This document shows, one piece after another, positions 1 through 64,000 of a stretch of 64,000 bases of DNA; the stretch's first letter is position 1, and each line of letters starts with the position of its first letter. The stretch spans positions 1,336,001 to 1,400,000 of the forward strand of contig NZ_CP024869.1 of assembly GCF_003052165.1 (NCBI RefSeq), in the 5' to 3' direction. The position numbers and the translations under genes are program-made. The stretch is from Dietzia sp. JS16-p6b (GTDB lineage Bacteria > Actinomycetota > Actinomycetes > Mycobacteriales > Mycobacteriaceae). The notes beneath the pieces are model-generated. The model searched no databases, was not told where the DNA came from, and saw only the letters and a list, made by a program, of their open reading frames with translations.

Positions 1-54
1 CCCGGGGGCCGTCGTCCTCGGGGGTGCCGGTGTTCGCTCGTCGAACGCCGGCCG

Positions 55-1227
55 TCAGCCCGCCGGTTCGAGCAGGACGACCTCGCCTGACACTTCCTGT
101 GCGGGTCCCGGCAGCGGTACCTGGTACGGGCGACGATCCTGGCCGGCGTACGGCTCGACGCGGTGGCCGCCGCCCCAGGCCCACAGTTCACCGTTCTGGT
201 CGATCCCGAAGGACGAGGTGCTATCGGCGCCGATCCACCGCATCGGGGGTACACCCTGCACCTGGAGGGGCTCCGCGGTCGAGGTGTCCTCGGTGCTGCC
301 GTCACCCAAGACCCCGGAGACGACCCGGCCCCAGGCCCAGACGCGCCCGGCGGTATCCCGGGCGAGCGCGTAGTCGCTCCCGGCGGCCACCTGCACGATG
401 TCGGTCAGCCCGTCGACCTTGACGGCCCGCGGACTCTGGCCGCCCCGCGGCTCGACGCCCAGAAGTCCGTGGACGTTGTTACCCCACGCGCAGACCTCTC
501 CGGTGCTGGTGGCGATGATCGCAGCCCCGCTAGAGTTGGCGACGCTGACGGCCCCGGGGACGTCCCGAATCGTGCGCACCAGCGGCCCGTCCTGCTCACC
601 GATGACCTGGGTGAGATTGATGCCCCACCCCTGGAGTTTCCCGTCGGACCGCAGCGCGAGCGCGTTGAGTTGCCCGGAGGCCACCTCGATCACGTTCTCG
701 ACCTTGGGGACCAGGCTCGGGGTGGGCTGGTTCCGCTCGTCGCCGCGGCGGCCCCCGCTCGCGATGAACGAGTCGCCCCACGCGATGACGGATCCGTCGG
801 AACGGGTCGCCAGGAACGCCCCGCCCACGGCGGCGACGGATGTCGCGTCCTGGATGCCGGGCACCGTGCGGGGCTGCTGGGTCCGCATGCCCCCGGCCAC
901 CGTGCCGGCCAGGAGACCCCGGTGATCCTCCCCGACCACCGAGACGGTTCCATCCGGGTGGACCGCGGCGAGGGCGGGGCCGGCATCGGCGACCGAGACG
1001 ACCTCCTCCCATCCCGCGATCGGGCCGGGGGGGACCGTGCTCCCGGCGAGACCGCCGAGGAGTACCGCCTGTCCCGGGGCCCGCTTGTCAGGGGTGGGTG
1101 TCGCCGACGAGTCGGGGCACGGTGGCGCGGAAATGACCGCGCGGTCGGCCGCGCTGCACCCGGCGACACCGGCGAGCGCCAGCGAGAGCGCGACCGCCGA
1201 CCGGACAGTCTTACGGAGATTCCCCAT
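55..1227 (-). CDS. RCC1-repeat lipoprotein, secreted
   Basis: Predicted surface lipoprotein of 390 aa. The N-terminus has two basic residues, a hydrophobic run and the lipobox VAGC with Cys24 as the lipidated residue. The rest carries at least five RCC1-type blades, each ending in an xxWG motif (AWGDS, GWGIN, AWGNN, AWGRV, AWGGG), the pattern of a regulator-of-chromosome-condensation beta-propeller. In bacteria these propellers are usually extracytoplasmic binding modules; the ligand cannot be read from sequence. I chose the Met at 1227 because it puts the signal peptide at the N-terminus; an upstream Met at 1272 would add 15 atypical residues. Family call is firm, function unknown. Confidence 0.8.
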   Translation of the reverse strand: MGNLRKTVRSAVALSLALAGVAGCSAADRAVISAPPCPDSSATPTPDKRAPGQAVLLGGLAGSTVPPGPIAGWEEVVSVADAGPALAAVHPDGTVSVVGEDHRGLLAGTVAGGMRTQQPRTVPGIQDATSVAAVGGAFLATRSDGSVIAWGDSFIASGGRRGDERNQPTPSLVPKVENVIEVASGQLNALALRSDGKLQGWGINLTQVIGEQDGPLVRTIRDVPGAVSVANSSGAAIIATSTGEVCAWGNNVHGLLGVEPRGGQSPRAVKVDGLTDIVQVAAGSDYALARDTAGRVWAWGRVVSGVLGDGSTEDTSTAEPLQVQGVPPMRWIGADSTSSFGIDQNGELWAWGGGHRVEPYAGQDRRPYQVPLPGPAQEVSGEVVLLEPAG

Positions 1228-1406
1228 GACCGGATTCTGCGGTGGAGACGGACGGTTGTCCAGGGTCTGCATCCGTGCAGTACCGGGACGGCTCCGCGGT
1301 CACCCGGACGGGCCGGGGTCTCCTGACCGGTCACCCCGGGGGCCGTCGCCCTCGGGGGTGGGATAATCTGTCGCACACCGTCCCGAACCATCGCGGCGGG
1401 GTTCTC

Positions 1407-1479
1407 GCGCGCGTAGCTCAGCGGTTAGAGCTCTGGTCTTACACACCAGCGGTCGGGGGTTCGATTCCCTCCGCGCGCA
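1407..1479 (+). tRNA. tRNA-Val (anticodon TAC)
   Basis: A complete cloverleaf can be drawn: acceptor GCGCGCG (1407-1413) pairs with CGCGCGC (1472-1478), the anticodon stem CTGGT/ACCAG encloses loop CTTACAC with anticodon TAC at 1440-1442, and the T loop is TTCGATT. The discriminator is A1479; no CCA is encoded. The next gene (cobD) starts only 3 nt after the 3' end. A GATAAT hexamer at 1362-1367 may be the promoter -10. Confidence 0.96.
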
Positions 1480-1482
1480 CTC

Positions 1483-2481
1483 ATGAACACTCATCTGCTC
1501 CGGGCCCTGGGGACCGCGTTGGGGTTCGCCGCCGACGCCGCGATCGCGGACCCGGTCCGGTGGCATCCCGTGGCGGGCTTCGGACGGTGCGCCTCGGCAC
1601 TGGAGCAGGTGCTCCACCCGGACACCGGCCGCGATGACACCAGGACGGGCACCTATGCCCGGGGGTTGGCCTACACGGTTGTGCTCGTGGGCGGGACCGC
1701 GACCGTCGTGGGAGCCGCCGAGGCTCTCGCCGCCGGCCGGCCGGTCGTGCGGGTGGGCGTCACGGCGATCACGGTGTGGTCCTGCCTCGGCGGTACCTCG
1801 CTGCTCCGGGTGGCCGAGCGGCACGCGGACCTGCTGGAGCGGGGCGATGTTCCCGCGAGCCGCTTGCTCCTGCCGTGGCTCTGCGGACGCGATCCGGACC
1901 TGCTCGACGCCGACGACCTGGCCCGGGCCGTCGTGGAGTCGGTCGCGGAGAACACCTCCGACGCCGCCGTGGCGACCATGTTCTGGGCGGCGGTGGCCGG
2001 CCCCGCGGGTGCCGCCGCGCACCGGGCCGCCAACACCCTCGACGCGATGGTCGGACACCGCTCGACCAGGTACCTGGACTTCGGTCGGTCCTCGGCGCGA
2101 CTCGACGACGCCCTCGGCTGGCCGGCCGCGCGCCTGGCGGCCCTGCTCACCGCGGCACTCGCTCCTGTGGTCGGGGGCTCGCCGCGCGCCGTCCTGAGCA
2201 CGTGGCGGCGGGACGCCCGGGCGCACCCGAGCCCGAATGCGGGGGTGATCGAATCAGCGTGCGCCGGAGCGCTCGGGGTCCGGCTGGGCGGCAGGACGCC
2301 GTACCCCCACGGTGTCGAGATGCGCCCGCATCTGGGTGGCGGGCGCGCGCCGCGGCCGGAAGACGTCCGCAGGGCGATCCGGCTCATGCGGGCCACCCAG
2401 GTGGCGGCCGCCGTCTGCGCTGTCGCGGCCCAAGCCGTTCTCGGTGCGGTCGTGACCGGTGCAGCCGCTGCGCGGCCGTGA
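1483..2481 (+). CDS. cobD: Adenosylcobinamide-phosphate synthase CobD/CbiB
   Basis: Membrane enzyme of late cobalamin synthesis that joins the aminopropanol (phosphate) arm to adenosylcobyric acid. At 332 aa it is full length. The N-terminal DP..WHPVAGFG and the central SVAENTSDA block followed by R..NTLDAM and the Y-lDFG segment are hallmarks of the family; several hydrophobic helices are present. The ATG at 1483 gives the usual distance to the DPxRxHPV motif, and it lies 3 nt after the mature 3' end of tRNA-Val with no room for a ribosome-binding site. It converges with the SURF1 gene with no gap. Other cob genes sit at 4.7 and 43-45 kb. Confidence 0.93.
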   Translation: MNTHLLRALGTALGFAADAAIADPVRWHPVAGFGRCASALEQVLHPDTGRDDTRTGTYARGLAYTVVLVGGTATVVGAAEALAAGRPVVRVGVTAITVWSCLGGTSLLRVAERHADLLERGDVPASRLLLPWLCGRDPDLLDADDLARAVVESVAENTSDAAVATMFWAAVAGPAGAAAHRAANTLDAMVGHRSTRYLDFGRSSARLDDALGWPAARLAALLTAALAPVVGGSPRAVLSTWRRDARAHPSPNAGVIESACAGALGVRLGGRTPYPHGVEMRPHLGGGRAPRPEDVRRAIRLMRATQVAAAVCAVAAQAVLGAVVTGAAAARP

Positions 2482-3423
2482 TCAGGTCCGGAGACGGTCC
2501 GCCCGACGGTGGGCGCGCCGGAGCTCGGCGTCGTCCCGGTGTCCGTAGCGGGCTCTGAGGGCGCGTTCGCGGGCATCGAGCGCCGCCTCGTCGGCGTTGA
2601 CTGGGCCGTTGGGCGGGCCGTCGCCCGGGCCGTCGCCCGAGCCTCCGGGCGGCGGTGCCGTGGACGTCTCGTCCGCCTCGGCCGCCTCGGTTTCGCGACG
2701 ACGCGCCCGGATCTCAGCCCAGGCGAAGTAGGCCAGGGCGAGAGGCGCCAGGACACCGAAGGCGAGCCACTGCAGCCCGTAGGACAGATACGGGCCGTTC
2801 TCGATTCCGGGGATGGGCACCGGGGTCAGTGATCCGGGCTGGTCCCCTGTGAGCTGGAGATACCCGTCGGGGATGAGTGTGTGGTCGAGGGCGTCGCCCA
2901 GGACCGCGGGGTCCAGGACGCGGACGGCAGGGAGCCCGTCGACGAGGACCGGCTCGACCTGACCGCTCTCCGCGGCCCTGAGTCGCGCGGTGATCTCGAC
3001 GGGCCCACCCGGCGCGGCGGCGTAGTCGGGCACCGTGTTGTTCTCGCCGACGGGAACATAGCCACGGTTGATCAGGATCGCCGGCCCGTCAACCGGCTCG
3101 AACACCGTCAGCACCTGGTAGACCGGTTCGCCGTCGACCGCGCGCAGACGCAGCAGGGCCTCGGAGTCGGGTTGCCACCGACCGTCCAGCGTCACCAGCC
3201 GCCATTCGCGCTCCGCGAACGCCTCGGGGCCGTCGACCACCTGCCCGAACGGTGCCGGGGCGGCCTCGATGGACTCCGCCAGGCGGGCGTTGCGGGCGTC
3301 GAGATCCTCGCTCTTGCCCAGTTGCCACGGGGCCAGCAACGCGAAGCACGCCCAGGCGAACAGCGACACGGCGAGCAGACCGATCAGCCAGCCGGGACTC
3401 AGAAAGCGCCGCAGACTCCGCAT
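2482..3423 (-). CDS. SURF1-family cytochrome oxidase assembly protein
   Basis: Membrane protein of 313 aa that helps assemble aa3-type cytochrome c oxidase, probably at the heme-a step. It has the SURF1 layout: one N-terminal transmembrane helix (about residues 12-31), a periplasmic domain with R-x-x-x-L-x-G-x-(W/Y), the INRGYVP motif and a NxPYLSYGxQWxAF motif, then a second helix. The cytoplasmic tail has a Gly/Pro/Asp-rich stretch followed by an Arg-rich helix. The start at 3423 is fixed by a TACCCT hexamer 6 nt upstream. Its clients (ctaC, ctaE) are encoded further along the window. Confidence 0.9.
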   Translation of the reverse strand: MRSLRRFLSPGWLIGLLAVSLFAWACFALLAPWQLGKSEDLDARNARLAESIEAAPAPFGQVVDGPEAFAEREWRLVTLDGRWQPDSEALLRLRAVDGEPVYQVLTVFEPVDGPAILINRGYVPVGENNTVPDYAAAPGGPVEITARLRAAESGQVEPVLVDGLPAVRVLDPAVLGDALDHTLIPDGYLQLTGDQPGSLTPVPIPGIENGPYLSYGLQWLAFGVLAPLALAYFAWAEIRARRRETEAAEADETSTAPPPGGSGDGPGDGPPNGPVNADEAALDARERALRARYGHRDDAELRRAHRRADRLRT

Positions 3424-3429
3424 GGCACC

Positions 3430-3435
3430 AGGGTA
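3430..3435 (-). promoter_or_regulatory. -10 element of the SURF1 gene, leaderless
   Basis: TACCCT on the minus strand, 6 nt before the ATG at 3423, so transcription would start at or next to the start codon. Confidence 0.55.
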
Positions 3436-3454
3436 TCCGCTGGGTCCGGACCCG

Positions 3455-3931
3455 CTACGCCAGGAGGGCACGCACCTCGGCCACCAACCCGGGGAGCGCC
3501 CCGGTGATCTGGAGACGGGTCCGGGTGAAGCCGTCGTCGTCCCCGTAGTAGGGGTCGGCTACGTCGTGACCGTCCGCCGCGGGGTCGAAACCCCGCAGGA
3601 GGCGGATGCGGTGATCCTCGACCCCGGCGTCGAGGAGGTGGTCGCGGTGGCCGCGGTCGAGTGCCACCACCAGGTCGGCGGTGTGGTCGGCCGGGGCCAG
3701 TTGCGCGGCCACGTGCGTGTCGTCGTACCCGTGGGACCGCAGTTCGGCCGCCGCCCGCGGGTCCATCGGGTCCCCCACGTGCCACCCGCCGGTGCCCACG
3801 CTCGAGACGGTGACCCTATCGCCCAACCCGGCCCCGGCGAACGCGTGGCGGGCCATGACCTCGGCCATGGGGGAGCGGCAGATGTTGCCGGTACAGACGA
3901 AGACCACGTGGACGGGCCGCTCACCAGGCAT
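3455..3931 (-). CDS. ptpA: Low-molecular-weight protein tyrosine phosphatase PtpA
   Basis: Cytoplasmic or exported phosphatase of 158 aa. The P-loop CTGNICRS gives the catalytic Cys13 and Arg19 of the C(X)5R signature, and Asp126 in DPYYG is the general acid. The start at 3931 places the P-loop near the N-terminus, as in the family; an upstream Met at 3979 lies inside the preceding gene. It overlaps the end of the HAD-family gene by 11 bp, so the two are translationally coupled. In M. tuberculosis the same pair is PtpA and PtkA, where PtkA phosphorylates PtpA. No signal peptide is visible. Confidence 0.93.
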   Translation of the reverse strand: MPGERPVHVVFVCTGNICRSPMAEVMARHAFAGAGLGDRVTVSSVGTGGWHVGDPMDPRAAAELRSHGYDDTHVAAQLAPADHTADLVVALDRGHRDHLLDAGVEDHRIRLLRGFDPAADGHDVADPYYGDDDGFTRTRLQITGALPGLVAEVRALLA

Positions 3932-4589
3932 GGATGATCCCCTCCAGTTCGTTCGTGTCCGCCGGGGACCAGCGGGCATCGGCCCACTCCTCGGGGCTGC
4001 CGTAGCCCCAGCGCACTATCGCCGTGGGGATGCCGTAACGGGCGGCCCCGGCCACGTCGTGCTCGCGGTCGCCGATCATGAGGACGCTCTCGGTACCCCC
4101 GTCGGCCTCGGGGACCGGGTCCAACCCGACGGCGGCCAGCGAATGCGCGATCACGTCGGCCTTCGCCGACCGGCCGACACGCAGGTCCGCCCCGCCGATG
4201 AACTCGAAGGGGTCGTCGAGTCCGAAGTGCTCCAGGATCCGCCGCGCGGCCCGCTGGTCCTTGCTCGTCGCCACGGCCATCCGGAAGCCCTGGCCGGCCA
4301 GGCTGCTCAGCAACTCGTCCATTCCCTCGTAGACGGCGTTCTCGAGCCACCCCACCTCGCCGTAGCGCTCGCGGTACGCGCCCATCGCCCGCTGCAGATC
4401 CGCGCCCTCGAGTCCCAGCGAGGCGAGGGTGTCGGGCATCGGCGGGCCCGCGATGGACCGGATGTCACGGGAGTCGTCCCACCGGGCGCCGACGGTGTCG
4501 AGCGCGTGACGGAGGGATTTGGCGATACCGTCCAGGGAGTCGGTGATGGTTCCGTCGAGATCGACGAGCAGGACAGGGCGATCGGGCAT
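3921..4589 (-). CDS. HAD-superfamily hydrolase, PtkA orthologue by position
   Basis: HAD protein of 222 aa with the nucleophile motif DLDGT (Asp10, Asp12), a helical cap, motif II VATSK, and motif IV GDREHD. By sequence it resembles phosphoglycolate or pyrophosphate phosphatases of the Gph/PpaX type. Its position directly before ptpA matches Rv2232 (PtkA), a HAD protein reported to act as a tyrosine kinase. The start at 4589 has GGGAGG about 8 nt upstream. Enzyme activity cannot be settled from sequence: the fold is certain, the PtkA role is inferred from context. Confidence 0.85.
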   Translation of the reverse strand: MPDRPVLLVDLDGTITDSLDGIAKSLRHALDTVGARWDDSRDIRSIAGPPMPDTLASLGLEGADLQRAMGAYRERYGEVGWLENAVYEGMDELLSSLAGQGFRMAVATSKDQRAARRILEHFGLDDPFEFIGGADLRVGRSAKADVIAHSLAAVGLDPVPEADGGTESVLMIGDREHDVAGAARYGIPTAIVRWGYGSPEEWADARWSPADTNELEGIIHAW

Positions 4590-4654
4590 GTGGTCATCCT
4601 CCCAGACCCGGGTCGCCACGCGTCCCGCCCCGTCGCCGCCGCCGGCCCGCCGCC

Positions 4655-4660
4655 TAGGCT
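4655..4660 (+). promoter_or_regulatory. -10 element of cobC, leaderless
   Basis: TAGGCT exactly 7 nt before the ATG at 4668; no ribosome-binding site lies between. Confidence 0.6.
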
Positions 4661-4667
4661 GCCGTGC

Positions 4668-5816
4668 ATGAGCGCCGCGCCCGGAACCCCGACCGGACCC
4701 GAGCACGGACGTGGACCCGTACCGCAGCCCGGCCCCCAGCCCCGCCATCTGCCGGAGGGCCCGTCCTGGGAGGCGCTGCGTCACCACGGCGATGCCGAAC
4801 TGGTCCCGGGGGGCGTCGATTTCGCCGTCAACGTGCGAGGAAACGGCCCGCCAGCGTGGCTGCGGGACCGGCTGGCCGACCGACTCGGCGACCTGGGCGG
4901 GTACCCCACACCCGACGACGTGGAGGCGGCCGTCGCCTCGGTCGCCGCCCGTCACGGGGTGGGTCGTGAGGCCGTCCTGTTGTTGGGTGGCGCCTCGGAG
5001 GGGTTCCATCTGCTCGCCGACCACGCCGCCCGCAGGGGCCTGCGCGCCGCGGTGGTCCACCCGTCGTTCACCGAGCCCGAGGTCGAGCTCCGGCGGGCCG
5101 GCGTGCAGGTCCACAGGGTGATCCTGTCGCCGCCGTACGGCCTCGACCCGGCTCTCGTGCCCGAGGAGGCCGACCTCGTCGTCGTCGGCAATCCCACCAA
5201 CCCCACCTCGGTCCTCCACGCCAGCGCGACCGTCGCGGCGCTGTGCCGCCCGGGCCGGGTGACCGTGGTGGACGAGGCGTTCTGCGACATGGTGTCCGAC
5301 GAGGCCGGGCACACCCTGGCCGGCGCCCGCCTCCCCGGGCTGGTGGTGCTGCGGTCGCTGACCAAGACGTGGGCGCTCGCCGGGCTGCGCATTGGTTACG
5401 CCGTGGGCGACCTGGGGGTGCTGGCCGACCTCGCCGCGGACCGGCCCCACTGGCCCCTCGGAACGCTGCAGCTCGAGGCGATCCGGGCGTGCCTGGGTCC
5501 GGAGGCGGAGGGCGAGCTGGAGGCCGCGCGCGGGCAGGTGATGGCCGAACGTCGGGCGATGGTGGCCGCTCTCGAGTCCGCAGGGATCAGGGTCGTGGTG
5601 CCCCCCGAGGCCCCGTTCGTCCTGGTACGCACCCCGGCCCGCGCGGATCCCGCCGCGTTCCGCGCGGGCCTGGCGCGCCGGGGGATCGCGACCCGCCGCG
5701 GTGACACGTTCCCCGGACTCGACGCCACCCACCTGCGCCTGGCCGTCCGCGACGGCAGGATGGTGGACGCACTCGTCCGCGCCTGGCGGGCGGAGCGGGA
5801 AGGGGATCGACGATGA
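4668..5816 (+). CDS. cobC: PLP aminotransferase, CobC / HisC-like
   Basis: Fold-type I PLP enzyme of 382 aa, related to histidinol-phosphate aminotransferase and to L-threonine-O-3-phosphate decarboxylase CobD/CobC, which makes the aminopropanol phosphate of cobalamin. Visible are GNPTNPT (Asn175), VDEAF (Asp202) and the Schiff-base lysine Lys233 in SLTKTWALAGLRIG. It is the positional equivalent of Rv2231c. A longer in-frame upstream extension exists but runs through the divergent HAD gene; the -10 hexamer fixes the start at 4668. The stop overlaps the next start as ATGA. A decarboxylase role fits the cob genes nearby but a transaminase role is not excluded. Confidence 0.83.
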   Translation: MSAAPGTPTGPEHGRGPVPQPGPQPRHLPEGPSWEALRHHGDAELVPGGVDFAVNVRGNGPPAWLRDRLADRLGDLGGYPTPDDVEAAVASVAARHGVGREAVLLLGGASEGFHLLADHAARRGLRAAVVHPSFTEPEVELRRAGVQVHRVILSPPYGLDPALVPEEADLVVVGNPTNPTSVLHASATVAALCRPGRVTVVDEAFCDMVSDEAGHTLAGARLPGLVVLRSLTKTWALAGLRIGYAVGDLGVLADLAADRPHWPLGTLQLEAIRACLGPEAEGELEAARGQVMAERRAMVAALESAGIRVVVPPEAPFVLVRTPARADPAAFRAGLARRGIATRRGDTFPGLDATHLRLAVRDGRMVDALVRAWRAEREGDRR

Positions 5817-6970
5817 CCACCGGTGGGCCCACCCTGGCCGACGTGATCGACCTGCTGGAGCACGCGTACCCACCCCGGTTGGCCGAGTCCTGGGACCGTG
5901 TCGGGCTGGTCGCGGGCGACCCCGCCGCGCAGGTCGGGACGGTCGTGGTGGCCGTCGACGCCACCGACGAGGTGGTCGACCACGCGCTCGCCGTGGGCGC
6001 CGATCTGCTCCTGGTCCATCACCCGCCCCTGCTGCGTGGGGTGCACTCGGTCGCCGCCGACACCCCCAAGGGTCGGCTGCTGCACCGCCTGGTCGTGGGT
6101 GGCTGTGCCCTGTACGCCGCGCACACCAACGCCGACTCCGCGCGGCCCGGCGTCAACGACGCCCTGGCGGAGACGCTGGGGCTGGATCCCGGGCGACCGC
6201 TGGTCCCGACCGGTGACGGGACCGTCGACAGGTGGGTGGTGACGGTGCCCGACGACGACGTCGAGGACCTCCTTCACGCCGTCTTCGCCGCCGGCGCCGG
6301 CCGGATGAGCGGGTACACCGAGTGTTCGTTCTCCGTGCGGGGCACCGGTCGCTTCCGGCCCGGCGACGGGACCACCCCCGCCAGGGGTCAGGTGGGCGAA
6401 CCGGAACAGGTCTCCGAGACGCGGGTGGAGTTCGTGGCGCCCCCCGAACTGCGGGCCGAGGTGCGCCGTGCGGTGACGGCCGCACACCCGTACGAGGTAC
6501 CCGCGATGGACGTGCTTGTCAACCACGCCGGACCCGGCCCGGGCCCGGAGGACACGGGCCTCGGCCGCGTCTGCGACCTGCCCGCGCCCATGACACTCGC
6601 CGGGTTCACCGCGCTCGTCGGCGCCAGACTGCCCCGGACCGTGTGGGGGGTCCGGGCCGCCGGTGATCCGGACACTGAGATCAGGAGGGTCGCGCTGTGC
6701 GGCGGCTCCGGCGACTCGCTGCTGGGGGCGGCCCGCGCGGCCGGGGCGGACGTGTACCTCACCGGAGACCTGCGTCACCACGTCGTCGACGAGCACCTGC
6801 GGGAAGGCGGCCCGGCGCTGGTGGACGCGGCGCACTGGGCACTCGAGTACCCGTGGTGTGCGCAGGCCGCGGCGTTGCTCGAGGAGGGGGTCGGGGTCGC
6901 GGCGACCGTCTGCGACCTGCGCACCGACCCCTGGACGGCGGCGTCGGGGACGGCGGGCGACGGGCGGTAG
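5813..6970 (+). CDS. Nif3-like dinuclear metal-center protein
   Basis: Nif3/YbgI family (GTP cyclohydrolase I type 2 homologue) of 385 aa. The N-terminal half has HHPP and the Asp/His metal ligands; the C-terminal half has the GDLRHH motif and a closing ExxxR-like segment. About 120 residues between the halves form the extra PII/CutA1-like domain found in longer members. The start overlaps the cobC stop by 4 bp. The biochemical role of Nif3 proteins is not firmly known; co-transcription with cobC and a zinc-ribbon protein is conserved in mycobacteria (Rv2230c). Confidence 0.9.
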   Translation: MTTGGPTLADVIDLLEHAYPPRLAESWDRVGLVAGDPAAQVGTVVVAVDATDEVVDHALAVGADLLLVHHPPLLRGVHSVAADTPKGRLLHRLVVGGCALYAAHTNADSARPGVNDALAETLGLDPGRPLVPTGDGTVDRWVVTVPDDDVEDLLHAVFAAGAGRMSGYTECSFSVRGTGRFRPGDGTTPARGQVGEPEQVSETRVEFVAPPELRAEVRRAVTAAHPYEVPAMDVLVNHAGPGPGPEDTGLGRVCDLPAPMTLAGFTALVGARLPRTVWGVRAAGDPDTEIRRVALCGGSGDSLLGAARAAGADVYLTGDLRHHVVDEHLREGGPALVDAAHWALEYPWCAQAAALLEEGVGVAATVCDLRTDPWTAASGTAGDGR

Positions 6971-6973
6971 TCT
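6968..6973 (+). promoter_or_regulatory. Possible -10 of the zinc-ribbon gene
   Basis: TAGTCT overlapping the Nif3 stop codon, 8 nt before the ATG at 6982; may give an internal leaderless transcript. Confidence 0.35.
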
Positions 6974-6981
6974 TGGCCCTC

Positions 6982-7713
6982 ATGAAGGCCGATCCCACCC
7001 TCCAGCGTCGACTCGTCGACCTCGCCGAGCTCGACCTGCGCCTGGGCTCCCTCGACCACCGTCGGCGCTCCCTCCCGGAGCAGGCCACCGTGGACACGTT
7101 GGAGGCCGAGCGCCGGGCTGCCGTGGAGTCCGCCGCGCGGGCTCGGATACACGTGGAGGACCTGGATCGCGCGATCGCCAAGCTGAGCTCGGACCTCGAC
7201 GCCGTGCGGAGGCGTCGCGAGAGCGACTCCGCGGCGTTGGCCGCCGGCGGCCTGTCCGACAGGCAGGCCACCGAGCTCGAGTACGAGCTGGCATCGCTCC
7301 ACCGTCGTCAGGAGAACCTGGAGGCCGAACTCTCCGAGCTGACCGAGCGCCACGAGGCGGTGGACGCCGACGTCCGCCACTCCGGCGCGATCATCACCGA
7401 CCTGGACGCCCGCCTCGGAATGGCCACCACCGTCCGCGACACGGCACTCGCCCACCTCGAGGACTCCGTCACCGCCACGACCGCCGAGCGGGCCCGCCAG
7501 GCGGAGGACCTCCCCGCGGACCTACTCGACCTCTATACCCGTAGTGCACAGCAGGCCGGCGTGGGTGCGGCGATCCTCAACGGCGGCCGGTGCTCGGCCT
7601 GCGCGATCGATCTCGACCGCACCACCGTGTCGGCGTTCCGTACGGCACCCGCCGACGACGTCCTGACCTGCCCGGAGTGCGGCGTGATCGTCGTCCGCAC
7701 TGCCAACTCGTGA
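6982..7713 (+). CDS. Coiled-coil C4 zinc-ribbon protein (COG1579)
   Basis: A 243-aa protein whose first about 185 residues are a long antiparallel coiled coil rich in Glu, Arg and Leu. It ends in a C4 zinc ribbon with Cys204/Cys207 (CSAC) and Cys230/Cys233 (CPEC). This is the family of Rv2229c and of the Helicobacter protein HP0958. It is proposed to bind nucleic acid or partner proteins; no catalytic site is seen. It sits 11 nt after the Nif3 gene, and its stop overlaps the phosphatase start as GTGA, so the four genes from cobC on look like one operon. Confidence 0.87.
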   Translation: MKADPTLQRRLVDLAELDLRLGSLDHRRRSLPEQATVDTLEAERRAAVESAARARIHVEDLDRAIAKLSSDLDAVRRRRESDSAALAAGGLSDRQATELEYELASLHRRQENLEAELSELTERHEAVDADVRHSGAIITDLDARLGMATTVRDTALAHLEDSVTATTAERARQAEDLPADLLDLYTRSAQQAGVGAAILNGGRCSACAIDLDRTTVSAFRTAPADDVLTCPECGVIVVRTANS

Positions 7714-8357
7714 GCGGGGGTCCCGGCTGGACGGGCGCGGCCGGGAGACCCACCCGGATCGTGCTGGCCCGTCACGGTCAGACCCCGCTCTCGGTGGACC
7801 GCCGGTACTCCGGACAGGGTGACCCCGACCTCACAGAGCTGGGCGTGCTCCAGGCCGAGCGCACCGCAGAGCGGTTGGCCCGCCTCCCCGGGCTCTCGGC
7901 GGTCGTCTCCTCCCCGCTGCGCCGGTGCCTGGGGACCGCCGAGCGGGCCGCCGAGGCGACGGGAGTCCCGCTGGTTGTCGAGGACGACCTCATCGAGACG
8001 GATTTCGGACTCTGGGAGGGTCTGACCTTCTCCGAGGCCGCGGAGCAGGACCCCGCTCTGCACTCACGCTGGATGTCTGACACCGCCGTGCCGCCCCCCG
8101 GGGGCGAGAGCTTCGCCGTGGTCCGCGCCCGGGTCGAGCGGGGACTGCGCCGGATCGTCTCCGAAAACCCGGGCGGCGTGGTGGCCGTGGTCAGTCACGT
8201 CACGCCCATCAAGCTCGCGATCAGGGCGGCCCTCGACGCCGGCGACGAGCTGCTCTTCCGGCTCCACCTGGACCTGGCCTCGGTGTCCGACGTGCGGTTC
8301 TATCCCGACGGTCCCACGTCGGTGCACCTGGTCAACGACACCTCGCACCTCGACTAG
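7710..8357 (+). CDS. Histidine phosphatase (CobC/phosphoglycerate-mutase family), stand-alone
   Basis: Histidine phosphatase of 215 aa with the RHG triad (Arg21-His22-Gly23), SSPLRRC, the ETDFGLWEG segment and the late SHVTP histidine. The GTG start at 7710 overlaps the preceding stop by 4 bp. In mycobacteria the gene here (Rv2228c) is a fusion of an N-terminal RNase HI domain with this phosphatase. Here the RNase H half is absent, and only a 15-residue leader precedes the phosphatase. Likely substrates are alpha-ribazole phosphate or other phosphomonoesters; acid phosphatase activity is inferred. The 3' end contains the rnpB promoter. Confidence 0.88.
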   Translation: MSGGPGWTGAAGRPTRIVLARHGQTPLSVDRRYSGQGDPDLTELGVLQAERTAERLARLPGLSAVVSSPLRRCLGTAERAAEATGVPLVVEDDLIETDFGLWEGLTFSEAAEQDPALHSRWMSDTAVPPPGGESFAVVRARVERGLRRIVSENPGGVVAVVSHVTPIKLAIRAALDAGDELLFRLHLDLASVSDVRFYPDGPTSVHLVNDTSHLD

Positions 8358-8360
8358 ACT
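8331..8360 (+). promoter_or_regulatory. rnpB promoter inside the phosphatase 3' end
   Basis: GTCAAC (8331-8336) and TAGACT (8355-8360) spaced by 18 bp, with the predicted RNase P RNA 5' end 6-7 nt further on. The -10 hexamer overlaps the TAG stop codon of the upstream gene. Confidence 0.6.
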
Positions 8361-8365
8361 CGCCA

Positions 8366-8804
<439 letters not shown>

Positions 8805-8956
8805 CGATCTTGACGTGTGCGCGCCTCGCTGGGCTTGCGCGGCGTCTCGGGTCCATTCCGCACGCGCATCGCCGGAATCCCCGGGCGAATCCGCCGCGCG
8901 AGCCGAAGTGGGCGCGCAAGTCGGTGAGACGGAGCCAGCCGGGTCGCAACCCCGGG

Positions 8957-8962
8957 TAGAGT
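8957..8962 (+). promoter_or_regulatory. -10 element for the small WYYD gene
   Basis: TAGAGT, giving a 5' leader of about 37 nt that ends in a strong AGGAGG ribosome-binding site before the ATG at 9006. Confidence 0.4.
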
Positions 8963-9005
8963 CGGACGGGTCGGCAGATCACCGGACGATCCCAGGAGGC
9001 CCGTC

Positions 9006-9179
9006 ATGTCGGAAGAACAGTGGTACTACGACATCGGCACGGGCCAGGCGTTGCAGGGCAAGGTGACCAACTGGGACAACCGCATGGGCCCTTACGCCAC
9101 CCGCGGCGAGGCCGAGGCCGCGCTGGACAAGGCGAAGGCCCGCAACGAGGCGTGGGACGCAGAGGACGAGAAGGACTGA
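9006..9179 (+). CDS. Small conserved actinobacterial protein (57 aa, WYYD motif)
   Basis: Short acidic cytoplasmic protein. The N-terminus has the aromatic block WYYDIGTGQ followed by a Gly and a WDNRMGPYATRGEAEAAL segment; the C-terminal helix ends in RNEAWDAEDEKD. Proteins with this pattern are common and short across Actinobacteria, but their role is unknown to me. Evidence for a real gene: an AGGAGG ribosome-binding site 7 nt from the ATG, actinobacterial codon use, and position just after rnpB. It converges with the CYTH-CHAD gene. Confidence 0.78.
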   Translation: MSEEQWYYDIGTGQALQGKVTNWDNRMGPYATRGEAEAALDKAKARNEAWDAEDEKD

Positions 9180-9190
9180 GAAGGGCGGCG

Positions 9191-10864
9191 CTACGTGCCG
9201 GTGCCCTTCTTCTTCTTCTTCTTCTTCTTGTTCGTCGTCTTCCTCCGCCGCGCCGCGCGCCGGGATTCCGACAGCTCTCGGTAGGCGGCGGTGACGGTGG
9301 CCGCATCGCTCTCGAACCCGGCCAGCGCGCGCTCGGAGAAGCCGCGCTCGTGCTCGAAGAGCACGCCGAAACCGAAGGTCGGCTCGCCCGCGGACTCCGC
9401 CCGCCTGGCGATCCGCCGGATCCACATCCGGGCGGTCACGCTGTCCTGGACGTCGCCGAGCACGGTGTGCAGTCGCTGGCACGCGGTGCGCAGCGGCGCG
9501 ACGGTCAGTCCGTCCGACTCCCGGAGGGCGCCGACGTTGCGCCGCAGTGCCTTGGCGCGCTTACGGACCACGTGGGTCAGTTCCTCGCGTTGGGCCAGGG
9601 TCAGCTCGAGCGAGTCGAGGTCGCGCTCGGTGCGGGTGCGGGCCTTGGTGAACTTGGCGAACTGTCGGTCGACTCCTCGCAGGACCATGTCCTGGGCCTC
9701 GCGCCTGCGCTTCTTCGAGGTCGGCGCGGTGTCCCCGGAACGGGGCCCCGATCCGGAGCCCGAGTCGGTGCCGGAGCGGCCACCCGAGCCGGTGCCGGCG
9801 ACGTCGACGAGCAGGTGCAGCCGGTCGAGCAGGGCGAGGTAGCGGTCGGACCCCAACGCCTCCGTCACCCGCGCGCCGGCACGTCGCTCCTCGGAAGCGA
9901 GCTCGTCGCTCAGTCGCTGCCTGGTCAGCGGGCTCACGACGTCGTCCGGGTACTCGGCGGCCAGCCCTCCGAGCCGCTGGTCGACCACCTGGATGTCGCG
10001 GACCTTACCCAGGACCGCGGCGAGAACCTTGAGCTCGTCGAGCAGGTCGGCCAGGTCGATCTCCGTGCCCTCGGTCTCCGCCTCGAGCTCCTCGGCGAAC
10101 GAGCTGATGGTGCTGCGCAGGCCACGGACCGCCACGCGCATCTGGTGAACGCCCACCATGGTGACGCGCCGGGCGGCGGGATCGTGGTCGAGTACCTTGT
10201 CGAGGTCCTCCCGCAGGGCGTCCCTCACCGCGGAGACGCCCGCGTCGTCCGGCGAGGGGAGGGGGCCGAGGGCGCGGGCGAGTTTGGACGACGACGACGA
10301 GGTCGTGGCCCCGGCGGAGGTGCACGCGGTGGCGACGGTGTCGAGATGGCCCCTCGCTCCGGGCCGGGACGGATCGACCAGTTCCACCTCCCATTCCCGC
10401 CAGTCCCCGTCCGCGTTCCCGGTGGCGAACGACTGCGTCGAGACGCGGTCGTCGCAGAACTCCACGACGGCGGCTCCGTCGGGATCGCGCAGGAGCATCA
10501 CATGTCTCCTGTTGTCCACGCGGGCCACGGGCGCGAGCGGTCGGCGGCGGACCAGCCCTGCCACCGCGGCCACGAGTTCGGCCGGAACGTCGTCGCCGTG
10601 GTCGAGCGGGAGCCGCAGCTCCACCCGTCCGGCCTCGGAGGGGAGCTTGAGGTGCCAGCCGGAATCGTCGCCGCCGGTACGGCGTCTGAGGGTGACCTTG
10701 TGGCGGGTGAGGCTGAGGTCGGCGGTGTCGTAGTACGTGGCCGAGAGTTCGTGCACGACGGGGTCGTCCGCGAGCAGGGGGGCGAAGGCGTCCGCGGCGG
10801 GGATCGGGGTGTCGGGGTCGACCTCGAACTTGCTCTCGATCTCCACCGTCTCGCTGATCGTCAT
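9191..10864 (-). CDS. CYTH-CHAD domain protein with polylysine tail
   Basis: A 557-aa protein of the Rv2226 type. The N-terminal CYTH (triphosphate tunnel) domain has the ExExK metal/phosphate motif at residues 8-12 and alternating Arg/Lys/Glu strands (TLRRR, WHLKLP). The helical CHAD domain (about residues 215-540) carries conserved basic patches (VHQMRVAVRGLRS, RKRAKALRRN). A Gly/Ser-rich insert of about 30 residues splits CHAD. CHAD domains bind polyphosphate, and CYTH domains hydrolyse or bind triphosphates. The extreme C-terminus is strongly basic and ends in eight consecutive lysines, encoded by a pure AAG run. Role in polyphosphate metabolism is inferred. Confidence 0.88.
   Translation of the reverse strand: MTISETVEIESKFEVDPDTPIPAADAFAPLLADDPVVHELSATYYDTADLSLTRHKVTLRRRTGGDDSGWHLKLPSEAGRVELRLPLDHGDDVPAELVAAVAGLVRRRPLAPVARVDNRRHVMLLRDPDGAAVVEFCDDRVSTQSFATGNADGDWREWEVELVDPSRPGARGHLDTVATACTSAGATTSSSSSKLARALGPLPSPDDAGVSAVRDALREDLDKVLDHDPAARRVTMVGVHQMRVAVRGLRSTISSFAEELEAETEGTEIDLADLLDELKVLAAVLGKVRDIQVVDQRLGGLAAEYPDDVVSPLTRQRLSDELASEERRAGARVTEALGSDRYLALLDRLHLLVDVAGTGSGGRSGTDSGSGSGPRSGDTAPTSKKRRREAQDMVLRGVDRQFAKFTKARTRTERDLDSLELTLAQREELTHVVRKRAKALRRNVGALRESDGLTVAPLRTACQRLHTVLGDVQDSVTARMWIRRIARRAESAGEPTFGFGVLFEHERGFSERALAGFESDAATVTAAYRELSESRRAARRRKTTNKKKKKKKKGTGT
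9206..9229 (-). repeat. Trinucleotide microsatellite (AAG x8) coding for Lys8
   Basis: Eight uninterrupted CTT units on the plus strand encode the lysine run three residues before the C-terminus region of the CYTH-CHAD protein. Slippage here would change the lysine number without a frameshift. Confidence 0.9.
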
Positions 10865-10958
10865 GGACTGGTTGTATCAGGCCCGGGTGAACATCGGGTC
10901 CGGTGCGTCGCGACCGGGCCGCCACCCACCATTTGTCGACGTCCCGTGCCGGCTCGGA

Positions 10959-10974
10959 CTTACTTGCGGGTAAG
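10959..10974. promoter_or_regulatory. Palindromic operator candidate CTTAC-N6-GTAAG
   Basis: Perfect 5-bp arms CTTAC and GTAAG spaced by 6 bp, 42 bp before the GTG of the monooxygenase. The form is typical of TetR-family operators; no cognate regulator is adjacent. Confidence 0.45.
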
Positions 10975-11016
10975 ATCGCAGTGGTTCCGATCACATGCTC
11001 GCCGTGGGGAGAAGAA

Positions 11017-12525
11017 GTGGATCAGACGACACGAGTCGACGTCCTCGTCGTGGGGGCCGGATTCTCCGGACTCGGGGCGGCCATCAGACTCACCGAGGAG
11101 GGGGTAGACGACCTCATCGTGGTCGAGCGGGGCCAGGACGTGGGTGGCACCTGGCGCGACAACTCCTATCCGGGGGCGGCGTGCGATGTGCCATCCCACC
11201 TGTACTCGTATTCCTTCGCCCTCAACCCGGAGTGGTCGCGGGCGTTCTCCCCCCAGGGCGAGATCTACGACTACATCCGTCGCGTCACGCACGACCACGG
11301 GGTCCGGGACAAGATCAGGTTCGGCGTCGACGTCACCTCGGCGCAGTACGACGAGAACCGCGGCCGGTGGACGGTGAGCACCACGGCGGGGGAGTACGAC
11401 GCGCGAGTGCTGGTCCTGGGCGTCGGTGCGCTGTGCGAGCCCAAGCTCCCGGAGATCGACGGTATCGACGACTTCGCGGGCCCCGTCTTCCACACTGCCC
11501 GCTGGGACCACTCGGTCCCCCTGGCGGGTCGGCGCGTCGCGGTGATCGGCACCGGAGCCTCCGCGATCCAGGTGGTGCCGTCCATCGCCCCGGCCGTCGA
11601 GCACCTGGACGTCTACCAACGCACCGCGCCCTGGGTGCTGCCCCGCATCGACCGGAAGTACCCGGGGTTCGAGCGCGCCCTCTACCGCAGGGTCCCCGGT
11701 CTGCAGCGCGCGGTCCGGGGCCTGCAGTACGCGAGCCGTGAGCTCCAGGTCGTGGGACTGACCCGGACCCGGGCCGCACTCGCCCCGATCAAGGCGCTCG
11801 GGCGCGCGCACCTCGCGATGTCGGTGCGCGACCCCGAGCTGCGGGCCGCTCTGACCCCGCACTTCGAGATCGGGTGCAAGCGGATCCTGCTGTCCAACAC
11901 CTGGTACCGGGCGCTCGGTCGCCGGAACGTCGACGTGGTGACCACGCCCATCAGCCGGGTGACAGAGACCGGGATCGTCACCTCCGACGGCGCGGAGCAC
12001 CCGGCGGACGTGCTGGTGGTGGCCACCGGGTTCCACGTCACGGACTCGCCGTTCTTCGAGCGCGTCCGCGACTCGGCGGGACGAACCCTCGCGGACACCT
12101 GGGCGAGCGAGGGGATGGAGGCCTATAAGGGCACCACCGTCGCCGGATACCCCAACATGTTCGTCCTCATGGGTCCCGCGACGGGCCTCGGTCACTCGTC
12201 GATCATCTACATGATCGAGTCCCAACTGAACTACCTCGTGGACGCGATCCGCGCCATGCGCGACCGCGGCCTGCAGACGGTCGACGTCCGAGCGGCGGTC
12301 CAGAACGCGTACAACCGTGAGCTGCGCGAGAACACCGGCAAGACGGTCTGGCTGACCGGCTGCAAGAGCTGGTACCTGGACGCCAAGGGCAACGCCCCGG
12401 CCGTGTGGCCCGATTTCACCTTCACCTTCCGCAACCAGACGAGGGAGTTCGATGTGAGCGCCTACCGCCGGACCGAGGTCGACCGAACCGCCGCCGTGCC
12501 CACCGGGCAGGAGGCGCTCCGGTGA
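11017..12525 (+). CDS. Flavin monooxygenase, Baeyer-Villiger/MymA type
   Basis: FAD/NADPH monooxygenase of 502 aa. It has the FAD Rossmann motif VVGAGFSGLG at residues 12-20, the GGTWRDNSYPGAACD block common in BVMOs, the fingerprint FxGxxxHxxxW (FAGPVFHTARW, about residue 150) and a second NADPH-binding Rossmann motif VIGTGASAIQ. The GTG start at 11017 follows a clear GGGGAGAAG ribosome-binding site. It is followed, with a GTGA overlap, by an SDR, the pairing seen around mymA/sadH in M. tuberculosis, where the pair modifies lipids. Substrates here could be ketones, long-chain aldehydes or fatty acids; not decidable from sequence. Confidence 0.85.
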   Translation: MDQTTRVDVLVVGAGFSGLGAAIRLTEEGVDDLIVVERGQDVGGTWRDNSYPGAACDVPSHLYSYSFALNPEWSRAFSPQGEIYDYIRRVTHDHGVRDKIRFGVDVTSAQYDENRGRWTVSTTAGEYDARVLVLGVGALCEPKLPEIDGIDDFAGPVFHTARWDHSVPLAGRRVAVIGTGASAIQVVPSIAPAVEHLDVYQRTAPWVLPRIDRKYPGFERALYRRVPGLQRAVRGLQYASRELQVVGLTRTRAALAPIKALGRAHLAMSVRDPELRAALTPHFEIGCKRILLSNTWYRALGRRNVDVVTTPISRVTETGIVTSDGAEHPADVLVVATGFHVTDSPFFERVRDSAGRTLADTWASEGMEAYKGTTVAGYPNMFVLMGPATGLGHSSIIYMIESQLNYLVDAIRAMRDRGLQTVDVRAAVQNAYNRELRENTGKTVWLTGCKSWYLDAKGNAPAVWPDFTFTFRNQTREFDVSAYRRTEVDRTAAVPTGQEALR

Positions 12526-13409
12526 GCGCGCCGATCACCAGGGTGCTCGGCGCCCTGGGTGGCCTGACCTCCCGCCGTCCCCGCTGGCAGATGGACGGCA
12601 AGGTCGTCGTCATCACCGGGGCCGGCTCCGGCATCGGCCGTGAGCTCGCGCGGGAGGCGGCGCGGCGGGGGGCCCGGCTGGCCCTGAGCGACGTGGACGT
12701 CGACGGACTGGCCGAGACGGTGAGGCTGATCGGAGCGGAATCGTCGGTGGAGGTGCACTCCGACCGGCTCGACGTCACCGAGCAGGCCGCCGTCGCCGAG
12801 TACGCGGGCCGCGTGGTCGAGCAGTTCGGCGTGGTCCACCTCGTCGTCAACAACGCCGGGATCGCGTTCACCGGGTCGGTCGCGCAGTCCGGGTACAAGG
12901 ACATCGCCCGCGTGATGGACGTGGACTACTGGGGGGTCGTCCACGGCACCAAGGAGTTCCTGCCGCACCTCATCGCCTCCGGGGACGGACACATCGTCAA
13001 CATCTCCAGCATCTTCGCGATCCTCTCGGTGCCCACACAGAACGCCTACAACGCGGCCAAGGCGGCGGTGCAGCAGTTCACCGAATCGCTGCGGATGGAG
13101 ATGCTCGCCGGTGGCCAGCCCGTGGACGTCACCTGTGTCCACCCCGGTGGCATAAAGACCGCGGTCGCCAGGAGCGCCGGCGCGGCCGAGGGTCTGGACA
13201 GCGCGACCTTCGCCGCGATCTTCGACTCCAAGTTCGCACGGACGGAGGCGACGACAGCCGCGCGGGTGATCCTCGACGCGGTCGAGCGGCGCCGAGCCCG
13301 TGTGTTGGTGGGCCCCGACGCGTACGTGATCGACGCGATGGTCCGACTCTTCCCGTCGGGGTACCAGAAGGCCACGGTCGCCGCCTCGCGCCGTTTCGGG
13401 GTCGTCTGA
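12522..13409 (+). CDS. Short-chain dehydrogenase/reductase, SadH-like
   Basis: Classical SDR of 295 aa with TGAGSGIG cofactor motif (about residues 32-39), NNAG (110-113), and the catalytic Ser162/Tyr176/Lys180 (YNAAK). The Asp after beta-strand 2 (SDVD) suggests NAD rather than NADP. The first 20 residues before the Rossmann fold are extra. The GTG start overlaps the monooxygenase stop by 4 bp; the two almost certainly act in one oxidation pathway, for example alcohol to ketone then ester. Confidence 0.85.
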   Translation: MSAPITRVLGALGGLTSRRPRWQMDGKVVVITGAGSGIGRELAREAARRGARLALSDVDVDGLAETVRLIGAESSVEVHSDRLDVTEQAAVAEYAGRVVEQFGVVHLVVNNAGIAFTGSVAQSGYKDIARVMDVDYWGVVHGTKEFLPHLIASGDGHIVNISSIFAILSVPTQNAYNAAKAAVQQFTESLRMEMLAGGQPVDVTCVHPGGIKTAVARSAGAAEGLDSATFAAIFDSKFARTEATTAARVILDAVERRRARVLVGPDAYVIDAMVRLFPSGYQKATVAASRRFGVV

Positions 13410-13443
13410 TCCCCGAAAGCCCTCGCCGAGCCGGGCGTGGGGC

Positions 13444-14439
13444 TCAGGGCCGGAAGCGGTCGGTCGCCTCGAGCAGGTGATGGGTGGTGCCGGGCTCGGC
13501 CATCGCGTGCCCGGCGTCGGGGACGATGTGCAACTCGGATCCCGGCCAGGCCGCATGCAGTTCCCAGGCGTTGGCGACCGGGCAGACCACGTCGTAGCGG
13601 CCGTGGACGATCACGGCCGGCAGATGCGCGACCCGGTCCATCCGGTCCAGGATGGCCCGCCCGCCGAGGAACGCATCGTTGACGAAGTAGTGGTTCTCGA
13701 TGCGGGCGAAGGCCAGGGCGAACCGGTCCGCCTCGTCGCCGTCCGCGGCGGGAGGCCGGGGGAGCAGGGTGGAGGTGGTGGTCTCCCACGTCGTCCACGC
13801 GTGCGCGGCGGCGATCTCGATTGCCGGATCACCGCAGTGTAGGAGGCGGTGGTAGGCGGCCACGTGGTCGAAGCCGTCCCGATGGACCGTCTCGGCGCCC
13901 TCGGCGGCGACGAGTGGCGCCAGGTAGCCCTCCCAGGCGTCGGGGAACAGGTGGGCGGCGCCGCCTCGGTAGAACCAGTCGATCTCCGACGGTCGGCACA
14001 GGAAGATCCCGCGGAGCACCAGGCCGCGGACGCGATCGGGATGCTGCTGGGCGTAGGCCAGCGCCAGCGTCGTCCCCCACGATCCCCCGAACACCAGCCA
14101 GCGGTCGATCCCCAGCGCCTCACGCAGGCGTTCGAGGTCGGCCGTGAGATGCCACGTGGTGTTGACGGCGAGGTCCGCCCCGTCCGCGACGTGCGGAGTG
14201 CTCCGTCCGCAGCCCCGCTGGTCCACCAGGATGATCCGGTAGGACTCCGGGTCGAACATCCGGCGATGCTCCGGTGTGGTCCCGCCTCCGGGGCCGCCGT
14301 GGACGAACAGCACCGGGGCGCCGTCGGGATTGCCCGAGCACTCCCAGTACAGGCCCTGACCGTCGCCCACGTCGAGCATGCCGGTCTCGTACGGCGCGAT
14401 ACGCGGGTACGGGGTGCGGAGCGTGGTCTGTGGGGTCAT
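13444..14439 (-). CDS. pip: Prolyl aminopeptidase (S33 alpha/beta hydrolase)
   Basis: Cytoplasmic peptidase of 331 aa that removes N-terminal proline. The oxyanion motif HGGPGGG is at residues 48-53, the nucleophile elbow GGSWG gives Ser120, and the late GRYDVVCP and DAGHA segments supply Asp and His. The DQRGCGRS segment after the HGGPG block is typical of the prolyl aminopeptidase subfamily. The start at 14439 matches the family N-terminus (LYPxIxPYxTGxLxV). It lies 17 bp downstream of panB on the same strand, so the two may share a transcript, although no functional link is known. Confidence 0.9.
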   Translation of the reverse strand: MTPQTTLRTPYPRIAPYETGMLDVGDGQGLYWECSGNPDGAPVLFVHGGPGGGTTPEHRRMFDPESYRIILVDQRGCGRSTPHVADGADLAVNTTWHLTADLERLREALGIDRWLVFGGSWGTTLALAYAQQHPDRVRGLVLRGIFLCRPSEIDWFYRGGAAHLFPDAWEGYLAPLVAAEGAETVHRDGFDHVAAYHRLLHCGDPAIEIAAAHAWTTWETTTSTLLPRPPAADGDEADRFALAFARIENHYFVNDAFLGGRAILDRMDRVAHLPAVIVHGRYDVVCPVANAWELHAAWPGSELHIVPDAGHAMAEPGTTHHLLEATDRFRP

Positions 14440-14456
14440 CGGGGCTGACCGCGCCG

Positions 14457-15320
14457 TCAGAAGGAGTGCTCGGGTCCGGGGAACGCGCGGGCGCGGACCT
14501 CCTCGCCGTACTCCCGGGCGGCGTCGCGCAGCGTGTCGGCGAGCTGCGCGTAACGCTTGACGAATTTCGCCGTCCGCCCGGTGCCGTGTCCGGCCATGTC
14601 CTGCCACACCAGCACCTGGGCGTCGCAGCCGTTCCCGGCGCCGATGCCGACCGTGGCGATGTCCAACTCGGTGGTGACCTCCCTGGCGAGGTCGGCGGGG
14701 ACCATCTCCATGACGACGGAGAAGGCTCCTGCCTCCTGCACGGCGCGGGCGTCGGCCCGCAGTGCGCCAGCGGCGTCCCCGCGTCCCTGGACTCGGAAGC
14801 CGCCGAGGCCGTTGACCGACTGGGGGGTGAAGCCGATGTGGGCCATCACGGGGATCCCGGCGTCCACGATCGCCCGGATCTGCGGGGCCATCCGGACGCC
14901 GCCCTCCAGTTTGACGGCCTGGGCGCCGCCCTCCTTCATCATCCGCGTGGCGGCGGACACCGCCTGAGCCGGGGAGGTCTCGTAGCTGCCGAACACGAGA
15001 TCGGCCACGACGAGCGCCTTCGGGGCTCCCCGGGTGACCGCGCGGACCAGAGGGATCATCTCGTCCTCGGTCACGGGGACCGTGGTGTCGTACCCGTAGA
15101 CCACGTTGGCCGCCGAATCCCCGACCAGCAGGACCGGGATCCCGGCCTCCTGGAACAGACGCGCGGAGACGTAGTCGTAGGCGGTGAGCATGGGCCAGGG
15201 TTCCCCCGCGGTCTTCATTTCGGCGAGGTGGTGGATCCTGGTCACCCGCGTCAGCCCCCGGGGTCCCGCGTCCGGTGCACCACCGGAGCCGTAGACCGGG
15301 GTGTCTGGGTTGTCGCTCAT
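14457..15320 (-). CDS. panB: 3-methyl-2-oxobutanoate hydroxymethyltransferase
   Basis: First committed enzyme of pantothenate synthesis: adds a hydroxymethyl group from methylene-THF to 2-ketoisovalerate. Full length at 287 aa. The TAYD, GDS (Mg-binding Asp), DLVFGSY, VKLEGG and AHIGFTPQ motifs are all present, and the catalytic Glu sits in MEMVP. An AGGAAGG ribosome-binding site lies about 12 nt before the ATG. It is the positional equivalent of Rv2225. Confidence 0.97.
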
Positions 15321-15500
15321 GGCGGTGTGGCCTTCCTACAGTGACCTCGAGGCCGGCAGGAGGGCCGGTCCCCGGGTGGACAGGGGGCGGTGACGGTCGT
15401 CGCCGTCGCCGATGAGTCTGCCACGACCCCGGGGGCGTGGGTCCCTGGGCCGGGGCCGCACGGCGCGGGGAGGGGTCGGTGGGCGTGTCGGGGGCCCGAT

Positions 15501-15516
15501 GTCACACGCCCGTAAC
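15501..15516. promoter_or_regulatory. GlnR-like half-box pair before glnA2
   Basis: GTCAC-N6-GTAAC, close to the actinobacterial GlnR consensus (gTnAC-N6-GaAAC) and matching its AC-N9-AC core. It overlaps the -35 zone of the glnA2 promoter (-10 TAGGTT at 15528-15533). Confidence 0.5.
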
Positions 15517-15527
15517 ACGACAGGCAC

Positions 15528-15533
15528 TAGGTT
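15528..15533 (+). promoter_or_regulatory. -10 element of glnA2, leaderless
   Basis: TAGGTT, 7 nt before the ATG at 15541. Confidence 0.6.
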
Positions 15534-15540
15534 GGACCCC

Positions 15541-16881
15541 ATGAACCGCCAGCAGGAGTACGTTCTCAGGACCTTGGAAGAGCGCGACATCCGGTTCGTC
15601 CGGCTCTGGTTCACCGACGTTCTCGGAACCTTGAAGTCAGTGGCCGTGGCACCCGCAGAACTCGAGGGGGCGTTCGGGGAGGGGATCGGCTTCGACGGCT
15701 CCGCCATCGAGGGGTTCTCGCGGGTCTCGGAGGCGGACACCATCGCCAAGCCGGATCCGTCGACGTTCCAGGTCCTGCCGTGGGCGCATGCCGACGGCGC
15801 CCAGCACTCGGCGCGCATCTTCTGCGACGTCTTCAACCCCGACGGCAGCCCCAGTTGGGCGGATCCGCGCCACGTCCTGCGCCGGCAGCTCAACAAGGCG
15901 GCCGATCTCGGCTTCTCCTGCTACGTGCATCCCGAGATCGAGTTCTTCCTGTTCAAGAGTCTTGACACCAACGGGGCCGAGCCCGTCCCCTCGGACAACG
16001 GCGGCTACTTCGACCAGGCGGTGCACGATTCGGCTCCGCACTTCCGGCGGCACGCGATCGAGGCGCTGGAGGCGATGGGCATCTCCGTGGAGTTCTCCCA
16101 TCACGAGGGTGCGCCGGGGCAGCAGGAGATCGACCTGCGGTATGCGGACGCGCTGAGCATGGCGGACAACATCATGACCTTCCGCTACATCGTCAAGGAG
16201 GTGGCCATGAACAACGGGGTGTGGGCGTCGTTCATGCCCAAGCCCCTCCGTGACCACCCGGGGTCGGCCATGCACACCCACATGAGCCTGTTCGAGGGTG
16301 ACTCCAACGCGTTCCACGACGCGGACGACGAGTACCAGCTGTCCACCACCGCGAAGTCGTTCGTCGCCGGGATCCTGCGTCACGCCCCGGAGTTCTCGGC
16401 CGTCACCAACCAGTGGGTCAACTCGTACAAGCGGCTCATCGGCGGCGGCGAGGCCCCCACCGCCGCCACCTGGGGTCGTGCCAACCGCTCGGCGCTCGTG
16501 CGCGTTCCGATGTACACGCCCAACAAGGCGTCCTCCCGTCGGATCGAGGTCCGCAGCCCGGACTCGGCGTGCAACCCGTACCTCGCGTACGCCGTGATGA
16601 TCGCCGCCGGGATCAAGGGCGTCCAGGACGGATACGAGCTGCCCCCGGAATCCGAGGACGACGTGTGGACCATGAGCCGGCGTGAACGACGGGCGATGGG
16701 GTACACCGACCTCCCGGGGAGCCTCGAGCAGGCCCTCGACGCGATGGAGGAGTCCGAGCTCGTCGCCGAGGCACTCGGTGAGCACGTGTTCGAGTTCTTC
16801 CTGCGCAACAAGCGTCGGGAATGGCGGGAGTACCGCAACGAGGTGACCCCGTACGAGCTCCGTAGCTACCTCGCGCTGTGA
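15541..16881 (+). CDS. glnA2: Type I glutamine synthetase paralogue GlnA2
   Basis: Glutamine-synthetase-fold ligase of 446 aa, the same length as mycobacterial GlnA2. The beta-grasp N-domain (FTDVLG) and metal-binding [28 protein letters not shown] and FEVRSPD-like ([15 protein letters not shown]) blocks are intact. It lacks the KxLYxLP adenylylation tyrosine seen in GlnA1 of this window; the equivalent reads GYELPPE. GlnA2 enzymes in actinobacteria may ligate glutamate to ammonia or to other amines such as polyamines. glnE follows after 31 bp. Confidence 0.92.
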
Positions 16882-16912
16882 GATCACCCAGCGCGCTGAT
16901 CGGACGGTCCCG

Positions 16913-19900
16913 GTGAGTATGGACTCCTCGCGGTCCAGGGTGCCCAGCCCGGGCAGGCTGGGACTGCTCGATGCGCGCGCCGGGGACTGGTTGCACTACC
17001 TGGGGTGGACCGACGAGGACGCCACACCGCTGATGTGGGCGCTCTCGCGCGCACCCGACCCGGATCTCGCCCTGGGGACGCTGGTGCGGCTGCGGGAGGC
17101 ACTGGCGGCCGAATCGTCGGGCGGGGGACCGGCTCCGGGCGGTGGCGACGACACCGGCGTAGCGGGGTTGGACTCGGCGCTGCGGTCCGACCTCCCGTTG
17201 CGGGGACGCCTGCTGGGACTGCTCGGCGCGTCCAGCGCACTGGGGGACCATCTGGTCGCGCAGCCCACCCGCTGGGCACTGCTCCGTTCGCCACTGCCGT
17301 CCCGGGAGGACGTCCTGGCGGACATGCTGGGAGCGGTCGACGCCGTCCCCGAGGAGCCCGTCGACGGCGCCCCGACGCCGTCACAGTCCGTGGACCTCCG
17401 CAGTGTCGGTACCTACCGGGCCGGGGTCACCGGTGGCGCGGCCGTGAACGTGCTCCGGTCGGCCTACCGGGACCACGTGGCGCTGCTGGCCGCCCACGAC
17501 GTGGCGTCCACGGTCGAGGACGAGCCGGTGTTGCCGTTCGCCGAGGTGGGCCGCCGTCTGGCCGATCTCGCGGACTCGGCGTTGACCGCCGCGCTCGCCG
17601 TGGCCGTCGCCACGGTGTACCCGGACTCGCCCATGCCCGGTCGGCTCGGGGTGGTGGCCATGGGAAAGGGAGGGGCCCGCGAGCTCAACTACATCTCCGA
17701 CGTCGACATCATCTTCGTCTCCGAACCAGCGGACGCCAAGACCGGGCGAGTGGCCGGGGAGATGATGCGCATCGGATCCATGGCCTTCTTCGAGGTGGAC
17801 GCCGCCCTGCGACCGGAGGGCAAGTCCGGCGAACTGGTGCGGACCCTGGAGTCCCACGCGGCCTACTACAGGCGGTGGGCCAAGACGTGGGAGTTCCAGG
17901 CGCTGCTCAAGGCCCGCCCGATGACCGGCGACCTGGCCCTGGCCACCGAGTACTACGAGACCGTGCACCCGCTGGTGTGGACGGCCTCCGAACGGGACGA
18001 TTTCGTCCAGGACGTCCAGGCCATGCGTCGACGCGTCGAGGAGAACGTCCCCGAGGCGCTCCGCGAACGCGAACTCAAGCTCGGCCGGGGAGGCCTGCGG
18101 GACGTCGAGTTCGCCGTCCAGCTCCTCCAACTGGTGCACGGTCGAACCGACGAGGAACTCCGGGTCACCAGCACGGTGGACGCGCTCGGCGCGCTCCGGG
18201 CGGGCGGGTACATCGCCCGCGAGGACGGCTCCAACCTCGTGGCCGCCTACGAGTTCCTGCGTCTGCTCGAACACCGGCTCCAGCTCCAGCGCTACAAGCG
18301 CACCCACCTGCTCCCCGAGGACGGCGACCGGGAGGCCTACCGCTGGCTCGCCAGGGCCGCCCACATCCGGCCGAGCAGCAGGCACGATGCCTCGGAGGTG
18401 TTGCTCGAGCAGCTGCGCCAGGTCCGGAGCCGGGTGCGCAGACTGCACTCCAAACTGTTCTACCGCCCTCTGCTGGACTCGATCGCCGCCTACGACGCGG
18501 AAGCACTGTCCCTGAGCTCCGAGGCGATGGAGCGGCAGCTGGCGGCACTCGGGTTCGGCGCACCCCGTCACGCGCTCGGACACCTCCGGGCCCTCGCCGG
18601 TCAGAACAACCGGCGTGGCCGGATCCAGGCGCTGCTGCTGCCCGCGTTCATGGAATGGCTCGCCGACACCCCGGACCCGGACGCCGGGCTCCTGGCCTAC
18701 CGGAAACTGTGCGAAGAGCACCAGAACATCACCTGGTTCCTGCGCGTGCTGCGGGACGACAGCATCGTGGCGCGCCGGTTGGTGACGGTGCTGGGCACCT
18801 CGGTCTTCGTCTCCGAGCTCCTGCTGCGGAACCCCGAGGTCATCCCCGACCTGACCGACGGGGCCGAGGGGCCTGTGCTCGTGGCGTCCAAGGTCTCCGA
18901 CATCGCCTCCGCGCTGTCCGCCTCGGCGTCCCGCCACCGCACCCCCGAGAAGGTCATCGCCGCGGCGAGGTCGCTGCGCCGAGCGGAGCTGGCCCGGATC
19001 GGGGCCGCCGACGTGCTGGGGTTGATCTCCGTGCCGGAGGTGGGCAAGCGTCTGTCCGCGGTGTGGCGGGCGGTGCTCGAGGCGTCCCTGGCGTCGGTGA
19101 TCAGGGACCTGTCCCCGGAGGGGCAGGCGCCGCCGGCCCGGCTCGCGTACATCGGGATGGGACGTCTCGGCGGGGACGAGCTGTCCTACGGGTCCGACGC
19201 GGACGTGATGATCGTGTGCGACCCGGTGGAGGGCGTCGCGGAGGACGAGGCCGTCCGGTGGGCGGTCCAGGTGGCCGAGCAGGTGGGACGGTTGCTCTCG
19301 TCGCCGTCGTCGGATCCCCCACTCGACCTCGACGCCGACCTGCGCCCGGAGGGCCGCAACGGGCCACTGGTCCGGACCCTCGCGTCCTATCGCGCCTACT
19401 ACTCCAAGTGGGCGGAGACGTGGGAACTGCAGGCCCTGCTCAGGGCGGCGTTCGCGGCCGGGGACCGCGACCTGGGTCTTGACTTCCTGCACATGATCGA
19501 CGAGTTCCGCTATCCGGCGGACGGGGTGCCGCCGAAGGTGGTGCAGGAGATCCGGCGGATGAAGGCGCGGATCGACACCGAGCGATTGCCTCGGGGCGCC
19601 GACCCGGCCACCCACACCAAGCTGGGACGCGGTGGACTGGCGGACGTCGAGTGGTCCGCCCAGCTACTGACCATGCAGCACGCTGCTCGGGTGCCCGGCC
19701 TGCACACCACCTCGACCCTGGAGGCGCTGGAGGCCGCCGCCGCCGCGGAGCTGATCTCGGAGAGCGAGCGCGACGCCCTGGTCCAGTCGTGGCTCATGGC
19801 CGCCCGTGCCCGTAACGCACTGGTGCTGGCGCGCGGCAAGGCGGTGGACCAACTCCCCGGTCAGGGCAAGGTCCTCGCCGCCGTCGCCAGCATCTGCTCG

Positions 19901-19996
19901 GAGTCGTCCGACGGCGCGGAGTTCCTCAACCAGTACCGCCGGGTCACCCGCCACGGTCGCAAGGCGGTGGACCGCGTCTTCTGGGGTGAGAACTGA
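16913..19996 (+). CDS. glnE: Bifunctional glutamine-synthetase adenylyltransferase/adenylyl-removing enzyme
   Basis: Regulator of 1027 aa that adenylylates and deadenylylates glutamine synthetase according to nitrogen status. Two homologous nucleotidyltransferase domains are visible: [19 protein letters not shown] near residue 250 and [21 protein letters not shown] near residue 750, each with the paired catalytic Asp. Both are followed by the [16 protein letters not shown]-type segments ([24 protein letters not shown]). Start is GTG at 16913 or ATG at 16919. It is transcribed with glnA2; its likely target is GlnA1 at 29.1-30.5 kb, which carries the tyrosine. Confidence 0.96.
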
Positions 19997-20053
19997 GTCG
20001 TCCGAGGGATCGAACCAGGGTTGTCACCGATGCGCCGGCCGGTGACGCGCCGA

Positions 20054-20059
20054 TACCCT
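20054..20059 (+). promoter_or_regulatory. -10 element, leaderless
   Basis: TACCCT, 6 nt before the ATG at 20066. Confidence 0.5.
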
Positions 20060-20065
20060 GGGGCC

Positions 20066-20425
20066 ATGGCTGTGAAGATGAACCTCACCCTCACCCTCGA
20101 CGGGGTCACCTACGGCGAGCTGTACGAGTTCGTCGACGCGGTCCGGGCGGCCGGGGTCCCCGCTGACGAGCGCGTGCGCTGTCTGGGGTCCGACGACATG
20201 GGCGACCGCTTCGAGGTGGAGCTCGGCCCGGATGTGCGTCGGTCGGGGGCGGCCCGCGCGGCCTCGGGCGCGCTCGTCGGCGGGCCTGTCGCGCCCGATC
20301 CCGGGCCGTCGTCCTCGCCGTCGATCGCGTCGGTGGCGGAGACCGTCCGATCGATGGTCCGCAACGGTGACGACCTCGACCGGGTGATCGCGGCACTGGG
20401 GGACCTGCGCAAGTTCCTGCGGTGA
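20066..20425 (+). CDS. Hypothetical protein, 119 aa
   Basis: Family not recognised. The first about 55 residues look like a small alpha/beta unit (VKMNLTLTLDGVTYGELYEFVDAVRAAG, then RFEVEL); a Pro/Ser/Gly linker follows, then a helical tail ending at DLRKFLR. No signal peptide, membrane helix or Cys motif. The ATG is fixed by a -10 hexamer; the stop overlaps the GTG of the next gene by 4 bp, so it is probably cotranscribed with the membrane EEP protein. Confidence 0.7.
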   Translation: MAVKMNLTLTLDGVTYGELYEFVDAVRAAGVPADERVRCLGSDDMGDRFEVELGPDVRRSGAARAASGALVGGPVAPDPGPSSSPSIASVAETVRSMVRNGDDLDRVIAALGDLRKFLR

Positions 20426-21384
20426 CGCGGCCCCGCCCGGTCGCCCGCGCGACGGCCGTGCTGGCCGGGCTCGTGGCCGTGGCGGGGATCGCTCTGCATC
20501 ACTCGACCTCCGAGATCCCCGCGGTCCTGGTTCTCGCGACGTTCGCCCTGTGGGCGTGGGCGTTCTCCCTGGTCGCTGTGCTCGCGGCCCTCCGTGCCCG
20601 TTCGGTGGTGCTGACGGTGATGGCCGTGGCGCTGGTCGGTGCGGGTGTGGCCCAGTACGGCCCGTTGGTGTCACCCGCCCGCGGGTACGACGACGACGGG
20701 ATCGACCTCAGGGTGCTGGTGCAGAACCTGCAGTTCGGAGGAGCGGATCCCGTCGACGTGGTCCGCGCCGTCCGCGACGGCGGGGTCGATCTGCTGCTGG
20801 CGGTGGAGGTCACGCCGGAGGCGCTCGAGGGGCTCCGTGCCGCGGGCCTCGAGGAGGTGCTCGCGTACGAGGCCTCCGGCGCCGCGCCGCAGGCAGCCGG
20901 GGTCGCGGCGTGGTCCCGGTATCCGCTGTCGCCACCCGAGCGGGTGCCCGGTTTCAGTCTGGGGGTCCTTCGCGCCGGCATGGCCGGCCCCGGGGGTCCT
21001 GTCACGGTGGTGGTCGCCCATCCCGTCGCGCCGGTGTTCGACGGCCCTGCCGCGGTCGAGGAGGCGGATCGACTGCGCTGGTTCCTCGGCGGGCTGCCCG
21101 GCCCGGCCCCGGTTGTGGTGGGCGGCGATTTCAACGCCACCTGGGACCACGCCCGGTTCCGCGGACTCCGCGGGCTCGGGTACACCGACTCGGTCTCCGG
21201 CGGCGGCGACGGTTGGGTGCCCACCTGGCCCGCCGACAGGAGTGTCCCACCCCTCATCGGCATCGACCACGTACTCGCGCGGGGAGTGCAGGCGGTGGGG
21301 GAGACCGACACCGTCCGGGTGCGGGCGACCGATCACCTGGGCGTGCTGGCGACGGTGCGATTGCCCGCGGACCGGGTCCGTTGA
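20422..21384 (+). CDS. Membrane-anchored endonuclease/exonuclease/phosphatase-family protein
   Basis: A 320-aa protein with three hydrophobic helices in the first about 75 residues, followed by an EEP (DNase I-like) domain. EEP signatures: LRVLVQNLQFGG (metal-site Asn), LAVEVT (Glu), GGDFNATW (Asp/Asn), GIDHVLARG and ATDHLGVLATV (His pair). The catalytic domain is probably outside the membrane. Members of this actinobacterial type act on phosphodiesters or phosphomonoesters; nuclease or sphingomyelinase-like activity cannot be told apart here. Overlaps the upstream gene by 4 bp. Confidence 0.83.
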   Translation: MTRPRPVARATAVLAGLVAVAGIALHHSTSEIPAVLVLATFALWAWAFSLVAVLAALRARSVVLTVMAVALVGAGVAQYGPLVSPARGYDDDGIDLRVLVQNLQFGGADPVDVVRAVRDGGVDLLLAVEVTPEALEGLRAAGLEEVLAYEASGAAPQAAGVAAWSRYPLSPPERVPGFSLGVLRAGMAGPGGPVTVVVAHPVAPVFDGPAAVEEADRLRWFLGGLPGPAPVVVGGDFNATWDHARFRGLRGLGYTDSVSGGGDGWVPTWPADRSVPPLIGIDHVLARGVQAVGETDTVRVRATDHLGVLATVRLPADRVR

Positions 21385-21386
21385 CC

Positions 21387-21392
21387 TACCAT
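21387..21392 (+). promoter_or_regulatory. -10 element of the DUF732 lipoprotein gene, leaderless
   Basis: TACCAT, 7 nt before the ATG at 21400. It contains an earlier in-frame ATG (21391), which argues that the earlier ATG is not the start. Confidence 0.55.
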
Positions 21393-21399
21393 GCGCACC

Positions 21400-21927
21400 A
21401 TGAGTTCACGCATCCTGACAGCAGCGTCCGGTCTCGGTGCCGTCGTGCTCGCCGTGTCACTGGCGGGGTGTGGCGGGGCGACGGTGGACGGGGAGGCTCC
21501 GGAGGTGGCCACGGAGACCACCACGACGCCCGCCACGAGCACCCCGTTCGCCGAGGAGCGACCGGAGAAGCCCACCGGGCCGGTGACCCCTCCGCCGCCG
21601 CCCGAGCCGCGGCCGGAACCGTTGCCGGGCGAACCCGAACCGGAGCCCCGACCGGACGAACCCCCGGCGGCTCAGCCCGCGCCCGTCGCCCCCGGTGGCG
21701 GCGACTTCGCCGCGTTGCTGCAGAGGCAGGGCGTGGTGTTGCCCGAGGGCGTCGATCCGGTGGCCACCGCGACGGAGGCATGCGGCCGCTTCGACGGGGG
21801 TCAGCAGATGGACGAGGTATCGGGTTGGTTGGGTGAGCACGGGCGACTCGGGCCGGAGCAGCAGGGCTTCTTCCTGGGTGCGGCCGTGGGGACCTACTGC
21901 CCCCAGAATTTCCCCAAGCTCGGCTGA
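21400..21927 (+). CDS. DUF732-type proline-rich lipoprotein
   Basis: Exported lipoprotein of 175 aa. Signal peptide with lipobox LAGC, lipidated Cys about residue 24, then a linker of about 70 residues built from Pro, Glu and Arg (PEPRPEPLPGEPEPEP). The C-terminal domain resembles DUF732: a helical unit with two spaced cysteines (EACGRF and TYCPQ), likely a disulfide. DUF732 proteins are frequent mycobacterial exported proteins of unknown role. The start at 21400 rests on the leaderless promoter signal. Confidence 0.75.
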   Translation: MSSRILTAASGLGAVVLAVSLAGCGGATVDGEAPEVATETTTTPATSTPFAEERPEKPTGPVTPPPPPEPRPEPLPGEPEPEPRPDEPPAAQPAPVAPGGGDFAALLQRQGVVLPEGVDPVATATEACGRFDGGQQMDEVSGWLGEHGRLGPEQQGFFLGAAVGTYCPQNFPKLG

Positions 21928-21939
21928 CGGCCCGGCGTC

Positions 21940-22749
21940 TCACATCCGGGAGTACCTGGCCCGCGCGATCGAGTAGACACCGTAGAGAGCGATCCCCACT
22001 CCGGTCGTGATGAGCAGGATCTGCCCGAACGGCTGCGCGCCGACCGTCCGCAGGGCGGCATCCAGGCCACCCGCCTTCTCTGGGTCCGCCGTCGCGACCG
22101 CCGCGATGACCAGGCCGCCGAGGATGACCAGCGCGGCGCCCTTGGCGATGTACCCGAGCTGTCCGGAGACGACGATGGCCCGCCCCACGGTGCCGCCGCC
22201 GGTGCGTTCGAGCTCCTCGACGAACTTCTTGGTGACGCCCGTGTAGACGTGATGCGCGCCGACGCCGATGATCACGAGGCCCGCCACGACGAGCGCGACC
22301 TTACCCGCTCCGGAGCCCAGCAGTCCGGCGGTGGTGCCGGACGCGGTCTCGGAGTCCGAATCGGATCCTCCCGAGGCGAACCGGGCCGTCGTGACCCCGA
22401 GGGCCAGGTAGACCGCGGCCTTGGCTCCCGCTTTGGCCCTGTCCGAGGCCTCCTCGGACCCCAGTATCATCTCGACGACCTGCCACAGGCCCAGGGCGAG
22501 GAAGCCGACCGCGCCGGCCCAGAGCAGCGCCTGGCCACCCGGGGCGGACGCGATCTCTGCGAGGGCACCCGAGTGGGACGCCTCCTCGCCGCCCGACCCC
22601 GTCGCGATCCGGATCGCGATCCACCCGACGAGCAGGTGGAGGATCCCGTTCATGACGAAACCGGCACGGGCCAGCCACTCGAGTGCGGGATGGTCGACGG
22701 CCGAGCGGGCGGCACCCCGCACTGAGCGGGGCGGGCGAGGGGTCTTCAT
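21940..22749 (-). CDS. DUF1206 family membrane protein
   Basis: Integral membrane protein of 269 aa with about six hydrophobic helices arranged as three similar two-helix units (GFVMNGILHLLVGWIA, GYIAKGAALVILGG and the middle YLALGVTTA type), the pattern of DUF1206. A Gly/Ser/Asp loop lies in the middle. No transport or enzyme motif is recognisable. Start at 22749 is preceded by a GGGAGAG ribosome-binding site. It converges with the DUF732 gene with 12 bp between. Confidence 0.8.
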   Translation of the reverse strand: MKTPRPPRSVRGAARSAVDHPALEWLARAGFVMNGILHLLVGWIAIRIATGSGGEEASHSGALAEIASAPGGQALLWAGAVGFLALGLWQVVEMILGSEEASDRAKAGAKAAVYLALGVTTARFASGGSDSDSETASGTTAGLLGSGAGKVALVVAGLVIIGVGAHHVYTGVTKKFVEELERTGGGTVGRAIVVSGQLGYIAKGAALVILGGLVIAAVATADPEKAGGLDAALRTVGAQPFGQILLITTGVGIALYGVYSIARARYSRM

Positions 22750-22794
22750 CACAGCACTCTCCCACGAGAGCGGGCCCCCCACGACCTCAGCGGC

Positions 22795-23247
22795 TCACCA
22801 CTCGATCTCGCCGAGCACGTCGTTGCGGCGCCGGAGCTCGGCCACCCGCTGTTCGGCCGCGCGGTGTTCCTCCGAGCGTCGCCGCGCCTGCTCGGCGAGA
22901 GCGTCCGCCTCGACCTCGGCGAGGAGGAGTTGGAGCCGGTCCTTCTGCTCCCGCAGTGTCTCCACCGAGGTGTCCATGGCGATGAGCTTGCGCGAACCCG
23001 CGCTGGCGTGGAGGAAGGGGTTGCGTTCGAGGAGCAACCTCGCCTCCTCGGGGTCCAGCACCCGAGACAGTTTGAGCAGGACCGGGTAGCTCTCGCCTTT
23101 CGGGTCGGCCCCCGGTTCGTGGTCCGGGTCGAGGGCGGCCGCGACCACCTTGAGTGGCCTGGCCCTCGGGGACGCACTCCGGAAATCCACGTCGTCTGCG
23201 TCCACGAGCGCCTGACCCCTTCTCGTCCCCGCCTCACGGCGTTCCAC
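22795..23247 (-). CDS. Hypothetical coiled-coil protein, start uncertain
   Basis: The family is not recognised. The N-terminal part contains DADDVDF and a segment about residues 45-70 (VLLKLSRVLDPEEARLLLE), followed by a coiled coil of about 70 residues rich in Glu, Arg, Ala and Leu that ends at GEIEW. The frame is open up to 23346, but a strong terminator hairpin at 23266-23296 lies inside the longest version. The true start is therefore probably GTG at 23247 (150 aa) or GTG at 23205 (136 aa, with AGAAGGGG upstream). It may be cotranscribed with the DUF1206 gene 45 bp downstream. Confidence 0.6.
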   Translation of the reverse strand: MERREAGTRRGQALVDADDVDFRSASPRARPLKVVAAALDPDHEPGADPKGESYPVLLKLSRVLDPEEARLLLERNPFLHASAGSRKLIAMDTSVETLREQKDRLQLLLAEVEADALAEQARRRSEEHRAAEQRVAELRRRNDVLGEIEW

Positions 23248-23265
23248 GGTCCTCGGGTCAACGGT

Positions 23266-23296
23266 AAACGCCCCGGCCACGGGGGCCGGGGCGTTT
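23266..23296. terminator. Rho-independent terminator hairpin
   Basis: Perfect 13-bp stem AAACGCCCCGGCC / GGCCGGGGCGTTT around loop ACGGG, with T residues on both sides. On the minus strand it would end the SCO6745-like transcript. Confidence 0.75.
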
Positions 23297-23385
23297 GAAC
23301 GATTTCCGACCTGCTGGATCGGACGCGAGAAGAGAATGTGCTTCACATGCCCTGAAGTGCGAAAACGCCGCGGTGGCGTCGACTG

Positions 23386-24249
23386 TCACGGGCGGGGAAC
23401 CCCGATGGGGTTGGAGGCGGGGACCGCCCCGCGGTCGATAAGCGCCCGGGCCAGTGAGGTCAGGACGTGGATGGTTCCGCCGGGGGTGTCCGACAGCAGC
23501 AGCGACGATGCGGCGAGCTGGTCGGTGAGGTCTTCGATCCGGTCGCGCAGCGCGGTGCCTCGAGGGGTGAGCGTCTGCTCGTCCGAGAGGATTCCGCGGT
23601 CGAGGAGCGCGCGACGCGCCGACGCCCACTGCGCGTCGGTCCAGCCGCGGTTCTCCTGGATGATGCGTCGGCTCACCTGCCCCGTGGCGATGTGGGTCAT
23701 GGCCGCCTCCAGGCCCGTGAAGCCGGTGGCGGTGGCGGCGATGACGTGGCCGTCGCCGCGGTGCTCGCGCAGGACCGTGGTGGCCAACCAGAGGCGCTGC
23801 AGCACCGACGTCGGTCGCGGGACCGAGTACCAGGCGCTCGCGAGGGCCCGCCCGTCGAAGGACAGGGTGTCGATGACGCGTTCGAGGTCGTCCGTCACGC
23901 GGCGCAACTCGTCGCGTGAACCGGCGTCGGCGTGCTCGGCCAGAACCCACTCAGCGGCATCGAGCCGTGCCTCGATGGCGGCCTCGGGAGTGATCCGGGT
24001 CCAGATCTTGGGGACCGCGCGGGCGACCATCGCGGGTGAGAAGCCGTAGAACAGGGAGGTCACGACCTGGGGTGGCGTCGGCCCAAGAGGGGCGGCGCGA
24101 CCCGCGAAGTAGCCGTTCCACCACCCTGTCAACCCGGTTTCGCTCATGGTCGAAGCGAACTGCGGGTGGAAGTAGCAGATCGCGTGGATGGGCTCGTAGG
24201 CACGCCACAGTCGTCGTTCGCCGCTGTGGACCCTGTCGGTGGGGGACAT
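23386..24249 (-). CDS. SCO6745/SalK-like helical protein
   Basis: A 287-aa protein of the actinobacterial SCO6745 family (MarR-like/SalK). It shows the opening RLWRAYEPIHAICYF, the GWWNGYFAGRAAPLGPTPP block, and a C-terminal winged-helix-like half (LLDRGILSDEQTLTPRG). Members are often annotated as MarR-like regulators or left hypothetical; SalK belongs to a salinomycin cluster. No DNA-binding proof. The ATG at 24249 fits the family N-terminus; a longer frame upstream runs through the divergent aminotransferase gene. It faces the BCAT cassette across a 175-bp shared promoter region. Confidence 0.72.
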   Translation of the reverse strand: MSPTDRVHSGERRLWRAYEPIHAICYFHPQFASTMSETGLTGWWNGYFAGRAAPLGPTPPQVVTSLFYGFSPAMVARAVPKIWTRITPEAAIEARLDAAEWVLAEHADAGSRDELRRVTDDLERVIDTLSFDGRALASAWYSVPRPTSVLQRLWLATTVLREHRGDGHVIAATATGFTGLEAAMTHIATGQVSRRIIQENRGWTDAQWASARRALLDRGILSDEQTLTPRGTALRDRIEDLTDQLAASSLLLSDTPGGTIHVLTSLARALIDRGAVPASNPIGVPRP

Positions 24250-24331
24250 GACGCCATGCTGTCCTGATCGCGGGGCATCTGGCCACTGCCACCTCGCACC
24301 GGGTGGACTCCCCGGGTGGTCGTGAGGAGCG

Positions 24332-24343
24332 TGGACCAGTCCA
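24332..24343. promoter_or_regulatory. Palindrome TGGAC-CA-GTCCA, candidate MocR operator
   Basis: Inverted repeat with 5-bp arms in the intergenic region before the aminotransferase cassette; another TGGAC occurs at 24304-24308 in direct orientation. The MocR gene at 26988 is the natural candidate to bind here. Confidence 0.35.
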
Positions 24344-24424
24344 GCCGTGCCGGATTGGATGGCGACGCCGTACGGCGCACGGGGTTCACTCAAGAGCGTC
24401 GGGTCGTGAAGAAGGAGCTCGCTG

Positions 24425-25558
24425 ATGACCACAGACGCCCCGCTGGGCCACGCCGAGAGAGCCGGTGACGCCTTCATCGTCCGACGGAGCACCAGACCAC
24501 CGGGGGACGGGCGACTCTCAGGCGCCCTGGGCGATCCGGAGTTCGGGCACCACTTCACCGACCACATGGTCCTCATCGACTACTCCGAGACAGGCGGATG
24601 GCGCGACGCGCGCGTGGTGCCGTTCGGTCCGCTGTCGCTGAATCCGGGATCAGCGGTCCTCCACTATGGCCAGGGGGTTTTCGAAGGGCTCAAGGTGTAT
24701 CGCCACGCCGACGGTCACCTGCGGGCGTTCCGCGCACATGCTCATGCGCGCCGATTCGCGTCGTCGGCAGCTCGCCTCGCGATGCCGGAACTACCGGAGA
24801 GCCTGTTCATCGAGTCGATTCGGCAACTGGCGCGAGCCGACGCCGGATGGGTCCCGCACCAGAGGGGCGCGAGCTTGTATGTGCGACCGTTCCTCATCGC
24901 CACCGAGGCCTTTCTCGGAGTTCGTCCGTCGCGCGAGGCGACGTACGGAGTGATCGCCTCCCCGGCCGGTCCCTACTTCGCCGACGCGGACAACGGCATC
25001 AGGTTGTGGCTGTCGCGTGACTACTCACGGGCCGGACCCAGCGGAACGGGAGAGGCCAAGTGCGGCGGCAACTACGCGGCATCACTGCCCGCGCTGCACC
25101 AGGCGCGGGCCAACGGATGCGCTCAGGTTCTCTTCACCGATGCGAGCACCCGGACGTGGGTTGAGGAAGCCGGTAACATGAACATCTTCTTCGTCTTTGC
25201 CGATCGGACACTTGTGACGCCTCCTCTGAGCGGAGCGATTCTCGCGGGTGTGACCCGCGACAGTGTCCTGTGCCTCGCGCGGGATATGGGATACCGCGCG
25301 ATCGAGCGGCCGATCAGCGTAGAGGAATGGCGCGCCGCCGCCGCCAGTGGTGAACTGAGAGAGGTCTTCGCCGTCGGCACCGCCGCGGTCATCACTCCCG
25401 TCGCCGGGCTGGTCGGCGAGGATCTGCTGATCGAGACCCCTCCTCCTGGCTCCCGGTCTGTCGCATCACTCATGCGTGCTGAGCTGTCGTCGCTCCACCA
25501 CGGCGATCGACACGACCGCCACGAGTGGATGTCCGACCTCGGGCGGGCCGACTCATGA
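24425..25558 (+). CDS. Branched-chain-type PLP aminotransferase (IlvE paralogue)
   Basis: Fold-type IV aminotransferase of 377 aa. The FEGLK block (residues 86-90), YVRPFL (152-157), Schiff-base Lys212 (GTGEAKCGGNYAAS), the EEAGNMNIFF and GTAAVITPV motifs are intact. It is homologous to, but clearly distinct from, the housekeeping IlvE at 41764. AAGGAG lies 7 nt before the ATG. It is the first gene of a four-gene unit with a CoA-transferase, a MocR regulator and a thioesterase. This points to a dedicated amino-acid degradation or conversion path instead of bulk Val/Leu/Ile synthesis. Substrate unknown. Confidence 0.88.
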   Translation: MTTDAPLGHAERAGDAFIVRRSTRPPGDGRLSGALGDPEFGHHFTDHMVLIDYSETGGWRDARVVPFGPLSLNPGSAVLHYGQGVFEGLKVYRHADGHLRAFRAHAHARRFASSAARLAMPELPESLFIESIRQLARADAGWVPHQRGASLYVRPFLIATEAFLGVRPSREATYGVIASPAGPYFADADNGIRLWLSRDYSRAGPSGTGEAKCGGNYAASLPALHQARANGCAQVLFTDASTRTWVEEAGNMNIFFVFADRTLVTPPLSGAILAGVTRDSVLCLARDMGYRAIERPISVEEWRAAAASGELREVFAVGTAAVITPVAGLVGEDLLIETPPPGSRSVASLMRAELSSLHHGDRHDRHEWMSDLGRADS

Positions 25559-26991
25559 CGGTGGGTCGTTTCGCGGAACGGGCGTGGAACGATCTCGGTG
25601 CGTCCGCAGGGGACCCGGGGGACATCGGGTGCGAGAACCCACCGGTGAGGCTTGATTCCCGGCTCGATGTCGCCGAGCTGGTCACCGACAGCATCGGCAT
25701 GGCTTCTGCGGCGATCGAACAGGTCGCTGCCATGCGGGGTCGGCGAGAGCCACGTCCGCTGCGTCTTCGGGGCGATTTCATCACCACGTCGGTGACCAGC
25801 GAGAGGCACTTCCGACTCGACGACCAGCTCCCGCGGGCGTGGGCACCGTTGTCCGGGTTCTGGCCGGCCCGCGACGGCTGGGTTCGCACACATGCGAACT
25901 ATCCACACCATGAACAGCGGCTGCGCCTCCTGCTCGGGCTCGATGACGCAGCCGGCGTCGAGACGTTCGCAGCGGCCGTCGCCGAACGCAGTGCTGTCGA
26001 ACTCGAGGACATCGCGGCCGAGAAGGGCGCGATTGTGGTTGCGGTCCGTGATCGTCAGGCGTGGGCGCGTCATCCGCACGCGGCCGCCGTGGCCGATACG
26101 CCGCTGATCCGTCGTGAGACAGTGGGAGCGGCCCGAGCGCGGCGCTGGCCCGGCGGGTGCTCGCTGCCCTTGTCGGGGTTGCGGGTTCTCGACATGACCC
26201 GGGTGATCGCCGGGCCCGTGGCCACCCGCGATCTCGCCTATGCAGGTGCCGACGTGCTCCGAGTCGACTCACCGCGTCTTCCCGAGATCGACTGGCAACA
26301 CCTCGACACGGGCCAGGGCAAACGTTCGACCACCCTCGACCTGGCGTCGCGGGTCGATCGGCGGGTGCTCACCGACCTGCTCGCGACCGCTGAAGTGGTG
26401 GTCACCGGTTACCGCCCGGGCGCGTTGGACCGCTATGGGCTGTCTCCCGATCAACTCGCCGAGGACTACCCGGGCCTGGTGATCGGTTCGGTCAGCGCGT
26501 GGGGACGCGAGGGGCCGTGGCGTTCCCGGCGCGGGTTTGACAGCATCGTCCAGGCCGCGACCGGCATCGCGATGGTCGAGAGCCCCGATGGGGCACGCCC
26601 GGGAGCGTTACCGGCGCAGGCCCTCGACCACAGCGCGGGGCACTTCCTCGCCGCCGCGATTGCCCGAAGTCTTGTCGACCAGGCTTCCGACGGCGCGACA
26701 GTGCACGTCTCGGTGTCGCTCTGCCGGCTGGCCCACGAGCTGCTCGAGACCACCGGGAACACCGTCCCCGGGCCACGTGACGCCGGTGCTGCGGAACCGG
26801 TGGCGCCGCCGACCACCCAGACCGTGACCTCCGATGCGGGGAGGGTGACCTTCGCTGCGCCCGCGATCAGTGTCCCGGACGCCCCGGGGCGATACCCCGC
26901 GGCCGCCGGCCGGTGGGGCGGCGACGCTGCAGCCTGGGCCAGCCGGCCATCCCAGCGGGGTGCTCGGATGGATGGCGGTCGAGCCCGATGA
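25555..26991 (+). CDS. Class III CoA-transferase (CaiB/BaiF family)
   Basis: A 478-aa CoA-transferase. The typical family III fold starts near residue 203 (LPLSGLRVLDMTRVIAGPVATRDLAYAGADVLRVDSP) with the later VTGYRPGAL, SAWGREGPW and probable catalytic Asp358 (ALDHSAG). The first about 200 residues resemble the C-terminal half of another CoA-transferase unit, giving the permuted or two-part layout seen in some mycobacterial members. It should move CoA between carboxylic acids, plausibly activating the 2-oxo or 2-hydroxy acid made by the aminotransferase. The start overlaps the aminotransferase stop as ATGA; the stop overlaps the MocR start likewise. Confidence 0.83.
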   Translation: MTVGRFAERAWNDLGASAGDPGDIGCENPPVRLDSRLDVAELVTDSIGMASAAIEQVAAMRGRREPRPLRLRGDFITTSVTSERHFRLDDQLPRAWAPLSGFWPARDGWVRTHANYPHHEQRLRLLLGLDDAAGVETFAAAVAERSAVELEDIAAEKGAIVVAVRDRQAWARHPHAAAVADTPLIRRETVGAARARRWPGGCSLPLSGLRVLDMTRVIAGPVATRDLAYAGADVLRVDSPRLPEIDWQHLDTGQGKRSTTLDLASRVDRRVLTDLLATAEVVVTGYRPGALDRYGLSPDQLAEDYPGLVIGSVSAWGREGPWRSRRGFDSIVQAATGIAMVESPDGARPGALPAQALDHSAGHFLAAAIARSLVDQASDGATVHVSVSLCRLAHELLETTGNTVPGPRDAGAAEPVAPPTTQTVTSDAGRVTFAAPAISVPDAPGRYPAAAGRWGGDAAAWASRPSQRGARMDGGRAR

Positions 26992-28454
26992 CGTCGACAC
27001 CCCGTCGCCGGCAGGCGACGAGACGACCGCTGGCCCGCTCCCGCATCGGCGCCAGACAACTCGCGACGCTACTGGGTGAGTGGGACTCTGCCGAACCGGT
27101 CTACGCGGCCCTCAGTGACCGAATCACATTGCTGCTGAGCGACGGTCGACTCGCCACTCACACGCGGCTGCCCGCCGAGCGTGAACTGGCCGAGGAGCTG
27201 GGCCGCAGTCGCACCACGATCGTCGCGGCCTACCGGGCGCTGCGCGAGAGCGGACACCTCATCAGCATGAGAGGGTCGGGAAGTGTCCTGGTCCTTCCGC
27301 GGGCGCTCCCCGGCCGGAGCGACCTCGAGGTCGACTTCGCACGATCAGTCCCGGCCCCGGTGGCCGGCCTCGACGAGATCGTCCGCGCGGTGGCCGACCG
27401 GGCGCCCACCGTGCTCGAGCACTCGGGGTTCGACCTCGTCGGCCAGCAACGCCTGCGTGAATCGATCGCCGCCCGCTACACCGAGCACGGTGCCCAGACC
27501 GGACCCGATCAGATTCTGATCACCCTCGGCGCCCAGAACGCCATCGCTCTGACCGCGAGGACAGTGCTACGGCACGGCGATCGAGTCCTGATCGAGACGC
27601 CGACGTACCCGCACGCCTACGAGGCGCTCCGCAACGCCGGCGGGCGGCTCGTCAGTACCCCGGTGACGACGACCGGGTGGGACATCGACCACCTGGTCAG
27701 CGCCATCGAGCGAGTGCGTCCCGAACTGATCTACCTCATCCCCGACTTCCACAATCCCACCGGCTCGTCGATGAACGCCGAACAACGCGAGCGGGTCATC
27801 GCGAGTGCCCGTCGCAACGGTGCCCTGGTGTTGATCGACGAGACAACGGCCGACCTCGACATCGACCGACCCGACAGCCCGCCGACGTTCCCCTCGCTGA
27901 CCACCACGCGAGACGCCGACACGCTGGTGAGCGTGGGGTCGCTCAGCAAGACCATCTGGGGTGGCCTGCGAGTCGGCTGGATTCGCGCGGAACCCGCCAT
28001 GATCAGCCGCCTGATCACCCGGAGGCCTGCGGACGACCTCGGCACACCCGTCATCGAACAGCTCATCGCCACCCGGGTACTGGAATGCTACGACCTGCTC
28101 CTGACCCGCCGCGCTGATCAACTGAGAGCTGGCCGGGACCTCCTGGTCTCACTCCTGCGAACCAGTCTCCCCGACTGGCGCATCCCCGACGTGCATGGCG
28201 GACTGGCGTTGTGGGTCGAGCTCGGCGCACCCCTCAGCTCAGCGCTGGCATCTGCCTGCCAACCCCGAGGAGTCCGCATCACCGCCGGGCCTCGGTTCGG
28301 AATCGATGGCGCGCGCGAGCGATTCATCCGTGTGCCCTTCACCGCGGGGGCCGACCACCTAGAACGCGGAGTCTGCATTCTTCGCGAGGCGTGGGAATCC
28401 CTTGACCCTGTGCCCACACCGGGGACGCAGACCCCGCCGCACCCGATGCTCTAG
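26988..28454 (+). CDS. MocR-type GntR/aminotransferase transcription regulator
   Basis: A 488-aa regulator. Residues about 38-100 are a GntR winged helix (VYAALSDRITLLLSDG, RLPAERELAEELGRSRTTI), followed by a fold-type I aminotransferase domain with HNPTG (Asn256), Asp284 (LIDET) and Schiff-base Lys321 (SLSKTIWGG). MocR proteins bind PLP or an external aldimine and control nearby genes for amino acid, PLP or taurine metabolism. Embedded between the CoA-transferase (ATGA overlap) and the thioesterase (19-bp gap), it is probably autoregulatory. Ligand unknown; an amino acid handled by the adjacent aminotransferase is the simplest guess. Confidence 0.9.
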   Translation: MTSTPRRRQATRRPLARSRIGARQLATLLGEWDSAEPVYAALSDRITLLLSDGRLATHTRLPAERELAEELGRSRTTIVAAYRALRESGHLISMRGSGSVLVLPRALPGRSDLEVDFARSVPAPVAGLDEIVRAVADRAPTVLEHSGFDLVGQQRLRESIAARYTEHGAQTGPDQILITLGAQNAIALTARTVLRHGDRVLIETPTYPHAYEALRNAGGRLVSTPVTTTGWDIDHLVSAIERVRPELIYLIPDFHNPTGSSMNAEQRERVIASARRNGALVLIDETTADLDIDRPDSPPTFPSLTTTRDADTLVSVGSLSKTIWGGLRVGWIRAEPAMISRLITRRPADDLGTPVIEQLIATRVLECYDLLLTRRADQLRAGRDLLVSLLRTSLPDWRIPDVHGGLALWVELGAPLSSALASACQPRGVRITAGPRFGIDGARERFIRVPFTAGADHLERGVCILREAWESLDPVPTPGTQTPPHPML

Positions 28455-28473
28455 CGCTGACCGAAGGAAGACA

Positions 28474-28929
28474 GTGGACGCCTCCGAGAACATCCCCGCC
28501 GAACTCGCCGACCACGTCGCGGCCAGCTTTTCGCGTCAGGGACTGATGCGCCATCTCGGCGCCCGTATCACCGAGCTGCGCCGCGGATTCTGCCAGCTCT
28601 GCGCACCCTTCAGTCCCGACCTCACACAGCAGCACGGTTACTTTCACGCCGGAGTCACCAGCTCGCTCTCCGACACCGCGGGCGGCTATGCGGGCCTGTC
28701 GACGTACACACGCGCGGATTCAATCCTGACAGTTGATTTCTCAGTGAATCTGCTGGCGCCGGCCGTGGGCGAGTCCCTCATCGCCGAAGCCACGGTGATC
28801 AGAAGTGGCCGCACTCTCACGGTGTGCCGACTGGAGGCCTTCACCCTCGAGGCCGGCAGGCGTGTTCATGTCGCGACCGGCCGCCAGACGCTGATCCGTC
28901 TCGCCGACACCCCGGATCACCAGGTGTGA
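28474..28929 (+). CDS. PaaI-type hotdog thioesterase
   Basis: Acyl-CoA thioesterase of 151 aa with the PaaI/4HBT_3 hotdog pattern: HGYFHAGVTSSLSDTAGGYAG with HG at residues 54-55 and Asp68 as likely general base, then VDFSVNLLAP on the central strand. Start GTG at 28474 follows AAGGAAG. As the last gene of the cassette it could release the product of the CoA-ester pathway or salvage CoA from dead-end esters. Substrate not readable. Confidence 0.85.
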   Translation: MDASENIPAELADHVAASFSRQGLMRHLGARITELRRGFCQLCAPFSPDLTQQHGYFHAGVTSSLSDTAGGYAGLSTYTRADSILTVDFSVNLLAPAVGESLIAEATVIRSGRTLTVCRLEAFTLEAGRRVHVATGRQTLIRLADTPDHQV

Positions 28930-28940
28930 ACGACGAACGG

Positions 28941-29006
28941 CGGCTGATGCCGGAAGACGGTGGACACCGTCTCCGGCTGATGCCGGAAGACGGTGGACAC
29001 CGTCTC
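28941..29006. repeat. Tandem 33-bp repeat with hairpins, likely terminator
   Basis: Two identical 33-bp units (28941-28973 and 28974-29006). Each holds a perfect hairpin GACGGTG-GA-CACCGTC. The pair is framed by GGCGGCTGA (from about 28940) and TCAGCCGCC (about 29013-29021). It lies between the convergent thioesterase and glnA1 genes and probably ends both transcripts. Confidence 0.75.
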
Positions 29007-29059
29007 CGCAGCTCAGCCGCCGCTTCGGTGATCAGAGATCGTGGGTGGACACCCTCGGA

Positions 29060-30493
29060 TCAGCAGTCGTAGTAGAGCTCGAACTCGTGCGGGTGCGGGC
29101 GGAGGTTGACCGGGGCGATCTCCTTCTCACGCTTGTACGTGATCCAGTTCTCGATGAGGTCCTCGGTGAACACACCGCCCTCGGTGAGGTACTCGTGATC
29201 CTGCTCGAGACGGTCGATGACCGCGGGCAGCGAGGTCGGCGCCTGGGGGATGTCGGCGGCCTCCTCCGGCGGGAGCTCGTAGAGATCCTTGTCCACCGGC
29301 GCCATCGGCTCGATCTTGTTCTTGACCCCGTCGATACCGGCCATCATCATGGCGGCGAACGCGAAGTACGGGTTGCCGGAGGAGTCGGGGCAGCGGAACT
29401 CGATGCGCTTGGCCTTGGGGTTGTTGCCCGTGATCGGGATGCGCACGCAGGCGGACCGGTTGCGCTGCGAGTACACGAGGTTGATCGGCGCCTCGTAACC
29501 CGGCACCAGGCGGTGATACGAGTTGATCGTGGGGTTGGTGAACGCCAGCAGCGACGGAGCGTGGTGCAGGATGCCACCGATGTAGTAGCGGGCGATATCG
29601 GACAGGCCGGCGTACCCGGACTCGTCGTGGAACAGCGGCTTGCCGTCCTTCCACAGCGACTGGTGGGCGTGCATTCCCGAGCCGTTGTCACCGAAGAGCG
29701 GCTTCGGCATGAAGGTGGCGGACTTACCGTTCTTCCACGCGGTGTTCTTGACGATGTACTTGAAGAGCTGGACGTCGTCGGCGGCGCGGAGCAGGGTGTT
29801 GAACTTGTAGTTGATCTCCTGCTGCGCACCGGCCACCTCGTGGTGGAAGCGCTCGAGCTCGAAGCCGGCGTTGGTGAGGTTGGTCGACATCTCGTCGCGG
29901 AGGTCGACGAAGTGGTCGTACGGGGCGACGGGGAAGTACCCGCCCTTCTCGCGGACCTTGTAACCGAGGTTGGGCGACCCGTCGGCCTCCTGGCCGGAGC
30001 CGGTGTTCCAGTTGCCGGCGCTGGAGTCGACCTCGTAGAAGCCGTGGTTGGTGCCCGAGCCGTACCGGACCGAGTCGAAGACGAAGAACTCGGCCTCGGC
30101 GCCGAAGAAGCAGGTGTCCGCGATACCCGTGGAGACCAGGTACTCCTCGGCCTTGCGGGCGACGTTGCGGGGGTCGCGGCTGTAGGCCTCACGGGTGAAC
30201 GGATCGTGGACGAAGCAGCTGATGTTGAGCGTCTTGGCCCTACGGAAGGGGTCGAGCCGCGCCGTGGCGACGTCCGGGAGGAGCATCATGTCCGACTCGT
30301 GGATCGACTGGAAACCCCGGATCGAGGAGCCGTCGAACGCCAGGCCGTCCTCGAACAGGTCCTCGTCGAACGCCGCGGCGGCGATCGTGAAGTGCTGCTC
30401 GTTGCCCGGCAAGTCGGTGAACCGGATGTCGACGTACTCGACGCCCTCGTCCTTGATGAACTTGATGACCTCGTCCGGAGTGGAGAATGCCAC
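29060..30493 (-). CDS. glnA1: Glutamine synthetase type I, adenylylatable
   Basis: The main ammonia-assimilating enzyme (glutamate + NH3 + ATP to glutamine), 477 aa, dodecameric in the cytoplasm. All GSI motifs are present: [69 protein letters not shown]. The [10 protein letters not shown] segment carries the tyrosine modified by GlnE. The GTG start has AGGAG 7 nt upstream. Transcription is probably controlled through the GlnR box at 30583-30609. Confidence 0.98.
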
Positions 30494-30582
30494 GATGTCG
30501 CTCCTCGTCTCTCTGTGCGACAGGCAACCGGTGCCGCCCGTCGTGCGGTGACCTCACGATATGGGCGGGGTGTTGCCCGGCC

Positions 30583-30609
30583 GTCAACCGAATGTTTCGG
30601 CGGTGTTAC
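30583..30609 (-). promoter_or_regulatory. GlnR box of glnA1
   Basis: On the minus strand: GTAAC-N6-GAAAC-N6-TTGAC. The first two elements match the actinobacterial GlnR consensus gTnAC-N6-GaAAC exactly, and a third element follows with the same 6-bp spacing. The last element also serves as a plausible -35 (TTGACG), with CATATC 18 bp further as -10. Confidence 0.75.
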
Positions 30610-30701
30610 AGAGGCCTGCCGGGTGACGGTCCCTCCCACTGGGGTCAGCCTAGTCAACCATGGTGAGGGAATACCGATACTGGGCTCGTCCGGTCCCCGG
30701 T

Positions 30702-30707
30702 TACCCT
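30702..30707 (+). promoter_or_regulatory. -10 element of the RDD gene, leaderless
   Basis: TACCCT, 6 nt before the ATG at 30714. Confidence 0.5.
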
Positions 30708-30713
30708 GGGAGC

Positions 30714-31202
30714 ATGCGGGAAATTGCGGGATCATGGCTGTCAGGCCCCACGTCGTCCGGCACCGAGCCGGAGCAGGCGTACAAGGGTGAGCGTCTCGGG
30801 TTGCCCGAGCACGGCGAGGGGTCCCTCGCGCCGCTGGGGGTACGACTCGGTGCGCTCCTGGTCGACTGGTTCCTCGCCTACGGGTTCGTCGGACTCGTGG
30901 TCTCACTCGGAGGGGCGGGACTTCTCGGCGGGGAGACGTTCTCCGCTGTCGCCAGCTGGGCGACCCCGCTGCTCTGGGGGGTCTCCGGGGTGGTGTGCGT
31001 CTGGCTCTTCGCGCAGACTCCCGGGCAGGCGCTCTTCGGGATAGGAACCGCCCGGATCGACGCCGAGGACCGGGTCGGGCTCATCCGCGCCATCGTCCGC
31101 GTCTTCTTCGTGTTCTTCCTGATCCCGCCCCTCGTTCAGGATGAGGACGGTCGCGGTCTGCACGACAGGGCCACGGGCACGGCCCTGATCCGGACGCGGT
31201 GA
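30714..31202 (+). CDS. RDD family membrane protein
   Basis: A 162-aa protein with about 40 polar N-terminal residues, then an RDD domain: LGVRLGALLVDWFLAYG (Arg and Asp in helix 1), a second hydrophobic stretch, TPGQALFGI, and the closing LIRAIVRVFFVFFLIPPL-QDEDGRGLHDRATGT. Three membrane helices. RDD proteins are suspected to be ion or metabolite transport elements, but evidence is thin. Equivalent to the small RDD gene beside glnA1 in mycobacteria. Confidence 0.85.
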   Translation: MREIAGSWLSGPTSSGTEPEQAYKGERLGLPEHGEGSLAPLGVRLGALLVDWFLAYGFVGLVVSLGGAGLLGGETFSAVASWATPLLWGVSGVVCVWLFAQTPGQALFGIGTARIDAEDRVGLIRAIVRVFFVFFLIPPLVQDEDGRGLHDRATGTALIRTR

Positions 31203-31287
31203 GCCGGACGCGCTGAGCCGGAACCGCGAGCCCGTGCGCCGTCCCCGTGGTCGCCGGGTAACCCCGACCGATCGGCTTCGTGCGGGA

Positions 31288-32043
31288 TCAGCCCCGACGG
31301 CGGGCGCTGCGCTGCATGTTGCGGACCTTCGCGCCCTGGGGGAGCGGGCCCTTGGGCATCTGGTTCTGGATTCCGGTCTTGGTCCCGAGCGCCCGCAACC
31401 TGGTGTCCAGGGCGTCGACCTTCGCGCGGTTGATGTTCATCGGGTACCTGGTCAGGCGGCGGTTGAGCTTGCGCAGGGGGACCTGCTCGGGGGTCGTCCC
31501 CTCCTCGTCACCCACGATCAACTCGTAGATCGGGGTGTCGCCGACGACGCGGGCGACCTTCTTCTTCTCCTGCGTCATGAGCGGCTTGAGCCTGTGCGGC
31601 TGCCCCTCGCCCACGAGGACGATCCCACACCGTCCGACCACGCGGTGGACCGCGTCGAAGCTGGTGGTCGCGGCGACGGCCTGGTTGACGCGCCACCCGG
31701 ATCGGAGCTGGTCCAGTGCCCACGCCGCCGCACCGGGCTGGCCCTCGGCCTTGGCGAACACCGTGTTCTGGACGCGGCGGGAGAAGATGACCATCGCCAG
31801 CATCAGACCCGTGAGCACACCCAGTGGAAGCATCCACCACTGGCCACCCCACAGCGAACCCAGGAGGAAGAACGCGACGGCGGACAGGATCAACGCGCCG
31901 ATCATCAGCGGCCACAGCAGTTTGTCCTGCTTGGACTGGATCTTCAGTGCCTGCCACATCTGGCCGCGCTGTGCCTTGCTCGCCTGCCGCCGGGCAGCCC
32001 GGGCCGCCTTCTTGTCCGCCTTGCTGACCTCGCTCTTCGCCAT
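31288..32043 (-). CDS. DUF4191 membrane protein
   Basis: A 251-aa protein conserved next to lipA in Mycobacteriales. The very basic N-terminus (KKAARAARRQASKAQR) is followed by two membrane helices (about residues 43-85) and a soluble part with VGRCGIVLVGEG and KKVARVVGDTPIYELIVGDEEG. The tail is Arg-rich. No catalytic motif seen. The start at 32043 is fixed by a -10 hexamer 7 nt upstream. Confidence 0.85.
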   Translation of the reverse strand: MAKSEVSKADKKAARAARRQASKAQRGQMWQALKIQSKQDKLLWPLMIGALILSAVAFFLLGSLWGGQWWMLPLGVLTGLMLAMVIFSRRVQNTVFAKAEGQPGAAAWALDQLRSGWRVNQAVAATTSFDAVHRVVGRCGIVLVGEGQPHRLKPLMTQEKKKVARVVGDTPIYELIVGDEEGTTPEQVPLRKLNRRLTRYPMNINRAKVDALDTRLRALGTKTGIQNQMPKGPLPQGAKVRNMQRSARRRG

Positions 32044-32050
32044 ACCGTTC

Positions 32051-32056
32051 AGGATA
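32051..32056 (-). promoter_or_regulatory. -10 element of the DUF4191 gene, leaderless
   Basis: TATCCT on the minus strand, 7 nt before the ATG at 32043. Confidence 0.6.
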
Positions 32057-32117
32057 CGTGGCGGGCACCACCACCCGGGAACCGCGGTTCACCGCAGGGG
32101 GGCCGAGTGAGACGCGC

Positions 32118-32148
32118 CGGGCGACCGGGGCGGAGACGCGGTCGCCCG
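32118..32148 (-). terminator. Hairpin downstream of lipA
   Basis: Nine-bp stem CGGGCGACC / GGTCGCCCG around a 13-nt loop, just after the lipA stop. No U tract, so strength is uncertain. Confidence 0.4.
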
Positions 32149-32156
32149 TGCGGGGC

Positions 32157-33167
32157 TCAGGCCAGGCTGCGTGCCAGCACGGAGGAGGCCTCCTGAGAGG
32201 CGGCGCCGCCGGAGGTCAGGTGCGCGAGATGCTCGGGTACCTCCTGGCCGCGGTGTTCGAGAGCCTGGACGTAGAGGCGACCGGCCCGGTACGAGGACCG
32301 CACCAGTGGGCCGGCCATGACCCCGGCGAAACCGATCTCGCGCGCCTGTTCGGACAGCTCCACGAACTCCTCCGGCTTGACCCAGCGGTCGATCGGGTGG
32401 TGCAGCGGGCTCGGCCGGAGGTACTGGGTGATGGTGAGGATGTCGCACCCCGCGGAATGCAGGTCGACCATCGCGTCGACGATCTCCTCCGTGGTCTCGC
32501 CCATCCCCAGGATGAGGTTGGACTTGGTGACCAGCCCGAAGTCACGGGCGGCGCGGATCACTCCGAGGGACCGGTCGAACCGGAACGCCGGCCTGATGCG
32601 CTTGAAGATCCGGGGGACCGTCTCCAGGTTGTGTGCGAGCACCTCGGGCCGCGACTCGAAGACCTCCGCGAGCTGGTCCGGGTCCCCGTTGAAGTCGGGG
32701 ATCAGGTTCTCCACCCCGGTGTTGGGGTTGAGTTCGTGGATCTTGCGGACCGTCTCCGCGTACAGCCACGCGCCGCCGTCCGGCAGGTCGTCACGGGCGA
32801 CACCGGTGATGGTGGAGTAGCGCAGACCCATCTCGCGCACCGACTCCGCCACCCGTCGCGGCTCGTCGCGATCCAGGGCGCTCGGCTTACCGGTGTCGAT
32901 CTGGCAGAAGTCGCAGCGTCTCGTGCACTGTTCGCCGCCGATGAGGAACGTGGCCTCGCGGTCCTCCCAACATTCGTAGATGTTGGGACACCCGGCCTCC
33001 TCGCACACCGTGTGCAGACCACCGGTCTTGACGAGGCTCTTGAGTTCCTTGTACTCCGGACCCATGGTGGCCCGGGTCCGGATCCACGACGGCTTCCGCT
33101 CGATCGGCGTCTCGGCGTTACGGGCCTCGATGCGGAGCAGCTTGCGGCCTTCAGGAGTCACAGTCAC
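32157..33167 (-). CDS. lipA: Lipoyl synthase
   Basis: Radical-SAM enzyme of 336 aa that inserts two sulfurs into octanoyl-lipoyl domains. The auxiliary cluster motif [13 protein letters not shown] and the radical-SAM CTRRCDFC are both intact, as are [12 protein letters not shown] and the GLGETxxE-like [11 protein letters not shown] start. It sits 21 bp after lipB, with its own leaderless -10 in that gap. Its substrate domains are encoded by the next operon (E2 gene at 33950-36421). Confidence 0.97.
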
Positions 33168-33174
33168 GGCCGCA

Positions 33175-33180
33175 AGCCTA
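33175..33180 (-). promoter_or_regulatory. -10 element of lipA, leaderless
   Basis: TAGGCT on the minus strand, 7 nt before the GTG at 33167. Confidence 0.6.
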
Positions 33181-33188
33181 CTCTCGAT

Positions 33189-33866
33189 TCACTGCACGGG
33201 CAGTCGTCCGTCGAGCGCCTCCACCACGTCGGAGGTGACCTGGTCGAGGACCTCCGAGACGGGGACGTCCCGTCCGAGTTCGGCCGAGAGGGACGTGACC
33301 CCGGCGTCGACGATCCCGCAGGGGACGATCCGCGAGTAGGCGTCGAGATCACAGTCGCAGTTGAGCGCGAAACCGTGCATCGTCACCCCGCGCTGGACAC
33401 GGATCCCGATGGCGGCGATCTTGCGCTCCGGCCGGCCGTCCCCGGCCGGACACCACACCCCGGACCGGCCGTCCACCCGGTCGACCTCCACCCCCATCCG
33501 GGCGCAGGTGGTGATGAGGGCCTGCTCCACCCGGCGTACGTACTCGACCACGTCGATGGGATCCGACAACGCGATGATGGGGTACCCGACCAGTTGCCCG
33601 GGCCCGTGCCAGGTGATCCGGCCACCCCGGTCCACATCGACGACGGGGGTCCCGTCGACCGGGCGATCCGCTGGCTCCGTGCGCTTGCCGGCGGTGTACG
33701 TGGCCGGGTGCTCCAGGAGCAGGATCGTGTCCCCGCGGGTGCCCTCGGCCCTCTCCTCTGCCAGTGTCCGCTGCAGATCCCAGGTGGGGGTGTACTCGAC
33801 GGTCCCGAGTCGGCGGATCTCCGGCTCGACCGGATCGCGGCGCAGGGACTGACCGGTGTGCGACAT
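33189..33866 (-). CDS. lipB: Octanoyl-ACP:protein octanoyltransferase
   Basis: Transfers octanoyl from ACP to the lysine of lipoyl domains, the step before LipA. 225 aa. [14 protein letters not shown], the [17 protein letters not shown] block, [20 protein letters not shown] (with the catalytic Lys equivalent in ERKIAAIG) and the catalytic Cys in RIVPCGI are all present. The ATG at 33866 is fixed by a -10 hexamer. Confidence 0.96.
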
Positions 33867-33873
33867 GGCGACC

Positions 33874-33879
33874 ACTCTA
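33874..33879 (-). promoter_or_regulatory. -10 element of lipB, leaderless
   Basis: TAGAGT on the minus strand, 7 nt before the ATG at 33866. Confidence 0.6.
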
Positions 33880-33900
33880 GGCGGGACGACCCCGACGACG

Positions 33901-33935
33901 ACGACGGGCGCCTTCCGGGGGAGGGCGCCCGTCGT
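33901..33935 (-). terminator. Terminator after the E2 gene
   Basis: Twelve-bp perfect stem ACGACGGGCGCC / GGCGCCCGTCGT with an 11-nt loop, 15 bp past the E2 stop codon and before the lipB promoter. Confidence 0.6.
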
Positions 33936-33949
33936 TCCGTCGTCGAGAC

Positions 33950-36421
33950 CTACAGCGCGAGGTCCCCCTCGAACTCGGCCCTCTGGAGACGGTCCTTGAC
34001 CGTGGTGAGGAACCGGCCGGCGTCGGCGCCGTCGATGAGGCGGTGATCGTAGGTCAAGGGGAGGTACCCCATCGACCTGATGGCGATCGACTCGCCGTCG
34101 TCGTCGACATCCACCACGGGGCGCCGCACGATCGCACCGGTCCCCAGCATCGCCGCCTGCGGCGGCACGAGGATCGGGGTGTCGAACAACGCACCCTCGC
34201 TCCCGATGTTGGTGATGGTGAACGTCCCGCCCTGGAGGTCGTCCGGGGTCAGCTTGGAGGCCCGCGCCCGCTCCGCCAGGTCGATGATCGCCTTGGCGAG
34301 CCCGGGGATGTCCAGGTCCTGGGCGTCGCGGATGACCGGTGAGAGCAGCCCGGCCTCGGTGTCCACGGCGATACCGAGGTTCACGGACCCGTGGTATGTG
34401 ATCTCGTTGCTGTCCTCGTCGTACGACGCGTTGACGTTCGGGTGGGAGACCAGCGCCTCGACCACAGCCTTGGCGTAGAACGGCAGGTAGGTGAGCTTGA
34501 CGCCGTGCGTGTCGGCGAACTGGCTCTTCGTCCGTGCCCTCAGCTGCGCGACGCGGCTCATGTCCACCTCGAAGACCTGGGTGAGCTGCGCGCTGGTCTG
34601 GAGCGACTCGCGGGTCTTCTTGGCGGTGATCTTGCGGATCCGGTTGGCCTTCTTGGTGGTCCCGCGCAGCTCCGCGAGTTCGGGCCGGACCCCGGCCGTG
34701 GACGGGCCGCCCGCCGGGGCCTTCTTCTCCGCGGGAGCGTCCGCGCCGCCCTCGGCACCCCCCTCGGCCGCGGCGAGGACGTCCTGCTTGCGGATGCGGC
34801 CACCGATCCCGGTGCCCTTGACGGAATCAAGATCCACGCCGTGCTCCTGCGCGAGCTTGCGCACGAGCGGCGTGACGTACGGGGAGGATCCGGTGGACGA
34901 GTCGGCGGCGTCGGCCGTGCCCCCGGCCGCGTCGGCGCCGCTGTCGCCGCCCTTGTCCCCGGCCGCCGCGAGGACGTCCTGTTTACGGATGCGCCCACTC
35001 GCCCCGGAACCCTCGACGGTGTCGAGGTCGACACCCTTCTCCTCGGCGAGCGCGCGTACCAACGGCGTGGCGGACGGCGAGGTGCCGGACTTGGCGGCTT
35101 CCGCCGGTTCGGCCCGCTCACGGTGGCCACCCGACGCCTTCTCGCCGCCATCGGACCCCGTGGACTTCTCGGCCTTCGCCGCCGCCTTGTCCGCGGCCTT
35201 CTTCTCGGTCTCCGGGGTGTCGCCCGCCGCGTCGTCCTGCTCGGCGGCACCGGCCGCATCGGTGGCGTCACCTTCCGCCTGAGCGGGGGCGTCGTCCGGC
35301 CGGGCGGACTCCGCGGCGTCGGAGGTGCCCTCGTCCTCGGGTTGGTCGTCCTGGTCGGAGGCGTCTGCGTCTCCGATGACGGCGAGGACCGCGCCGACCT
35401 CGACGGTGTCGTCCTCGTCGGCGACGATCTTCTGGATGGTGCCGGCGACGGGGGAGGGGATCTCGGTGTCGACCTTGTCGGTGGAGACCTCGAGCAGGGG
35501 CTCGTCGACCTCGACGGTGTCGCCGACGGCCTTGAGCCAGTTGGTGATGGTGCCCTCGGTGACGGATTCGCCGAGTTCGGGCATGGTGACCTCGGTGCCC
35601 TTGCCGCCGGAGCCCTTCGAGCCGGAGCCCTTGGTGGCGGAGGACGAGCTGGGCGCGGGCTCGTCTGCCTCGTCGCTGTCCTGATCGGCGGTGTCGGAGG
35701 CCTCGTCGGCGGAGTCGTCAGCGTCGGAGGCGTCCTCCGCCGTCTCGTCGCCGTCCTCGGGTTGGTCGTCCTGGTCGGAGGCGTCTGCGTCTCCGATGAC
35801 GGCGAGGACCGCGCCGACCTCGACGGTGTCGTCCTCGTCGGCGACGATCTTCTGGATGGTGCCGGCGACGGGGGAGGGGATCTCGGTGTCGACCTTGTCG
35901 GTGGAGACCTCGAGCAGGGGCTCGTCGACCTCGACGGTGTCGCCGACGGCCTTGAGCCAGTTGGTGATGGTGCCCTCGGTGACGGATTCGCCGAGTTCGG
36001 GCATGGTGACCTCGGTGCCCTTGCCGCCGGAGCCCTTCGAGCCGGAGCCCTTGGTGGCGGAGGACGAGCTGGGCGCGGGCTCGTCTGCCTCGTCGCTGTC
36101 CTGATCGGCGGTGTCGGAGGCCTCGTCGGCGGAGTCGTCAGCGTCGGAGGCGTCGTCATCCGAATCGTCGTCGGATCCACCGGAACCGTCGTCGATGACC
36201 GCGAGCTCTCCGCCGATCTCGATGGTCTCGTCCTCGTCGGCGACGATCTTGGACAGGGTGCCCGCGGCGGGCGACGGGATCTCGGTGTCGACCTTGTCGG
36301 TGGAGACCTCGAGCAACGGTTCGTCGACCTCGACAGTGTCCCCCTCCTTCTTGAGCCAGCGGGTGACGGTGCCCTCGCTCACGGATTCACCGAGAGCCGG
36401 CATCTGTACGGAGAAGGCCAT
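33950..36421 (-). CDS. 2-oxoacid dehydrogenase E2 (dihydrolipoamide acyltransferase) with 3 lipoyl and 2 E3-binding domains
   Basis: E2 core of pyruvate and/or 2-oxoglutarate dehydrogenase, 823 aa, in the dlaT/sucB position beside lipB-lipA. Lipoyl domains lie at about residues 1-78, 137-212 and 277-352, with lipoyl-lysines Lys43, Lys176 and Lys316 in [12 protein letters not shown]. Linkers are Asp/Ser/Ala-rich. Two peripheral-subunit-binding domains follow (451-487 and 516-552; each [27 protein letters not shown]). The catalytic domain runs from about 590 to the end, with the active-site DHRLIDG (His793, Asp797). Lipoyl domains 2 and 3 and their linkers are encoded by identical DNA. ATG at 36421; the longer frame upstream lacks support. 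Confidence 0.93.
35332..36154 (-). repeat. Exact 403-bp direct duplication (period 420 bp) inside the E2 gene
   Basis: Bases 35332-35734 and 35752-36154 are identical over 403 bp. Each copy encodes one lipoyl domain plus its acidic linker. The first lipoyl domain (36194-36421) is clearly diverged from these two. The identity extends through synonymous sites, so duplication or gene conversion is recent. Confidence 0.93.
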
Positions 36422-36731
36422 GGTGTCGTGACTCCTCAAGAGTTGTGGGCGCTGCCCGCCGGCGCGATCCGCGCCCGCGTGAGCGGCGACATGGTGGTGA
36501 GCTGTCAGTTCTGCGACGACCCGGGACCGGACCGCTGTGGCGGTCCGCCCGGACGATCGCCCACCATTGTGCCCTGTACCACCTGCCGGTGTCGTCGGAC
36601 GCCCCGATCCCGGCGCCAGCGGCCGCCTGAACCGGCCGGCGGCCACGCCATCACCGGTGCTGGCGCTCGGTACGATCGAATGTCACAGACGGCCCCACCC
36701 CGGACGGGGGGCCGACGGGAGGAGTCCGACG

Positions 36732-37094
36732 GTGGCGATCCGCGATCTATTCCGGCGGCGGCGGTCACGGATCCCGGCGGATCCCGCTGACCTCGCCCAC
36801 TTCCGGTCGTGGTGTGAGACCAGGGTGGGGATCGAGGCGTACCTCGAGCCCGAGACGCTCGTGTCGGTGCCGGGGCTGCTCCTGGTCGCCTTCGACGGCG
36901 AGTGGACGCGCCGCCCGGTGGGGGATGTCGCCACCGCGCGCAAGCTCGCCGACGAGCTGGAGATCCCCCTGTACGACGCGATGGAGACCGGGTACCCGGA
37001 TCGGATGCGGCTCTTCGAGGAGGTCCGCATCTCGCGCGAGCGCAAGGAGAGGGCCCGCCGGCTCCGCGAGCAGATGCGCGGGAATGACCACTAG
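36732..37094 (+). CDS. Conserved hypothetical protein, 120 aa
   Basis: Small basic cytoplasmic protein. It begins AIRDLFRRRRSR, continues with a globular core (VGIEAYLEPETLVS, LLLVAFDGEWTRRPVGD, ELEIPLYDAMETGYPDRMRLFEE) and ends in an Arg-rich helix. I know this type as a widespread actinobacterial protein, sometimes labelled oxidoreductase without support. GTG start with a GGAGGAG ribosome-binding site 8 nt upstream. It is divergent from the E2 gene; nothing else hints at its role. Confidence 0.72.
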   Translation: MAIRDLFRRRRSRIPADPADLAHFRSWCETRVGIEAYLEPETLVSVPGLLLVAFDGEWTRRPVGDVATARKLADELEIPLYDAMETGYPDRMRLFEEVRISRERKERARRLREQMRGNDH

Positions 37095-37530
37095 CAGTGC
37101 CGGGCGGTCCGACCGCACATCCGTAGCGCCAAGGCGAGGGACTCCCGCCGGACTAGATGACCACCGTGGTGCCGAGAGGTGCCGATCGAACGATGCCCAC
37201 TCCGCCGGGGCCGTATCCCACGGAGTCCCGTGGGCGACGGTGTTCGTGTGGTGAGCACCGCTGAGTCTGGCGTCCATCCGACGACGATCGCCCCCGACCG
37301 CTCCCATCGCTGAGTCGTGACTCTCGAAGGGGCGCACCATCGCCGCCGACGGCCCCCGAGAGTTCGAGATCACCGCGTAACTCATCCTTGATGCTTTTGA
37401 AACCTAAGAAGATGCACCGGAAATGCTGCCGTAACAGCAAGGCGACAGTGTGTCTCTGGTCGCTCGAACCACTTGTGGATCACTCCCACAGCGACCGGGT
37501 TTCCCTTCCCACTCAGAGAAATGAGCGCAC
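37095..37530. other. 436-bp stretch without a recognisable gene
   Basis: No convincing coding frame on either strand: the open frames here lack ribosome-binding sites and have low-complexity or shadow-like translations. The right part (about 37380-37530) is AT-richer than its surroundings and is the promoter region of the asparaginase gene. It contains GTAAC-N6-GCGAC at 37431-37446, a weak match to the AC-N9-AC GlnR core. Confidence 0.6.
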
Positions 37531-38865
37531 ATGCTCCAGATGACAACCCGCCGCAGGGCACGAGCGTTCGTGGCCGCTCTGTCCTGCGCCGGACTCCTGG
37601 CCACAGGGCTGCCCAGCACAGCGGCGGGCTCTCCGCTTGACAGCCTCGCCGCCGGCAGTCTCGGATCGAGTACGGGCACGACAGCGCCAGGCGCACCCGA
37701 GACTCCGGTCGAGCCCGATCCGGTCGAGCCCGATCCGACTGAGCCGATAGATGACGGGGATCCCACCCTGCCCACCGTGACGGTCGTGGCGACCGGCGGC
37801 ACCCTCGCCGGCCGGGCGACCACGCAGGACTCGTACTCGAACTACCGCGCCGGAACGTATCCGATGGCCGAGCTCATCCCCGAAATCGCCCCGGCCATCG
37901 ACCAGATGGCCAACGTGGACATCGTGCAGTTCGGCAACGCCGGTTCAGGCGGTTACACCATCGCGCAGTATCGCGAGCTGACCCTGGCGGTCGAACGAGC
38001 ACTCGCGAGCTCGGACGCCGTCGTGGTGACCACGGGGACCGACACCATGGAGGAGTTCGGGTACTGGCTCGACGTCACTGTCCAGAGCAAGAAGCCGGTA
38101 GTCATCACAGGCGCGATGCGTCCGTGGGCTGCCGGCCCAACCCCGGATGTCGACCCGGTGTTCGGCAGTGACGGCCCCGCCAACCTGCTCCAGTCGATCC
38201 GGCTCGCGGCATCTCAGCAGACCTACTGCTTCGGCACCGTGCTGATGCTCAACGACGAGATTCACGCGGCACGCGACGTCACCAAGGGCAACACCATGCG
38301 GACCGACACGTTCGAATCCCGGAGAGTCGGCGTTCTCGGGTGGATCGACGGCGATCGGATCAGTCTCCCGCGTGGACCGTCCAGAGTGCTTGACTGCCAG
38401 TCCGACCGGTGGTTCACGCCCTTCGACCTGTCGGAGATCTCAGCAGGCGATCTGCCCAAGGTGGAGATCTTCTACAACTACCAGGAGGCCTCCGGGGATG
38501 CGATCCGGGGAATGGTCGCCGGTGGGGCGACCGGAATCGTCACCGCCGGTACCGGTGCGGGCGGCATCTCCTCGGCGGCAGGCCAGGCTCGCCGCGATGC
38601 CATCACTCAAGGGGTGTGGTTCGTCTCCACCAGCCGCACCGGCTCCGGGACGGTCGGCCCCACCAGTGCTGCGGGGATGATCTCCGGCAACGAGTTGCTT
38701 CCGCAGAAGGCCCGGCTGTTGCTCATCCTGAGCCGCGCCTTCACAGACGACATCACCGTCGCCCGGGACTGGTTCGCCACGGCCGGCAATCCCGGGTTCG
38801 GCAACGCATCGGCTGCCGTGGACGTGCAGTCGGTCCCTGACGGGGTGCTCGAGCAGGTCGCGTGA
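37531..38865 (+). CDS. Secreted type II-like L-asparaginase
   Basis: Exported amidohydrolase of 444 aa: L-asparagine to aspartate and ammonia. A signal peptide with RRRAR and a hydrophobic core (about residues 1-32) precedes a Pro/Glu-rich linker with PVEPDPVEPDP. The catalytic domain has ATGGTLAG (Thr91), TTGTDTMEE (Thr170-Asp171) and the lysine before GAMRP (about Lys188). A GSDGPANLLQSI segment and the AGTGAGGISS loop complete the family pattern. Start may also be the Met at 37540. Codon use is slightly less GC-biased than neighbours. A scavenging role for nitrogen is likely. Confidence 0.9.
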   Translation: MLQMTTRRRARAFVAALSCAGLLATGLPSTAAGSPLDSLAAGSLGSSTGTTAPGAPETPVEPDPVEPDPTEPIDDGDPTLPTVTVVATGGTLAGRATTQDSYSNYRAGTYPMAELIPEIAPAIDQMANVDIVQFGNAGSGGYTIAQYRELTLAVERALASSDAVVVTTGTDTMEEFGYWLDVTVQSKKPVVITGAMRPWAAGPTPDVDPVFGSDGPANLLQSIRLAASQQTYCFGTVLMLNDEIHAARDVTKGNTMRTDTFESRRVGVLGWIDGDRISLPRGPSRVLDCQSDRWFTPFDLSEISAGDLPKVEIFYNYQEASGDAIRGMVAGGATGIVTAGTGAGGISSAAGQARRDAITQGVWFVSTSRTGSGTVGPTSAAGMISGNELLPQKARLLLILSRAFTDDITVARDWFATAGNPGFGNASAAVDVQSVPDGVLEQVA

Positions 38866-38894
38866 TCGCACCCCACCCTGCGTGATCGCACCCC
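38860..38894. repeat. 15-bp direct repeat at the asparaginase stop
   Basis: GCGTGATCGCACCCC occurs at 38860-38874 and 38880-38894, period 20 bp; the first copy includes the TGA stop codon. It may reflect a small duplication in the convergent intergenic region. Confidence 0.7.
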
Positions 38895-38955
38895 GTCCAG
38901 AGTGACCCGTGCGGACGATGTCAGCGCCCTGCAGTGGAGAATCGTCGAACACCAC

Positions 38956-40479
38956 TCACCGAGAGGCGATGTCCTCCAGGACCGCGAGCATCGTCCGTAC
39001 GGGCACCCCGGTCCCCCCCTTGGGCAGGTACCCCTCGGCGCCACCGTCGTTATAGGCCGGGCCGGCCACATCGATGTGGACCCACTCGACGCCCTCGGCG
39101 ACGAATTCGGAGAGGAACAGGCCAGCGGAGAGCATGCCACCCCAGCGATGCGGGGTCACGTTGGTGAGGTCGGCGACCTCGGAGTCCAATCCGTCACGCA
39201 GTTCCTCCGGCAGCGGCATCGGCCAGCCGCCCTCGCCGACCTCGCGGCTGAGTTCGGCCACCCGGTCCCGGAAGTCCTCGGTGCCCATGACGCCGGGGGT
39301 CTTCTTGCCCAGGGCCACCATCTGTGCGCCGGTGAGCGTCGCGGTGTCGATGAGGTGTGAGGGGGAGTCCTCGCAGGCCCTGACGATGGCGTCGGCGAGG
39401 ATGAGTCGGCCCTCGGCGTCGGTGTTCTGCACCTCCACCGTCGTCCCGCCGTACATGGTGAGCACGTCACCGGGGCGGTACGCCGTGGACGACGGCATGT
39501 TCTCGGCCATCGGGACGGTGGCCACCACGGTGAGGTCCAGCCCGAGCCGGGCGGCGAGGATGACGGTCGCGACGACGGCGGCCGCTCCGCCCATGTCCAT
39601 GGTCATCTGCTCCATCCCCGCGGCCGGCTTGATGGAGATGCCGCCGGTGTCGAACGTGACGCCTTTTCCGACCAACGCGACGGTGGGTCGACCCTCGGCC
39701 CCGCGGTGGGTGAGACGGACCAGTCGCGGCCCGCGGGACGACCCTCCGCCCACCGCCAGGATGCCGCCGAAGCCGCCCTCCGCGAGAGCGGGCTCGTCCA
39801 GGACCTCCACGTCGAGGCCCGCGCCGGCGGCGAGTTCGGCCGCACGGTCCGCGAAGGAGCCGGGGAAGAGCAGGTTGGGCGGGGTGTTGACCAGGTCGCG
39901 AGCCAGGCTGACGCACTCCGCGATCGTGGCCGCGCGGGCCACCGCGTCCCCGCCGCCCTCCGCGACCAGCACCTTCACGGAGTCCGCCTTCTCGTCGCCG
40001 TCATCCTTCGCGGTGACCTTGGCCGGCCGGAACGATCCCAGCGCCGCCCCCAACGCGACGGCCTCGGCGCGCTCGGCGTCGAGCAGGACCAGCGCGGCGC
40101 CCAGGCCGCGGCACGCGCGCGCGGCGGCGCCGGCCGCCCGGCGGAGGGTCTCGTCGCCGACTTCGTCGTCAGCGGATCCGAGGCCGACGAGCACCACGGA
40201 CCGTCCCGGGACGCCCTCCGGTGCCGGGACGCGGGTGGTGGACCCGACCTTGGTGGAGGCGCCGACGGAGTGGGCCAGGTCCGCGAGCGCCGCGGTCGAG
40301 TCGCCGTCGAGACCCGGGGCGACGACGACGGGGGCCGCTGTCGTCTCTCCGCCGCCGTTCCCGGATCCCGCGTCCGCGGCGATACCGACCACGACCACCT
40401 CGGACTCGACAGGTGTCGTGACGGCCTCGATCACGGCGAGGTCCGGGCTGTGGGTGAGGATCGACTGCGCGGTGGGCAT
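38956..40479 (-). CDS. pepA: Leucyl aminopeptidase (M17)
   Basis: Dinuclear-metal cytoplasmic aminopeptidase of about 507 aa, hexameric in the family. The N-terminal macro-like domain is followed by the catalytic part: [31 protein letters not shown] (Lys/Asp ligands), [17 protein letters not shown] and the signature [12 protein letters not shown] with Asp/Glu ligands and catalytic Arg. AGGAG lies before the ATG at 40479. Besides peptide turnover, PepA homologues can bind DNA; nothing indicates that here. Confidence 0.96.
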
Positions 40480-40621
40480 GAAGCACTCCTGGCGTTCGGC
40501 GTGGACGTACGGGACGTGTCGGGTGCCCTGACGACGTGGCGGGACCGCCACGGCCGGGGCACCATAGTCTATCGACTACCGTGGGAGCACAGCCGTACCA
40601 AGGAGCGCGAGGAGTGGCGAC

Positions 40622-41734
40622 ATGACAGACACCGGGGACCTCTTCGAGGGGCCGCTGCACTCCCGTCACGTGGAGGCCGGTGCCACGTTCGCCCCGTTCG
40701 GTGGCTGGTCGATGCCCGTGCAGTACACGGGGACGGTGGCCGAGCACACCGCCACCCGCACCACGGTCGGACTGTTCGACGTCAGCCACCTCGGGAAGGC
40801 ACTCGTGACCGGTCCCGGAGCCGCCGAGTTCGTCAACACGTGCGTCACCAACGACCTCGACCGCATCTCGGCGGGCAGTGCGCAGTACACGCTGTGCTGC
40901 GACGAGTCCGGGGGAGTCGTCGACGACCTCATCGCCTACCGCGTCTCCGACCAAGAGGTCTTCCTCATCCCCAACGCCGCCAACACCGCCGAGGTGGTGC
41001 GACGGATGCAGGCCGCGGCGGCGGAGCGGGCGCCCGAGGTCGACGTCACCGATGAGCACCGCTCCCGCGCCGTGATCGCCGTGCAGGGCCCGCTCGCCGG
41101 TGAGGTCCTCACCGCGGTCGGCCTGCCCGTCGACCTGGACTACATGGCCTTCGTCGACGCCGACTGGGACGGGCAGCCCGTCCGGGTCTGCCGCACCGGG
41201 TACACCGGCGAGTACGGCTTCGAGGTCCTGCCCGCCTGGGACCAGGCCGGTCCCGTCTGGGACGCGCTCGCCGAGCAGGTCCTCGCGCGCGAGGGTGCCC
41301 TGTGTGGTCTGGGTGCCCGCGACTCGTTGCGCACCGAGGCCGGTTACCCGTTGCACGGACACGAGCTGTCCCTCGACCTCAGCCCGCTCGAAGCCCGCTG
41401 CGCATGGGCCATCGGTTGGGACAAGCCGTCCTTCTGGGGGCGCGACGAGCTGATGCGTCAGAAGGAGGCCGGGCCCGCTCGGCGCATGTACGCACTCGAG
41501 GTCACGGGCCGGGGGGTGCTGCGCGCAGGCCAGACCGTGCGGGCCGGCGGACGCGACGTGGGCGTCACCAGCTCCGGCACGTTCTCGCCGACCCTGAAGA
41601 CGGGGATCGGGCTCGCATTCGTCGAGCTGGACGCCGGGCTCAAGAAGGGCGACGAGGTCGTCGTCGACGTACGGGGGCGTGAGGTACCGTGCCGCCTCGC
41701 GGTACCGCCGCTCGTCGAGATCCGCACCCGCTGA
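40622..41734 (+). CDS. gcvT: Glycine cleavage system T protein
   Basis: Aminomethyltransferase of 370 aa that moves the methylene group of glycine to tetrahydrofolate. The N-terminal [23 protein letters not shown], the folate-binding VDDLIAYRV and [12 protein letters not shown] (Asp/Glu equivalents) blocks and the C-terminal [17 protein letters not shown] are present. An AAGGAG/GAGGAG ribosome-binding region precedes the ATG. As in mycobacteria, gcvT is apart from gcvP/gcvH and lies before ilvE (29-bp gap). Confidence 0.95.
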
Positions 41735-41763
41735 CCCGCCCCTTCTCACCTAAGCGAGACGAC

Positions 41764-42855
41764 ATGTCCCAGTTCGACATCCGCCCCTCGGCCAACCCGA
41801 GGACGGCCGCCGAGCGCGAAGCCATCCTCGCGGCTCCCGGCTTCGGCAAGCACTTCACCGACCACATGGTCACCCTTCCGTACTCCGACGGGTCCTGGGG
41901 TACCCCGACGGTCGAGGCCTACGCTCCGCTGTCGATCGATCCCTCCGCCGTGGTCCTGCACTACGCCCAGACGATCTTCGAGGGCCTCAAGGCGTACCGG
42001 CAGGCCGACGACTCCATCGCCTCCTTCCGCCCGGAGCAGAACGCGGCGCGTTTCAACCGGTCCGCGCAGCGTCTGGCCATGCCGACGCTGCCCGAGGAGC
42101 TCTTCATGGAGTCCCTGCGGCAGATCGTGGCGATCGACCGCGACTGGGTCCCCGCCGCCGGCGGGGAGGAGGCGCTCTACCTGCGCCCGTTCATGATCGC
42201 GACGGAGACGGGCCTGGGCGTGCGGCCTGCCGACGAGTACCTCTACTCGGTCATCGCCTCTCCCGCCGGCGCCTACTTCTCGCGTGGAGTGGCCCCCGTG
42301 AGCGTGTGGCTGAGCACCGAATACGTGAGGGCCAGCCCGGGCGGAACCGGTGCGGCGAAGTTCGGGGGGAACTACGCGGCATCGTTGCGGGCGCAGGAGC
42401 AGGCCGCCGGCGAGGGGTGCGACCAGGTGGTGTGGCTGGACGCCATCGAGCGCAGGTACGTCGAGGAGATGGGCGGGATGAACCTGTTCTTCATCCTCGG
42501 CACCGGCGATTCGGCGGAGATCGTCACCCCGGAGCTGTCCGGTTCGCTCTTGCCCGGCGTGACACGCGACAGCCTCATCCGCCTCGCGCGGCACCTCGGT
42601 TATCCCGTCACCGAGCGGAAGGTCTCGGTGGAGGAGTGGGAGACCGGGGTGGCCTCCGGGGAGATCACCGAGGTGTTCGCCTGCGGGACCGCGGCGGTGA
42701 TCACCCCCGTCGGGTCCGTCCGGCACAGCGGGGGCGGCTACACCGTCGGCGACGGCGGCCCCGGTGAGATCACCATGCGTCTGCGTGAGACCCTCACCGG
42801 GATCCAGCGCGGTTCGGTGGACGACACCTTCGGGTGGATGACCACTCTCGCCTGA
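41764..42855 (+). CDS. ilvE: Branched-chain amino-acid aminotransferase
   Basis: Housekeeping BCAT of 363 aa, last step of Val, Leu and Ile synthesis and first of their breakdown. FEGLK (72-76), RPFM, Schiff-base Lys199 ([14 protein letters not shown]), [10 protein letters not shown] and [10 protein letters not shown] are intact. It matches Rv2210c in position after gcvT. The window holds a second, cassette-borne paralogue at 24425-25558; the two share the same core motifs but differ widely elsewhere. Confidence 0.95.
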
Positions 42856-42893
42856 CCGGATCGGCGCACCGGGCCGGCGTTGGGGCGCGGGGG

Positions 42894-43676
42894 TCAGGTC
42901 AGCATGACGGCGACGACGAGGGCCGCCGCCGTGCCCGCCTCGATCCCCGCCCCCAGGATGTCCCCGTTGACGCCGCCGAGCCGACGGACGGCATGGCGTG
43001 CGAAGCCCGCCGCGGCAGCGTAGAGGGCCAGGCCGATCGTCGCCCCGATGAGCGGTGCCCACCAGGTCCCCGACCCTCCCGTCCCGGCCAGACCGGCGCC
43101 GGCCGCGACGCAGATCAGGCCGACGGCCACCACCGCCGGCCGGGACTGCGACCCGGCCACCAGGGCGCCGAAACCCGACGTGGTCGCCGCGGGGACGCCC
43201 CGTCGCAGCTGTACCACCGGAAGGCAACGGGACAGGACGAAGGCCGCGATCGGGGCCAACCACGCGCCCGAGGCGACCAGCGCGCCGAGAGCGGCGACCT
43301 CGGCGAGCAGGACGAGGACCAGGACCGCGCCGCCCATCGGCCCCATCGTCCCGGAGCGCATGATCTCCAGCGCCCGCTCGGGCCCGGCATACGACCCCAG
43401 GCCGTCCGCGGTGTCCGCCAGCGCGTCCACGTGCATCGCGCGGGTCAACGCCAGCACCGCGGCGACCCCCGCCACCCCGGAGAGGACGGGGCCCGCCCCG
43501 AGCACGTGCGCCCCGTGAGCGGTCGCGGTGGCGACCACCCCGCAGACGAGCCCGACCACCGGCAGGGCGGTCATCGCCCGACCGGCCTCGGACGGACCCG
43601 GCCCCACGGGCCGACCCGGACCACTCACGGGGAGCACCGTCATCCAGGACAGTGCGAGGCGGACCGGGTCGAGCAC
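42894..43676 (-). CDS. cobS: Adenosylcobinamide-GDP ribazoletransferase (cobalamin synthase)
   Basis: Membrane enzyme of 260 aa that joins adenosylcobinamide-GDP to alpha-ribazole (phosphate). The ALTRAMHVDALADTADGLG block holds the conserved Asp residues, and RSGTMGPMGGAVLVLV and SRCLPV follow; about six hydrophobic helices. Start GTG at 43676, 1 bp after the stop of the CobU-CobT fusion gene, so both are made from one transcript. Confidence 0.93.
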   Translation of the reverse strand: MLDPVRLALSWMTVLPVSGPGRPVGPGPSEAGRAMTALPVVGLVCGVVATATAHGAHVLGAGPVLSGVAGVAAVLALTRAMHVDALADTADGLGSYAGPERALEIMRSGTMGPMGGAVLVLVLLAEVAALGALVASGAWLAPIAAFVLSRCLPVVQLRRGVPAATTSGFGALVAGSQSRPAVVAVGLICVAAGAGLAGTGGSGTWWAPLIGATIGLALYAAAAGFARHAVRRLGGVNGDILGAGIEAGTAAALVVAVMLT

Positions 43677-43677
43677 G

Positions 43678-45384
43678 TCAGGCCTTGCCGCTGACCCCGG
43701 CGTCGGCGAAGGTCGCCATCTCCGTGAGGACCGCGATCGCGGCGTGGACGGTGGGCAGCGCGGCGACGGCCCCGCTGCCCTCGCCAAGACGCATGGAGTG
43801 TTCGAGGATCGGCTCGAGCGAGAGGTAGGTCAGCGCGGCGGAATGGGCCGGCTCGGCGCTCCGGTGGCCGGCGACCCACCACTGGCGAGCCCCGGGTGCC
43901 AGGGCCTCGGCGAGTAGTGCCGCCGCCGTGACCACCGACCCGTCGAGGATGCAGGGGGTCTTGCGGACCGCGGCCTGGGCGAGGAATCCCGCCATGGCGG
44001 CGAGGTCGGCGCCCGCGACCCGGCGGAGCATGCCCACCGGGTCGCGGAGGTCACCGGAGGCCCGGAACATCGCGTCACGGATCGCCGCGGTCTTGCGCAT
44101 CCATCCGCCGTCGTCGATCCCGGTGCCACGGCCGACCAATTCGACCGGCTCGCGACCGGTGACGAGGCAGGTGATCACCGTCGCCGGCGTGGTGTTGCCG
44201 ATGCCGAGGTCGCCCGCGATGAGCAGATCCGCACCCGAGTCGACCTCCTCGTCGGCGATCCTGCGGCCGGCCGCGACCGCGGCCCGGACCTCGTCGTGGC
44301 TCAGCGCGTCCTCACGATCGATCGACCCGCTGGAGCGTCGGATCTTGTGGTCGTCCAACCCTCCGGGGCGTTCCGCGGCCATGGACATGTCGGCCACCCG
44401 GACCGTCGCCCGCGCCGCGCGGGCGAGAACGGACACGGCCGCACCACCGCCCACGATGTTGTCGGCCATCTGCAGGGTGACCTCCTGCGGGAAGGCGGAG
44501 ACCCCGTTCGTGGCCACACCGTGGTCGCCGGCGAACACCACGACCCGCGCTCGGTCGAGAGGACGGGGCGGGCAGGTCTCCTGGCACGCCGAGATCCACA
44601 CCCCGATCTCCTCGAGCCGACCGAGCGAGCCCGACGGCTTGGTCAGCTCCAGCTGCCGGGCTCGGGCCTCGTCGGCCACGGTGTAAGAGGGCGGGTGGAC
44701 CGGGGGGAAAGTCACGGGGTCGTCGTAGTACTCGACGTCCCCGAGACCGGGGAAGTCCTCGGGCCCCGGCGCGACCGCCACCGCGACCACCTTCTCGACC
44801 CCGGGCCGGGTCTCCGGAGCGGGTGGCGGCTCGATCGCTCGCTGCGCGGCGGGGACCGCGGTGTCAGAGAGTGTCAGGACCCGCCCGGCGACGACGAGGA
44901 CGGCCGAGTCGCACACGTCGGCCAGCCGCCGGTTGAGCCCACCGAGCAGATCCGAGAAGAGGCGCCCGGAGAGCGAGTCGGGCACGACCCCGAGGCCGAC
45001 CTCGGGGGACACGAGGATCAGCGAACCGGTGTGGGCGGTGACCGCCGAGACCAACGAGTCGACCTCACCGGCCACGGCCGCCCCGCCGTCGGACCATCCG
45101 AGGGTGGCGTCCATCCTGCGGGTCAGCCAGCCTCCGAGGTCGTCGACGAGGACCGTGTCGTCGGGGTGATCGGCGAGTACCCGTGTGATCTCGTCGGTCT
45201 CCTCGGTGGACCACTCGGCCGGCCTCCGGTCCTTGTGCACGGCGATCCGGGCGGTCATCTCCGCGTCGTCGTGGTCCGATCGCGCGGTGGCGACGTACAC
45301 CACGTTCCCGCCGGTGGCCACGGCCACCGATTCGGCGTGGGCGGACTTGCCCGAGCGGGTGCCGCCGAGGACGAGCAGGCGCAT
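43678..45384 (-). CDS. CobU-CobT fusion: cobinamide kinase/GTP transferase + NaMN:DMB phosphoribosyltransferase
   Basis: A 568-aa bifunctional cobalamin enzyme. Residues about 1-180 are CobU: P-loop GGTRSGKS (7-14), [28 protein letters not shown] with the guanylylated His, [10 protein letters not shown], and NRRLADVCD. After a Pro-rich linker ([12 protein letters not shown]), residues about 235-568 are Cob[42 protein letters not shown] and the catalytic Glu in RLGEGSGA. Both domains look complete. In the mycobacteria I know, cobU and cobT are separate genes. Fusion puts nucleotide-loop activation and lower-ligand activation, the two inputs to CobS, on one chain next to cobS. Confidence 0.93.
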
Positions 45385-45451
45385 GGCGTTCGGGGCCTTT
45401 CCGTGGATCGTCGGTCAGGGCAGCTGCCGAGCAGGTCAGCTGGTGATCAGG

Positions 45452-46171
45452 TCAGATGGGGTCGCCCGGGCGCACCCGGGGGCGCGGGGTGCGGAGCATC
45501 CGCGGCTGGGTCGCCCGCATCACCGCGTACCACCCCATGCCGAACCCGGTGTCCTCGGTGTCCGGGAACCGCTCGCGGACGACACTGTTGACCTTGCGCC
45601 CGAGCAGGATGCCGTCCACCACCACGACCACGATGAGGATGAGGAACAGGTTCTGGCTGTAGAACATCAAGGCGGGGTTGGGGATCAGCTGGAAGATGAT
45701 CACGAACAGCGCGAGCGGCATGAAGAAGTTGATCAGGCGCCGGTGGGTGTCCACCCAGTCGCGGGCGAAGCGACGGACCTCGCCGCGGTCGCGCGAGAGG
45801 ACGTAACGGTCGTCGCCGGCCATCATGAGCTGACGGCGCTCCTCACGGGCGGCCCGCTCCTCGGCCTTGGAGGCTCTGCGCTCGTCTTTGGACATGTTCG
45901 CCCGGGCGGCCTTCCGCCGCTCCTTGGCCTCCTTGCGGGTGACGGGCGCCGTGACGGGCCCGGTCCGCAGACCTCGCGCGCGCTCCTGGTCCCTCCGCCT
46001 GGGGGTGGGCTTGCCCTTGCCCGCGGGTCGCCGGGCGTCCCCTGCCGGAGCCGCGGAATCAGCCCCAGCACCGGCCGCAGCCGCTCCGGGGGAGGACTCC
46101 GGCCCGGAGTCGGAACCCGTCGAGCCCTTGCCGGGGTCGTCTTTACTGGAGCCGAATGCACGCAACTTCAC
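45452..46171 (-). CDS. DUF3043 membrane protein
   Basis: A 239-aa protein conserved in actinobacteria. A long polar, Ala/Gly/Arg-rich N-terminus (about residues 1-100, RKEAKERRKAARANMSKDERRA) leads to VRRFARDWVDTHRR, two membrane helices (about 150-190) and a C-terminal VRERFP segment. No catalytic motif. GTG start fixed by a TAGCCT hexamer 6 nt upstream. Divergent from the Fe-S carrier gene, the same arrangement as Rv2206/Rv2204c as I remember it. Confidence 0.85.
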   Translation of the reverse strand: MKLRAFGSSKDDPGKGSTGSDSGPESSPGAAAAGAGADSAAPAGDARRPAGKGKPTPRRRDQERARGLRTGPVTAPVTRKEAKERRKAARANMSKDERRASKAEERAAREERRQLMMAGDDRYVLSRDRGEVRRFARDWVDTHRRLINFFMPLALFVIIFQLIPNPALMFYSQNLFLILIVVVVVDGILLGRKVNSVVRERFPDTEDTGFGMGWYAVMRATQPRMLRTPRPRVRPGDPI

Positions 46172-46177
46172 GCACCC

Positions 46178-46183
46178 AGGCTA
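46178..46183 (-). promoter_or_regulatory. -10 element of the DUF3043 gene, leaderless
   Basis: TAGCCT on the minus strand, 6 nt before the GTG at 46171. Confidence 0.5.
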
Positions 46184-46338
46184 GGCGATCGTGCCGCACC
46201 GAGGTTATTCACCCGCCGCTCCCTGCAGGCGTATCGTGTCAGTCGACGCGGCGTCCGGGGAATAGAGAGCTCCCCGGTGGACGTTGCACCACCGTAGGAC
46301 GCCACCGAAGACCCTCTCGGATCGCAAGGAGAACCGAC

Positions 46339-47767
<1,429 letters not shown>

Positions 47768-47802
47768 CCCGCCTGAGGACCTGAGAGACCCGGCCCGCCC
47801 GG

Positions 47803-49728
47803 CTAGAGGCGGACGGGGTAGTCCCGTTGTTCGATGTCGGGGACGATGCGCCCCTCGACGAAGATGCCGTGCCAGATCATGAAGCACAGCATGGTCCAGA
47901 TCCGGCGGCTGTGGTCGGACTCGCCACGGCGGTGCTCGTCGAGCATCCGCAGGACGGCGGCCTTGTCCACGAACTCGTCGGTGCCCGAGGCCAGGACCTG
48001 CCCGCGAGCCCAGTCGTGGAGCTCGGGTCCGGCCAGCCAGTGCCGGGTCGGAACCGGGAAGCCGAGCTTCTTCCGGTGCAGGACGTGCGCGGGGACGATC
48101 CGTTCGAGGGCCTGACGGAGCGCGTACTTGGTGGTCCCGTGCGCCACCTTCTCCGTGTACGGCAGGCGCGAGGCCACCTCGTAGACCTCTCTGTCGAGGA
48201 ACGGCACGCGCAGCTCGAGCGAGTTGGCCATGGTCATCCGGTCGGCCTTGACCAGGATGTCGCCGCGCAGCCACGTGAACAGGTCCAGGTGCTGCATGCG
48301 GGCGACGGGGTCCCAGCCGCGCGAACGCTCGTAGATGGGGCCCGTGACGTCCTGGTGGCCCCATTCGGCCCGGTAGTCGGTGAGGACCGAGCGGACCTGG
48401 TCTTCCGAGAACGAGCGCGCGTTGCCGTAGTAGCGGTCCTCGAGGGTCATGGATCCCCGGTGCAACAGGCTCTTGCCGCGGGTGCCCTCGGGGATCCGCG
48501 TGCTCACCCGCCCGAGGGCCCGGCGAAGGCCGCCCGGGACCTTCTCGAACGGCGCCAGGGACAGTGGCTCCTTGTAGATGGTGTACCCGCCGAAGAGTTC
48601 ATCGGCCCCCTCGCCGGACAGCACCACCTTGACGTGCTTGCGGGCCTCTCGGGCGACGAAGTACAGCGGCACCAGCGCCGGATCGGCGACCGGTTCGTCG
48701 AGGTACCAGATGATCTCCGGGATCGCGGCGGCGAACTCCTCCGGTGAGACCACCTTGACGATGTGCTCCACACCGATCGCCGCCGCGGACTCCGCGGCCA
48801 CGTCCACTTCGGAATAACCCTCCCGCTCGAAGCCGGTGGTGAAGGTGAGGAGGTTCTCGTTGTGACGCCGCGCAAGGGCGGCGATGGCGGTCGAGTCGAT
48901 GCCGCCGGACAGGAAGGACCCCACGGTGACGTCGGCCCGCATGTGCTTGGCGACGGAGTCCTCCAGAGCCACCGCGATCTCCTCGTAGCGGCGCTCGGCG
49001 TCACCGTCGGCGATGGGTGCCACGGGGAACGTCGGCTCGAAGTACCGCTCGATCACGGGGACGGTGCCGGGGGAGACGGTGGCGTGGCATCCGGACTCCA
49101 GCCGCCGGACACCGCGCGTCAGCGTCTCGTCCTCCGGGACGTACTGGAGGGTGACGTAGTGCTGCAGGGCGCGGGCGTCGAGAGACGTGTCGACGTCCAG
49201 CACCCCCGCGAGCTCGGTGATCGACTTCTTCTCACTCGCGAACGCGGTGCCCCCGGGCCCGCTGGCCATGTAGAGCGGTTTGATGCCGAAGGGGTCGCGC
49301 GCGACGAAGAGCGTGCGCTCGACGGTGTCCCAGATCGCGAAGGCGAACATCCCGCGGAGTCGGCGGACCGCCGCGGGGCCCCAGTGGTGGAAGGCGACGA
49401 TGATCGGCTCGCCGTCACCCTCGGTGCGGAACTCGGCGTCGAACTCCGCCCGGAGCTCCGCACGGAGTTCGACATAGTTGTAGATCTCGCCGTTGAAGGT
49501 CAGGACGTAGCGATCGGGGCTCTCGGGAGGTCCCCAGCGCAGCGGTTGGTGTGAATGGGCGATGTCGATGATCGACAGTCGGTTGAAGCCGAACGCCAGG
49601 TCGTCGTCGACCCAGGTCCCCACTTCGTCCGGGCCACGGTGCCGCTGGCACCCCATCGCGTCCAGGACCCTCGACTCGTGGGTGCGGGCGGAGCCGTCGG
49701 GGGTGAGCAGACCAAGCAGGCCACACAT
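47803..49728 (-). CDS. asnB: Asparagine synthetase B (glutamine-hydrolysing)
   Basis: 641-aa amidotransferase making asparagine from aspartate, glutamine and ATP. The ATG at 49728 exposes the catalytic Cys2 (MCGLLGLL). The class II glutaminase domain (RHRGPDE, FNGEIYNY) is followed by the synthetase domain with PP-loop SFLSGGIDSTAIA, ERAGYSE-like segment and SGEGADELFGGY. It converges with adoK after 35 bp and is divergent from ctaC; a TAGTAT hexamer at 49800-49805 is a likely -10. Confidence 0.96.
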   Translation of the reverse strand: MCGLLGLLTPDGSARTHESRVLDAMGCQRHRGPDEVGTWVDDDLAFGFNRLSIIDIAHSHQPLRWGPPESPDRYVLTFNGEIYNYVELRAELRAEFDAEFRTEGDGEPIIVAFHHWGPAAVRRLRGMFAFAIWDTVERTLFVARDPFGIKPLYMASGPGGTAFASEKKSITELAGVLDVDTSLDARALQHYVTLQYVPEDETLTRGVRRLESGCHATVSPGTVPVIERYFEPTFPVAPIADGDAERRYEEIAVALEDSVAKHMRADVTVGSFLSGGIDSTAIAALARRHNENLLTFTTGFEREGYSEVDVAAESAAAIGVEHIVKVVSPEEFAAAIPEIIWYLDEPVADPALVPLYFVAREARKHVKVVLSGEGADELFGGYTIYKEPLSLAPFEKVPGGLRRALGRVSTRIPEGTRGKSLLHRGSMTLEDRYYGNARSFSEDQVRSVLTDYRAEWGHQDVTGPIYERSRGWDPVARMQHLDLFTWLRGDILVKADRMTMANSLELRVPFLDREVYEVASRLPYTEKVAHGTTKYALRQALERIVPAHVLHRKKLGFPVPTRHWLAGPELHDWARGQVLASGTDEFVDKAAVLRMLDEHRRGESDHSRRIWTMLCFMIWHGIFVEGRIVPDIEQRDYPVRL

Positions 49729-49900
49729 TCGTCGGGTACCTCGTCGATCGTCGTCGGGGGTGGGGCAGATCCCGCGTCCGCGGGCCACGATGGACTCGAA
49801 TACTACTGGTCCCGGGGTTCGGGCCCACGGCACCGGAGGGTGGAGGGGTGGGATGGGTGAAATGCCGGGACCCGCGGCCTCCAAACTGAGAGCCGTGGTC

Positions 49901-49906
49901 TACGAT
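49901..49906 (+). promoter_or_regulatory. Candidate -10 of ctaC-ctaF
   Basis: TACGAT in the asnB-ctaC divergent region, giving a leader of about 43 nt with AGGAAGG before the ATG at 49956. Confidence 0.4.
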
Positions 49907-49955
49907 TCCTAAGTGTCCCGGCCACGTGGTCGGTGCCGCTGATCAGGAAGGCGTG

Positions 49956-51074
49956 ATGGTGGAACAGCGTGACGGGCGTCGTCGGACGCGCAGGGCTGCA
50001 CTCGCGGTGTCGCTCGCCACAGTGGGCTTGGTGTTGTCCGGTTGCAGCCTCCACACCGACAACAAGTGGTGGAACCAGACCGTGAACTTCGGGTTCCCGA
50101 ACGGGATCACGCCCGAGGGCATCGCGATCAGGGAGTTCTGGACGGGCACCGTCATCACGTCTCTGATCGTCGGGTTCTTCGTGTGGGGCCTGATCTTCTG
50201 GACGATGGCCTTCCACCGCAAGAGGAAGAACGACGACGGCGAGTTCCCGCGTCAGACCGCCTACAACGTCCCGCTCGAGTTGGTCTACACCGCCGTGCCG
50301 TTCGTGATCATCTCGGTGCTCTTCTACTTCACCGTCATCACGCAGAACAAGGTCCTCGACCTCCGTCCGGAGGAGGAGGTCGGCGTCAAGGTGGACGTCA
50401 CCGCCTTCCAGTGGAACTGGAAGTTCGGGTACAACAAGGTCGATGTCGCCGGCGTGTCCATCGAGGACGGCACCAACGAGGAGGCCCAGCGTGCTGCCGA
50501 GGAGGCCGGCGTTCTCTCCGAAGAGGAGCGCATGGCCCGCGGTCACCACGGTGAGCCCGCCGCAGGCGGTCCGATCCACGGTCGCCTGGCGGAGGACAAG
50601 TCGTACCTGCACTTCAACGACATCGAGACCGTCGGAACCTCGGAAGAGGTCCCGGTGCTCGTCCTCCCGACGGGAACCCGTATCGAGTTCCGCCTCGCTG
50701 CTGCCGACGTGATCCACTCGTTCTGGATTCCCGAGTTCATCTACAAGCTCGACGTCATGCCGCACCCGGGCCAGAACCAGCAGCTGAGCATGTTCCAGAT
50801 CGCCGAGATCGAGCGTGAGGGTGCGTTCGTCGGTCGATGCGCCGAGATGTGCGGCGCGTACCACGCGATGATGAACTTCGAACTCAGGGCGGTCTCGCCG
50901 GAGGCCTTCGCGGAGTACATCCAGTTCCGCCAGGACAACCCGATCGCGTCCAACGCCGAGGCGCTCGCGGCGATCGGTGAGGCGCCCTATTCCACCTCCA
51001 CGGCACCGTTCAAGACCGGCCGCAGCGATACCCGCGACCAGAACAACATCATCGAGAACGCATCCGCTAACTGA
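49956..51074 (+). CDS. ctaC: Cytochrome c oxidase subunit II (CuA), lipoprotein
   Basis: Subunit II of the aa3 oxidase, 372 aa. A signal peptide with lipobox LSGC (Cys30) is followed by two transmembrane helices (about 65-90 and 110-130) and the periplasmic cupredoxin domain with the CuA ligands: His in DVIHSFWIPEF, then CAEMCGAYHAMM (two Cys, His, Met). As in other actinobacterial CtaC proteins, an inserted acidic segment (about residues 165-215) interrupts the cupredoxin fold and probably contacts the bc1 partner with its tethered diheme cytochrome c. AGGAAGG ribosome-binding site. Confidence 0.96.
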   Translation: MVEQRDGRRRTRRAALAVSLATVGLVLSGCSLHTDNKWWNQTVNFGFPNGITPEGIAIREFWTGTVITSLIVGFFVWGLIFWTMAFHRKRKNDDGEFPRQTAYNVPLELVYTAVPFVIISVLFYFTVITQNKVLDLRPEEEVGVKVDVTAFQWNWKFGYNKVDVAGVSIEDGTNEEAQRAAEEAGVLSEEERMARGHHGEPAAGGPIHGRLAEDKSYLHFNDIETVGTSEEVPVLVLPTGTRIEFRLAAADVIHSFWIPEFIYKLDVMPHPGQNQQLSMFQIAEIEREGAFVGRCAEMCGAYHAMMNFELRAVSPEAFAEYIQFRQDNPIASNAEALAAIGEAPYSTSTAPFKTGRSDTRDQNNIIENASAN

Positions 51075-51110
51075 CGTCTCTCCCGGTATCACGCGAAGGG
51101 CTCCTGCACG

Positions 51111-51527
51111 ATGAACGCAACAGTAAGAATCTTCGACGGACTGGTGGTCTTCCTCGCCATCCTGGCTGTCGCGTACACCTACCTCACGGGCACCTCGCGT
51201 ACCGGTATCGAATGGGTGGGCGCGACCGCGCTCGTGCTCTCCGCCGGACTGTGTCTGTTGATCGGCGGGTACCTCCGGTTCGTGGCGCGACGCATCAGCA
51301 CGCTCCCCGAGGACTACGAAGAGGCGGAGATCTCGGACGGCGCCGGCGAACTCGGATTCTTCAGCCCGCACAGCTTCTGGCCGTTCTTCGTCGCGGCCTC
51401 GGTCATGATCACCGGCTTCGGCGCGGCGTTCTGGAACTGGTGGGTGCTGCTCGCCGGTGCGACCGCGTTGATCATCACCGCTTGTGCCCTGGTGTTCGAG
51501 TACCACTGGGGTCGCGAGAAGCACTGA
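51111..51527 (+). CDS. ctaF: Actinobacterial cytochrome c oxidase subunit IV
   Basis: 138-aa membrane subunit with four hydrophobic helices, specific to the actinobacterial aa3 oxidase; the ISDGAGELGFFSPHSFWPFF segment is typical. It follows ctaC after 36 bp in the same operon. Confidence 0.92.
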   Translation: MNATVRIFDGLVVFLAILAVAYTYLTGTSRTGIEWVGATALVLSAGLCLLIGGYLRFVARRISTLPEDYEEAEISDGAGELGFFSPHSFWPFFVAASVMITGFGAAFWNWWVLLAGATALIITACALVFEYHWGREKH

Positions 51528-51552
51528 TCCGACGTCGGCCGCCAACCGGTCA

Positions 51553-51584
51553 GAGGCCCCCACCGCGGTCGCGGTGGGGGCCTC
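51553..51584. terminator. Bidirectional terminator
   Basis: Perfect 14-bp stem GAGGCCCCCACCGC / GCGGTGGGGGCCTC with a 4-nt loop, between the convergent ctaF and acyl-CoA dehydrogenase genes. Confidence 0.8.
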
Positions 51585-51615
51585 GTCGTCCCGGTGGGTG
51601 CCTTCGCGTCAGGAG

Positions 51616-52773
51616 CTACAGACCCATGTCCTTGGCGATGATGGTCTTCATGACCTCGTTGGTCCCGCCGTAGATCCGGTTGACCCGGTTGTCGGTGTAC
51701 AGGCGTGCGATCGGATACTCGTTGATGAACCCGTAGCCTCCGTGCAGCTGGAGGCAACGGTCGATGACCTCGGCCGCGATCTCGGTGCAGAACAGCTTGG
51801 CCGATGCGGCCTCGGCCGCGGTGAGCTCTCCCTCGTCGAGCGCCTCGAGCGCCCGGTCGGCGACGGCCTGCGCGGCGTCGACCTTGGCCTGGCATGCGGC
51901 CAGCTCGAACTTGGTGTTCTGGAACGAGGCGACCTCCTTGCCGAAGACCGTGCGCTGCTGGGTGTACTCCTTTGCGAAGCGGACCGCGGCGGCGGCCTGG
52001 GCGTACGCCCCGTAGGCGATTCCCCAGCGCTCGGACGGCAGGTTCTGCCCGAGGTAGTAGAAGCCACGGTTCTCCTCGCCGAGCAGATCCTCCACAGGGA
52101 CCTTGACGTCGCTGAAGGCCAGTTCTGCGGTGTCGGAGGTCCTCAGGCCGACCTTGTCCAGCTTGCGTCCCACGGAGTAACCCTCGAGCGAGGTGTCGAC
52201 GGCCAGGAGAGAGATCCCGAAGCGACGGTCGTCCTCCCGGGGGGGAGCGGTCCGGGCGCAGACGATCACGCGGTCGGCGTGGACACCTCCGGTGATGAAG
52301 GTCTTGGCGCCGTTGAGTACGTAGTGCGTGCCGTCCTCGGAGAGCTTCGCGGTGCTCTTCATGCCCGCGAGATCCGAGCCGGTCCCCGGTTCGGTCATGG
52401 CCAGGGCCCACATCTCCTCACCGGAGACGAACTTGGGCAGATACCGCTGCTTCTGCTCGTCGGTCGCCAGTGCCTTGATGTAGGGCAGGCCCAGCAGGAC
52501 GTGAACGCCCGACCCGCCGAAGTTCACGCCGGCGCGGGCGGTCTCCTCGGACTGGATGGCCTCGAACTTGTGCGAGTTGATCCCGGCTCCGCCGTACTCC
52601 TCGTCGACGTTGATGCCGAAGACGCCGAGGTCGGCGAGCTTGTAGTAGAACTCACGCGGCACCATGCCCGCGTCGAACCACTCCTGGAAGTGCGGGGACA
52701 CCTCCGCTTCGATGAAGGCGCGAATTGTCTGGCGGAAGGCCTCGTGGTCTTCGTTGAACACTGTGCGGCGCAA
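51616..52773 (-). CDS. Acyl-CoA dehydrogenase
   Basis: FAD-dependent acyl-CoA dehydrogenase of 385 aa. AMTEPGTGSDLAGM and NGAKTFITGG mark the middle domain, FEVGR-like EGYSVGRKLDKVGLRTSDTAELAF follows, and the C-terminal domain has QLHGGYGFINEYPIARLYTDNRVNRIYGGTNEVMK with the catalytic Glu before VMK. Probably a TTG start with GGAAAGG upstream. It lies near a KstR-type operator-controlled gene but has its own upstream region; the chain length of its substrate cannot be read from sequence. Confidence 0.93.
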   Translation of the reverse strand: MRRTVFNEDHEAFRQTIRAFIEAEVSPHFQEWFDAGMVPREFYYKLADLGVFGINVDEEYGGAGINSHKFEAIQSEETARAGVNFGGSGVHVLLGLPYIKALATDEQKQRYLPKFVSGEEMWALAMTEPGTGSDLAGMKSTAKLSEDGTHYVLNGAKTFITGGVHADRVIVCARTAPPREDDRRFGISLLAVDTSLEGYSVGRKLDKVGLRTSDTAELAFSDVKVPVEDLLGEENRGFYYLGQNLPSERWGIAYGAYAQAAAAVRFAKEYTQQRTVFGKEVASFQNTKFELAACQAKVDAAQAVADRALEALDEGELTAAEAASAKLFCTEIAAEVIDRCLQLHGGYGFINEYPIARLYTDNRVNRIYGGTNEVMKTIIAKDMGL

Positions 52774-52900
52774 GGGTGTGCCTTTCCATTGGACGACCCG
52801 CCATGAGAGGGGGACGGGCCGATGAGGTGAATGTCTCCTACCGAACCTGATCGTACAAGGCCGTGGACGGCGGCACGGCGAGGGTTACCCGCTGGTAGCT

Positions 52901-53425
52901 TCACGGCGCCGGGGAGGTGCCGCCCGGGCGTGGCCGGAAGCCGAGTGCGTCCCCGGCGACGATGCGGATGGGTCCACGTAGATCGGTGCCGGAGACGACC
53001 TCGCCCCGCTGGGTCACGGCGACCACGCCGTCCGCGCGCAGGTCCAGAGCGACCTCTCGCGCCGTCCCCATGAGTTCTCGCCAGTCGTCGCCGCCGACGG
53101 CGCGGGCGGCGTCGCTGGGACAGATCGAGCTCTCGCCCCGGGAGCGCAGAAGTGTCCGGATCGTCGCGGCCAACCGGTCCCGCGTGCCCTGCTCGGTGGG
53201 CTCCCACCAGGGGTCGCCCCGCTCGCCCAGGGCTACCTTGGCATCCTGCACCATCACCCGGGCGGCGTCGCCGTCGGACTTCACGAGTCGGCGGCCGGTC
53301 ATGAGCGCGGAGACCAACTCTGTCCTCAGCGCGTCCGGGATCGAGGGATCGGTGGCCCGCCACCGTCGTCCCTTGACCACGATATAGCGGCCGTCATCGG
53401 TGTGGTCGACCTGGTTGTCCGTCAC
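52901..53425 (-). CDS. DUF3253 protein
   Basis: 174-aa cytoplasmic protein. The N-terminal half (DDGRYIVVKGRRWRATDPSIP, GDPWWEPT) matches a short domain often found before DUF3253; the second half is DUF3253 itself (SICPSDAARAVGGDDWRELM, VTQRGEVV, LRGPIRI). The C-terminal part looks like a small winged helix. Function unknown. It is divergent from the broken KstD-like gene, with the KstR-type operator 79 bp before its start. Confidence 0.82.
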   Translation of the reverse strand: MTDNQVDHTDDGRYIVVKGRRWRATDPSIPDALRTELVSALMTGRRLVKSDGDAARVMVQDAKVALGERGDPWWEPTEQGTRDRLAATIRTLLRSRGESSICPSDAARAVGGDDWRELMGTAREVALDLRADGVVAVTQRGEVVSGTDLRGPIRIVAGDALGFRPRPGGTSPAP

Positions 53426-53503
53426 ACCGCGATCATGCCCGCCCGTCGTCGGGGTGTCACGGGTCCGGTCGTTCGCCGCGCGGGCGGGGTCGTCGCGCTA
53501 TCG

Positions 53504-53517
53504 TAGAACGTGTTCTA
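53504..53517. promoter_or_regulatory. KstR-type operator
   Basis: TAGAAC-GT-GTTCTA matches the published KstR consensus TNNAACNNGTTNNA at every fixed base. It lies 53 bp before the GTG of the KstD-like gene. KstR is the TetR-family repressor of sterol catabolism in Mycobacteriales. Confidence 0.75.
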
Positions 53518-53570
53518 GAAATGCCGATCGCCGGTCGGAGGTCCCGGTGACGACGAGACGAGGAGAGCCC

Positions 53571-55154
53571 GTGGCGGAGCAGGACAGTACGGTCGAGACG
53601 GAGTTCGATGTCGTCGTGGTGGGTTCGGGCGTCGCGGCCCTCTTCGGGGCGGCCGTGGCGGCCTCCCGCGGCATGGCGACGTGCCTGGTCGAGAAGACGG
53701 ATCGTTTCGGCGGGACGTCCGCGTACTCCGGAGGCGCGGTGTGGTAGCCCGGCAACCGGGTGCTCGCGCGCGACGGGGTGGAGGACTCGGTGGAGGCGGG
53801 CCGGACCTACTTCCGCGCCGTGGTGGGCGACCGGACCGCCCCGGACCTCCAGGACGCGTACCTCAACACCGGCCCGATGGTCGTCGACCATCTGTTGGAC
53901 TCTCTGGAAATCCCCATGCGGTTCCAGGCGTTCCCGGACTACTTCGACGCACCCGGTCGCCAGCAGATGGGCCGGAGCATCTACCCCAAGCCGATCCCCG
54001 TCGACGAGCTCGGCGGGCGCGCCGGTGACATCCGCGCCTCGGTCCCGTCGGACCAGTTCGGTATCCCGGAGCACCCCACCAGAGTGGAGGGTGGCCGCGC
54101 CTGGGTGGCCCGGCTCGTCCTGGCGCTGGACGACATGGAGGCCGCGGAGCTCCGGCTGTCGACGGCGGCAGAGCATCTCCTCCGCGACGACGAGGGGCGG
54201 GTCGTGGGGGTCGAGGTGCGCGACGGCTCGGGGTCGCGGTCGATCGGGGCACGGCGCGGTGTACTCGTGGCCGCCGGCGGCTTCGAGCGGTCGACGGAGC
54301 TGCGACGTCGGTGGCAGCGGATGCCGACCGCCGCGTGGTCGGCATCCCACCCGGATACCGGCACCGGTGACGCCGTCCGGATGCTCGACGAGGCCGGAGC
54401 CCTACTGGACCTGCTGGACCAGTCGTGGTGGTGCCCGGCAACGCTGTTCCCGAACGGTCGCGCCGCGTTCACGCTCGGTTTCCGTTCCGGGATCATCGTC
54501 GACGGCACCGGCCGGCGATTCGCCGACGAACTCCTGCCGTACGACCAGATGGGCCGGCGCATGCGCGCTCGGATGGACGACGGTGCCGGCGAGGAGTTCT
54601 GGTTCGTCTTCGACGACGTCGAGGCGGGCGGGTACCCGGCGATCTGCGTCCCCGGCCCCGATCCCGATCAGCATCGCGAGGCCGGTCTCTGGCGCACCGC
54701 CGGATCGATCGGGGAACTGGCGGAGGCCATCGGCGTCGACGAGGTCGTCCTGGGGGAGAGCGTCGCACGGTACAACGGCTTCGCCGCCCGTGGACAGGAC
54801 GATGACTTCGGTCGGGGTGAGGATCCCTACGGCCGCTTCTTCCTCGGTGCGTCGTCACCTGAGGAGTGCCTGCGGCCACTCGAGGGCGAGCGCTTCCACG
54901 CCGTACGGCTCGTCCTCGGGGATCTGGGCACCAAGGGGGGCGCGGTGACCGACCACCACGGCGCCGTGCTGGATACCGACGGCGCCCCGATCCCGGGCCT
55001 GTACGCCGCGGGCAACTCCTCGGCGTCGGTGTCAGGTGAGGCGTACCCCGGCCCCGGCGTACCCCTGGGGTCGGGCATGACGATGGCCTTCCGGGCTGTC
55101 GCCGACATGGCCGGCGAGTCGATCCCGGTGGATCCGTTCGCCGTCGCCCCCTGA
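53571..55154 (+). pseudogene. KstD-like FAD flavoprotein interrupted by an in-frame TAG
   Basis: Flavoprotein of the 3-ketosteroid dehydrogenase/fumarate-reductase type. The GTG start at 53571 follows AGGAGAG and gives the FAD motif VVVGSGVAALFGAAVAA, the ED-like EKTDRFGGTSAYSGGAVW, then codon 59 is TAG (53745-53747). The same frame continues without shift for 468 further codons with clear family features: LLVAAGGF-type segment, GIIVDGTGRRFADE and YAAGNSSASVSGEAYPGPGVPLGSGMTMAF. The residue lost is the x in W-x-PGN. Either a recent nonsense mutation, a sequencing error, or stop readthrough. If real, only a 58-aa fragment is made. Confidence 0.85.
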
Positions 55155-55201
55155 GCCGAGCTCCCTTCAGCCGAGCTCCCCGGAAACGGCGACGAGAGGA
55201 A

Positions 55202-55248
55202 ACGACAGCGGGCCGGATCCTCCTGTCGGAGGCCCGGCCCGCTGTCGT
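55202..55248. terminator. Bidirectional terminator
   Basis: Fifteen-bp perfect stem ACGACAGCGGGCCGG / CCGGCCCGCTGTCGT between the KstD-like gene and the convergent qcrB. Confidence 0.8.
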
Positions 55249-55262
55249 ATGTCGTCGGAGGA

Positions 55263-56882
55263 TCAGTACTCGTGGCGACGAGTACGGTTCTCCTCCTGCA
55301 ACGTGGTGAGCATCGAGTGCTCCCGGTCGTGCTTGCCGTGCTCGGACTCGTCGAGCATGTGGACCTCGTCGGCCGGGTCCGCCGTCAGTGCACCACGCGG
55401 GGGGCGACCGGCGGCACCGAGCTGGTTCATCTTCGTGGGCACCTTGGCACCGGCGTACTCGAGCGGCACCGCGTGTCCGTGCTCGTCGACCCCCGCGAGC
55501 GGCTGGTGGACCTCGACGAACTCGCCCTGCGGCATCCGCATGATGATGCCGGTCTCGATTCCGTGCTCCAGAACCTCCCGGTCGGCCCGTTGGAGGCCCA
55601 GGCAGAGCCGGTAGGTGAAGAAGTACATGAGCGGCGGCAGAAGGATGAGGCCGATCCGTCCCGCCCATGTGGTGGCGTTCAGTGAGATGTTGAAGTGATA
55701 GGCGATGAGGTCGTTGGATCCCATCAACACAAGGATCACGTAGAACGTGATGGCCATGACACCGGCCGCGGTACGAACCGGCACGTCGCGCGGACGCTGG
55801 AGCAGGTTGTGATGCGCGGTGTCGCCGGTGAGCTTGGCCTCGATCCACGGGTACAGGAACATGATCACGACCATCGCGCCGAGCATCACGGCGACCCAGA
55901 GCACCGCGGGGATGGTGTAGTTGCCCAGGTAGATCTCCCACGCGGGCATCACTCGCGCGCCGCCCTCGGTCCACAACATGTACCAGTCGGGTTGCGAGCC
56001 GGCCGATATGTGGGATGGGTTGTATGGCCCCAGGTTCCATATGGCGTTGATCGTGAACATGCCCGAGAAGAGCATGAGCATGCCGACGGTGATGGCGCCG
56101 AACGCGACCGACTTGACCGCGAAGACCGGGAGGATGCGGACGCCGACGACGTTGTTCTCCGTGCGGCCGGGCCCGGGGAACTGCGTGTGCTTCTGGTACC
56201 AGACCAACGCGAGGTGCGCGGCGATGAGCGCCAGGATGATGGCGGGGATGATCAGCACGTGCAGGATGTAGAAGCGCGGGATCAGGAGATCGCCGGGGAA
56301 GTCCCCGCCGAAGATCATCCAGTGCATCCAGGTCCCGATGACCGGGAGTCCGACGATGATGCCTGAGGTGATCCGGATACCGGTACCCGACAGGACGTCG
56401 TCCGGCAGGCCGTAGCCGAGGAAGCCCTCGACGATACCCAGCAGCAGCAGCACACAGCCGATGACCCAGTTCGCCTCACGCGGGCGACGGAACGCGCCGG
56501 TGAAGAAGATCCGGATCATGTGGACGACCATCGAGGCGACGAAGAGCAGCGCCGCCCAGTGGTGGATCTGACGGACGAAGAGCCCGCCACGGACCTCGAA
56601 AGAGATGTTGAGCGCGGTCTCGTAGGCACGGGAGATCTCGATGCCGTTGAGGGGCGCGTAGGCGCCCTGATAGATCACCTTCGACATCGACGGGTCGAAG
56701 AAGAGCGTGAGGTACACACCCGAGATCAGCAGGATGATGAAGCTGTACAGGGCGATCTCGCCCAGCAGGAAGGACCAGTGCGTGGGGAAGACCTTGTTGA
56801 TCTGCCGGCGCATGCCCTTGGCCATGGTGTATCGCGAGTCGAGATTGTTCCCGACCTCCGCGAGTTTGGTGTTGTTACTCAT
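55263..56882 (-). CDS. qcrB: Cytochrome bc1 complex cytochrome b subunit
   Basis: Membrane cytochrome b of 539 aa with both heme-binding His pairs in its helices ([41 protein letters not shown]) and the Qo-site PWIEAK. A C-terminal cytoplasmic extension of about 110 residues is typical of actinobacteria. The start overlaps the qcrA stop by 4 bp. Confidence 0.97.
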
Positions 56883-58069
56883 GAACGACGCTCCCAGAAG
56901 GCAGGTCCGACCGGCTCGATGAAGTCACCGTTGGCGACGAGGTATCCCTCGCTGTCAACCGCGATGGGCAACTGCGGCAGTGCGCGCGCGGCGGGGCCGA
57001 AGATCGGCTTCGCGTACTCGAGCGCGTCGAACTGCGACTGATGGCACGGGCAGAGGAAGCGGTGCGTCTGCTGCTCGTACAGTGAGGTGGGGCATGCGAG
57101 GTGCGTGCAGATCTTCGAGTAGGCGTAGAGGTCGCCGTAGTTGAAGTTCTCCTGGCCCTTGCGCTTGATCACCTTGGCCGAGTCGGCCGGGCGGAAGCGG
57201 ATCAGCATGACCGAGTTCCGAGCTCCGTGGATCGAGTGCATGTGCTCCTCGAAGTCGCCCAACGCGCTCGCGGGGAGCGGGAACACCGACTCGAGTCCGC
57301 CGGCTGCCAGGTCCTCGACGTGGATCCGTTCGAGGCGACCCTCACCCGCGGGCGGATGGCCGTCAGGGAAGACCTTGCCGGTGTCGCGACCGAGGTACAC
57401 CTTCTCGGCGGGGAGCCCGTCCGGCCGGGTGTCCGAGGCAAGGGTCCACCCCGTGGTGTGCAGCGTGCCGTCTCCCGCGATGGTCATCTCCCCGCGGCGC
57501 CACGGGTTCTTGATCATGCCCCCGAGAGGCAGGATCGCGGACAGCCCGATGAGAGCCACGCTCGCACCGAGGAACCCGCCCATGACCTTGCGGCGACCGA
57601 GGGTCGAGGTCTTCCACGAGTCGTTGAGACCGGCGACGATCGTCCGACGGTCGATGTCCTCGGACGGCCCATCGTGGCGGGTCTGGACCGAGATCTCCTC
57701 CGGGATGAACTTCTTGGTGAACTGCACGGCCCCGAATCCCAGGAACAGGATCGACAGTCCGATCGTCAGGCCGAGCAGAGGCGTGTACGCCATGTAGAGC
57801 CAGTAGCCGTCCTCGCCCTGCCCGCGGTACTCCCACGGCCACGCGATATAGATCACGGCGAAGGCGAGCGCGAGGACCGCTGACAGCGCGAACCATGTGG
57901 TGACGACGCGGGCGGCGCGCTTCTCGGCACGGGAGGTGACACCCTCCGGCCACCGTCCCTCGCGGAATCGGACGTCGACCTCGTCGAGCTCGGTACCCAG
58001 CCGGACGAGCTCGGAGTCGCTCATCCGGTCGAGGTCCGCGGCGGACGGGTTCTTGGGGGTCTCACTCAT
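56879..58069 (-). CDS. qcrA: Cytochrome bc1 complex Rieske iron-sulfur subunit
   Basis: 396-aa Rieske protein. Three N-terminal membrane helices (about residues 60-185), as in other actinobacterial QcrA, precede the Rieske domain with CTHLACP and CPCHQSQFD, the Cys/His ligands of the 2Fe-2S cluster. Overlaps qcrC by 4 bp at its start and qcrB by 4 bp at its end. Confidence 0.97.
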
Positions 58070-58950
58070 GAACGGGATCCGATCCAGAGGGTCGCACCGA
58101 TGAGGGCGACGATGCCGACTAGCCAGATGGCCACACCTTCGGTCACGGGGCCGAGTCCGCCGAGCGCGTAACCGCCGGGGGAGACCTTGGAGTCCGTGTC
58201 CCTGATGTAGGCGATGATGTCCTTTTTCTCGTCAGGCGTGAGCTGACGGTCCGAGAACTTGGGCATGTTCTGCGGCCCGGTGAGCATCGCTTGGTAGATC
58301 TCCTGCTCGTTGGCAGGGTCCAGAATCGGGGCGTACTTGCCCGCCGACAGCGCGCCACCGCGACCGGTGAAGTTGTGGCAGGAGGCGCAGTTGAGCCGGA
58401 AGAGCTCGGAACCACGCGCGATCTCCTCGGCCCGGGCCTCGCCCGAGGCCCCCAGCAGCGACTCCTGGGCGATGGAACCGTCGGGATCGGTGACGATCTC
58501 GGGGCCACCACCGAAGAGATCGACGTACGCCGCGAGCGCGATGATCTGGTGCTCGCTGTAGCGCGGCTTCTTCCGCTCGGCCTGGGCCTCGTTGTTGGCG
58601 GCGGGCATACGACCGGAGTGGACCTGGAAGTAGGTCGCCCCCGCGCCCGTGCCGACCAGCGACGGGCCGCGGTCCTCGACACCCTGCAGGTTCTGCCCGT
58701 GGCAGGTGATGCACGCGACGTCATAGATCGACTTGCCCTCGGCGATGAGCGCGGCCTGGTCCTGCTGGGCCGTGGCCACCTGGGGCTCGGGGACTACGGC
58801 CGTGGCGATGGCCCCGGCGCCGAGCAGACCGGCGGCGATGACGAGCGCGCCCGTCGCCTTACGGCGACGCTTCGACGAGGCCGGACGTGCCGGGTTCACC
58901 GCGGGCTCCGGCGACGGCGTGTCCGCAGCGGGTGGGTGAGGTGAGTTCAT
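58066..58950 (-). CDS. qcrC: Diheme cytochrome c subunit of the bc1 complex
   Basis: 294-aa membrane-anchored cytochrome c with two heme sites, CITCH and CASCH. An N-terminal hydrophobic segment after a basic stretch and a C-terminal helix ([17 protein letters not shown]) anchor it. It replaces a soluble cytochrome c and passes electrons directly to CtaC. A GGGAACTC leader precedes the ATG; ctaE lies 56 bp upstream in the same operon. Confidence 0.97.
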
Positions 58951-59006
58951 TGTGAGTTCCCTTTGGAGTTGGGACCTGCTGGACGCAGCGTCCTGCGGCC
59001 AGCTGA

Positions 59007-59618
59007 CTACTGAATGAAGTAGATGGTGACGAAGAGGCCGATCCAGACCACGTCGACGAAGTGCCAGTAATACGACACGACGATGGCCGCGGTGGCCTGG
59101 GCGGGGGTGAACCGGGACATCGTCGTCCGCATGACGAGTACGACGAACGCGAGGACGCCGGCCGCGACGTGGAGGCCGTGGAAACCGGTGGTGATGAAGA
59201 AGACCGAACCGTAGACGCTGGACGAGATCGTGGTGCCCTCGAGATACATCTCGTAGTACTCGTAGGCCTGGCCGATGAGGAAGACCGTGCCCATCAGGGC
59301 CGAGATGATGTACCAGCGACGGAGGCCGAAGACATCCCCCTGCTCGGCGGCGAAGACGCCCATCTGGCAGGTGACCGAGGACGCCACGAGGATCGCCGTG
59401 ATGGTCAGAGCGAACGGGACGTTGAGGTGCGTCGGGTAGGAGGGCCAGTCACCTCCCGAGTTCGCCTTGGAGACGAAGTACATCGCGAACAGCCCCGCGA
59501 AGAACATCAACTCCTGGGACAACCAGATGATGGTGCCCACACTGACCATGTTCGGACGGTTCAGCGAATGAACGCGCTGAGCCATCGCCGATCCTGAGTT
59601 ATCCACTGCGCTCGTCAC
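59007..59618 (-). CDS. ctaE: Cytochrome c oxidase subunit III
   Basis: 203-aa membrane subunit, the same length as in mycobacteria. [26 protein letters not shown], the central GQAYEYYE and the C-terminal [23 protein letters not shown] motifs identify the family. GTG start at 59618 set by the -10 CATACT; a much longer upstream frame exists but is antisense to trpD. First gene of ctaE-qcrC-qcrA-qcrB. Confidence 0.95.
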
Positions 59619-59625
59619 GAGGCCA

Positions 59626-59631
59626 AGTATG
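59626..59631 (-). promoter_or_regulatory. -10 element of ctaE-qcrCAB, leaderless
   Basis: CATACT on the minus strand, 7 nt before the GTG at 59618. Confidence 0.5.
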
Positions 59632-59903
59632 ACCCCTGAGGTGGGCGGAGGCTGCAGGGACCCCCGATTTCGGCGTGTCCCCACAGTGTTTTCGCAGGTC
59701 GTTCCTAGAACTCCCGGAAAGTGCGTCCGACGACGCACCCCGTGCAGGGGTATCAGGGGCTTCTCAGCCTTTCCGGCGGTCGACTTCAGGGTCCCGGAGA
59801 TGGGAGTCCGCGCCGCACCGATGAGGTGGCTGGTGGCACGATTGTCAGTGCGCGGTCGCGAGGGTGACGGACCGCCGGGATCCAGGGAGAGAGGTCGGGA
59901 CAC

Positions 59904-60968
59904 GTGGGGAGTTCTGCAGCGTTCGACGAGGGCCGGTCCTGGCCCGGGGTACTCGGCACGCTCACGTCGGGTCGGGACCTGGAACCGGCTGACGCCCGCT
60001 GGGCGATGTCCCGGATCATGGAAGGTCTCGCGACGGACGCCCAGATCGCCGCGTTCGGAGTCGCACTCGACATGAAGGGTGTGACGGGCGCGGAGCTCGA
60101 CGCCCTGTCCTCGACGATGCTCGACTACTCCCGTAGGGTGCCGACCTCCCGGTCCTGCGTCGACATCGTCGGGACCGGTGGTGACCGGCAGGGAACGGTC
60201 AACATCTCGACGATGTCCGCTCTCGTCGTGAGTGCCTGCGGGGTGCCCGTGGTCAAGCACGGCAACCGTGCGGCGTCGTCGAAGAGCGGTGGGGCCGATG
60301 TCCTCGAGGCTCTCGGCGTCGCGATCGACCTGGGACCGGATGACGTCGCACGGAGCGTGGACGAGGTGGGTGTGGCCTTCTGCTTCGCGCCCGTGTTCCA
60401 TCCGGCGCTCCGCTTCGCCGCCGCACCCCGCCGGGAGATCGGGATCCCCACGGTGTTCAACATCCTGGGACCACTGACCAACCCCGCAGCACCCGCCGCC
60501 AACCTCATCGGGTGCGCGTTCGAGAGCCTGATGCCCGTGATGGCCGAGGTGTTCGCGCTTCGGGGTAGATCGGCGCTCGTGGTGCGTGGCTCCGACGGTC
60601 TCGACGAGATCACGATGACGGGACCGACGCGTGTACTGCGTGTCACCGACGGCCACGTGGACGAGGACGTGATCTCTCCCGGGGACTTCGGGATGGCCAC
60701 CTGCGCGATCGAGGAACTGCGCGGGGGCGACGGGAGACATAACGCGGCGGTGGCCCGGGAACTCTTGTCGGGCGTGAGAGGTCCCGTCAGGGACGCGGTG
60801 CTGCTCAACTCCGCGGCGGCGTTGGTGGCGTTCGATGGCCTCGAGCGGGGTGCGGACCTCGTGCCGGCGATGAGGTCGGCGGTGGAGCGCGCCGCGAAGG
60901 CGGTGGACGACGGCGAGGCCGCCCGACTCCTGGACAGGTGGGCGGCCTTCAGTGCCGCCCGGTCCTGA
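59904..60968 (+). CDS. trpD: Anthranilate phosphoribosyltransferase
   Basis: Second enzyme after chorismate in tryptophan synthesis, 354 aa. [25 protein letters not shown] carries the PRPP-binding GTGGD, and [21 protein letters not shown] and [10 protein letters not shown] are diagnostic. GTG start after GGGAGAGAGG. It overlaps the convergent nuclease gene by 20 bp at the 3' end. Other trp genes are not in the window. Confidence 0.96.
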
Positions 60969-62601
60969 CACCCGCTCGACCGCTCGTCGACGCCGCCTGC
61001 TCGGCTCGATCCGCCCACTCCGCGAGTGTGTGGGCACCGCCGACGGGCAGGGTCCAGCACCCCGTGACCGACACGATGCGGGTGGGTCCGGAATCGATCC
61101 ACCTGTGCACGTTGCGGATGTTCGAGGCGCTGGCTCCGGCGAACGGCCCGGGGCCGGGTTGCACGGTCGTGGCGCCCGCCCTGAGCGAGTCGATCACGGG
61201 CAGTGGTGCTGCTCCGGCGGGCACCGTTCCCGAACCGGCGAGGCGCCCGTGACGCACGACCGCCACCGCCCAGGTGCGCCCGGGCCCGGGTTGGGCCAGG
61301 ACCAGTTCGCGTAGACCCGCGGTGGAGGAGAGCTCCTGGTGCCGGGTGAGGGTCCGGATCAGTGCCGCCGCGCGATCTCGCAGCCGGGCCGCGCGCTCGA
61401 AGGCTCCACCCGCGGCGAGCGAGTCGACCCGGTCGATCATCGCCCTGACGGCCGTGGAGTCCCGGCCGGTGACCAGCGCCTCCCATTCCTCGGCGCCGGG
61501 TGGCGAACCGGTGGCCTCCGCCAGATCCAGCCACGCGGCCCTGGCGTCCTCGGTTCTCCGAAAGGGTCCGAGGGCGAACGGGTGTTCCGGGGTCCGGGTG
61601 ACGTGCCCCCGGATCGCACGTCCCGAGGGAGGGGAGAGCCACCACCCTCGGCGCGGAGACCTGGACCGCCGGTTGTAGGGCGGCTGGAGAGAGTCGATGA
61701 GCCGCTCCTCGACGGTCCACGCCTCCAGGAGGTGTGCGCACGGCACCGACTCGACGCTCTCGGCGAGGCCGACCATCGTCCGCATCCTGCCGCGTGGATC
61801 AGCTCCGGAGTAGTAGGAGCGGGCTCGGCGCCGGACCGATATGGACGACCCCACGTACAGCGCGCCGCCCGACGCGTCCCGGAACAGGTAGACCCCGGGG
61901 CCGGTGGTGAGCGTCTCGGTCAGATTGGCCCGGCGCCGGACCGCGGGGGCGAGGCGTCCGTCGTAGGAACGGAGCTCGGTGAGCGTCGACACCCCGCAGT
62001 CACCGACCCTGGAGATCAGTGCGTGAAGGACGTCGACGGTGGCGCGGGCGTCCTGGAGCGCCCGGTGGTTCGGCTCGACTGTGGATCCCAGATGGGAGGC
62101 GAGTTCGCCGAGGCGGTGCCCACGGGTTTCGCCCCGATGGAGGATGCGCCGGGCCAGCGTGAGCGTGCACACCGACGGGGGATCGGGCCACGGGTGGCCG
62201 GTCGACTCGGCGGCCGCGCGGAGGAATCCGAGGTCGAACCGGGCATTGTGGGCGACCAGTACGGCGCCGCGGGAGAACTCCAGGAACGTCGCCATCACCT
62301 CACCGAGTGCAGGGGCCCCGACGAGATCGACGGGCGCGATCCCGGTGAGCCTGCTGATGTGGGCCGGCAGCGAGCCGGTGATGGAGACGAAGGTGGACAG
62401 CTCGGCCCGGACCTCCCCACCCCGTACCCGGACCGCGCCGATCTCGGTGATCTCATCCGTTCCCGGCCGGGTACCGGTGGTCTCCAGGTCGACGACGACG
62501 AACGTCACCTCGGAGAGCATCGGCTCGAGCTCGTCGAAGGCGGCCTGGACCCCCGTGGTCCCCGGGGTGTGGACCAGTTCTCGAGTCGGGGGGCAGGGCA
62601 T
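60949..62601 (-). CDS. DEDDh exonuclease fused to a GIY-YIG (UvrC-like) domain
   Basis: 550-aa two-domain nuclease of the Rv2191 type. The N-terminal DnaQ/epsilon-like exonuclease has Exo I DLETTG (Asp38, Glu40), Exo [12 protein letters not shown] and Exo [13 protein letters not shown] (DEDDh). The second part has the GIY-YIG pattern [19 protein letters not shown], then the UvrC-like [13 protein letters not shown] and a UvrB-contact-like [15 protein letters not shown] helix. No UvrC RNase H-like endonuclease domain or HhH is visible. Such proteins are often labelled DNA polymerase III epsilon, but this one is likely a repair or recombination nuclease. ATG at 62601 set by a -10 hexamer 7 nt upstream. 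Confidence 0.92.
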
Positions 62602-62608
62602 GGCGCAC

Positions 62609-62614
62609 ACGGTA
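62609..62614 (-). promoter_or_regulatory. -10 element of the DEDDh/GIY-YIG gene, leaderless
   Basis: TACCGT on the minus strand, 7 nt before the ATG at 62601. Confidence 0.5.
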
Positions 62615-62790
62615 ACGATCCGGTCCGACACGGACGTCCGACGCACCCCGCCGTCCGCCGTCCGTCGTCACAGGGGATGGGTGTCGTAGGGGTGGGGTGT
62701 CGTACCCGGCCGTTACGGTCTGCCCCGAGCCGCAAATCGCGGCCTGGTAACAAATGGGCAACACGCCCAGGACGGAGTGTGATGTAGATC

Positions 62791-63009
62791 ATGTTCTCGA
62801 TGGACTGCTCGCGGTGTCCGGCCCGGCCGAGCGGGTGCGAGGACTGTGTCGTCTCCGTGATTCTGTCCGAGGAAGTGCAGGTAGATGCACTATCCGAGGA
62901 GTCGTGCGGGTATGTTCTCGAGCCCGAGGTGCGTTCGGCGATCGAGGTGCTCATGGCGCTCGGGCTGGTCTCGACCCTGGAGATCGTGGGTGCTGAAACG
63001 GCCGCCTAG
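62791..63009 (+). CDS. Small CxxC-CxxC protein (72 aa)
   Basis: Short cytoplasmic protein with an N-terminal CSRC (Cys6, Cys9) and GCEDC (Cys16, Cys19), a plausible zinc or Fe-S knuckle, then VVSVILS, a Cys39, and a helical C-terminus (VRSAIEVLMALGLVSTLEIVG). Similar short proteins with GCxDCVVxxLL occur near cell-wall hydrolase genes in other Mycobacteriales, as I recall; no function is known to me. The start at 62791 is the first good ATG; the ribosome-binding site is weak. It lies upstream of the riboswitch-controlled hydrolase. Confidence 0.65.
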   Translation: MFSMDCSRCPARPSGCEDCVVSVILSEEVQVDALSEESCGYVLEPEVRSAIEVLMALGLVSTLEIVGAETAA

Positions 63010-63112
63010 CGGATGGGCTGGACTTCGGCGAGATGGTTTCGTAACCTTTTCGAGACCTCGGAAGTCATCACCCGCCCACCGGTGGGGGCCGGGGTCGCCA
63101 CCAAAGCGCCAC

Positions 63113-63228
63113 CGCGGCGCACCGGGGAACCACGTTCCACTGGGGTGAATCGCCCGACGGCCGAGAGGCCGGGGCGTAGGACAGACTTCCGTGTCCGAAC
63201 CCGTCAGCTAACCCGGTCGGTGTCCAGG
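63113..63228 (+). promoter_or_regulatory. c-di-AMP riboswitch (ydaO-yuaA class)
   Basis: Conserved ydaO elements occur in order: CGGGGAACCA (63123-63132), TGGGGTGAATCG, GGCGTAGGACAG, CCGAACCCGTCAGCTAACCCGGT (63195-63217). The closing helix ACCGGG (63121-63126) pairs with CCCGGT (63212-63217). It ends about 20 nt before the start of a secreted NlpC/P60 hydrolase, the classic actinobacterial context for this riboswitch. c-di-AMP normally turns such genes off. Confidence 0.88.
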
Positions 63229-63249
63229 AAGAAAGAGGAAATCACTCTC

Positions 63250-63864
63250 GTGGGAGCCCACAGCATCAAGGCCAGCTCGACCGGGCGCCGTGTCGCCACC
63301 GCAGGACTGCTCGCTGCAGGCGCCGCCGTCGCAGGCGCCGGGACCGCGGCCGCCGCACCGGTGACCGTCGACGTACCCGTCGAACTGCGTCTGCCCGGTG
63401 TGCCCGCACAGGTCACCGTCGATCTCCCAGAGGGCATCGCCCTGCCGGCCGGCCTCGTCCCGGTCGCGGCAGCCCAGGCCGCCCCCGTCGAGTTCGCCAC
63501 CCCGGCGCCGGAGATCTCCACCGGCCAGCGCATCCTCGACGCCGCGAGCACCCGCGTCGGCTCGCCTTACGCCTGGGGCGCCACCGGCCCCAATTCGTTC
63601 GACTGCTCCGGCCTGACCTCGTGGGCGTACAAGGAGGCGGGGATCTCCATCCCGCGTACCAGCCAGGCCCAGATCGGCGGCGGCACCCAGGTCGCCAAGG
63701 CCGACCTGCAGCCCGGGGACATCGTCGCGTTCTACAGCGGCGCCAGCCACGTGGGAATCTACGCCGGCAACGGCCAGGTCGTGCACGCCCCGTACTCCGG
63801 CACCTCGGTGAGCTACGCGCCGCTGGATTCCATGCCGTTCTACGGTGCGACCCGCTACTACTGA
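63250..63864 (+). CDS. Secreted NlpC/P60 peptidoglycan endopeptidase
   Basis: 204-aa exported hydrolase that cuts the stem peptide of peptidoglycan. Signal peptide (about residues 1-36, cleaved near AAAAP), a linker-like region, then the NlpC/P60 domain: AYAWGATGPNSFDCSGL-type block with Cys119, ASHVGIYAG (His167) and VVHAP (His179) forming the catalytic triad. GTG start after AAGAGGAA. It is the positional equivalent of Rv2190c; expression is probably set by the c-di-AMP riboswitch upstream, linking wall turnover to turgor signalling. Confidence 0.93.
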   Translation: MGAHSIKASSTGRRVATAGLLAAGAAVAGAGTAAAAPVTVDVPVELRLPGVPAQVTVDLPEGIALPAGLVPVAAAQAAPVEFATPAPEISTGQRILDAASTRVGSPYAWGATGPNSFDCSGLTSWAYKEAGISIPRTSQAQIGGGTQVAKADLQPGDIVAFYSGASHVGIYAGNGQVVHAPYSGTSVSYAPLDSMPFYGATRYY

Positions 63865-63890
63865 GTCGCCCCGCACACGCGCTCCAGCGG

Positions 63891-63931
63891 ACCCCGCCGA
63901 TCCCCGGTCACGTAACCGGTGTCGGCGGGGT
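63891..63931 (+). terminator. Terminator after the NlpC/P60 gene
   Basis: ACCCCGCCGA-N-CC-CGGT / ACCGG-TGTCGGCGGGGT stem with small bulges around CACGTA, followed by TTCG. It lies 27 bp past the stop codon. Nothing recognisable follows to the window end. Confidence 0.65.
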
Positions 63932-64000
63932 TCGTCGTCTGTACTATCTCGACAACGACCATCCCGACCACGGTGCAATCCACCGCCCCCGTCGTGCTCC

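Follow-up and report, generated by a model that had tools for sequence, protein, structure and literature searches.

Gene content and limits of the block

Five genes lie in an inserted block between glnE and glnA1 of Dietzia sp. JS16-p6b (Table 1). The window, the whole stretch of DNA that was analysed, is 64,000 nucleotides long. A branched-chain-type aminotransferase (BCAT), a CoA-transferase, a MocR regulator and a thioesterase form one operon, and an HTH_67/SCO6745 family gene is divergent from it. The four operon genes, their ATGA overlaps and a 19-bp gap had been noted in a preliminary description and were confirmed at the same positions. The BCAT TGA overlaps the CoA-transferase ATG at 25555-25558; a second such overlap, at 26988-26991, joins the CoA-transferase stop to the MocR ATG; and the thioesterase begins with GTG at 28474, 19 bp from the MocR stop (28454). 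The HTH_67 gene was missing from that description. Scans for sigma-70 promoters and for terminators gave no match.

Table 1. Features of the block and its predicted operator
Feature	Position	Strand	Length	Matches and remarks
Inserted block	23297-29056 (ends approximate)	.		Limits: conserved terminator-like hairpin; glnA1 stop codon
HTH_67/SCO6745 family protein	23386-24249	-	287 aa	PF21863, NF047719; divergent from BCAT
Predicted MocR operator GTGGACCAGTCCAGCCGTGCCGGATTGG	24331-24358	+		HTH_67/BCAT intergenic region
Branched-chain-type class IV aminotransferase (BCAT)	24425-25558	+	377 aa	Aminotran_4, ilvE_II
Class III (CaiB/BaiF) CoA-transferase	25555-26991	+	478 aa	CoA_transf_3; halves apparently exchanged
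MocR regulator, YczR subfamily	26988-28454	+	488 aa	GntR + Aminotran_1_2, MocR_like_YczR
Hotdog-fold thioesterase	28474-28929	+	151 aa	4HBT, TIGR00369

Profile matches support these assignments. The BCAT scored 361.6 bits against TIGR01123 (ilvE_II; cut-off 250.05) and also matched Aminotran_4, and the lysine in its AKCGGNYAAS segment aligns with the PLP lysine of the sequence compared. The CoA-transferase matched PF02515 at 1.9e-50. The MocR protein scored 561.5 bits against NF052290 (cut-off 487.4) and contains SLSK, which we take to be its PLP-lysine motif. The thioesterase scored 61.7 bits against TIGR00369 (cut-off 36.6) and also matched 4HBT. Scores for the HTH_67 protein were 292.2 bits against PF21863 (cut-off 27) and 295.1 bits against NF047719 (cut-off 120). 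A comparison with the PDB gave this protein no clear sequence relative (best E 0.044), and one query of a paper collection for SCO6745 gave no literature on the family. It is possibly a second regulator.

The hairpin at the left limit is beside the gene at 22795-23346. In most other Dietzia stretches compared, left-flank homology stops at or before about 23296-23304 and right-flank homology starts at about 29053-29060. The MocR gene is present in two of 23 Dietzia genomes, JS16-p6b and a sister genome, whose cassettes are near-identical (BCAT and CoA-transferase), and the block is missing from 11 of the 12 readable syntenic sites in the genus. The earlier suggestion of an accessory block between glnE and glnA1 therefore holds for about 23297-29056 but not for the whole interval, since the genes from glnE to 23296 have counterparts in other Dietzia.

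Codon usage sets the operon apart from its surroundings. All four operon genes score below each of 39 resident genes, hand-picked out of the 51 called; the codon reference was built from the same 39 genes, which slightly favours them, and GC3, which is free of that bias, gives the same result. In its codon usage the HTH_67 gene resembles the resident genes and not the operon, which may mean that the block is a mosaic. A plasmid origin was considered and rejected, as a plasmid collection held one CoA-transferase record (48%) and 13 MocR records (best 42.5%), none of them close.

Two enzyme groups beside the MocR gene

A second IlvE, noted earlier as the housekeeping enzyme, was found in the window at about 41770-42855 and is 50% identical to the cassette BCAT. 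Five BCATs linked to MocR genes, two of which are the near-identical Dietzia pair, separate from 35 others with a tree split of 100/99. Four positions constant in at least 33 of those 35 are altered in all five, including A to V/L in FEGLKAYR and C to V/T/A in ACGTAA. Among 396 genomes of the phylum, no further BCAT above 54% identity was found. The split lends good support to the proposal that the cassette enzyme is a specialised paralogue of IlvE, as judged from sequence. Since it scores over the ordinary ilvE_II cut-off, plain Val/Leu/Ile kinetics are possible. The altered positions would also suit a unit that works in the biosynthetic direction, with the BCAT running towards the amino acid to make an unusual acyl-CoA or a non-standard amino acid. 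We consider this improbable, as the gene lists of the relatives, in which most genes were judged by eye on the basis of first residues, showed no recurrent partner gene for biosynthesis.

The CoA-transferase, previously called two-part, looks like a circular permutation. The canonical half order was not found: residues 206-421 (478-aa numbering) match positions 1-231 of the PF02515 model, and in three relatives the N-terminal part matches inside 209-326, passing the gathering score in one of them. A profile of the N-terminal part alone fell at the expected place of Rv3272 with an E value of 0.55, and restoring the halves to canonical order made the match to solved structures no longer than before. 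Given the weak N-terminal match and the unextended structural match, the argument for a permutation comes mainly from Pfam. Among solved structures, the catalytic half matches Rv3272 best (PDB 5yit; 99.4 bits, residues 203-393 with 7-210). Relative to Rv3272, the cassette enzyme appears to have its halves in exchanged order, with the Asp position kept. This residue, Asp358, is invariant across 28 alignment rows and aligns with the Rv3272 Asp that differs between chains 5yit and 5yiy.

The five MocR-linked CoA-transferases, again including a near-identical Dietzia pair, likewise separate from 28 others (tree split 100/99). Relatives elsewhere in the family were read at 28 loci (L005-L032), and a BCAT or MocR gene was within 1.5 kb in none of them. 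By eye, 17 of these 28 loci have a nucleoside-hydrolase-like neighbour. Thioesterase relatives of at most 56% identity (L141-L168) had no BCAT, CoA-transferase, MocR or HTH_67 gene in their 1.5-kb flanks at E<=1e-3.

Related loci and an operator-like site

Parts of the unit recur in other actinobacteria. Mycobacterial loci L046 and L047 have a divergent HTH_67 gene followed by BCAT-MocR-thioesterase, and L048 has the same layout with MocR-thioesterase. The HTH_67 gene and the thioesterase gene are the neighbours kept beside MocR in all three; the HTH_67 proteins are 61-71% and the thioesterases 68-72% identical to those of the cassette. The Actinomadura locus L058 has the order BCAT-CoA-transferase (CaiB)-MocR. 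At L227, the MocR gene is divergent from a beta-hydroxyacid dehydrogenase-CaiB pair, and no partner gene lies within 15 kb at L226, a locus of the same MocR subclade. Exactly four genes in the order first described were seen in the two Dietzia only. Scattered genes, named beforehand as evidence against a cassette, were not the pattern in the loci read. Since the CoA-transferase is absent from L046-L048 and the BCAT from L048, the unit is modular, and its several forms do not fit one linear pathway. Modular content and a possibly mosaic block are what would be expected of loosely assembled genes that share one MocR promoter and no pathway. Such a passenger cassette is quite unlikely in our view, as a shared function is suggested by the separate groups of MocR-linked BCATs and CoA-transferases and by the gene order that recurs in other families.

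MocR proteins at E<=1e-90 were found in 195 of 401 family genomes. A cassette common in the family was rejected: among the matches listed, only those from G102, G367 and G287 are near the cassette MocR clade, and the others are 41-46% identical. A YczE gene was within 1.5 kb upstream at none of the 23 distinct loci of that clade, the cassette included, compared with 63 of 86 MocR loci outside it.

The operator-like site before the BCAT gene recurs at the same place in L046-L048. The 3.72-Mb genome holds a single match to its pattern (control pattern, 0), and nine of 229 loci contain it, each of them either one of L046-L048 or a copy of the Dietzia unit. Half-sites of the form GTCCA[ACG]T number 29 in 22 upstream regions of the clade, against a mean of 1.9 and a maximum of 6 in Markov shuffles, and 20 of the 22 regions contain an exact 7-mer half-site. 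In the cassette's own region no exact 7-mer is present; the palindrome that it shares with its relatives holds two TGGAC cores and one GTCCA core. Conserved gene order and the recurrent site make the proposed tie between the MocR regulator and the unit well supported at the sequence level.

Genes for putative amino-acid exporters are near some members. A LysE-type gene follows the thioesterase by 57 bp in L048 and by about 1.5 kb in L046, and AzlC/AzlD genes immediately precede MocR in L050 and, as judged by gene clustering, are one gene more distant in L052-L054; in NCBIfam these AzlCD and LysE proteins do not reach the cut-off of any named exporter. HTH_67, MocR and thioesterase are common to L046-L048, and together with this shared core the neighbours could point to overflow or detoxification. 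The BCAT, the thioesterase and the exporters would hold an amino acid or analogue and acyl-CoAs below harmful levels, and the CoA-transferase would be an optional add-on that recycles CoA instead of a catabolic step. This is unlikely, since the Dietzia block has no exporter and what ties the low-scoring genes of the relatives to the unit is proximity. The L227 dehydrogenase gives a weak hint of a branched-chain substrate, with a score of 122 against a cut-off of 291.6 for 3-hydroxyisobutyrate dehydrogenase and 160, also under the cut-off, for tartronate semialdehyde reductase. A lysine 6-transaminase gene about 3 kb away at L073, in the MocR clade, also weakens that hint.

A tentative amino-acid module and its known counterparts

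Our preferred reading, held tentatively at a little under even chances, is that the block is a horizontally acquired, self-regulated amino-acid module. It draws on the conserved gene orders at L046-L048, L058 and L227, the separate MocR-linked enzyme groups, the MocR clade lacking YczE with its operator-like site and half-site enrichment, the export genes near some members (AzlC/AzlD at L050; LysE at L046 and L048) and the low codon usage and GC3 scores of the operon. Against it are the modular content of the related units, L226 with no partners, the absence of exact 7-mer half-sites from the cassette's own region, the weak branched-chain hint and the possibility of plain Val/Leu/Ile kinetics.

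The following account of DNA binding, ligand, substrate, step order and direction, and HTH_67 role is put forward as a model. MocR would bind the predicted site and control the operon, and probably the divergent HTH_67 gene as well, with an aldimine between an amino acid and the PLP of MocR as the trigger. The specialised BCAT may turn a branched-chain or similar amino acid into a 2-oxo acid, and the permuted CoA-transferase may transfer CoA to an acid derived from this product. The thioesterase would free CoA or acid once acyl-CoA accumulates. A route from amino acid through 2-oxo acid to acyl-CoA, with the thioesterase as release step, is the most likely form of the module, with the same reserve.

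Comparable blocks elsewhere in the actinobacteria suggest a regulated amino-acid pathway. A YczR-type clade that has metabolic genes as neighbours in place of the usual membrane protein, with a recurrent operator-like site, would allow ligand and substrate predictions to be cross-tested in one small operon. The HTH_67/SCO6745 family gains a recurrent genetic partner in MocR, and the cassette offers what appears to be a permuted class III CoA-transferase for study.

Among known systems, oapT encodes a beta-alanine aminotransferase. Two papers describe the MocR regulators GabR, with gabT-gabD (PMC4944035), and OapR, with oapTD (PMC7057948), and present MocR regulators as numerous, with few known ligands. 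In these accounts, as in the cassette, a MocR gene is beside an aminotransferase operon, and the GabR and OapR operons act on the amino acid sensed. The cassette differs in having a class IV BCAT, a CoA-transferase and a thioesterase in place of a semialdehyde dehydrogenase, and in its YczR-type MocR inside the operon with a divergent HTH_67 gene. The YczR-YczE regulon shares the MocR subfamily (NF052290) and related half-site cores; GTCCACT/ACTGGAC repeats upstream and the residues Val-Asp-Glu plus Thr have been reported for it (PMC4944035), and by eye I-D-E-T in the cassette MocR is close to these residues. The cassette clade has metabolic genes instead of an adjoining YczE.

At L235-L239, HTH_67 relatives are divergent from another MocR gene beside enoyl-CoA-hydratase-like genes, a layout like that of the cassette. 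That MocR is 26-27% identical to the cassette protein and under the YczR cut-off, and crotonases take the place of the BCAT and CoA-transferase. It is conceivable, though unlikely, that a MocR and HTH_67 pair has been used at least twice in actinobacteria for amino-acid-derived acyl-CoA modules, with the permuted CoA-transferase of the cassette giving a CoA-transfer route from the BCAT product that needs no branched-chain oxo-acid dehydrogenase. The cassette is a variant within the known MocR/aminotransferase systems.

Composition and probable acquisition of the unit

A cassette of an aminotransferase (BCAT), a CoA-transferase, a MocR regulator and a thioesterase had been proposed in the preliminary description. 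Its presence and arrangement held up, and the family matches from profile searches agree. The HTH_67/SCO6745 gene is a fifth member of this unit. The nearest named record to the MocR is that of Dietzia natronolimnaea S-XJ-1 (99% identical).

Features of the inserted block and its surroundings
Feature	Coordinates	Position	Basis
Inserted block	about 23297-29056	between terminator-like hairpin and glnA1 stop	flank comparison
HTH_67/SCO6745 family gene	23386-24249	divergent from operon	family profile matches
Predicted MocR operator	24331-24358 (+)	HTH_67/BCAT intergenic region	
BCAT	24425-25558 (+)		profile searches
CoA-transferase	25555-26991 (+)		profile searches
MocR	26988-28454 (+)		profile searches
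Thioesterase	28474-28929 (+)		profile searches
Hairpin-like tandem repeat	28942-29007	thioesterase-glnA1 gap	

Among 23 Dietzia genomes, all with some weak MocR match, the MocR protein itself (E 0) was found only in the source genome (G000, 3.72 Mb) and its sister G102; the next-best match was 1.6e-13. Fourteen Dietzia stretches around glnA1 were compared. The block was present in one (G102), and in 11 the left neighbour and glnA1 had no cassette gene between them, one of these (G088) having other genes there. No cassette gene was found in the remaining stretches, L132 and L136, which do not extend over the left neighbour. The four operon genes each score below all 39 resident genes (hand-picked out of 51 called, and also the source of the codon reference) in codon usage, with z from -3.0 to -4.5, and in GC3 (0.77-0.81; resident mean 0.90). 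Codon usage, GC3 and the empty sites fit a recent acquisition of the operon. HTH_67 has ordinary codon usage (z -0.6), and its history may differ from that of the operon despite the shared insertion. Between the same left neighbour and glnA1, G088 bears a different insertion (L228, 971-2761) that includes a gene for a GmrSD-type restriction endonuclease (PF03235, 9.8e-28), which suggests a possible hot spot for insertions.

Relatives of MocR and the predicted operator

The MocR served as query in a pattern-seeded scan that covered 84,980 genomes; of the 409 relatives obtained, the best 80 were used, and their neighbours were compared. A second survey of 401 family genomes added, among the matches listed, L226 (G367) and L227 (G287). 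In a tree of 108 MocR sequences, built by a quick method and drawn from its midpoint, the window MocR falls in a 22-row set (SH-aLRT 97) with the relatives from L046-L048, L057, L058, L060, L061, L226 and L227. Among the 23 distinct loci in this set, counting L045 and leaving out the duplicate L199, none showed a YczE gene in the 1.5 kb upstream; outside it, 63 of 86 loci have a divergent YczE.

HTH_67 is divergent from BCAT-MocR-thioesterase in Mycolicibacterium palauense (L046) and Mycobacterium sp. PO1 (L047), and from MocR-thioesterase in Mycobacterium sp. MBM (L048). Actinomadura atramentaria (L058) has BCAT-CaiB-MocR. At L227, MocR is divergent from a beta-hydroxyacid dehydrogenase followed by a CoA-transferase 51% identical to the window's; in Microbacterium yannicii (L057) a CoA-transferase (53% identical) lies about 5 kb from MocR. 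Similar dehydrogenase genes adjoin MocR at nine distinct set loci (eight divergent, one same strand) and at none outside. L061 has a confirmed 4HBT thioesterase, L057 and L060 have genes that begin similarly as judged by eye, and a cupin gene recurs in Microbacterium loci (gene cluster C34; one member, in L227, Pfam-tested). The 15 kb read around the same-subclade MocR of L226 holds no BCAT, CoA-transferase, thioesterase or HTH_67. That MocR (7036-8449) has a possible break between two matched pieces.

In the CoA-transferase tree five MocR-linked sequences separate from 28 others, and in the BCAT tree five MocR-linked sequences separate from 35 others (both splits 100/99; two of each five are the Dietzia pair), with placements inside these sets unsure due to long branches in both trees. 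Four BCAT positions constant in at least 33 of the 35 others are changed in all five.

The operator-like sequence upstream of BCAT is GTGGACCAGTCCAGCCGTGCCGGATTGG. Aligning the Dietzia unit with L046-L048 gave the pattern GTGGACYRGTCCA-N6..16-ATTGG, which occurs once in the source genome (control pattern, 0) and in 9 of 229 loci, every one a Dietzia-unit copy or L046-L048. These same sequences were the source of the pattern, so what counts is its uniqueness and constant place rather than the match itself. YczR half-sites are printed as GTCCACT and ACTGGAC in PMC4944035. Written as GTCCA[ACG]T, half-sites of this kind are enriched upstream of the clade, where 20 of 22 regions hold 29 sites against a mean of 1.9 and a maximum of 6 in Markov shuffles; they are also enriched outside, where 34 of 86 regions hold 51 sites against a shuffled mean of 6.1 and maximum of 15. 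As counter-evidence, the window's BCAT upstream region has no exact 7-mer half-site and only cores (TGGAC twice, GTCCA once), and none was found in the upstream stretch used for L226. In the thioesterase-glnA1 gap, GGCTGATGCCGGAAGACGGTGGACACCGTCTCC stands twice in tandem, with a TGGAC core in each copy.

CoA-transferase layout and a second MocR association

The CoA-transferase is a single 478-aa protein whose second part matches PF02515 positions 1-231. In three relatives the N-terminal part has its match inside positions 209-326, at E 1e-5 to 3e-3, and one of these matches exceeds the gathering score. On Rv3272, the window protein's residues 100-157 align with 252-306 (4.8 bits) and the N-part profile with 244-323 (E 0.55). 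We read this layout as a putative circular permutation. It is not peculiar to the cassette, since 28 aligned family members share it. Across loci of this family in other Mycobacteriaceae (L005-L032), 17 of 28 have a nucleoside hydrolase-like neighbour (by eye).

Twenty loci of HTH_67 relatives were read, two being the Dietzia pair. At L235-L239 (HTH_67 45-48% identical), all five HTH_67 genes lie divergently to a different MocR, which shares 26-27% identity with the window's; two scored 236.6 and 232.8 bits against a YczR cut-off of 487.4. Enoyl-CoA-hydratase-like genes adjoin these pairs; the two tested, at L255, gave strong E-values but scored below each named cut-off, and the others were judged by eye. 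No MocR lay within 1.5 kb at three HTH_67 loci of 66-69% identity or ten of 40-43%. This recurrent link of HTH_67, MocR and CoA enzymes is our most unexpected result. L255 also has a LysE-type exporter nearby (score below named cut-offs), and L256 an acyl-CoA-dehydrogenase-like gene and one that by eye resembles a cupin gene.

Proposed function and known systems

The best overall explanation, which we hold as quite possible rather than probable, is a horizontally acquired, self-regulated amino-acid module that would convert an amino acid by way of its 2-oxo acid to acyl-CoA, with release by the thioesterase. The CoA-transferase and thioesterase make the acyl-CoA step likely. BCAT, together with AzlC/AzlD and LysE-type genes near some members, points weakly to branched-chain or related amino acids. 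This is weak, and confidence in the whole is lowered, because the L227 dehydrogenase scores below the 3-hydroxyisobutyrate dehydrogenase cut-off, L073 has a lysine 6-transaminase (3952-5217; 635 bits, cut-off 521) about 3 kb from a clade MocR, and Jiangella loci have other neighbours near MocR. The L073 gene hints that the MocR there may respond to something other than a branched-chain amino acid. The source genome encodes a 3-hydroxyisobutyrate dehydrogenase elsewhere, over the curated cut-off. In Pseudoclavibacter (L050, L052-L054), clade MocRs lie near AzlC/AzlD genes (L050 by Pfam, others by clustering) and a Lrp-type-looking regulator gene (by eye).

A literature search covering few subscription journals found no paper joining MocR, CoA transferase, aminotransferase and thioesterase, none naming SCO6745, and none on a circularly permuted class III CoA-transferase; what it returned for 'circularly permuted' with CaiB appears unrelated. 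Within that coverage, papers on MocR with CoA-transferase appear to concern other systems, and those on MocR with branched-chain amino acids in Actinobacteria, or with Dietzia, look unrelated. The signal to this MocR would likely be an amino acid forming an aldimine with PLP. Precedents for amino acid-PLP sensing by MocR proteins are GabR (PMC4944035) and OapR (PMC7057948).
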